Position numbers and translations under genes: made by a program. A DNA stretch of 31,414 nucleotides from a virus, in IMG/VR virus record IMGVR_UViG_3300018428_000103, positions 1-31,414 of that record; one strand, 5' to 3'. Position 1 is the first letter of the stretch. Each line of letters opens with the position of its first letter. The notes under the pieces are model-generated. The model was given only the letters and a program-made list of their open reading frames with translations. It was not told where the DNA came from and ran no database searches. This document shows positions 1 through 31,414 of the stretch, one piece after another.

Positions 1-1
1 C

Positions 2-610
2 GGTCGATGTAAAGTCAAAGTATTTGGTAAGTTTGATACTATTCCGGTTGAAGCTATTCCGTGGGCTTCTCCAATGAATAGAATGACACCTGGTCATCAT
101 GTAGTACCAAGAGTAGGCGATATTGTTGGTATTAGATTTGATAATGGCGACATCTACCACCCTGAATACTTATTTCAAGTTAATCAAAATGCTGACTTAA
201 AAACAGACGTACTTCAGAATAGCGAGAGACCATATGACGTTATATCCTTAGTGTATGATGCTGAAAGAAACGTGAGAATTTATTGGTCTCCAGAAGATGG
301 CTTAGTCATGACTACCGGAGATTCTCAAACGGATCAGCCCATGATTAGATTCTCTCCAGAAGGTGAGATATTCATTAATTCTGATAAAATATACATCGCT
401 ACAGACGGAACCGACACTGCTGAACCTGCAGTCAAAGGTCAAACTTTAGCAGATTTATTAGCTGAGATTATAACTCAGTTTAACGGCCATACTCATCCAA
501 CTGGCGTAGGTCCTTCGGGTCCTCCTTTACCTCCTCAACTACCGGCCATGATTAACTTGCAAACTAAGATAAAAGCTAATGAAGGGCCGGGTTTTATCCA
601 GCAAAAATGA
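2..610 (+). CDS. 5: gp5-like baseplate hub/spike protein, OB-fold (5' partial)
   Basis: The reading frame is open from base 2, so the gene starts upstream of the window and the ATG at 74 is internal; 202 residues are visible. The first residues, GRCKVKVFGKF then EAIPWASP, followed by PRVGDIVGIRFDNGD, are the hallmark of the gp5 N-terminal OB-fold that sits on the gp27 hub in T4. After the OB-fold comes a short beta-rich stretch and a tail with a GHTHPTG motif and a Pro/Gly-rich GPSGPPLPPQ segment. HxH motifs near the C-terminus bind iron at the tip of P2/Mu/phi92-type spikes; whether this one does is inference. There is no room for the T4 lysozyme domain and no long VxGxxxxx beta-helix, so this is a reduced spike. 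It would pierce the outer membrane on tail contraction. The stop is six bases before the next ATG. Confidence 0.8.
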   Translation, partial: GRCKVKVFGKFDTIPVEAIPWASPMNRMTPGHHVVPRVGDIVGIRFDNGDIYHPEYLFQVNQNADLKTDVLQNSERPYDVISLVYDAERNVRIYWSPEDGLVMTTGDSQTDQPMIRFSPEGEIFINSDKIYIATDGTDTAEPAVKGQTLADLLAEIITQFNGHTHPTGVGPSGPPLPPQLPAMINLQTKIKANEGPGFIQQK

Positions 611-616
611 TAGGCA

Positions 617-1408
617 ATGACTTTTGACAATCTTATCGATATATACGGCAATTCACATACCGTTAGCCAATCCTATAATACTGTAGCCAGCAATATTATT
701 TCTGCATGCGAAGACCTTTTGAGTAGTAACTTAAAAGCCGGAAACAAAACTTTTACATTTTCTGGAAGTCACGATTTTGGAGATTCTATTTCCAGCCTAT
801 CGGACAAACTTAGTAATGGCGATGTTGTTGGTGTTGCAGCTGCAATTGCTTATATATTTCAAAATAGAGAAGGAACTATTGAGAAATTAACATATGACGC
901 AAATCCAAATGATTTTGAAGATATAATTATTTTGTCTGTCAGGGGAGGATACGATGGTAATAAAAATTTATATCATAGATTAACTGACTTTACGCAAGTT
1001 AATAGACCTATAACAACTAGTGGATCATCTATAGTTTTAGATTTTACTAGAATTAGAAATAGATGTCAAGAATATGTTGAAGATTTTAAGATAGATGTTC
1101 AGGGTCAAAAGATTGTAGGAGAAGAATACGAAGAGGAAATACTCTTGCATGGTAATCAGGTTATGGCAACTGAAACTTCTCCAGAAGGAATACCGTATAA
1201 CGTTGAAAAATCAGGAGATCTTCCAAGCGATGCATCTGCTAGAGAAGAGATAATGGCTAGTAGAATACAAGGTCTAGAAGAAGAAGTCGAACTCGGAACG
1301 ATAGTTAAATATAATATAGAAGAGTTCTCTAATAAGACCGTAATTAAAACATATTTTAGACTATTAGAAGATTATCAAGAAGAGTTTAATGTTCAAAGCA
1401 TATTATAA
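617..1408 (+). CDS. Unrecognised protein, spike-adjacent, probable tail/baseplate component
   Basis: This 263-residue protein was not recognised. It is acidic overall, has no signal peptide or membrane segment, and has one glycine-rich stretch (residues about 45-80, SHDFGDSISSLSDKL onward). A glutamate-rich helical segment lies near residues 210-235. Its start is six bases after the spike gene, and its stop overlaps the next start in a TAATG junction at 1406-1410, so it is probably translated together with both neighbours. The position directly behind the gp5-like spike suggests a baseplate hub or spike accessory role, but that rests on context only. No Shine-Dalgarno sequence precedes it. 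Confidence 0.6.
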   Translation: MTFDNLIDIYGNSHTVSQSYNTVASNIISACEDLLSSNLKAGNKTFTFSGSHDFGDSISSLSDKLSNGDVVGVAAAIAYIFQNREGTIEKLTYDANPNDFEDIIILSVRGGYDGNKNLYHRLTDFTQVNRPITTSGSSIVLDFTRIRNRCQEYVEDFKIDVQGQKIVGEEYEEEILLHGNQVMATETSPEGIPYNVEKSGDLPSDASAREEIMASRIQGLEEEVELGTIVKYNIEEFSNKTVIKTYFRLLEDYQEEFNVQSIL

Positions 1409-2109
1409 TGAGCTTCGAGTTATTTAAAACAAATATGACGACGTTCTTTCAAAATAAGAACGGTAGCGCAAGCGGAGTTATTCCAGCTGAAGATATGCCA
1501 GTGTCTGATATGATAGAGATTCCAGATCCACAAGATCCAGAAAAAACTATTGAAGTTTTAGATACTGATAAAGAACTAAGAAAGCTGGCTAGAAAAATAA
1601 CTGATGAATATCATTTAGCAATAGGAACTTCTATTCAACAAGTTAGGCCTATAAATCCAACTATTTATAATGAAGCTATGAATACTGCAAAAGAAGCTAT
1701 ATTTTTGGCTATTCTCGGAGTTTTAAAAATTATGCATTCTGATAAAGGACCAAAACCTTCTGTTCCTTTAATGTTGCCCATTGGCACAGCTGTAGTTGCA
1801 TACTGGACATTTGCAATGGCGCCAGGTGCTTTCTTACCTTTGCCACCTGTTTCGGTATCCCCTACGCCCGCTCCTGGTGTTATAGTCTTATTTCCCGGAA
1901 ATCCAAAGCCCATTGCCAAGGGGTTTAAAGATGCTTTTTCAAAATATGATAATGAGAGAGATTTTAATATTGCGACTTCTAAAATGTTAGATGATATAAT
2001 TAAGGGGTTTAAAGACCACTTAGCTAGCATTAGCGGGATTTATGTTGGATTATCGACATCGGTTCCTCCTCTTCCAATTATTACACCGTGGAAAGGAATC
2101 ACAGTTTAA
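1408..2109 (+). CDS. Unrecognised protein with proline-rich centre, spike-region conserved type
   Basis: This 233-residue protein starts within the TAATG overlap at 1406-1410. The N-terminal half is polar and helical, with LRKLARKITDEYH near residue 57. The middle is hydrophobic and proline-rich, with AVVAYWTFAMAPGAFLPLPP followed by a PTPAPGVIVLFPGNP stretch at roughly residues 128-170. The C-terminus carries FKDHLASISGIYVGL and ends in a PWKGI motif. This layout (YWT, a Pro-rich segment, a pre-terminal H-x-x-x-x-G-x-x-x-G region, a terminal W-x-G) recalls small conserved phage proteins encoded next to baseplate spikes, but this comparison is from memory. The hydrophobic centre is broken by prolines and is not a convincing membrane helix. 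It is probably a structural or assembly partner of the spike. Confidence 0.55.
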   Translation: MSFELFKTNMTTFFQNKNGSASGVIPAEDMPVSDMIEIPDPQDPEKTIEVLDTDKELRKLARKITDEYHLAIGTSIQQVRPINPTIYNEAMNTAKEAIFLAILGVLKIMHSDKGPKPSVPLMLPIGTAVVAYWTFAMAPGAFLPLPPVSVSPTPAPGVIVLFPGNPKPIAKGFKDAFSKYDNERDFNIATSKMLDDIIKGFKDHLASISGIYVGLSTSVPPLPIITPWKGITV

Positions 2110-2111
2110 TA

Positions 2112-2119
2112 GATATATA
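2112..2119 (+). promoter_or_regulatory. GATATATA promoter-like element before the S1 gene
   Basis: GATATATA lies in the 39-base gap after the spike cluster, preceded by AATA and ending 29 bases before the start codon at 2149. It shares its core with the 13-base element found at 3463, 25362 and 30918. An AT-rich -10-like core at this distance fits a late promoter for the S1-like gene. The assignment is inference from recurrence and position only. Confidence 0.4.
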
Positions 2120-2148
2120 ATATGTTACACCTTTAATATAAAAAATAA

Positions 2149-3447
2149 ATGTCACAAAAAAAATCAAGGCCTAGAATTAATAAAAAGGCCATCGAGGGGG
2201 TTGAAGTAAATCAACCTGAGTCAACAGCTCAACAAGAACAAACAGAAGTAAGGATCGAAAGCGAGAGAGATAAATGGACTCTTGACAGTGGTGAATTTGA
2301 TTGGGATGGGTATGCAGCTGATTGTCCAAAAACTCTTAGAACATCTAATCCTCATGTTAAAGTAGAAGGTACAGATAAGGTATTTTCTAGAGAGTCATAT
2401 GCTCAAGAGTTTTATGATATTTTGACTAACAGAGAAAAAGAATCTGAATTCATTCCTAAATTAAAAGTTGGAGTTATTTATGATGGTAAAGTTTATGGTA
2501 TTAATGAAACGCACGCGACTGTTGATGTAAACTATCGTCAACTTGTCTTTGTTAAACTTTCCAAGGAGGATCCTCAATATAGAGACGTAAGGCCAGGCGA
2601 AGAAGTATCTGTTCTTATAACTGAAGGTACTAATGACGACGAAAGAGGCAACATTATAGGAACTATATCTGGAGGTATGCGTCAACGTATCTTTATGGAT
2701 CTAAGAGAGGGCATAGATTCGGCAGACACTGCATGGACTGGTGTTGTTAAAGAAATGATTTCAGCTGGAGGATATGTCGTTAACGTACAAGGCGTAGACT
2801 GCTTTATGCCAGGTTCTCTTGCTGGTATTAATAAGTTACATGATTTTGAATCAATTGTTGGTTCAGAAATGTATGTTGTACCTGTTTCATTCTCTCCCGA
2901 AAGAGGTACGATTGTAGTGTCTCATAGAAAGTATTTGCAGGCTATGATTCCGGTTGAAATATCTAAGCTTCGAGAAAATATTACTGAAAAAGTTTCTGGA
3001 ATAGTAACCGGAACCGCTAAATATGGCGTATTCTGTGAATTTAACACATGCTTAACTGGTATGATTCACGTAAATGATTTAGATGAAGAAACCTTTAAGA
3101 AACATAAATCACAAAGTATTAAACCTGGAGAAGAAATAGAATTCTTAATTAAAGAAATAGTTTCTAATACAAAGATTACGTTAACTCAAAAAACACTTGA
3201 AGAAACCAATCCATGGATCAATATAAACGAAAGATATAAGGTTCCTAGTACGGTTGAGGCTAAAGTTAAAGCAGTTAAAGACTATGGAATCTTTGTAACT
3301 TTAGAAGAAGGTATAGTTGGTTTATTACACATAAGTGAAGTTGGCGAAGATTTAATTAAAGTGTTTAAGGGCGGTGATAATATTACCGTTCAAATAACCA
3401 GAATAGAAGCTGAAACTAGAAAAGTGTTCTTAAAGCTACCATCATAA
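2149..3447 (+). CDS. Ribosomal protein S1-like protein with four S1 domains
   Basis: This 432-residue protein has a charged leader of about 100 residues and then four S1 (OB-fold RNA-binding) domains, at about 105-178, 195-263, 279-348 and 367-430. The second domain, with GGYVVNVQGVDCFMPGSLAG, matches bacterial bS1 domain 2 (GGFTVELNGIRAFLPGSL in E. coli, from memory). Domain 1 is divergent in the manner of true bS1 domain 1, which docks on the ribosome through S2. Domains 3 and 4 carry typical KYGVFCEF / DYGIFVTL and GMIHVND / GLLHISE motifs. E. coli S1 has six domains, so this looks like a real S1 homologue shortened at the C-terminus rather than an isolated S1 fold. It probably acts in the cytoplasm by recruiting phage or host mRNA to ribosomes. 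The leader is A-rich with no Shine-Dalgarno, and a promoter-like element lies 29 bases upstream. Alternatives are an RNA-stability factor or a subunit of another RNA enzyme. Confidence 0.85.
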   Translation: MSQKKSRPRINKKAIEGVEVNQPESTAQQEQTEVRIESERDKWTLDSGEFDWDGYAADCPKTLRTSNPHVKVEGTDKVFSRESYAQEFYDILTNREKESEFIPKLKVGVIYDGKVYGINETHATVDVNYRQLVFVKLSKEDPQYRDVRPGEEVSVLITEGTNDDERGNIIGTISGGMRQRIFMDLREGIDSADTAWTGVVKEMISAGGYVVNVQGVDCFMPGSLAGINKLHDFESIVGSEMYVVPVSFSPERGTIVVSHRKYLQAMIPVEISKLRENITEKVSGIVTGTAKYGVFCEFNTCLTGMIHVNDLDEETFKKHKSQSIKPGEEIEFLIKEIVSNTKITLTQKTLEETNPWININERYKVPSTVEAKVKAVKDYGIFVTLEEGIVGLLHISEVGEDLIKVFKGGDNITVQITRIEAETRKVFLKLPS

Positions 3448-3460
3448 TATGATGTCATAT
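3447..3460 (+). repeat. Short perfect inverted repeat before the amidoligase-like gene
   Basis: ATATGA-TG-TCATAT is a perfect 6-base-arm inverted repeat that starts on the last base of the S1 gene's stop codon and ends two bases before the promoter-like element at 3463. It is too AT-rich and lacks a following T-run for an intrinsic terminator. It could be an operator half-site pair next to the promoter, or chance in AT-rich DNA. Confidence 0.3.
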
Positions 3461-3462
3461 CG

Positions 3463-3475
3463 AGATTGATATATA
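3463..3475 (+). promoter_or_regulatory. AGATTGATATATA promoter-like element, copy 1
   Basis: This is an exact copy of a 13-base element also found at 25362-25374 and 30918-30930. It ends 25 bases before the start codon of the amidoligase-like gene, an ideal place for a promoter core in a 53-base gap. In an AT-rich 31-kb sequence three exact copies of a 13-mer are very unlikely by chance. The role as a late promoter is inferred. Confidence 0.5.
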
Positions 3476-3500
3476 CCAAAAGAAAAGTATATCGGTCCCG

Positions 3501-4811
3501 ATGAACAAACTTCATAAAAATTCTAATAGAGCAGAGATACTTAACGCTTCACTGTGTGGAGTAGAGTTTGAATTTTATTCTAAATTGGGCCTAAAAGAAA
3601 CCACCAAGCAATTGGAGGATCTTTTAGGCCGCTCTATTAGTATAGAAGACAAAGCACATTCTGATTTTGAACCAACTGACAAGGAGTTTAAGATAGAACC
3701 AGATATGTCAGGTGGTAAAGGTCTAATGGAGCTTGTCACTGGGGCTATGCCTTATAGAAATGCTAGAATTCTTATGATTAAGGTTTTAGGTTGGATCAGA
3801 GAAAATGGTTATACAACTGAAAGATCTGGAATTCACTTAAATCTTTCATTTGATAAAGATTTTTTAGAGGATAAGAATATGATTTCTAGAATGAACACTC
3901 TTAAGTTTATTTTGGACTTTAATGAGAAACAAGTTTATAGCTTATTTCCCGATAGAGAAGATTCAGTTTATGCTAAAAGCATTAAGTGGGTTATGCCAAA
4001 AGTTGACGCATTCCACTATGATTCAGTCAACACTTCTATTCATAACTATGATTTCCCAAATACTAAGTACTATGGAATTAATTTTGAGAAGAAACTTAAA
4101 AACTATTTGGAATTTAGATATCTAGGAGGTAAAAATTATGAAGATAAGCAAGACTCTATTTTTTACTTATGGGAAATGTTTGTTTATCAAATGTGGAAAT
4201 CTTGTAATAATTCTAATTTTACAGAAGAGAATAAATTAGAGCTTCGTAGAATTTTACATAAGAACGAGCCAGTTGCATTATCTTTAAGGGACTTTAGAAA
4301 CGTAAATAAGAATTGGCCTAAGATAGAAATTTTAGTAGATCTTAATAGTCATGGTGAGACTATAGACATGTATTGGGATCGCATGAAACATAAAGTTATG
4401 AATCTTATAACACAAGGTGGTATGACCGAAGGCATAGTCAATTATGATTCAAATATAGGTCACGTTCAAGTTAAAGATGGTAAATTTCCAGTATGCTTTC
4501 AATTAGAGGGGTATGATTTTGTTGATTGTGAAATTAAAGGCAACATAGAAGGGTGTGACCTTTTTGGTTGTAAATTAGACGGTTCTATGCTATTGAGGTG
4601 TAACTTATACCAGTCTACTGAAGTTAAGGAATCTAAAGTGGAGTCATGTTATGTGCATGGAAGCTGTAAAGTTATTAATAGCTATGTATTTGGTAGGGAT
4701 GGTATTTTCAAAGGCAAAATGACCGGAGGCATATTTAGAGAGGGTATGATATCTGATGATGCTAGATTCGAAGACACTGAGGTTGTCGTAAGTAAAAAAA
4801 TAAAATCGTAA
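3501..4811 (+). CDS. Putative amidoligase / glutamate-cysteine-ligase-fold protein with C-terminal solenoid
   Basis: This is a 436-residue protein. The N-terminal 300 residues carry motifs of the glutamine-synthetase-fold carboxylate-amine ligases, in the expected order: GVEFEF at 20-25 (metal-binding Glu pair), EPDMSGGKG at 66-74 and MELVTG at 76-81, SGIHLNLSF at 109-117 (compare G-x-H-x-H in family members), and YLEFRYLGG at 202-210 (the E-x-R motif). Such enzymes use ATP to join a carboxyl group to an amine, making peptide-like bonds. The amidoligase_2 branch is known from phages and mobile elements. From about residue 333 the sequence changes to short beta-strand repeats rich in Cys and Gly (GYDFVDC, IEGCDLFGC, SKVESCYVHG), like a pentapeptide or right-handed beta-helix solenoid. 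Substrate and partner are unknown; the solenoid could be the binding module. The gene lies between the S1-like and neck genes and the next start follows its stop by one base. Confidence 0.6.
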   Translation: MNKLHKNSNRAEILNASLCGVEFEFYSKLGLKETTKQLEDLLGRSISIEDKAHSDFEPTDKEFKIEPDMSGGKGLMELVTGAMPYRNARILMIKVLGWIRENGYTTERSGIHLNLSFDKDFLEDKNMISRMNTLKFILDFNEKQVYSLFPDREDSVYAKSIKWVMPKVDAFHYDSVNTSIHNYDFPNTKYYGINFEKKLKNYLEFRYLGGKNYEDKQDSIFYLWEMFVYQMWKSCNNSNFTEENKLELRRILHKNEPVALSLRDFRNVNKNWPKIEILVDLNSHGETIDMYWDRMKHKVMNLITQGGMTEGIVNYDSNIGHVQVKDGKFPVCFQLEGYDFVDCEIKGNIEGCDLFGCKLDGSMLLRCNLYQSTEVKESKVESCYVHGSCKVINSYVFGRDGIFKGKMTGGIFREGMISDDARFEDTEVVVSKKIKS

Positions 4812-4812
4812 A

Positions 4813-5655
4813 ATGAGCGAAATTAGAAGTGGAAGTAATGAAAGCTTAGGAACTCCAAGAGAATTTAGTAATGAGTGTGAAAACTTATTCCTAGATGAAA
4901 TTGCAGACGACTTAACCGGAGCATGTATGATTCCTATAAACCTACCTAAAAAGGAGGTTCTTAATATAATGAAAAGAGCTAAAAAATGGTTCTATAAAAA
5001 CTATGAGTATTCTGTAAAAGAAAACTATTATCATGTGCCTAATGACGTATTTAATACGGACTATTTTAAAGCACATCGTGCGTTACACTTACCAGACGCC
5101 GGCGTTGATGGAGGAGGTATGGTTTATTCTGTATTTGGCTTATATGACCTAGCAAGCGGATGGAATCAACCCGGAGGTGGCATGGATTTACGATTTGAAA
5201 GTGGAGCCGATTTTGCATTAGAGCGTATGTTATTCAGAAATGTATACGATGGTGACGGTGCGGCTAGGGGTGCAGAAGAGTTACAATACTATGTAATTAA
5301 TCAATCATTAGTTGATTTATCTAGGCAAATTATGGAAAACCCTATTTCGTTTCATTACTCACAATTAACCGGAGAACTTAAATTTATGGGGGATACTCCT
5401 AAGGGTGATGTCGTACTCGAAGTATATGAAACTATACCTGATTGTGCATTGTATTCTGATGAGATTTTCTTTAGATATGTTTCAGCTAAAGTTAAGCAAT
5501 CTTTAGGTGCAAAATTGGGAGTATTCAAATTTTCTTTACCAGGTAATGTAGAATTTGATTATTCAGAAATAAAATCTATGGGAGATGAAGAACTTTCATC
5601 TATTATAGAAGAAATAAAGGGAGATGAAGGTGTCGATTGGATGATGCATTCATAA
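4813..5655 (+). CDS. Putative neck protein, gp13-like
   Basis: This is a 280-residue soluble protein. An N-terminal helical segment, IMKRAKKWFYKNYEYSVKE at about 51-69, is followed by a beta-rich centre. The C-terminal third reads FHYSQLTGELKFMGD, VVLEVYE, FFRYVSAKVKQSLGAKLG, FSLPGNVEFDYSEI. This matches the layout I recall for gp13 neck proteins of marine T4-like phages, where YNDRFLKRYATALIKRQWG is followed by LPGG. In T4, gp13 with gp14 closes the head-tail connector. The match is by motif order, so another connector or tail-completion protein is possible. Position between the amidoligase-like gene and gp25 differs from T4. The ATG is one base after the previous stop, preceded by an A-rich leader with no Shine-Dalgarno. 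Confidence 0.5.
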   Translation: MSEIRSGSNESLGTPREFSNECENLFLDEIADDLTGACMIPINLPKKEVLNIMKRAKKWFYKNYEYSVKENYYHVPNDVFNTDYFKAHRALHLPDAGVDGGGMVYSVFGLYDLASGWNQPGGGMDLRFESGADFALERMLFRNVYDGDGAARGAEELQYYVINQSLVDLSRQIMENPISFHYSQLTGELKFMGDTPKGDVVLEVYETIPDCALYSDEIFFRYVSAKVKQSLGAKLGVFKFSLPGNVEFDYSEIKSMGDEELSSIIEEIKGDEGVDWMMHS

Positions 5656-5680
5656 TAAAAGAAAGTTGAATAGATACTAG

Positions 5681-6037
5681 ATGGAACTCTACATCAAAAC
5701 AATAGGCGACCCTAACTACAATCCTCTTAAAGTACATAGCGATGGTGAAATTGCTCAACTTATAACACAAATAGAAACCACACTATTTACTAATAAAAGA
5801 GAGGTTTTAGGAAATACTGATTTTGGATGTAATCTAGAGGACTTAATTTATTCATTAAACTATAATAATTTTCAAATAAAATCGGTTATCGATCAACAAA
5901 TAAGCTTTTATTGTCCGCTAGCAAAAAAATATAATGTATCAACTGATGTAAGTTTTGTTAAAGGTACAGTAAGAGATATAGCATACGTAGATATAACTAT
6001 AGACTCTAAGTACTTATTACAAGTTTATATAAGTTAA
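5681..6037 (+). CDS. 25: gp25-like baseplate wedge protein
   Basis: This 118-residue protein has the size and motifs of the T4 gp25 / GPW family: the central FTNKREVLGNTDFGCNLEDL at about residues 37-56 (the xRxxxPxFGxxL signature, here GNTDFGCNL) and a C-terminal beta hairpin. In contractile tails gp25 binds gp6 and the inner sheath end in the baseplate wedge and helps trigger sheath contraction. Although often labelled lysozyme-like in databases, it is structural. The gp6-like gene follows after a 16-base gap, the usual neighbour. The upstream gap of 25 bases contains AATAGATACTAG, a weak relative of the promoter-like element seen elsewhere. Confidence 0.85.
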   Translation: MELYIKTIGDPNYNPLKVHSDGEIAQLITQIETTLFTNKREVLGNTDFGCNLEDLIYSLNYNNFQIKSVIDQQISFYCPLAKKYNVSTDVSFVKGTVRDIAYVDITIDSKYLLQVYIS

Positions 6038-6053
6038 TAAAACAACGCATAAG

Positions 6054-7895
6054 ATGGCAGAGTTTAAATTTTTAAATACAACTAGAGTAGTAGCTTCTGA
6101 AATTATAACAGATGCTAAAACATATATAGGTAGAATCTATAATAGGGCTGGCACTTTATTTACCACGGCTTCTCCGTTTTCACAAATACTAGAAGTTATG
6201 AGTGAAATAGGTGAAATGTTATTATTTTATATAGAAGATGCTACAGTAGAGCAAAACATATATACTGCTCAGCAGCCTGAATCTATATATGGCCTTTCTA
6301 GATTAGCCGGTCACGATCCTACGAGAGGATTTGCAGCATTTGGAGAAATTACATTTAGGTGGGCTGCTGGTGTTGATTTAAGCAAAGTGGTAGGAGATGC
6401 AATTAATATACCTGTAAATACTGAGATTTCATTTGACGCAAACGGGTTATCATATATGGTCAGAACCAATAAAGATCAATTTAGAATAGAAAAAACTAAT
6501 AATAGTACGTTTACTGCTTCTATACTTCAAGGTAAAATAGAAACACAAACTGTAACTGCAACGGGTGTAAAACTTCAATCTTTCAATATACAGCCCGGTG
6601 GCTTTACAGACCATAATTTAGTTTCTGTATCTGTTAATGGAGAGCTATGGACTAAGTTTAATTCTCTATATGAAATGTTACCTTCTGATAAAGGTTATAT
6701 TATTAAAACTGGTATAGGCGGCGGCTTAGATATTTATTTTGGAAACGGTAACTTTGGCCAAATTCCAATTTCAGGGGCTTCTATAGAAATAGAATATATC
6801 AAGCATGATGGTGCTAAAGGTAACTTAGACGATTCTACAGAATTAACTTTTAAATGGGTTGATGAAGGATCAGATTCTTTAGGAAATTCGTATGACTTAA
6901 ATAAATTTTTACAAGCTACGGTCACGTCTTCTCCCAAAATGGGAGCAGATAGAGAGTCTACCGAGTTTACAAAGTTAATTGCACCTATGGCATCTAAAAG
7001 CTTTGTGTTAGCTACACCAGATCATTATGAATATTTCTTAAGTCGCTATGGTATATTCTCTTATATTGATGCATACAATACAGTAGATGATGAATATTTA
7101 GATGATGATAATGTTATTTATATTTTTGCTATTCCTGATGTTAAAAGAAAACTAGCAAAAAATATGGATTATTTTTCATTGCCTATAAATGAAATGTTTT
7201 TTGACGTGAATGAATACGCTGCTATGTCTGGAGTTTTACAGGAGTCCGGTCAACAAATGGTTACTACTGAAGTTAAATTTGTAGAGCCTAAAGCTAGATA
7301 TTATTCTATGGATATTTCAGTTAGATATTTTGAAGGTTTTAGAAAAGAAGATATATTTAATGATATAAGAGATGTAGTTTCTAAATATTTACTAAATATT
7401 ACTAGAAGAGATAAATTACCAAAATCTGATATTATTTATATTTTAGAAGAAGTAGAAGGAGTAGATGCCGTAAACGTTACATTCGTATCGGAAACTGAAG
7501 AGACTGCACGAAGACTAGGTTATTATGAGTCTATTACTACTAAAGTTGTACCAAGTCAGCCGATTGTACTAGAAGATATTGGTAATGGTAAACAAAAGTT
7601 TATATTCTTTAAAAAAATAGAAGAAAAATCATTGGTTAATATTAATCAAGGAGATCCAATTCCGGCCGATGTTGCTGGTTTAGATGAATATGGAGATATT
7701 ATTATGGAAAAAGAAGAGGTTGCTGTATTTAGAGGAGGCTGGTTAGACAGAGATGGAGAAATGATTAAAGATATACCCGCTATTAATGAAGATGCTTCTT
7801 TAACGGTTACGTTTGATGAAACTCCGGTACCTAGAACTGTTTACACTAGATTACAAGCAACTGATAGAAAATCAATAGTTAGAAGATCGTCATGA
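6054..7895 (+). CDS. 6: gp6-like baseplate wedge protein
   Basis: This is a 613-residue protein, close to T4 gp6 (660). The N-terminus, with ITDAKTYIGRIYNRAGTLF and FSQILEVMSEIGEMLLFYIE, followed by QNIYTAQQPESIYGLSRLAG at about 68-87, is the typical helical start of gp6/baseplate-J proteins. The C-terminal half has the expected alternating beta/alpha pattern, with MDISVRYFEGFRKEDIFNDI and SDIIYILEEVEGVDAVNVTF. In T4, gp6 dimers with gp7 and gp53 form the wedge core and the continuous inner ring that holds the baseplate together. It follows gp25 directly and its stop overlaps the next start in an ATGA junction at 7892-7895. Confidence 0.8.
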   Translation: MAEFKFLNTTRVVASEIITDAKTYIGRIYNRAGTLFTTASPFSQILEVMSEIGEMLLFYIEDATVEQNIYTAQQPESIYGLSRLAGHDPTRGFAAFGEITFRWAAGVDLSKVVGDAINIPVNTEISFDANGLSYMVRTNKDQFRIEKTNNSTFTASILQGKIETQTVTATGVKLQSFNIQPGGFTDHNLVSVSVNGELWTKFNSLYEMLPSDKGYIIKTGIGGGLDIYFGNGNFGQIPISGASIEIEYIKHDGAKGNLDDSTELTFKWVDEGSDSLGNSYDLNKFLQATVTSSPKMGADRESTEFTKLIAPMASKSFVLATPDHYEYFLSRYGIFSYIDAYNTVDDEYLDDDNVIYIFAIPDVKRKLAKNMDYFSLPINEMFFDVNEYAAMSGVLQESGQQMVTTEVKFVEPKARYYSMDISVRYFEGFRKEDIFNDIRDVVSKYLLNITRRDKLPKSDIIYILEEVEGVDAVNVTFVSETEETARRLGYYESITTKVVPSQPIVLEDIGNGKQKFIFFKKIEEKSLVNINQGDPIPADVAGLDEYGDIIMEKEEVAVFRGGWLDRDGEMIKDIPAINEDASLTVTFDETPVPRTVYTRLQATDRKSIVRRSS

Positions 7896-8161
7896 ATATA
7901 TTTAAGGACTTGTTTAAATATAAACTTGTAAAACTATATGATTACAAGAATACTAGAAAAGATAATAGACTCAATTTAGGTTATGATTATAAAGATAAGT
8001 TATTTAACGATAACATATCTCAGCACATTCAAAGAAATGATATTGTATACACCTTTTTGGTATTTTTAAATGATTATTTTTATAGAATTATTAGAGCTAT
8101 AAAAACATTACAAGGCTATAAAAACTATACGATTAAAAAAGACGATACTAATATAAGATAA
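7892..8161 (+). CDS. Small basic, aromatic-rich protein of unknown function
   Basis: This is an 89-residue protein rich in Lys, Tyr, Phe and Asn. A hydrophobic helix-like stretch, YTFLVFLNDYFYRIIRAIKTL at about 50-70, is amphipathic rather than a clean membrane segment. It was not recognised. It overlaps gp6 by ATGA at the start and the following large gene by TAATG at its end (8159-8163), so all three are probably translationally coupled. A wedge assembly or bridging role, at the place where T4 uses small wedge proteins such as gp53, is possible but only from context. Confidence 0.6.
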   Translation: MNIFKDLFKYKLVKLYDYKNTRKDNRLNLGYDYKDKLFNDNISQHIQRNDIVYTFLVFLNDYFYRIIRAIKTLQGYKNYTIKKDDTNIR

Positions 8162-11100
8162 TGTTTCAAAAACTTAGATTTTTTAGGGGTGTAGAGCATG
8201 ATTTTAACTTTGTTCAAGATGAGAATGGGGTTTATAGGGGTACTGTTCATATGGATCCTGTTTCTTCTGGCATATATGAAACTGTAAATTTATTTATACT
8301 CGAAGAAGTTGAAAAGGATAATCAAATATGGCTAAATTACCCTACTTCTAATTCTCCATATGGTAGTACATTAGAATTCAGATGGATTAACGAATTTGAC
8401 ACATCTGATGATATTATTATGTATGGCACCAAACTTGAAAATGGTATTATTAACATAGATCAAAAGAAAACACAATCGTTTGATTTAATCGATATTACTA
8501 ACAACACACAAGTTGAAACTTATTTTTTCGTGACTACTGCAGTAGACGATGGCACTAATTTTAAATTAGATTTTGCAGACGACGGTATTCCAAACGGTGG
8601 GGTTTTTGCACCCGAACTTACACTTAAGCGTGGATTTACTTATATGTTTAGTCAAACAGATGTGAGTAATTCACAATATATTATGGCTTTTTCTGAGACA
8701 CCTGACGGTGAGATATCTCCCGGTGTTATGGCAGATACTTATACCAATGGTGTAACATATAATGGAACGCCTGGAACGAATGGAATTTTAACTTTTACAG
8801 TTCCTCTTGATGCGCCAGATACTCTATACTATTTTTCTCCAGGCGGAGTTATATTTAATGAGACGTTAGGTAACACTATTAATATAGTAGACGCGGATTT
8901 GGATCTAAATGATAATGGCTATAAGGAGATAGATGATTTAGATAATTCAGCGATAGCTATTAATATTACGCTAATGTCATTCGATGAAGGAAGACATCAT
9001 CGTACATTACAAATATACGAAAAAGATTCTATTTCTGAAACTATTGTTGCCGAAATTAAATTTTATGGAGAAGTTGAAGCTGAGGATGAAAGGCTTAAAG
9101 TCTTATTAGGAAACTTAGGCTCCGGGTTAGATGAAACAGATTTTCTATTGTTTAAAGATCATGATATTTCAGAAATGGCGCCAGACCATATTCTGTTAAA
9201 TCAAAAAAGAAAAGAGTTACTTTTAGAATTACATGACATTAAACCTTTTGTAGGAACTTATAAAGCAATACTAAATGCTATTGACTTTTTTGGCTATAAT
9301 AATATTACTCTTAAAGAGTATTGGATGAATATAGATGATAGCAGTGATCGTTTTGGTAAACTTAAGGCAATTCCGGTCCCTAATTCTTCAACATATGGAG
9401 AAGTACAAAGGAAAGCAATGTCTATTAAATTACCATCTAGCACATTAAAAAAGACAAGTCGTTTCAGTTTAGTATATAAAATAAATGTACCAAATGGAGA
9501 GTTTGATTATTGGGACATTCCAGAAGTTGATGAGGTGTTCGACTTTACGCCCGAAGAAGTTCTTATAAAACTATACGGATTAAAGAACAAACTGCAAAGG
9601 GAGTATCTTCCATTAAACGCCAAGATAGTTGATATCGTTGGAGAAGGAGATTTCTTTGCGCAAAAAAGTATGAACGTTTGGAATAATCAAAATAATATCG
9701 CGTTCTTTAGTGAAGGTCACGATATTAAGTTTGATGTTTTACCCAAAAATAGAAATTTGTATATTGAAGATTTTGCATTAGTTTTAAGTAACATATATGA
9801 TGATACCGATACTACATTGACAGATTCATATAATATATTACTAAATACCGAATTTGATGAATATGGAGACTTAAGTGGAGATGTGCGAGATTCTAATGGT
9901 GAAGTAGTTACTCAAGGGCTTCGTTCTATTTTAAAGGAACAGTATCACAATTTTTATAGAGATTATTTACAGGAGCCGCTAGATACATTTAACCAAGATA
10001 TTCCAATTGGATGTCCAATAACTTTAGATGGAACAGAGACATTTACATATACATGGGATGATGCTGATTTTAATTGGAATGATGCTCTTGATCCAAATGC
10101 GTCTTTACTAGTAACTTGGAAAGATTGGTGGAAGCGTTGGGTTTATGAAATAGAATGGGAAATAAAAGGACCTAGAGGGTACAACAAGGCCTTTAGAGGA
10201 CCTATTGATGATTTTTTAGTTTTTCCGATTGCTTTGCCATATAATGGTAAATATAGCGTTGAAATGAGAACGTATGATTTATTCGGTCACAGATCTTATG
10301 AATATAGACCTGATGAAATTGATGTTAAGTTAAAAGATGTAGAAATTTATGGTATTTACAAGTGGATGGAAGAAATGAATTGGATGAATGCCGATATTAA
10401 TTGGAATTCTACCGGTGGAATTTGGAAAATGCCATTAAATAATTCTCAATATACAAGTGATATTTTATCTACATTCTATTTAAGTATGGATAGGGCGAAC
10501 TATCTTCATGATGATTCGCATAGTGTTAATACCTCTATGGTTAAAAGATATTTAGACATATATTCAGATAGCGGCTATTCTGAAACCTCCGGACCATATC
10601 AATGGGATAATTGTTCATTTAGATGGAACGATGGTAAACATAATTGGTGGGATGCAACAGTAGTAGGCATGGACCTTACAGCTTCTTTTAAGATTATATC
10701 TTTAAACGCTGGAAATACTTTAAACATTGTACACACTAACCCATCAACTGGCGAGATTTCTTTAGGGGAATATACTTCCTCAATTACTCCCACTGGACCT
10801 CAAGATTTATTGGCATGGCAGCAAATAGCAGACGAGCTTAATGCATCTGAAGATTTGGTAATTAATAAATTTAATTATAATGTAATATATGTTGATTCAA
10901 ATGGAGACGGTACAGTGAACTATACTGGAGAGTGGTTACCAGTTGATGGCGATGAAGACGGTAATGTAGCAGATGGAGGTGGACCTAGTCCCGACGACAC
11001 AGACGATATTCCTTTACAAAATATATTGGCTGCTAACATATTAGCGGTTGGAAAGAATTATTCTAGATTTAATGATTTTGATGACGTTTATGTTCTTGAT

Positions 11101-11439
11101 GTAAACGGGAATGAGATAGCGAATGCAGTAAAGGGCAAACTAAATTGTGTTCATAATAACCCTACGTTTGATAACGTAAGAGTGTTTAGAGACTTTGCTG
11201 AAGTAGAAAGATCAACACATTTAACCATATCGTCTGATATAACAAAAATGGCAGGTGCTAAGAGTCACACGTGGACTATAAACAATAGCATTAGCTCAGA
11301 AGCGAATGATATATACTATGATGATATGTGGTTAACATATATCTTTCAATATCCTGGTTATTATACAATACGACTGGATGTGGAAGATACAAATGGTAAT
11401 GTAAACTCTATCGAAAGAAATATGCTAAAAGTAAAATAA
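8161..11439 (+). CDS. Large baseplate-region structural protein in the gp7 position, with cupredoxin-like and PKD-like modules
   Basis: This 1092-residue protein is encoded after gp6 and matches T4 gp7 (1032 aa) in place and size, although direct motif similarity was not seen. Residues 151-229 form a cupredoxin-like module with LTLKRGFTYMF, VTYNGTPGTNG and TLYYFSPGG, as in marine T4-like phage structural proteins. The copper ligands are absent: the usual HPLRFS is YIMAFS and YYYCxxHxGM is YYFSPGG. Helical LLNQKRKELLLELHDIKPF (about 347-365) precedes a region with three tryptophan-rich repeats at 632-641, 741-750 and 815-824. PKD/Ig-like strands occur around 690-715 and at the C-terminus, YPGYYTIRLDVEDTNGN. 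Role: probable wedge or fibre-attachment protein. A GATATATA at 11308 lies inside its coding end. Confidence 0.6.
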   Translation: MFQKLRFFRGVEHDFNFVQDENGVYRGTVHMDPVSSGIYETVNLFILEEVEKDNQIWLNYPTSNSPYGSTLEFRWINEFDTSDDIIMYGTKLENGIINIDQKKTQSFDLIDITNNTQVETYFFVTTAVDDGTNFKLDFADDGIPNGGVFAPELTLKRGFTYMFSQTDVSNSQYIMAFSETPDGEISPGVMADTYTNGVTYNGTPGTNGILTFTVPLDAPDTLYYFSPGGVIFNETLGNTINIVDADLDLNDNGYKEIDDLDNSAIAINITLMSFDEGRHHRTLQIYEKDSISETIVAEIKFYGEVEAEDERLKVLLGNLGSGLDETDFLLFKDHDISEMAPDHILLNQKRKELLLELHDIKPFVGTYKAILNAIDFFGYNNITLKEYWMNIDDSSDRFGKLKAIPVPNSSTYGEVQRKAMSIKLPSSTLKKTSRFSLVYKINVPNGEFDYWDIPEVDEVFDFTPEEVLIKLYGLKNKLQREYLPLNAKIVDIVGEGDFFAQKSMNVWNNQNNIAFFSEGHDIKFDVLPKNRNLYIEDFALVLSNIYDDTDTTLTDSYNILLNTEFDEYGDLSGDVRDSNGEVVTQGLRSILKEQYHNFYRDYLQEPLDTFNQDIPIGCPITLDGTETFTYTWDDADFNWNDALDPNASLLVTWKDWWKRWVYEIEWEIKGPRGYNKAFRGPIDDFLVFPIALPYNGKYSVEMRTYDLFGHRSYEYRPDEIDVKLKDVEIYGIYKWMEEMNWMNADINWNSTGGIWKMPLNNSQYTSDILSTFYLSMDRANYLHDDSHSVNTSMVKRYLDIYSDSGYSETSGPYQWDNCSFRWNDGKHNWWDATVVGMDLTASFKIISLNAGNTLNIVHTNPSTGEISLGEYTSSITPTGPQDLLAWQQIADELNASEDLVINKFNYNVIYVDSNGDGTVNYTGEWLPVDGDEDGNVADGGGPSPDDTDDIPLQNILAANILAVGKNYSRFNDFDDVYVLDVNGNEIANAVKGKLNCVHNNPTFDNVRVFRDFAEVERSTHLTISSDITKMAGAKSHTWTINNSISSEANDIYYDDMWLTYIFQYPGYYTIRLDVEDTNGNVNSIERNMLKVK
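8611..8847 (+). other. Cupredoxin-like module without copper ligands (copy A)
   Basis: Residues 151-229 of the gp7-position protein carry the pattern L-x-x-G-x-T-Y-x-F at one end and Y-Y-F-S-P-G-G at the other, separated by GVTYNGTPGTNG. The fold family normally binds copper through two His, one Cys and one Met; none is at the expected place here. Related segments occur in two other proteins of this window. Confidence 0.55.
10054..10632 (+). repeat. Three spaced tryptophan-rich motif repeats
   Basis: WDDADFNWND (10054-10083), WMNADINWNS (10381-10410) and WDNCSFRWND (10603-10632) share the pattern W-x-[DN]-[AC]-x-[FI]-[NR]-W-N-[DS]. The spacings are unequal (about 110 and 75 residues) and the second and third motif are each preceded or followed by further Trp residues. 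They look like equivalent strands of repeated domains within the protein. Confidence 0.5.
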
Positions 11440-11445
11440 CGTAAA

Positions 11446-12012
11446 ATGGCTAATATTACTGAAATCTTGGGAACTGATTCCCTATCTTCGTCTAGAATTA
11501 CTATTAATGGTAATTTCTCTTCGTTAAATAATGAAATGGCAGATGTTACTACACTGCTAGATACTACAACCTCTATTATAACCAATCTAAGCGGTGTTGA
11601 AACAGAAGCTATGACAATTATAAATGGAGGTACTTTAATTGCAGAAGCTAATGCTAATGTTTTTCAAATAGGGGTAAGCACCCAAATTGATAAAGAAATA
11701 ACATTAGGTGGTAGATTAATTAAAAATGGTATTAATGGAACTGCTGCTTCTCCATTAGGTGCTAGCACTATAGATCCAACGTCTGGAGAATTTACAACGT
11801 ATATTATAAACGGTGGTATTATTTTAACTCCAGGCTTAGAAGGTCAGGAAATTACACTAGTAAATGAGGCCGCAGGCTCTATTCAGATTTCATCTACTGT
11901 TTTAGGTGCACAAAGTTTAAGTTTAGATAACGTTAATTCAACCGTTACGTTAAGATTTACTGGACAAAAATGGTATATCATTTCTCACGTTGGTGCAACA
12001 ATTACACTTTAA
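11446..12012 (+). CDS. Beta-rich fibre/baseplate structural protein
   Basis: This is a 188-residue protein rich in Thr, Ser, Ile, Gly and Asn with almost no charged clusters, typical of trimeric fibre or baseplate pin proteins. The N-terminus ITEILGTDSLSSSRITINGNF resembles the start of the collagen-like fibre encoded at 25432 (EI, then D, R-I, I-N-x-N-F), suggesting a shared docking peptide. A short helix follows (about 28-50) and then repeating beta strands, ending with TVTLRFTGQKWYIISHVGA, a common closing motif in phage tail proteins. It is six bases after the previous stop with an A-rich leader. Possible equivalents are gp8, gp9 or gp10 by gene position, but no direct match was recognised. 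Confidence 0.55.
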   Translation: MANITEILGTDSLSSSRITINGNFSSLNNEMADVTTLLDTTTSIITNLSGVETEAMTIINGGTLIAEANANVFQIGVSTQIDKEITLGGRLIKNGINGTAASPLGASTIDPTSGEFTTYIINGGIILTPGLEGQEITLVNEAAGSIQISSTVLGAQSLSLDNVNSTVTLRFTGQKWYIISHVGATITL

Positions 12013-12027
12013 TTAAATTAACTTAAT

Positions 12028-14007
12028 ATGGCAACATCTTTAATTAGGATACCACAGCCACAGGGTGGCACTATGTATGCCTTTGCATCTGCTGCAAAAG
12101 ACATAACCCGTGCATTTAACAACCCTGATATTAAGTTTGAATTTAGTAAATTCGCCCTTTTAGATTTACCTGATTTTACAACTCCTGTTAATGGTTTAAA
12201 TACTATTAATTTAACTAATCAAGTTGCAGCATCTGGTAGTCAATATTTAGCCGATTCTGAAGCCAATGTTGAATTTGCTCAATCTTTTCAAAGTTATGCG
12301 TTAAATTTAGAAGAGCTTCTTTTACAAGATGATGACCACGATCCAGTTTTACTTCAATCTGATGCCGAAAAAATATTATTTAAATGGCTTTCAGGGCTAG
12401 GTGCAATTAGATTTAAATCTAGTGATTCATCTGAATCTACATCTGGTACGCATTATACTGAGGTAGCAAATGCTTCTAATACTGGTCAAGATTATGAAAG
12501 AGTAGTTAAGTATTTGGGGTCTATAGATGCAGAAAATGATATAGCATATAAGGGTAATACATACCATGAGGTTTATATTAACGTACCATCTGCAGTGGGA
12601 AATACACCTACTGTTTTATTTAATCCAGGAAATTATAATACAACGGCTACTAAAATGTATGCTGAAAATACATTATCTGGTAGAGGAGGTCAATCTCATC
12701 CTGATCCTAACTTGACACTAGATTCTATCGTTGATGTGGGAGCTAATGCAAATGGACCATATTATGATATAAATACAAATGCAACAGATAGCGTACATAT
12801 TGATTTTGAACCGCTATCGTATCACGGTATAGCTAACGATACTAAGGTTAGCACATTAAATGATTATGCTAAAAAGGGGCAAGATTTTAGATTCAATGCA
12901 GTTTTAGTTTATTATGATTTATTTAGTGTATCTACCCCTGTAAACAGAGCCACTAATTTATACGGTATATTAATTTTAGATAATATCGGGGGTAATTTTG
13001 GCATAGGCTCTAAAATACATGAGCAGCTTAAGTTTAAACCAAACGAAGTTACCGGCCTTAACGGTAATGCATTTTCATTAAAACTTAATTTAAAGTTTAA
13101 TACATCATTGGATAACGTTGGGGTTGAAACTAATATTAATGATTTTACAACTTTCTCGATGGATTTGTTCTTGGACACAACAACTGCCCTTGAACATGCA
13201 ACTGATCTATTATTGAGAGCTAATGATTTATATGGAGGATTAGCTAATAGATTAGAAGATTTAGAAAGAATAGTATTGGCTGGCGAAGAAAGAGATGAGA
13301 TTGTAGCTAGAATTAATGATTTAGAAGATAGTTTTAACAATGCTTCTATTTCTCTTCAAGATTCAGATTCTCTTTTAAAATTAATTACTAAAGCCCACAA
13401 TAAACTCAATACATTATTAGATGGAACGGTTCCAGTAGAACTTCAATATAACACTAATGTAATTTTTAATGGAATAGGCACTGAGGTTGATAAAAGTGTA
13501 CCTAACAAGATTAAGGTTAATAATACAGTTTATGGTTATCATAATAATCCGCTATTCAAATGGGATATAAATGTAGGTGAAAGAACCGGTGAAGTTTTAA
13601 GCATCACTAATACCTTTAATCCAGGAGAATCTGGATCTGGAGCAAGTGAGTTTGGTATTTGGGCTCAACTAAGACCATATACAAATAGAATTAGTTTTAT
13701 TGATAAAATAGTAGGAAATACTAACATAAATAGCGGTCAAGATATACCTGAGTTAAATGCAGATTTAAATATATACATTGATGATGGAAAAAATGCATGG
13801 AAACAAGGCCAAGTTGTAAAGATTTCTTTTGAAACAATAAATGTTTCAGAGAGTGATATTTATATTAGAACTAGTAAGGCTACTAATTTTGACAAAATAG
13901 TTGGACAGGTTATACGCCCTTCTATGCTTTTATCAAATAAGCCATATTTTGAAGTTACATGCATAGATCCTATAAATTATATTTTTGAGGTAGATATTTT
14001 ACGATGA
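12028..14007 (+). CDS. Large structural protein with central coiled coil, baseplate/fibre region
   Basis: This 659-residue protein was not recognised as a named family. It is beta-rich and Asn/Thr-rich at both ends. A strong heptad-like segment, LLLRANDLYGGLANRLEDL with EERDEIVARINDLEDSF, lies at about 390-435 and suggests trimerisation. It has no signal peptide or membrane segment. Early residues MATSLIRIPQPQGGTMYAFASAAKD precede FSKFALLDLPDF, an extended, probably docking, N-terminus. The last ATGA (14004-14007) overlaps the following gene, pointing to coupled synthesis of two partners. It probably forms part of the baseplate periphery or a fibre base. Confidence 0.55.
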   Translation: MATSLIRIPQPQGGTMYAFASAAKDITRAFNNPDIKFEFSKFALLDLPDFTTPVNGLNTINLTNQVAASGSQYLADSEANVEFAQSFQSYALNLEELLLQDDDHDPVLLQSDAEKILFKWLSGLGAIRFKSSDSSESTSGTHYTEVANASNTGQDYERVVKYLGSIDAENDIAYKGNTYHEVYINVPSAVGNTPTVLFNPGNYNTTATKMYAENTLSGRGGQSHPDPNLTLDSIVDVGANANGPYYDINTNATDSVHIDFEPLSYHGIANDTKVSTLNDYAKKGQDFRFNAVLVYYDLFSVSTPVNRATNLYGILILDNIGGNFGIGSKIHEQLKFKPNEVTGLNGNAFSLKLNLKFNTSLDNVGVETNINDFTTFSMDLFLDTTTALEHATDLLLRANDLYGGLANRLEDLERIVLAGEERDEIVARINDLEDSFNNASISLQDSDSLLKLITKAHNKLNTLLDGTVPVELQYNTNVIFNGIGTEVDKSVPNKIKVNNTVYGYHNNPLFKWDINVGERTGEVLSITNTFNPGESGSGASEFGIWAQLRPYTNRISFIDKIVGNTNINSGQDIPELNADLNIYIDDGKNAWKQGQVVKISFETINVSESDIYIRTSKATNFDKIVGQVIRPSMLLSNKPYFEVTCIDPINYIFEVDILR

Positions 14008-17000
14008 ATACAAACAACTCACTTTCTACAATAATTAAACAGTTTTTAGAGATTAATACTAATACTCTAAATGCATTTGAGCGTATAAACGAAGCCGTAA
14101 TCTCGGATAGAGAAACAGTACCGTTAGATATCTTAACAGAAGATGGCGGCACTAAAACGGTTTATGTTCCTGCATTTGGTTATATGAACCGTGAGTTAAA
14201 GAGATTAGACCATAATATTAAAGCTCTTTCTGGCTTAACAGATGGAACTGCTAAAGTTAGGCTTGCAGATGGCAGCTATCAAAAGATACTAAAGTCAAGC
14301 CTTAAAACCCCAGCGGCTGATATTACGAATATAAATAGGCCATTCGAATTTGAAACTAAATCAAATAATTTCTTTGAAGACTTTTTAACTCCTTTATTGA
14401 CAACTTCATTTGATGTTAGTAATCAAATTCCTACGGATACTGAAAGAGTTTTAGTTAAACGCATTGTCATTGACGGATCTTTTGATTTTGCAGCTCAATT
14501 TTTTGATGAAAACTACAAGGGACTAGATGACATTAATTATAATGATTTAATCAATGCAATAGCGTTTGATAATATTCCATTTTATGTCGACGAAGAAGTC
14601 AGAGATATGCCGTATAGAAACACCTTGTATTATGGTAAATTTGATGTTACTTCTATAGATACTATTCAAAAGACAATCATTGTAGAGGGTCAAGAAACTA
14701 GGCAGACTATAAAACTATATACGCTTGATAAATTAACATATACTGATACTGATAAAGACTTAAAGGACACTGAGTTTATGAAAGTCGGAGATGAGTTAAT
14801 TGTTAATACCATTAGAAGAAGCACCAAGTATAAAGTTAAAACAATTTATACTGAAACTAGACAGGTTGAATTAGACATTATAGAGGGATATGAAGCTATT
14901 AAAATAGGCGCAGATATTTTGTCTATTTACAAGGCTAACGATACCCAAGTAAATATTCAAATAAATGTAGGATTTGATGAAAGATTTGTAGTTTTCTTTA
15001 AGCCTATTGATCCTAATTCTAAGATTATAGCTGAAAATTGGTCTCCAGGTGCAGGTATTTACTCTAATGAGTTGACATTAACCATGGAGTCAGGAGAAAC
15101 AATAACTCTTGCAAATTATTATAAGCAAAACGTAGCTGACTTTGGTCAATTTATAAAAGCGCTAAAGGACGATCCAATTCCGCCTTCTACACTAGGAGTC
15201 GCACCAAATGTTCCTGAAATTTTTGAAGAAAACTTTAAAGTTGTTCAAATAAATAAGCATTTAACGGAAAACGACGCCGCGCTTAAGGTTAAAAAATTAA
15301 CAGCTGATAAGGTAAGTGCAGATTCTACTATTAAAAAGTTAGATGATACTATTGCTAAAAAGAGGTCTTTAATTTCTACAAAGAAATATAAGTCAACCAT
15401 TGAAAGAGATAGAGATAAAAACGAATTAACTTCATTAATTAATGAGAGAGCATCTGAGGCTAAGCTGTATAGCTCTATTGTAAGCCAGATTCAGTCATCT
15501 GCATCTGACGCTCAACTAACTAAGATCGAACCTAAATACAGAATCAGAGGATTCTGGTCTATTCCTGAACCCAAGTTAGTTGCTGAGACTATACCACAAG
15601 AAGTTGTAAAATTTAAAGTACAATACCGATATTTGTCTACTTCTGGTAAAACCTCTGAAATTGCACAAATTTCATTCGATGAAAATGGTAATACTAGAAC
15701 GGGTGTATTTAGCAACTGGAATGAATACGAAACTCCTGTTAGAGCTAGATTAAGAGATGAAGAAGGAAAGTTTTACTGGTCTAATAGTGCAGTAGAAGAC
15801 GGACAAGAAGTTAATTTTAATCAGTTGGATATTCCTATTACTTCAGGAGAAGTTGTAGAATTTAAAATTAAATCTATTTCTGAAGCTGGATGGCCAAGTA
15901 ATCCTCTTGAATCAGAATGGTCTGATATTATTAGAGTTGTTTTTCCAGAAGGAGAACTAGATGATGTTAGCATTGTAAATCTGGTTGAAGAAAATGCTAA
16001 TGAAGTTGCAAGAGTAAAATTGTTAGAAGAGCTTGAAGCGGCTGGTGTTTACTCACACATTGCAGATTCTTTTTCAGCTAATGAAAATTATTTTTCTCAC
16101 ACTTCTAATACAATTGCTTCTGGCTTTTTATCTCCGGAACAAAATCCAGTTTCTCTATTTGATAAACTAAGTGAAATGCAATCGAGATTAGCAGGACTAG
16201 AAGAGACTATTGCCAACATAAGAGGAGAATTGTCTGTAACATTAGTTGCTGAAGATGGAACAATTACCGAGATAAAGAAAAATACTAACAATAAAATATT
16301 TGCTGGTTATTATACAGAAGAAGTGGCTGATTTAAACATAAAGAAAGGTCATATTGTTACAAAAACATTTAAGCTTTTACTTAATAACACAAAATCAACC
16401 ACATTAGAACTTGTTGCTAGAATAATAGGAGATAGAACTTTACCTGTTTATAAATCGACTGATCCATCAATAGATAATGGTTTTGGATTTAATCCAACTG
16501 GAGCTATAGATGCTAAAATAATAGATGATAATTATTATAGAACTGAGGCTAAATATGACATGGTGCCAATACAATATCAGTCTTTAGGCGAAGAATCTGA
16601 AACACAATTTACTAGTAATTCACCATATCAATCTATTCAACGTAGAGGTCAATTTATTTATTCAAGATATATGGATATTGCTAATGAATCTCCTCTTTAT
16701 TTAAAAGAATCGGTTATTACAAGCGAAACTTCTGATAAATTTTCGGATTATGAATATGAATTAAGTTATTCTATATACGACTCCAATACGGTTAATACTT
16801 TACCTGTTTCTGGAGATGCTACTAGCAATGCGTTTATATGGTCAGGAACTTTCGGTAGAAATAAGGCTATCACCTACAACGGAGCAGATCCTTTGGATCC
16901 ATCAACTCAATATTTATTTTATACCAATAATATAGCGGCAAATCCAAATGATTCTAACGAACATATTGATGTAACTGAAACTACTTCTTTAAACCCTAGT

Positions 17001-17663
17001 GATTATGATAATGGATTATTCCTTCATAAAGCACATCCGGATTTATTAAATTTATTTAGTGGATATATTTCTACTATGCAAAATTTAGATTTATCAATTA
17101 CTCCATATCAAATAACGACATTAAATATGTATTCTGCTGTAATCGCTACAACGGATAGTATGATATTTTCTATGCCAAAGACTGCAACGTTACAATCTTC
17201 GGATTCTAATAATTTAAAACAATTAGCGTACAGATACGATGAAAATGTTGCTAGAACTATAAAGACTTCATTTGATGCAAATGACCAATATTTATTAGGC
17301 GGTAGATCTTGTGGATCTTTCTTATTTATGTCTCCTATAAATCCTAATTCTTTATTAGTAGATGGAGATAATAAATTTGCGGCAAAAAGAGTTTCTGAAG
17401 GTGAAAATAATGCCATATCTATTGATATAGTTTTTCAATATAGAATGACTGATTTTTCAGGTAATAATCCAACTAGTGATATAGGTAGAGTAGGCGGAAT
17501 TCTATCTAAGAATCTAACTAATATTACTTATTCTAAAAAGATAGGCTTAGATATTTTTGATTCAAATGACAATCAATTTTCATTTGATTTAGAAGTTTTT
17601 GCAAAATATAAGGCACAAGGATCTAATCAAAATTCTGTGAAGGCTGCTACTCTATCTGCTTAA
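14004..17663 (+). CDS. Very large tail/baseplate structural protein with coiled coil and fibronectin-III-like domain
   Basis: This is a 1219-residue protein. The N-terminus is helical and contains GYMNRELKRLDHNIKALSGL (about 58-77), then a beta-rich section. A lysine-rich coiled coil follows at about 418-500 (KKLTADKVSADSTIKKLDD onward). Residues about 510-650 look like a fibronectin-III/Ig-like pair, with VVKFKVQYRYLSTSGKTSE, VVEFKIKSISEAGWPSNP and SEWSDIIRVVFPE. A second short coiled coil, FDKLSEMQSRLAGLEETIANI, is near 713-733. The remainder is Ser/Asn-rich beta structure. It was not recognised as a T4 protein; by position it may serve as wedge extension or long-fibre proximal part. It overlaps the upstream gene by four bases (ATGA) and is followed by a 54-base gap with a promoter-like element. 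Confidence 0.55.
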   Translation: MNTNNSLSTIIKQFLEINTNTLNAFERINEAVISDRETVPLDILTEDGGTKTVYVPAFGYMNRELKRLDHNIKALSGLTDGTAKVRLADGSYQKILKSSLKTPAADITNINRPFEFETKSNNFFEDFLTPLLTTSFDVSNQIPTDTERVLVKRIVIDGSFDFAAQFFDENYKGLDDINYNDLINAIAFDNIPFYVDEEVRDMPYRNTLYYGKFDVTSIDTIQKTIIVEGQETRQTIKLYTLDKLTYTDTDKDLKDTEFMKVGDELIVNTIRRSTKYKVKTIYTETRQVELDIIEGYEAIKIGADILSIYKANDTQVNIQINVGFDERFVVFFKPIDPNSKIIAENWSPGAGIYSNELTLTMESGETITLANYYKQNVADFGQFIKALKDDPIPPSTLGVAPNVPEIFEENFKVVQINKHLTENDAALKVKKLTADKVSADSTIKKLDDTIAKKRSLISTKKYKSTIERDRDKNELTSLINERASEAKLYSSIVSQIQSSASDAQLTKIEPKYRIRGFWSIPEPKLVAETIPQEVVKFKVQYRYLSTSGKTSEIAQISFDENGNTRTGVFSNWNEYETPVRARLRDEEGKFYWSNSAVEDGQEVNFNQLDIPITSGEVVEFKIKSISEAGWPSNPLESEWSDIIRVVFPEGELDDVSIVNLVEENANEVARVKLLEELEAAGVYSHIADSFSANENYFSHTSNTIASGFLSPEQNPVSLFDKLSEMQSRLAGLEETIANIRGELSVTLVAEDGTITEIKKNTNNKIFAGYYTEEVADLNIKKGHIVTKTFKLLLNNTKSTTLELVARIIGDRTLPVYKSTDPSIDNGFGFNPTGAIDAKIIDDNYYRTEAKYDMVPIQYQSLGEESETQFTSNSPYQSIQRRGQFIYSRYMDIANESPLYLKESVITSETSDKFSDYEYELSYSIYDSNTVNTLPVSGDATSNAFIWSGTFGRNKAITYNGADPLDPSTQYLFYTNNIAANPNDSNEHIDVTETTSLNPSDYDNGLFLHKAHPDLLNLFSGYISTMQNLDLSITPYQITTLNMYSAVIATTDSMIFSMPKTATLQSSDSNNLKQLAYRYDENVARTIKTSFDANDQYLLGGRSCGSFLFMSPINPNSLLVDGDNKFAAKRVSEGENNAISIDIVFQYRMTDFSGNNPTSDIGRVGGILSKNLTNITYSKKIGLDIFDSNDNQFSFDLEVFAKYKAQGSNQNSVKAATLSA

Positions 17664-17673
17664 AGAGGGTTAG

Positions 17674-17700
17674 ATATATACTACGAGATTAGTATATTAA
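17674..17700 (+). promoter_or_regulatory. Promoter-like region with inverted repeat before the giant fibre gene
   Basis: GATATATA at 17674-17681 overlaps a perfect inverted repeat, ATATACTA (17677-17684) and TAGTATAT (17691-17698), separated by CGAGAT. A second variant of the element, AGATTAGTATATTA, lies at 17687-17700 and ends 17 bases before the start at 17718. It shares CGAGATT with copy 1 at 3461. Either a promoter core with an operator-like palindrome or an RNA hairpin at the 5' end of the transcript would fit; the stem is AT-rich and no T-run follows, so a terminator is unlikely. Confidence 0.4.
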
Positions 17701-17717
17701 AATAGTCTATTTATAGG

Positions 17718-20700
17718 ATGCCAAACTTCGTTACTAAAAGTATACAGCTTTATTACAAACCACATGACGGTTTAAGTTTAAATCAGGGAAATGCAGATGA
17801 ATTTCCTACTTCTGATGGACCATTAATTTATTATTATAGACTTGAGAGTAGTGTTAATCCAAATCTTGTAGATTGCAATACGACTTATACGACCGTTATA
17901 GGTTTATCTACTACTGGGGGTATAGAATTAGAGGCTGCTTCATTTTCTGGAGGACCCGGATGCGCGAATCCGTTGTGGGATTTGAATCAATTGGCAGAGG
18001 CTGGAGTTTTTCTATACTATAATAACGCGTGTACCCAAGAGGCAGCTCCCGGTAAATATAGTGATAATCCATTTCCAGCTTTAACATTTGATCCAGCTGA
18101 TAATGAGATCGCGGTGGTATATAGTTATAATCCCCCTCCGAGCGTCAGCTTACACAATACTAATTATAATTGGGAGACATATACTATATTTACACCACTC
18201 GGTGGAATAGAGAACGATTTACAGAGTAGAAACGTTTCGCCTATAAATGCGGTATATGTAAATTTTACAGGAATCCCTGGCCAAGTTTATCAAAAAATAG
18301 TACCAGTAAACGGAATACCATGCAATTTCAGTATAGGTACAATACCTCTTTCCAATATAAGTTATTTTCCGACAGAAGATGTACCTCCCGGAGCTACATT
18401 AGCAGAAATAGCTGAAGGAGGAATACCTTTAATGGATGGAGATGGCAACCAATTAACTACAGGGTATTTTGCGGATCAATCTTTCCCTAGTACAAATAAT
18501 GACGTCTTTATTTATGAAGCTCAAGGTCTTCAAAATTCATTCACTATGAATTGGGAAGAATTTATTTGTACTCAAGTAGTTGCACCTAATCTTCCAGTTA
18601 AAGAATTTTTTGTCAAACACGCTTCTACAATTGAAGCAAACATAGAGGTTGATTCTAATAGCAATTCATTTTGTTCTATAGGCGAAGAAATTAGAATATT
18701 TTATACAAGTAATTCTGATTATGATACCTTTGAAGAGCTTATGAGGGCTCAAGAACCTATTTATTATAGCAATGTAGATTTACCAATTGAAGTTTTACCA
18801 GAGTATTGGCAGCTTATACATGCGGGTCAAGGTGCGTATGGGTTAGATGATAATAGATATTTTATTTATTTATTAGAAGAACCTCCAACAACTACAGGGT
18901 ATACAATTTCAGGTTGGTATTCCTTTGGTTCTTCTCAAACTTATTCTCTTGTAGATCAAAATTCCGTAGCAATTTATTGTAACGTAGACGGTATTTCTAT
19001 ATCGCAGGTAAAAACAATTGATTTAATTTATTCAAATACCGAGGCCGGTTATTGCAGTATAACCGTAAACAATCAGGCACAAAATACAATAACATGTCAA
19101 TATCTTAACATACTATGGGATTCTTCTCAGGGTGGAAATCCACCTGATTTAACACTTAATGAGATTATTTCTAATCAAATTCCTATTTATATTAATAGTC
19201 AAAGTAACCCAGCATATTACGATATACCTAGTCTTTTATTGGATAGCGGATTTTACGGGGATCAAACCGGAATTTGTTATAACTTTAGTAGTGCTTTAGC
19301 ACAACAAAGTAATAACCCTTGGAGAGGTAGAGATCTTATTACTATTTCTAGTGAATATAGTTTACCGTTTATATGTGAAGGCAATTTACAACAAATTTCT
19401 TTATATAGTATAACTGGAAGTACAGGAGTTTGGGGCACTTTATATCCTGATTATGATTTTAGTGATGAATGGTGTTATAGACAAAAGACTCCAGTTACTT
19501 CTAATTATTATTATAGTTTACACCCTGATCTAAATTTTGATATTCATCAAATAGTTCAGTACGGCGTAAATTTATATACAGACCTTCAACTAACTAATGC
19601 GTTAGATACTGATTCATATTCTGATGATTTATCTTATTATTATAAGTGGGTAAATAACGTTGATGGAACTGGAGGTAATTGGATAGGACTTAATGCCCAA
19701 GGCCAAGAAACATCTTCATTTATAGAAAGCGAAATACAGTGTAATTTAACGCCTAATGATAATTTATTTCCTTCTGATTCAGGTTTTCAAATTAATAATA
19801 CTACGAATATAGGAGATGATGGTGAATTATTAGCATATTATGTCTTTACTTCATGTATACCAATAAACGGAGTTTATAGCAATTATATAGTTGCAGGTGC
19901 ACACACTAACATATCGGATACCCAATCTGGTCATATGTGGGATCTTAAGGAGGAAATAGGGTTTAATTCTACTTTTTTTAGTTTAGATTCTTTAGACCTT
20001 AAATTTGGTTGTAAAAAATTAATAGGTATAATATATGCAATGGATCCTTCATTGGCAATGTTATCAATGAATGAACTTGGATATTCTATTGGAAATACAG
20101 AATATGTTAGTGCAGGCACAATAGGCATACTAAGCGAAGGTGTCATATATTATTTTAATAGCGAGCCATATTGTCAAAATTGTATTGATTTTTCAAATGC
20201 TTCTGGTTCTTTTACATTTCCTGAGTTTAATGATGGCACAGAAATAGAAGATGTATCTCCTAGATTTGATTTAGAAAAAAATTATAATTTACATAATGTT
20301 TCTAAGCCATTATTAAGAACAAATCCTAGGCTTACTGGAAACGTAAAGTTAGTTACGTCTTCCAATGATGAAATATATTTAGAATCTATAAACGCTAATA
20401 AAGAGCTTGCGGATTCTAGGTATAAGAGATATGGTATAAGTAAAAGCGGTCTATATGTATATGATGTATCTAGATTTTTTAATGATAATAAAACACCATA
20501 TGATATGGTGTATGAAACAAAAAGAATATCATCTGACTTTTCGGTTTTAGAAACATATGATTTACAATTTGAGGATGAGTATCAATATGGAGTAAGATTT
20601 AATAAGTCTAAATTATACGATGAAAATTTTAGAATTTTTGCTCCTATTAAACTAGATACTAATATTCCTAAAAAGTTTGTGATATATCGCGTTAATTCCC

Positions 20701-23700
20701 CGAAACAAACTCAAGAATTAAGCGATAGTGCATTAGATAAACAAACTAGAATAAACGAATTATTGGCAAATGCTACGATCATAAAAGTGTTTGACTTAAG
20801 TGAAACGTCTAATTTGGGCAGTTATATTAGAAATCATGTTTTTAACGAGGAATTTAAATCATCTCCTCTTACTGTTTCCTTTGAAAAAAATGAACAAACC
20901 TTTTATAATGGTATAGACTTGGTTAAAGGCGGCTTTACTAGTAAGGGAGAATATATCTACAAAGACTTTGTGAATACTGATAAGCCTCTTATTGAAGCCA
21001 ACGATTTTATTACCGACGGATTTAAAAGAAATAGAGTAGTATCTGCAGATATTCTAAACTTAGAATTTATGTTTGATGATAATGATGCTGAAGATTATTC
21101 GGTTAATAGATACTTTGGCCTATATGTTGATGAAATTCCAACAGGAAGAGGCGTTATTCAAAGAGTAAATAACGGCTTAATTAAGTTTAAAAACTTAACA
21201 TCATATATGTTCTATGACAATTTAGAGGGTTCTTTATTTGATGGTTCCAAGTTTGCTATACCTTCTAGTCAAATGATGAGAGATATACCTATTTTAGGTT
21301 ACGTTAAATGTGATTCACACTATCATAATATATTAAATGGTGCAGGATGGGATGCAAATAACTATACACTTAAGATACAAGACAACGGAGATTCTATAAA
21401 TAGATTTGTAGGAATAAAGGATACAAATAGAGTTGTTTCTTTATTAGAAAATTCAGGGGTTGGATATGATTTCGTTAAAATACAAATAACTGATATACCC
21501 AGCAATGGATGTAGAATAGCTGTGCCCGAAATAAAACAACAATCTTATTGTGTTGAATTTATTAATTACATATCTAACACTAATATAACTGTTAATGTAT
21601 CGTATCCATCTTCTCAACAATATGTCATAAATACCGGGACAAGTGTAGAAGAAGCCTTAAATAATATTAAAACTTCAATTGAAGCTGACAATTATTTTAC
21701 AATTGATATAGAAAATAATGTATTATTTATAAAGGAAAAATATAGATCTTTTTCAGACCACGGTTTAAATATAACTTCTAACAATCCAGCGTGTGTATTA
21801 AAGACATTTGAAAACTATACTCACTTTAATTTATTAGAAAATATATTAACCGCCGACGATTCCATTCCAAAAGGTAGATTTGATGGGTCAAGATTTTCAA
21901 ATTTAGGTACGACTAATGATGTATTAATTGCTTTGTCTTCTGCAATTAAAGATAAAAACGGATTAGATACTATTAATTTTAAAGATTCTATTTATGTATA
22001 TGCAAATCAAAATATAGGATATGATACTAGAAGGTTTTGTGTTCTTTTAAAGAATGATAATCCTAATCAATTTTGTAATATATCAAATCTAGATGAATCG
22101 AATAAATTAGACGTACATGAAGATATTTTATTAAATTGGTCTGCATATTATATGATAGGCGGTCATTCAGATGGTAGATCAGTTTTAATTTCTAAAGATT
22201 CGGTCGGTGGAATAAACATAGGTGATTACATTAATACTAAATCTCTTTCAATTTATAATCAAGTAATAGATATAGTTGAAAATATAAATGATTTAAAGGG
22301 TGATTACTTAAAGGTAGTATTTAAAATTAGACACGTATTAGGCAGTGGAGAATTTAAAGTTTTTTCAGAATACGAGGCTGAAATAGGGCTTTTATCAGCA
22401 TATGACATGTATGATTTGGGTTTTGATTTTTACGATACTTCAAATTCAGATTTAAAAGAACTTAAGTATGAGACTTATGAAAATACTAATTATGTCCCAG
22501 CAAATGAAGCTATATTTGAATCAAACACTGATCAAGAATCAATTGCTAATGCGTTAGAAGGTATTATAGATTACAGCTATTATCTTACCCCCGATAATTT
22601 CTTTGCTAATTTAACGCCAGTCTTAAAACCTGAATCTCCAACTGAAGAATCTACTGAAAAGATATATTCTGAATTTGATAGATTAAAAGAAAATCAACTT
22701 AAAGAGTTTTCTACAAATTCTAGAATAGTACCTAATATAAACAAATGGGTATTAAAGGATACCAAAACTGTTAGAGATCAGCCATATTATTTAAACGTAA
22801 ATGAAGCTTTCGGAAGGACTAATTTTGCACCCGACATTACAATAGAAGGAAGAAATGCTTCTTCTTTTTCTCATGAATGGTTTTATATACTTAATAAGCC
22901 TTCTTATTTAAAACACTACATGTTAAATGATACGTTTAGCTATATTAACTACATAAATGGATTTAACTTAACTAAAGATTTATTTAAATCAATAGATAAT
23001 GATTACTTTAATAATTTTATGGTTAGTGAAGGCTTTGATGTTTCTGTAGACCCCGATGATTCTCAAATCTATGTGGTTACTAAATCTGGCGATAATCTTT
23101 TAATTAATGATGAAATTAGTGTTAGCTTGAAATTCGTTGTAGGAGAAACTTACTTATTTAATTTATCTAGTTTGGAAAATCCTACTTTATTTTCTATTGA
23201 AACAAACGGAGTTGGAGAATATGTTTATGAAATTATAGCAGGTACACCATATGGTAAGTACACGACTCTTACTTCTGGATATATTAGTTATTCTTATGAT
23301 TCTGTGCCTAAAGGATTTATTAGTGTAAATACAGAAGATTTGAATAAGTTTGAAGCATTTATAAAAACTAATCGTAATATTAAATATACCTTTTCTAGAG
23401 GCGGAAGTGAAATAGATTTTTCTTCTACAATATTTAAGGGTCTTAAATTTACATTTAAAAACAGAAAAGAATTTACAAAGGAAATACCTTCTGAATTTTT
23501 AAAGGATAGCTCATTTAATGAATATAAATTTTCTGTTGTAGTAGATTTTAAAACGGGTCAACCTAATAATTCTATTAATTATGAAATTATAAAGAATGAT
23601 AAATTCAACTACGTTATTTTCTTTATAAATGTCAACTTAGATGAGGTATATGTCGGTAATACATTAAATAGAAAATTAGCATATTTGCTTTCAAACCAAT

Positions 23701-25430
23701 TACAATCAGTTGGAGATGAATATATTAATGATGATGTAAAGATAAATGGCGCATTAGATATAAGCACTATAGATTTTAATCAACCTGGTCCATATATTAT
23801 ATCAGGCATAGATCACTTTGATGGTACATCTCCGGATTTCTTAACTCAAATTGCGCCCGGTCCAGATGGGACATATGGTCAATTAGAAATAGATTATCAA
23901 ATAGATGATTCTAATGGAGATCCAATAATATATTATTTACAGATAATTAGCGTATTGTCTGATAGTCAAATAGTAGTAGAAGGGTTTCCAACAGATGGCC
24001 AAGGAAATGTTATAAATCCAGTATATGTTCCTTTATCTTTACAGGAAATTGCCGAATACGTTTATGTTGGCGGAGGAGCCAATAATCACAATCAATTATT
24101 GTCTAATTTATCTATTAATAATATTGTAGATATGATAAATGGATATAATCCCTTAATCAAGTATACTACGATAACTAAAGATGGCCAAGAGTTAACAAAT
24201 AGGTTTGTCATGACAATTGACGATGGAAAGGAAATAGTTAGAAATTCTAAATTAGTGGCAACAGCAGATATTAATAGGCCTAAAAGCTATAGTTTATCTA
24301 AAGGAAATATAGGATATGTATTAGAAGAATCTAATAATTATTACCCCTTCTTAATTAGACACTCTGGGCATTATGACTACGATTTAAAGCCTATTGTTAC
24401 ATTTACTGACATGTACACTCATTTTAAGGTAAATAGAAATTACGTTAAAAATGCATTCTTAGAAGAAAAATTGTTTAAGAATAAATTTTATAAGCATCCT
24501 TATTTTTATGTAAACGAAGAAACTAGTCCAAACTCAGATGGACCTAGAGATGTGCATAGAGCAGAATCTTATTATCGTAAATATAATAGAACTAATGTTG
24601 CGTTCAATTTAGGATTTATTTCTGACGATGGCATGCACGATTCGAATTGGGGTATAATTAAAAATCATTTTTACCATAAAGTTAATGAAGATAATTCTAC
24701 TGGTGTAACCAAGCTTAGTGAAAGTAGTGAGTTTTTACCTCAATATCCTTTAATAGGAGAAATAGCAATTGATAAAAAGGATGTTAACGTGTTTAGGTCT
24801 TCTTGGGAACAAGACTACTACAGAACTGCATTGGCAGGAGGAGAGTTTAATTCTGCACCTGGAACTCTGTCAACCGTAGAATCAAGGTCTTATTTGGCAT
24901 CTACTGTTATGAAATTAAAAGAATCATATACTATTACTTCTTTTACCTTTTCAAACGTAGGTACTTTTGAAAATTTAGATCGTATACTAAAAAATAATTC
25001 TCATACAACTAACGTTGTCTTTGCCGAAGATTCTGAAAAGGTTTATATAGATTTTTATATGACGGATTTAATATCGGATGTATTGTCAGACATAGGAGTG
25101 GCAAATGAAATTAAAAAATATGTTTCTGAAGACGCTTCATTTCAAAATAAAACCGATTTATCAGATGACGTGAAATCTTATGTTAACAATAATTTAGTTT
25201 CATTATTTTCCATAGATGAAGTAGAGCTTTATGTTAGAAAAACACAAAGTGAAATAACTCAATTAAACCCAGTTGAATCTTTAGATCAAATTAATAATGG
25301 AGGATTTGAAATAGACATAAATTATACTTTAGTACAACATAAGCAAAGACCTGTTAATTTTAGATTGATATATAATAAGAGTTTAGGATATTCTTATGTT
25401 ATGCGACCAGTTGTAAAAATAAAACAATAA
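17718..25430 (+). CDS. Giant 2570-residue virion protein with N-terminal Cys-containing repeats
   Basis: This is the largest gene in the window. Residues 1-840 hold about 17 cysteines and roughly six degenerate units centred on L-x-E-[IL]-x(3-4)-[IV]-x-[IL]-Y-x-[DN] (for example LNEIISNQIPIYIN, IHQIVQYGVNLYTD, LAEIAEGGIPLMD), a module type common in fibres of Bacteroidota phages. From about 850 (KPLLRTNPRLTGNVKL) to the end, cysteines are few and the sequence is mixed alpha/beta. Residues about 1801-1861 contain a cupredoxin-like segment (VVGETYLFNLSSLENP). The C-terminal part contains PLIGEIAIDKKDVNVFRSSW and a long polar stretch. There is no signal peptide or membrane helix. It is probably a tail fibre, tail-hub extension or adhesin; the repeats may bind the cell surface and the remainder may anchor to the virion. 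A copy of the promoter-like element lies inside its last 70 bases. Confidence 0.6.
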   Translation: MPNFVTKSIQLYYKPHDGLSLNQGNADEFPTSDGPLIYYYRLESSVNPNLVDCNTTYTTVIGLSTTGGIELEAASFSGGPGCANPLWDLNQLAEAGVFLYYNNACTQEAAPGKYSDNPFPALTFDPADNEIAVVYSYNPPPSVSLHNTNYNWETYTIFTPLGGIENDLQSRNVSPINAVYVNFTGIPGQVYQKIVPVNGIPCNFSIGTIPLSNISYFPTEDVPPGATLAEIAEGGIPLMDGDGNQLTTGYFADQSFPSTNNDVFIYEAQGLQNSFTMNWEEFICTQVVAPNLPVKEFFVKHASTIEANIEVDSNSNSFCSIGEEIRIFYTSNSDYDTFEELMRAQEPIYYSNVDLPIEVLPEYWQLIHAGQGAYGLDDNRYFIYLLEEPPTTTGYTISGWYSFGSSQTYSLVDQNSVAIYCNVDGISISQVKTIDLIYSNTEAGYCSITVNNQAQNTITCQYLNILWDSSQGGNPPDLTLNEIISNQIPIYINSQSNPAYYDIPSLLLDSGFYGDQTGICYNFSSALAQQSNNPWRGRDLITISSEYSLPFICEGNLQQISLYSITGSTGVWGTLYPDYDFSDEWCYRQKTPVTSNYYYSLHPDLNFDIHQIVQYGVNLYTDLQLTNALDTDSYSDDLSYYYKWVNNVDGTGGNWIGLNAQGQETSSFIESEIQCNLTPNDNLFPSDSGFQINNTTNIGDDGELLAYYVFTSCIPINGVYSNYIVAGAHTNISDTQSGHMWDLKEEIGFNSTFFSLDSLDLKFGCKKLIGIIYAMDPSLAMLSMNELGYSIGNTEYVSAGTIGILSEGVIYYFNSEPYCQNCIDFSNASGSFTFPEFNDGTEIEDVSPRFDLEKNYNLHNVSKPLLRTNPRLTGNVKLVTSSNDEIYLESINANKELADSRYKRYGISKSGLYVYDVSRFFNDNKTPYDMVYETKRISSDFSVLETYDLQFEDEYQYGVRFNKSKLYDENFRIFAPIKLDTNIPKKFVIYRVNSPKQTQELSDSALDKQTRINELLANATIIKVFDLSETSNLGSYIRNHVFNEEFKSSPLTVSFEKNEQTFYNGIDLVKGGFTSKGEYIYKDFVNTDKPLIEANDFITDGFKRNRVVSADILNLEFMFDDNDAEDYSVNRYFGLYVDEIPTGRGVIQRVNNGLIKFKNLTSYMFYDNLEGSLFDGSKFAIPSSQMMRDIPILGYVKCDSHYHNILNGAGWDANNYTLKIQDNGDSINRFVGIKDTNRVVSLLENSGVGYDFVKIQITDIPSNGCRIAVPEIKQQSYCVEFINYISNTNITVNVSYPSSQQYVINTGTSVEEALNNIKTSIEADNYFTIDIENNVLFIKEKYRSFSDHGLNITSNNPACVLKTFENYTHFNLLENILTADDSIPKGRFDGSRFSNLGTTNDVLIALSSAIKDKNGLDTINFKDSIYVYANQNIGYDTRRFCVLLKNDNPNQFCNISNLDESNKLDVHEDILLNWSAYYMIGGHSDGRSVLISKDSVGGINIGDYINTKSLSIYNQVIDIVENINDLKGDYLKVVFKIRHVLGSGEFKVFSEYEAEIGLLSAYDMYDLGFDFYDTSNSDLKELKYETYENTNYVPANEAIFESNTDQESIANALEGIIDYSYYLTPDNFFANLTPVLKPESPTEESTEKIYSEFDRLKENQLKEFSTNSRIVPNINKWVLKDTKTVRDQPYYLNVNEAFGRTNFAPDITIEGRNASSFSHEWFYILNKPSYLKHYMLNDTFSYINYINGFNLTKDLFKSIDNDYFNNFMVSEGFDVSVDPDDSQIYVVTKSGDNLLINDEISVSLKFVVGETYLFNLSSLENPTLFSIETNGVGEYVYEIIAGTPYGKYTTLTSGYISYSYDSVPKGFISVNTEDLNKFEAFIKTNRNIKYTFSRGGSEIDFSSTIFKGLKFTFKNRKEFTKEIPSEFLKDSSFNEYKFSVVVDFKTGQPNNSINYEIIKNDKFNYVIFFINVNLDEVYVGNTLNRKLAYLLSNQLQSVGDEYINDDVKINGALDISTIDFNQPGPYIISGIDHFDGTSPDFLTQIAPGPDGTYGQLEIDYQIDDSNGDPIIYYLQIISVLSDSQIVVEGFPTDGQGNVINPVYVPLSLQEIAEYVYVGGGANNHNQLLSNLSINNIVDMINGYNPLIKYTTITKDGQELTNRFVMTIDDGKEIVRNSKLVATADINRPKSYSLSKGNIGYVLEESNNYYPFLIRHSGHYDYDLKPIVTFTDMYTHFKVNRNYVKNAFLEEKLFKNKFYKHPYFYVNEETSPNSDGPRDVHRAESYYRKYNRTNVAFNLGFISDDGMHDSNWGIIKNHFYHKVNEDNSTGVTKLSESSEFLPQYPLIGEIAIDKKDVNVFRSSWEQDYYRTALAGGEFNSAPGTLSTVESRSYLASTVMKLKESYTITSFTFSNVGTFENLDRILKNNSHTTNVVFAEDSEKVYIDFYMTDLISDVLSDIGVANEIKKYVSEDASFQNKTDLSDDVKSYVNNNLVSLFSIDEVELYVRKTQSEITQLNPVESLDQINNGGFEIDINYTLVQHKQRPVNFRLIYNKSLGYSYVMRPVVKIKQ
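17960..20150 (+). repeat. Degenerate protein repeats, about six units, in the giant protein
   Basis: The repeats are visible only at protein level. Each unit has a Cys, a stretch of 25-60 residues, then L-x-E-[IL] and a short [IV]-x-[IL]-Y-x-[DN] strand, followed by a Tyr/Asp-rich segment and often a second Cys. Unit length varies from about 90 to 150 residues. DNA identity between units is low, so they are old duplications or exchanged modules. The bounds given are approximate. Confidence 0.45.
23118..23300 (+). other. Cupredoxin-like module (copy B)
   Basis: Residues 1801-1861 of the giant protein, with FVVGETYLFNLSSLENPTLF and SGYISYSYD, match residues 86-140 of the protein at 28298 (LEAGKTYKFNLNALPDPSLF and YGTINYSYQ). 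Both share the G-x-T-Y-x-F start with the module at 8611. No His/Cys/Met copper ligand set is present. Confidence 0.5.
25362..25374 (+). promoter_or_regulatory. AGATTGATATATA promoter-like element, copy 2
   Basis: This is an exact 13-base copy lying inside the last codons of the giant gene and ending 57 bases before the start of the collagen-like fibre gene. Because it is within coding sequence it might be chance, but its identity with the copies at 3463 and 30918 and its place just before a gene start argue for function. Confidence 0.45.
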
Positions 25431-25431
25431 A

Positions 25432-27489
25432 ATGCCTATAAATTTAAAGGAAATATTTGTAGATGATACTAATCAAATTAGGATAGACAAAATTAATTAT
25501 AATTTTGATCAAATTGTGGCGCTGGGCGGTCAAAGAGGACCAATTGGATCACAAGGTTTTATTGGTCCAGCCGGCCCAACCGGTGCTCAAGGCGCTATAG
25601 GCCCAACTGGTATTGCAGGTAATGATGGAGCTGATGGTAACGACGGCACCGATGGATGGACACCCATATCACATGATTCGGTTACCGGTGTAAATAATGC
25701 TGATTATGATGCAATTATAATTAAACCTAACTTATTTGGAAAACCTCAACCGGCTTCTGTTTATATCGGTGATCCAGCATTTGATGATAGTAACAATTCA
25801 GATGGAGATACTACAACTAGAGCATCGTTAGTAGTTGGTAAAAGCGATCCGTTTGAAAATAATATCAAGATTACGATTGATGGTAATCCTCATGAATTAG
25901 TCATTAGAGGTGATGCAAGTTCAGATTATGGTGGAGTTATCTATCATATTCAAAAGGGCGATGTAAACGATTCTTTAAATACTAAATTAGAACTAAGTTT
26001 TAATGATATCGATTTAAACGCAACTTCAAATGAACCAGATAAAGGTGATATAACACTATCTTCTAATAAAACTTTAGTAATTTCACCGGATAGAGGGTTT
26101 AACACTGAAGTTGGAACACAATCGTATTTTAACGATAGAGTTCATGTTGTCGATGCTGATCTTTTAGTACAAGGTACAGGATTTACTAGAGTATCTAAAG
26201 GAACTACAAGTGAAAGAGATAATATTGCAGAATCTGATTTATCCGGTGGAAATATAAGATATAATTCTACGTCAGGTCAATATGAAGCTTATTATGAAAA
26301 TACGTTTGATGGCGCTAAATGGTTAAACTTAAGACAGCTAACAGATGCTGATGGAGATACTTACATATCTTTACCTATATCAAACGATAATGACAAAATA
26401 GAATTTGTATCAAATAATGATAATTATTTAAGGATTGGAGGTACTCAATTTTCATTAAAGGCTCAATCAGCATCTAATATAACTGTACCGACAATACTAG
26501 TTAACAAAACTATTTTTGCTAGAGAAAACTTACATATTATAGAAGACGGCAAGGGTCTTTCATTTAAAGAAGGACCGGCAGCAACTAACACGGATTCGCC
26601 AACCGGTGGATCTGCTGTTAATTACGATACTAATATTTCAGATAGAACATTAAGTGACTATTTTTATAGAGCTCCTGGATTTTTTGAATTAGAAAACTTA
26701 GTACAACCCAATGATTTCGGTTTTTCAGACGGTAACTTTCCTGGTTTAACCAATGGAGATACCCCTTATTTGACTAATCAAATATTTATGTATACCGTTC
26801 CAACTAGCGGTTTAGTAGGAGAAGGAAACGAAACTTCTGGTTTACAATTTGCAGCATCCGTCAGCGCTGCAGCCGATGAAGGATCTAATGATCCAACCGG
26901 TAGATTATTAACTCTAATAAATGATAATTCTGAAGTTTCATATCAAAAGATAGGTAACTTGGTTCATGTCAATGTTAGATTAGTTTGGAAGCCATTTACA
27001 TTTGATTCAAATGAAAATGGAAATGATTATGATACATATCCTGGTACTTATTTCCAACAAACGTTTGGTGCAACAACGGATGAATCAAAATACTGGAATG
27101 ATACCGAATTAGAAAGTGTACCTATTTCTTTAAATATACCTGAAATGTATAGAAGATTACCTTCGGTTAATAACCAAGTTATTAGTGATTTTACGCACGA
27201 GAACATAAATTTATCAACTATTTCTGGAGCGGCTGATAAACAAACTAAAATTAAGTTTAAATCAGGTAATGGTTATGGTGAATTATTTGTTACCAGTATT
27301 GAAGGAAGTAATACAAGTATAAAAGTAAGTGACATTGTAAGTGTAAATCTTGATCCTGGTGAGTGGATATACTCTAATTTTAATTTTACTTATTTCTGCG
27401 ATAGTAAGTCTACTTGGCAATCAAACATTTCTTTTAACGATTCTATTGATGGTGGATCAGGGACCGTTAATCTAGGAGGAGGAGACTAA
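25432..27489 (+). CDS. Collagen-like tail fibre protein
   Basis: This is a 685-residue protein. The N-terminus, with EI then RIDKINYNF at 17-25, resembles the docking peptide of the protein at 11446. Residues 33-74 are 14 uninterrupted Gly-x-y triplets rich in Pro, Ala, Thr and Asp, a collagen-like trimer rod. Around residues 275-310 is GGNIRYNSTSGQYEAYYEN, then W-L-N-L and DADGDTYI, the module found in many T4-like tail fibres (I-R-Y-N then W then D-x-D-x-D-T-Y-I). The rest is beta-rich, ending in a glycine-rich tip, GSGTVNLGGGD. It is probably a receptor-binding or side fibre. Start: the ATG is two bases after the previous TAA with an A-rich leader; a promoter-like element lies 57 bases upstream. 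Confidence 0.7.
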   Translation: MPINLKEIFVDDTNQIRIDKINYNFDQIVALGGQRGPIGSQGFIGPAGPTGAQGAIGPTGIAGNDGADGNDGTDGWTPISHDSVTGVNNADYDAIIIKPNLFGKPQPASVYIGDPAFDDSNNSDGDTTTRASLVVGKSDPFENNIKITIDGNPHELVIRGDASSDYGGVIYHIQKGDVNDSLNTKLELSFNDIDLNATSNEPDKGDITLSSNKTLVISPDRGFNTEVGTQSYFNDRVHVVDADLLVQGTGFTRVSKGTTSERDNIAESDLSGGNIRYNSTSGQYEAYYENTFDGAKWLNLRQLTDADGDTYISLPISNDNDKIEFVSNNDNYLRIGGTQFSLKAQSASNITVPTILVNKTIFARENLHIIEDGKGLSFKEGPAATNTDSPTGGSAVNYDTNISDRTLSDYFYRAPGFFELENLVQPNDFGFSDGNFPGLTNGDTPYLTNQIFMYTVPTSGLVGEGNETSGLQFAASVSAAADEGSNDPTGRLLTLINDNSEVSYQKIGNLVHVNVRLVWKPFTFDSNENGNDYDTYPGTYFQQTFGATTDESKYWNDTELESVPISLNIPEMYRRLPSVNNQVISDFTHENINLSTISGAADKQTKIKFKSGNGYGELFVTSIEGSNTSIKVSDIVSVNLDPGEWIYSNFNFTYFCDSKSTWQSNISFNDSIDGGSGTVNLGGGD
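25528..25653 (+). repeat. Collagen-like Gly-x-y repeat, 14 triplets
   Basis: Residues 33-74 of the fibre protein have glycine at every third position without a break. The first part is Pro/Thr-rich and the last part Asn/Asp-rich (NDGADGNDGTDG). Such segments in phage fibres form triple-helical rods; length changes by slippage are common. Confidence 0.85.
27474..27484 (+). promoter_or_regulatory. Shine-Dalgarno-like AGGAGGAGGAG before the membrane coiled-coil gene
   Basis: This is the only strong anti-SD match upstream of a gene in the window, seven bases before the ATG at 27492. It also encodes the Gly-Gly-Gly tip of the fibre protein, so it may be coding only. Bacteroidota ribosomes make little use of such sites, so its effect in this host is doubtful. 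Confidence 0.3.
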
Positions 27490-27491
27490 AA

Positions 27492-28298
27492 ATGAAAAAA
27501 AGAAACGACAAATACGGCATAGGCTTAGTTACTTTACTCATTGCAATACTTTTCTTGCAATGTAACCAATCACGTCGTTTAAAAAGGGATATTCAACTTG
27601 AAAAAGAAAGAGTAGAAAGAGAGATTAACAATAGAAAAGCATCAGAAGATAGCTTAAGACTTATTAAATTTGATAATGGTACACTTGTATCCACTGTCAA
27701 GTCTTATGAATTTGATATTCAAAATCTAAAGGATGCAGAAAGAGAATTACTAAAAAAATATGAAGACCTAACTAGTAATTATAAGAAATTACGGGGTATT
27801 AATTCAATATTAAAGGCTGATTTAGAGCTAACCGAAGAATTATTAGCTGAATCTAAAGCTAAACAAATTAATGATACGACGATAGATGTTAGCTTTGCTA
27901 AATATAATTTATATAGCGAAGGTAATTCAAGATTTATATATGGTAATACTATTGTTTCTATAGGGGAAGGTGATCCAAGCGTTACATCTACTGAAATTAA
28001 TTTAAATCAAACAATAAGATTAAAGGCTATATTAGATGATGTGGAAGATGAAGGACCTAGTTTGTTAATTTCTACAGATTATCCTGGAATTACTATATCT
28101 GATATAGAAAACATAAACTTAGTTAATTCAAAATTAAGAGCTAAAGAAATAGACGATTATATATCTAATAGTGGATCTTTAGGGTTTGGATTAGGTGTGG
28201 GATATGGTATAAATTATATAGGTGAAGGAACGTTTAAGCTAGGTCCAACATTAAACGTAGGTATGTATTGGACACCAAAAAAATTAAAACTAAAATAA
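27492..28298 (+). CDS. Membrane-anchored coiled-coil protein, possible spanin
   Basis: This is a 268-residue protein. A Lys/Arg start (MKKRNDKYG) and the hydrophobic segment IGLVTLLIAILFLQC at 10-24 make a signal anchor or lipoprotein signal; the residue before Cys24 is Gln, which does not fit a standard lipobox, so an uncleaved inner-membrane anchor is more likely. Residues 28-125 are charged heptads (LKRDIQLEKERVEREINNR onward), a long periplasmic coiled coil. The C-terminus, with SLGFGLGVGYGINY and LGPTLNVGMYW, alternates Gly and hydrophobic residues like an outer-membrane beta hairpin. A membrane anchor, a coiled-coil rod and an outer-membrane-active tail would suit a spanin that fuses the two membranes at lysis. 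It sits among fibre genes, so it could instead be an envelope or assembly protein. Its stop overlaps the next start (TAATG). Confidence 0.55.
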   Translation: MKKRNDKYGIGLVTLLIAILFLQCNQSRRLKRDIQLEKERVEREINNRKASEDSLRLIKFDNGTLVSTVKSYEFDIQNLKDAERELLKKYEDLTSNYKKLRGINSILKADLELTEELLAESKAKQINDTTIDVSFAKYNLYSEGNSRFIYGNTIVSIGEGDPSVTSTEINLNQTIRLKAILDDVEDEGPSLLISTDYPGITISDIENINLVNSKLRAKEIDDYISNSGSLGFGLGVGYGINYIGEGTFKLGPTLNVGMYWTPKKLKLK

Positions 28299-30373
28299 TG
28301 GCTCAATCTTCTAGATACTTTAGGATAGACGATGATGTATTGTTAGAATTCATTTATCACGATCAAGGTAATCCAACCCTATATGAAATTGATGTCGATG
28401 ATAATGGTAGTGAAATAAAGAAACTAACGGTAAATCTTAATGACCCATATACTGAACAAGTAAATCATTTGATTTGTGAGCTTGGTAGTGATGTAGTCAA
28501 TTTTGATGTTACTATTACTGGTACGTATCTTTCTATTGAGAATTTTGCAGGCAGAACACTTCTACTTGAGGCTGGAAAAACTTATAAGTTTAACTTAAAT
28601 GCTTTGCCTGATCCTAGTTTATTTACAATTGATTCAAATTATGGTACATATAGTTTAAGTGCAGTTGGAATAGGTACATTTATACCAACAATATATGGAA
28701 CTATAAATTATTCATATCAAGACTTAATAGGAGGCAAAATAATCATAGCCGATAAAGCTAACCCTCTATTTTCAACGCCAGATGAAGACACTGGCAATGA
28801 TATTAATCATTTAATAGGAAGATTTCAAGCGGTACCTCATGTTGATGATAGCGTAAGATATGCTCTTTTAGGATATGATGTTACAGGATTATACGATCAG
28901 CCATTAAACTATATTAATTCTTACCCGGGTTGGAACGGATCTAATGAAGCTGATTTACTTTCATCTCAAAATGATGCAACAGCTAACATCAATAAAATTA
29001 AATATGATTCTATTAGACTTCACTTAAGGGCTGGTTTCTCTTTTGCAACTAGAGGATATGAAGGCTTTTTGTTTGAAGTTAAAACAGAAAGAGATAACGG
29101 TATTAAAAACTATCTAACTCAATTAGTTTATTTAAATCAAAGTAACTATGAAGTTTCTAATCCCAAACCATTCTTATTAGGTGAAACGCTATTTACTAAG
29201 TTTGTAAATTTAAAGGTACCTACACTAGTTAATCAAAACGTTGAGTTTGAAGACTTTTTCTATGGAGATGAAACTCAAGGTACGTCTAATTTAAGCCCCA
29301 CATCTAACTATGAAATAAGCTTTAAACTTATTGATAGATTAGAAAATATAGACGATTATAATTATTTCTATGTTGCCGAGACTAATACATTTAGTATAAG
29401 TAGAGAAGATGAATATGCTGATTTTACAGTAGTTGTTGAAGAGGCTGATGATGGGGATTATTTTAAAATATATGGAGAAAAAGATAATGATGCTGCTGCA
29501 TTTGAAGCATACATCGTAAATAGAATAAACACGTCATCTGATGATATTGTAGTGGCATATGAAGTTGAAGTATATGAACAGGTTGGAATATCTCAAATTA
29601 AAACATACGATACAACATTTACACAAGTTGTAGATTTTGATACTCCTATTTGGTTTAGACCAGTTATAGTTAACGGAAACGTAGCCGTTAATTTTTCCAT
29701 AGACGTTGTAATGAGAATTATCAATGAAACAGATGGTACGCAAATAGTCAAAAGAGCTAGTTTAACATTTGATAGAGCAGCTAAATATGCAAAAAGAATG
29801 CAAAGTGTTAGAATTAATTCAGCCACTAAACTTACTGAAGTCTATAATACATTACCTAATTTATCTGCAAATAGGGCAGTTAGAGGTTTAATAAATAATT
29901 CTTTACCTAAGTCAACAAGATATGTACCAACTTTTATAGAAACTGCAAATATAGTTGCAGCAAATGTACCCGTATCTGTTGTTAGTAATGATAACCCTGA
30001 TTTACCTCCAACTGAAATTGAAGATTTAGAAATTCCTAATTATCAGTCTAGTGGAGACGTTACTATTTATGTTCCTCCTTTTACAACTTACTATAAATTT
30101 TATATAGCTAAACAAAACGGAGATGATTTAGATCAAATTTCTCTTACAGGATCGGATGATATAATACTTTCATTTGAAGATGGAGGTACTAAGAAAATAT
30201 TCAACTATCAAAGAAGTAAGGATATTGATTTAGGTAAAGGAGAAGTTCTATTTAAAGTTGATGAAGCTAATGCTAGTGCAATTAGAGGTATGCAAAATAA
30301 ACATTTTTATATTTCTTCTAAAAGTGGATCAGATAACACTGTAATTGCTCATGGAAAATTTACCATTAATTAA
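28298..30373 (+). CDS. Structural protein with cupredoxin-like module, unrecognised family
   Basis: This is a 691-residue protein. The start at 28298 is preferred because it forms a TAATG overlap with the previous stop; an in-frame ATG at 28268 would add ten lysine-rich residues and overlap by 31 bases. N-terminal MAQSSRYFRIDDDVLLEFIY is followed at 86-140 by a cupredoxin-like segment (EAGKTYKFNLNALPDPSLF) related to one in the giant protein. The middle is beta-rich with acidic stretches. Near 505-535 is a helix-like basic segment (FDRAAKYAKRMQSVRINSA), and the last 90 residues form a distinct beta domain (YYKFYIAKQNGDDL to HGKFTIN). There is no membrane segment. It is probably a baseplate, fibre or tail-hub protein. 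Its TAA overlaps the next ATG at 30371-30375. Confidence 0.55.
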   Translation: MAQSSRYFRIDDDVLLEFIYHDQGNPTLYEIDVDDNGSEIKKLTVNLNDPYTEQVNHLICELGSDVVNFDVTITGTYLSIENFAGRTLLLEAGKTYKFNLNALPDPSLFTIDSNYGTYSLSAVGIGTFIPTIYGTINYSYQDLIGGKIIIADKANPLFSTPDEDTGNDINHLIGRFQAVPHVDDSVRYALLGYDVTGLYDQPLNYINSYPGWNGSNEADLLSSQNDATANINKIKYDSIRLHLRAGFSFATRGYEGFLFEVKTERDNGIKNYLTQLVYLNQSNYEVSNPKPFLLGETLFTKFVNLKVPTLVNQNVEFEDFFYGDETQGTSNLSPTSNYEISFKLIDRLENIDDYNYFYVAETNTFSISREDEYADFTVVVEEADDGDYFKIYGEKDNDAAAFEAYIVNRINTSSDDIVVAYEVEVYEQVGISQIKTYDTTFTQVVDFDTPIWFRPVIVNGNVAVNFSIDVVMRIINETDGTQIVKRASLTFDRAAKYAKRMQSVRINSATKLTEVYNTLPNLSANRAVRGLINNSLPKSTRYVPTFIETANIVAANVPVSVVSNDNPDLPPTEIEDLEIPNYQSSGDVTIYVPPFTTYYKFYIAKQNGDDLDQISLTGSDDIILSFEDGGTKKIFNYQRSKDIDLGKGEVLFKVDEANASAIRGMQNKHFYISSKSGSDNTVIAHGKFTIN
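28553..28717 (+). other. Cupredoxin-like module (copy C)
   Basis: Residues 86-140, with LLLEAGKTYKFNLNALPDPS and INYSYQ, align with the giant protein's residues 1801-1861 over about 55 positions, including the shared core T-Y-x-F-N-L-x-x-L-x-x-P-x-L-F-x-I. No metal ligands are seen. Confidence 0.5.
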
Positions 30374-30924
30374 TGATTTTAAACTCTAGAAATAATTTAT
30401 TTTCATTTAGATTTCCTAGAAATTTTGTGCCAGAAGAGGTAGCTAATAAGTATGTTAAGTATTTAAATAGGATGCCTGGCAACTTAATGCAAAGGCCCAT
30501 AGATTTTGTAAACTATTCTATTCAGGGTTTAAATATACCTGGAGTTAGTTTTGATCCAATTACTCAAGCCGATAACGATGGAACTACGAGATATCATAGA
30601 GGCGCTGTTCCTATTCAAAACACAGTCGAAAGACAATTTACAGTAACTATGCAGCTATTAGACGGCTATATAAATTACTGGATTATGTTAGATACGCTTT
30701 TATATTATTACGCTAGATCAACAGAAAGACCATTTACGGATAATTTAACCATGAGAATTATGGATGCAGAAGGTATAGGTATGGCATCTATGGTATTTGA
30801 ACAGCCTATTATGAATTCTATTAACGAATTAAATTTAAATTTTTCAGAGAATATAGCAGAGTTTAGTACATTTGAGGTTACCTTCTTTTATAATAAGCTT
30901 AATCTGAAAATAGAATTAGATTGA
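30373..30924 (+). CDS. Tail-tube-like protein (gp19/gp54 fold type)
   Basis: This is a 183-residue protein in the usual size range of contractile-tail tube proteins (gp19 is 163 aa). The layout fits the tube fold: an early loop with LNIPGVSFDP (about 53-62), a strand ERQFTVTMQLLDGYINYWIML that in tube proteins leads into a helix with a Tyr/Trp, then MRIMDAEGIGMASMVFEQP and the closing pair LNLNFSENIAEFSTFEVTFF with a terminal YNK. It could be the main tail tube or a baseplate tube initiator such as gp48/gp54; the sheath gene is not in the window. It is translated from a TAATG overlap and its own stop TGA lies inside promoter-like copy 3. Confidence 0.5.
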   Translation: MILNSRNNLFSFRFPRNFVPEEVANKYVKYLNRMPGNLMQRPIDFVNYSIQGLNIPGVSFDPITQADNDGTTRYHRGAVPIQNTVERQFTVTMQLLDGYINYWIMLDTLLYYYARSTERPFTDNLTMRIMDAEGIGMASMVFEQPIMNSINELNLNFSENIAEFSTFEVTFFYNKLNLKIELD

Positions 30925-30930
30925 TATATA
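30918..30930 (+). promoter_or_regulatory. AGATTGATATATA promoter-like element, copy 3
   Basis: This exact 13-base copy overlaps the end of the tube-like gene and stops four bases before the ATG at 30935. As a -10 core this would put transcription start at or inside the start codon, which implies a nearly leaderless message or a different role for the element. The repeat itself is certain; the function is not. Confidence 0.4.
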
Positions 30931-30934
30931 ACAC

Positions 30935-31306
30935 ATGAAAACATTTTTAGAATACCTTAAGGAACAGAACGTTACTGACGAAGAAATAAAGATATTAAAT
31001 GAAGGTCTTCAAAGTGAATGGACTGATGATTTAGAATCTAAAGTTGATGAAGCTATAGATGAATTTGTATCAGAATATAAATTAGAAGATGGTTCATATG
31101 ACATTGATAGATTTAATGACGAAATGACTAACGAAGGTATACTTGGAAGTATATTAGGTGGTTTAACAGGATTTGCTTTAGGTAAATCTGTGGGTAAAGT
31201 TATAGCTAAGGTGTTAGGTGTTCAAAAGGGAGTTTTATATGATTTATTAACCTCTAGATTGGTAGGTGCTGCTTTAGGTGCTGCAATCGGTAAAAGAATA
31301 ATGTGA
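30935..31306 (+). CDS. Small glycine-zipper protein with capsid-targeting-like N-terminus
   Basis: This is a 123-residue protein. The first residues, MKTFLEYLKEQ, closely resemble the T4 capsid-targeting sequence of internal head proteins (MKTYQEFIAEA). A possible prohead protease site, LNE before Gly24, fits the gp21 consensus (L/I-x-E). After an acidic linker, residues 68-95 form a hydrophobic helix with Gly at 71, 75, 79, 83 and 87, a perfect GxxxG zipper. A second short zipper has Gly at 111, 115 and 119. Such zippers pack in membranes or form pores. One reading is a protein packaged in the head and delivered with the DNA into the host envelope. Alternatives are a holin-like or host-membrane protein. 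It is preceded by promoter-like copy 3, and its stop overlaps the next GTG. Confidence 0.6.
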   Translation: MKTFLEYLKEQNVTDEEIKILNEGLQSEWTDDLESKVDEAIDEFVSEYKLEDGSYDIDRFNDEMTNEGILGSILGGLTGFALGKSVGKVIAKVLGVQKGVLYDLLTSRLVGAALGAAIGKRIM

Positions 31307-31414
31307 ATTACGTAGCCGTTGATTTTTCTCTTAATTCTCCTGGCATTTGCATTTATAATGACAAGAGTAAGAAGTATCAGTTTATAAGCTATATTAAGCA
31401 AAAAACTGGAACTA
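31303..31414 (+). CDS. RuvC-like nuclease, 3' partial
   Basis: A GTG at 31303 overlaps the previous stop as GTGA and opens a frame that runs to the window edge with no stop (37 codons). The visible N-terminus reads VNYVAVDFSLNSPGICIYND then a basic, Tyr-containing stretch. The pattern V-D-x-S-x-x-S-P-G-[IV]-x-[IV] on the first strand is that of RNase H-fold resolvases of the RuvC type (compare I-D-P-S-x-x-x-T-G), where the first Asp binds metal. Such enzymes cut branched phage DNA, for instance before packaging. Only 37 residues are visible, so the family call is moderate. No better ATG is in frame. Confidence 0.5.
   Translation, partial: MNYVAVDFSLNSPGICIYNDKSKKYQFISYIKQKTGT

Follow-up and report, generated by a model that had tools for sequence, protein, structure and literature searches.

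What does a predicted amidoligase do for a phage that encodes it, fused to a beta solenoid, between an S1 gene and a neck gene? This question is raised by the sequence studied here, a 31.4 kb viral fragment of 31,414 nucleotides from a large marine phage, which is referred to as the window. The gene in question is an ORF with an ATG start at positions 3501 to 4811 on the + strand, as are all of the motifs and genes of this block described below. It encodes a protein of 436 aa, which is modelled by AlphaFold2 as a glutamine synthetase (GS)-fold amidoligase followed by a C-terminal beta-helix.

Fold and putative active site of the catalytic domain

An AlphaFold2 model of the window protein was generated from an alignment of 64 family sequences that are 28 to 90% identical to it, and reached a pLDDT of 90.8 and a pTM of 0.84. 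The GS-fold catalytic domain occupies residues ~8 to 240 (3522 to 4220), as placed by VIA-align and hhalign. When the catalytic half is compared to the glutamine synthetases of the PDB using VIA-align, Z scores are up to 11.4 over ~185 residues at 3.4 to 3.6 Å. Foldseek by itself gave modest E-values against the PDB, the best being 7e-4. The highest match in the viral structure library shares the full-length architecture, and most of the named matches below it are called amidoligases; the model matches dozens of predicted structures of phage proteins annotated 'amidoligase enzyme'. The predicted fold is GS-like, where a fold unrelated to GS or GCS had been set beforehand as the outcome that would overturn the amidoligase assignment.

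Relatives and profiles were needed to classify the catalytic domain. With the window protein on its own, searched against Pfam, PHROGs, NCBIfam, and PDB sequences, the only informative match to the catalytic domain is phrog_33777, a family of unknown function; there is no Amidoligase_2 match to the window protein in Pfam and its class membership rests on its relatives. The search of the window record with PF12224 (Amidoligase_2) was also empty, as expected because the window protein is a divergent member. Among the 64 family members, 12 match PF12224 at E<=0.01 (best 3e-7), and homologue L022, which is 63% identical to the window protein, passes the gathering score with 31 bits against 22. The anticipated Amidoligase_2 match is therefore found in the relatives, but not in the window protein itself. 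With hhalign, the family profile aligns to the Amidoligase_2 protein of Agrobacterium phage Atu_ph07, gp196, over residues ~29 to 234 (probability 97.9, E 5.6e-13), with the motifs in register from D68 onward and the ExE pair outside the aligned region. Profile, profile-profile, and structure comparisons thus agree with the original prediction of a GS-fold amidoligase joined to a solenoid, and the assignment of the window gene to the Amidoligase_2 / glutamine-synthetase-fold class is well supported.

Tandem phrog_33777 paralogues related to the window amidoligase are present in Salicola phage SCTP-2 as gp124 and gp125 (L085, 11023 to 14783). Two genes downstream of these, gp122 is a ClpP homologue.

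The motifs GVEFEF, SGIHLNLSF, and LEFRYLGG, on which the original prediction was based, are all present in the ORF where it had placed them. GVEFEF (residues 20 to 25; 3558 to 3575) contains the ExE pair E22 and E24, corresponding to E129 and E131 of E. coli GlnA. The stretch FKIEPDMSGGKGLMELVT (residues 63 to 80; 3687 to 3740) contains D68 and E77, assigned by motif to GlnA E212 and E220, and SGIHLNLSF (residues 109 to 117; 3825 to 3851) contains H112, assigned in the same way to H269. The last stretch, TKYYGINF...LEFRYLGG (residues 188 to 210; 4062 to 4130), contains K189 and N194 (R339 and R344 in GlnA) as well as E204 and R206 (E357 and R359), with LEFRYLGG itself at residues 203 to 210.

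Seven of these residues, E22, E24, D68, E77, H112, E204, and R206, are invariant in 64/64 homologues of 28 to 90% identity to the window protein, and so are K189 and N194 (64/64). Every one of the five that had been proposed from the single sequence (E22, E24, E77, H112, and R206) is among them. Invariance down to 28% identity is far beyond chance. Their order and short spacings match E129, E131, E212, E220, H269, E357, and R359, residues that were checked in GlnA, and the spacings of 5 (K189 to N194, which replace R339 and R344) and 2 (E204 to R206) are identical to those in GlnA. By motif order, the ligands of metal n1 (E131, E212, and E220) would correspond to E24, D68, and E77, and those of n2 (E129, H269, and E357) to E22, H112, and E204. 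The functions of the corresponding residues in GlnA are established GS biochemistry. The conservation of these putative catalytic residues is well supported and, judged from the sequence correspondence, they would share one pocket. In comparisons with five relatives, dN/dS is 0.03 to 0.09 in the catalytic half; synonymous change is near saturation in the solenoid half. The amidoligase family is under strong purifying selection.

The C-terminal beta-helix and the distribution of the fused form

Residues 300 to 436 were also folded alone by AlphaFold2 and form a beta-helix with a pLDDT of 94.9. The helix, which a profile match suggests to be of the pentapeptide-repeat type, extends over residues ~306 to 436 (4416 to 4808) and is probably right-handed, as are the helices that it matches. 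The C-terminal third is 5.3% cysteine and 13% glycine, against 0.7% and 4.7% in residues 1 to 300; the Cys/Gly-rich C-terminal beta solenoid of the original prediction is therefore seen in both the predicted structure and the composition. Most of the solenoid cysteine positions are exchanged with serine among the homologues. For this reason a catalytic role for these cysteines is unlikely and they look like core packing positions, rather than functional cysteines.

A profile search with the solenoid placed pentapeptide-repeat proteins first (AlbG, E=1.7e-4). Pentapeptide_4 matches 28 of the 64 family members at E<=0.01 (best 5.4e-6), with its gathering score missed in every member inspected (22 to 27 bits against 38 in the best members). 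In VIA structure comparisons the pentapeptide proteins have Z scores of about 7 to 10 and antigen 43 is slightly higher. A Foldseek search with the solenoid returned nothing below 0.001, thus the pentapeptide-type assignment is mainly sequence-based.

The solenoid is kept essentially throughout the relatives. Only two of those collected have short ORFs: one begins at the edge of its contig, and that of L232 begins at an internal ATG, yet its match spans nearly the entire query. That the fusion of amidoligase and solenoid is obligate in this family is well supported.

One scan identified at least 239 relatives among the viral-contig matches and a profile-guided scan identified over 500, counts that are not independent since samples and contigs overlap. 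In GenBank, full-length relatives are present in uncultured phages of 462, 634, 636, 642, and 735 kb. The two-domain architecture is retained across the family, which includes marine phages and the genomes of 634 to 735 kb, read here as Mahaphage. In one study, all of the largest genomes recovered were put in the Mahaphage clade, with Bacteroidetes hosts predicted for those over 634 kb (PMC7162821), and a 'glutamine synthetase' has been reported in Moraphages (PMC12619734). When searched with the family alignment, 13 out of 13 records of 80 to 735 kb have one full-length copy. The family profile has no match in the Lak, Tenacibaculum, PAU, Chryseobacterium, and Flavobacterium phages, which are related to the window phage via neck or baseplate genes. 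The best reading of this distribution is that the solitary amidoligase belongs to the core of a huge-phage lineage.

The 735 kb phage has a second ORF, of 692 aa (LR756501.1, 618226 to 618408, - strand), that matches the solenoid part of the profile only. In the cellular genome collection just three contigs (L255 to L257) carry the gene, all from metagenome bins labelled as bacterial; one is 254 kb and from a 'Bacteroidetes' bin. These are possibly phage DNA that was binned with that of the hosts.

Phage amidoligases are widespread and the superfamily was already known, of which the beta-helix-fused form is a variant. Within the open-access literature that was searched, no description of the fusion or of its distribution was found, nor an experimentally defined substrate for a phage amidoligase. 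Being solitary, single-copy, under purifying selection, always fused, and found in the largest genomes, the variant appears to mark a conserved biochemical step of the megaphages.

Gene neighbourhood and proposed function

Directly upstream of the amidoligase gene is that of a ribosomal-S1-like phage protein (2149 to 3447; Pfam S1, E=7e-23), which has three S1 stretches and also matches ribosomal S1 models. Directly downstream, after a gap of 1 base, is a head-tail adaptor or neck protein gene (4813 to 5655; phrog_211, E=1e-9). Its PHROG match is the head-tail adaptor Ad2 family and its counterparts in Tenacibaculum phages are annotated 'neck protein', so that the setting between S1 and neck genes holds as first described. 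These are followed by a baseplate gp25-like protein gene (5681 to 6037), called from its position and a weak match below the cut-off (Pfam GPW_gp25, E=0.014), and a baseplate wedge (gp6/J-like) protein gene (6054 to 7895; phrog_219, E=7e-30). Elsewhere in the window there is an ORF of 2570 aa (17718 to 25430) with a partial match to phrog_31887, of unknown function, and a gene for a tail-fibre-like protein (25432 to 27489), residues ~28 to 110 of which match collagen-like and other tail-fibre families.

Relatives of at least 55% identity have the S1 gene as immediate upstream neighbour in 81/81 assessable cases and the neck gene as immediate downstream neighbour in 87/87, although these come from one lineage and are not independent, and shared ancestry alone could explain the conserved position. 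Below 38% identity, S1 adjacency falls to 0/37 and neck adjacency to 1/41. In a distant subfamily, VanY-peptidase/tail and weak baseplate-wedge matches adjoin the gene in about 28 of 48 loci, and the neighbouring VanY/tail operon is mostly divergent from the amidoligase gene. L204 (2540 to 7888) and similar loci are of this kind, and the other flank of the amidoligase gene often has a DHH-type protein (weak match). A virion or late-stage target had originally been suggested from gene position; the position on which this was based is perfect in close relatives, but has mostly been lost in distant ones.

The window protein is probably an active ATP- and metal-dependent carboxylate-amine ligase that is docked by its solenoid and independent of a GATase, with a protein or peptide as its late-stage target. 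Going by the correspondence with GlnA, E24/D68/E77 and E22/H112/E204 of the GS-fold domain would serve in the binding of ATP and of two or three divalent metals, and substrate and phosphate would be held by R206, K189, and N194. The carboxylate of one substrate would be phosphorylated and then passed to an amine, which could be that of an amino acid, ammonia, or a lysine. The non-catalytic beta-helix may serve for docking to the substrate or for oligomerisation. The amidoligase would act alone, without the GATase partner of the classical phage clusters, on a protein or peptide target made or met during assembly. While the docking, the late timing, and the type of substrate are all inferred, a macromolecular and late substrate is the most economical suggestion, given that the protein has a solenoid, that GATase is absent, and that the gene keeps its place among virion genes.

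A more specific version can be put forward only tentatively: that, during assembly, the predicted amidoligase docks through its beta-helix on a neck or baseplate protein and either cross-links it or attaches an amino acid to it, as a core function of the largest phages. We know of no phage in which an amidoligase of this kind is a virion maturation enzyme. The neighbouring neck, baseplate, and S1 genes provide a small set of candidate substrates. If a virion or host protein is the target, this would be a new route by which phages alter proteins post-translationally.

It is possible, if rather doubtful, that the product of the enzyme is instead a small metabolite, or that its target is host cell-wall peptide, for instance in phage exclusion or counter-defence, and that its place among virion genes only reflects late expression. 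There is precedent in phage phiEco32, for the amidoligase and GATase of which cell-wall modification and superinfection exclusion have been suggested (PMC10580990, citing Iyer 2009), and in a distant subfamily the neighbouring operon includes a gene for a VanY-type peptidase. However, GATase_6 was found in 0/14 records, with controls found in 14/14, and GGACT (3/9 relatives) and RimK (1/9) are sporadic and unlinked to the amidoligase, unlike in the LUZ24 cluster. The obligate solenoid suggests a macromolecular partner and so stable a genomic position is unusual for an accessory gene.

That the enzyme modifies the phage's own S1 protein or the translation machinery, with an outcome like the glutamylation of a ribosomal protein by RimK, is improbable. 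The S1 adjacency of the close relatives (81/81) and the resemblance of the phage protein to ribosomal S1 would fit such a role, but in distant relatives, where adjacency is 0/37, S1 is encoded elsewhere in the genomes, and the Lak phages, which have an S1-like protein, gave no match with the family profile. It is very improbable that the GS fold has lost its activity and been retained as a structural or assembly component of the neck or baseplate, since a pure scaffold would not require the equivalents of the metal ligands and the substrate-binding R and K residues to be invariant in 64/64 homologues, even though the gene lies between virion genes in close relatives and beta-helices are common in virion proteins.

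Comparison with known systems

The window gene differs in its setting from the amidoligases of phage LUZ24. The annotated enzyme class of LUZ24 gp16 and gp18 is the same, but these belong to a multi-gene cluster of the early region with GFAT, RimK-like, and GGCT genes, whereas the window gene is solitary and without a GATase. Profile comparison with gp16 and gp18 was not significant, these being weak tests with single sequences. Partner genes of amidoligase clusters are reported for phages elsewhere too (PMC10580990).

Atu_ph07 gp196 has the GS-fold domain in common with the window protein, with the D...E, H, R...Y, K-Y...N, and EFR motifs aligned over ~197 columns, and it is above the PF12224 cut-off, as is L022. 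It differs in having no pentapeptide-type match, where the window protein has its C-terminal beta-helix, and in being encoded elsewhere in its genome rather than in a virion gene block.

GlnA shares the catalytic fold, with counterparts by motif for its six metal-ligand positions and for R339, R344, and R359. The window protein is about 12% identical to it, is substituted at D68, K189, and N194, has no evident sequence counterpart of the GlnA loop with R321 and E327, and adds the C-terminal solenoid. The pentapeptide-repeat proteins AlbG, MfpA, and Qnr share the predicted right-handed beta-helix, although in the window solenoid the repeats are short and irregular, and scores at least as high are reached by other beta-helices of this handedness, antigen 43 among them. 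A counterpart in overall design is BFVD entry A0A6J5PQ40, from an uncultured Caudovirales phage. Listed as an uncharacterized protein, it has both domains in the same arrangement from end to end, with a TM score of 0.88 at 25% identity.
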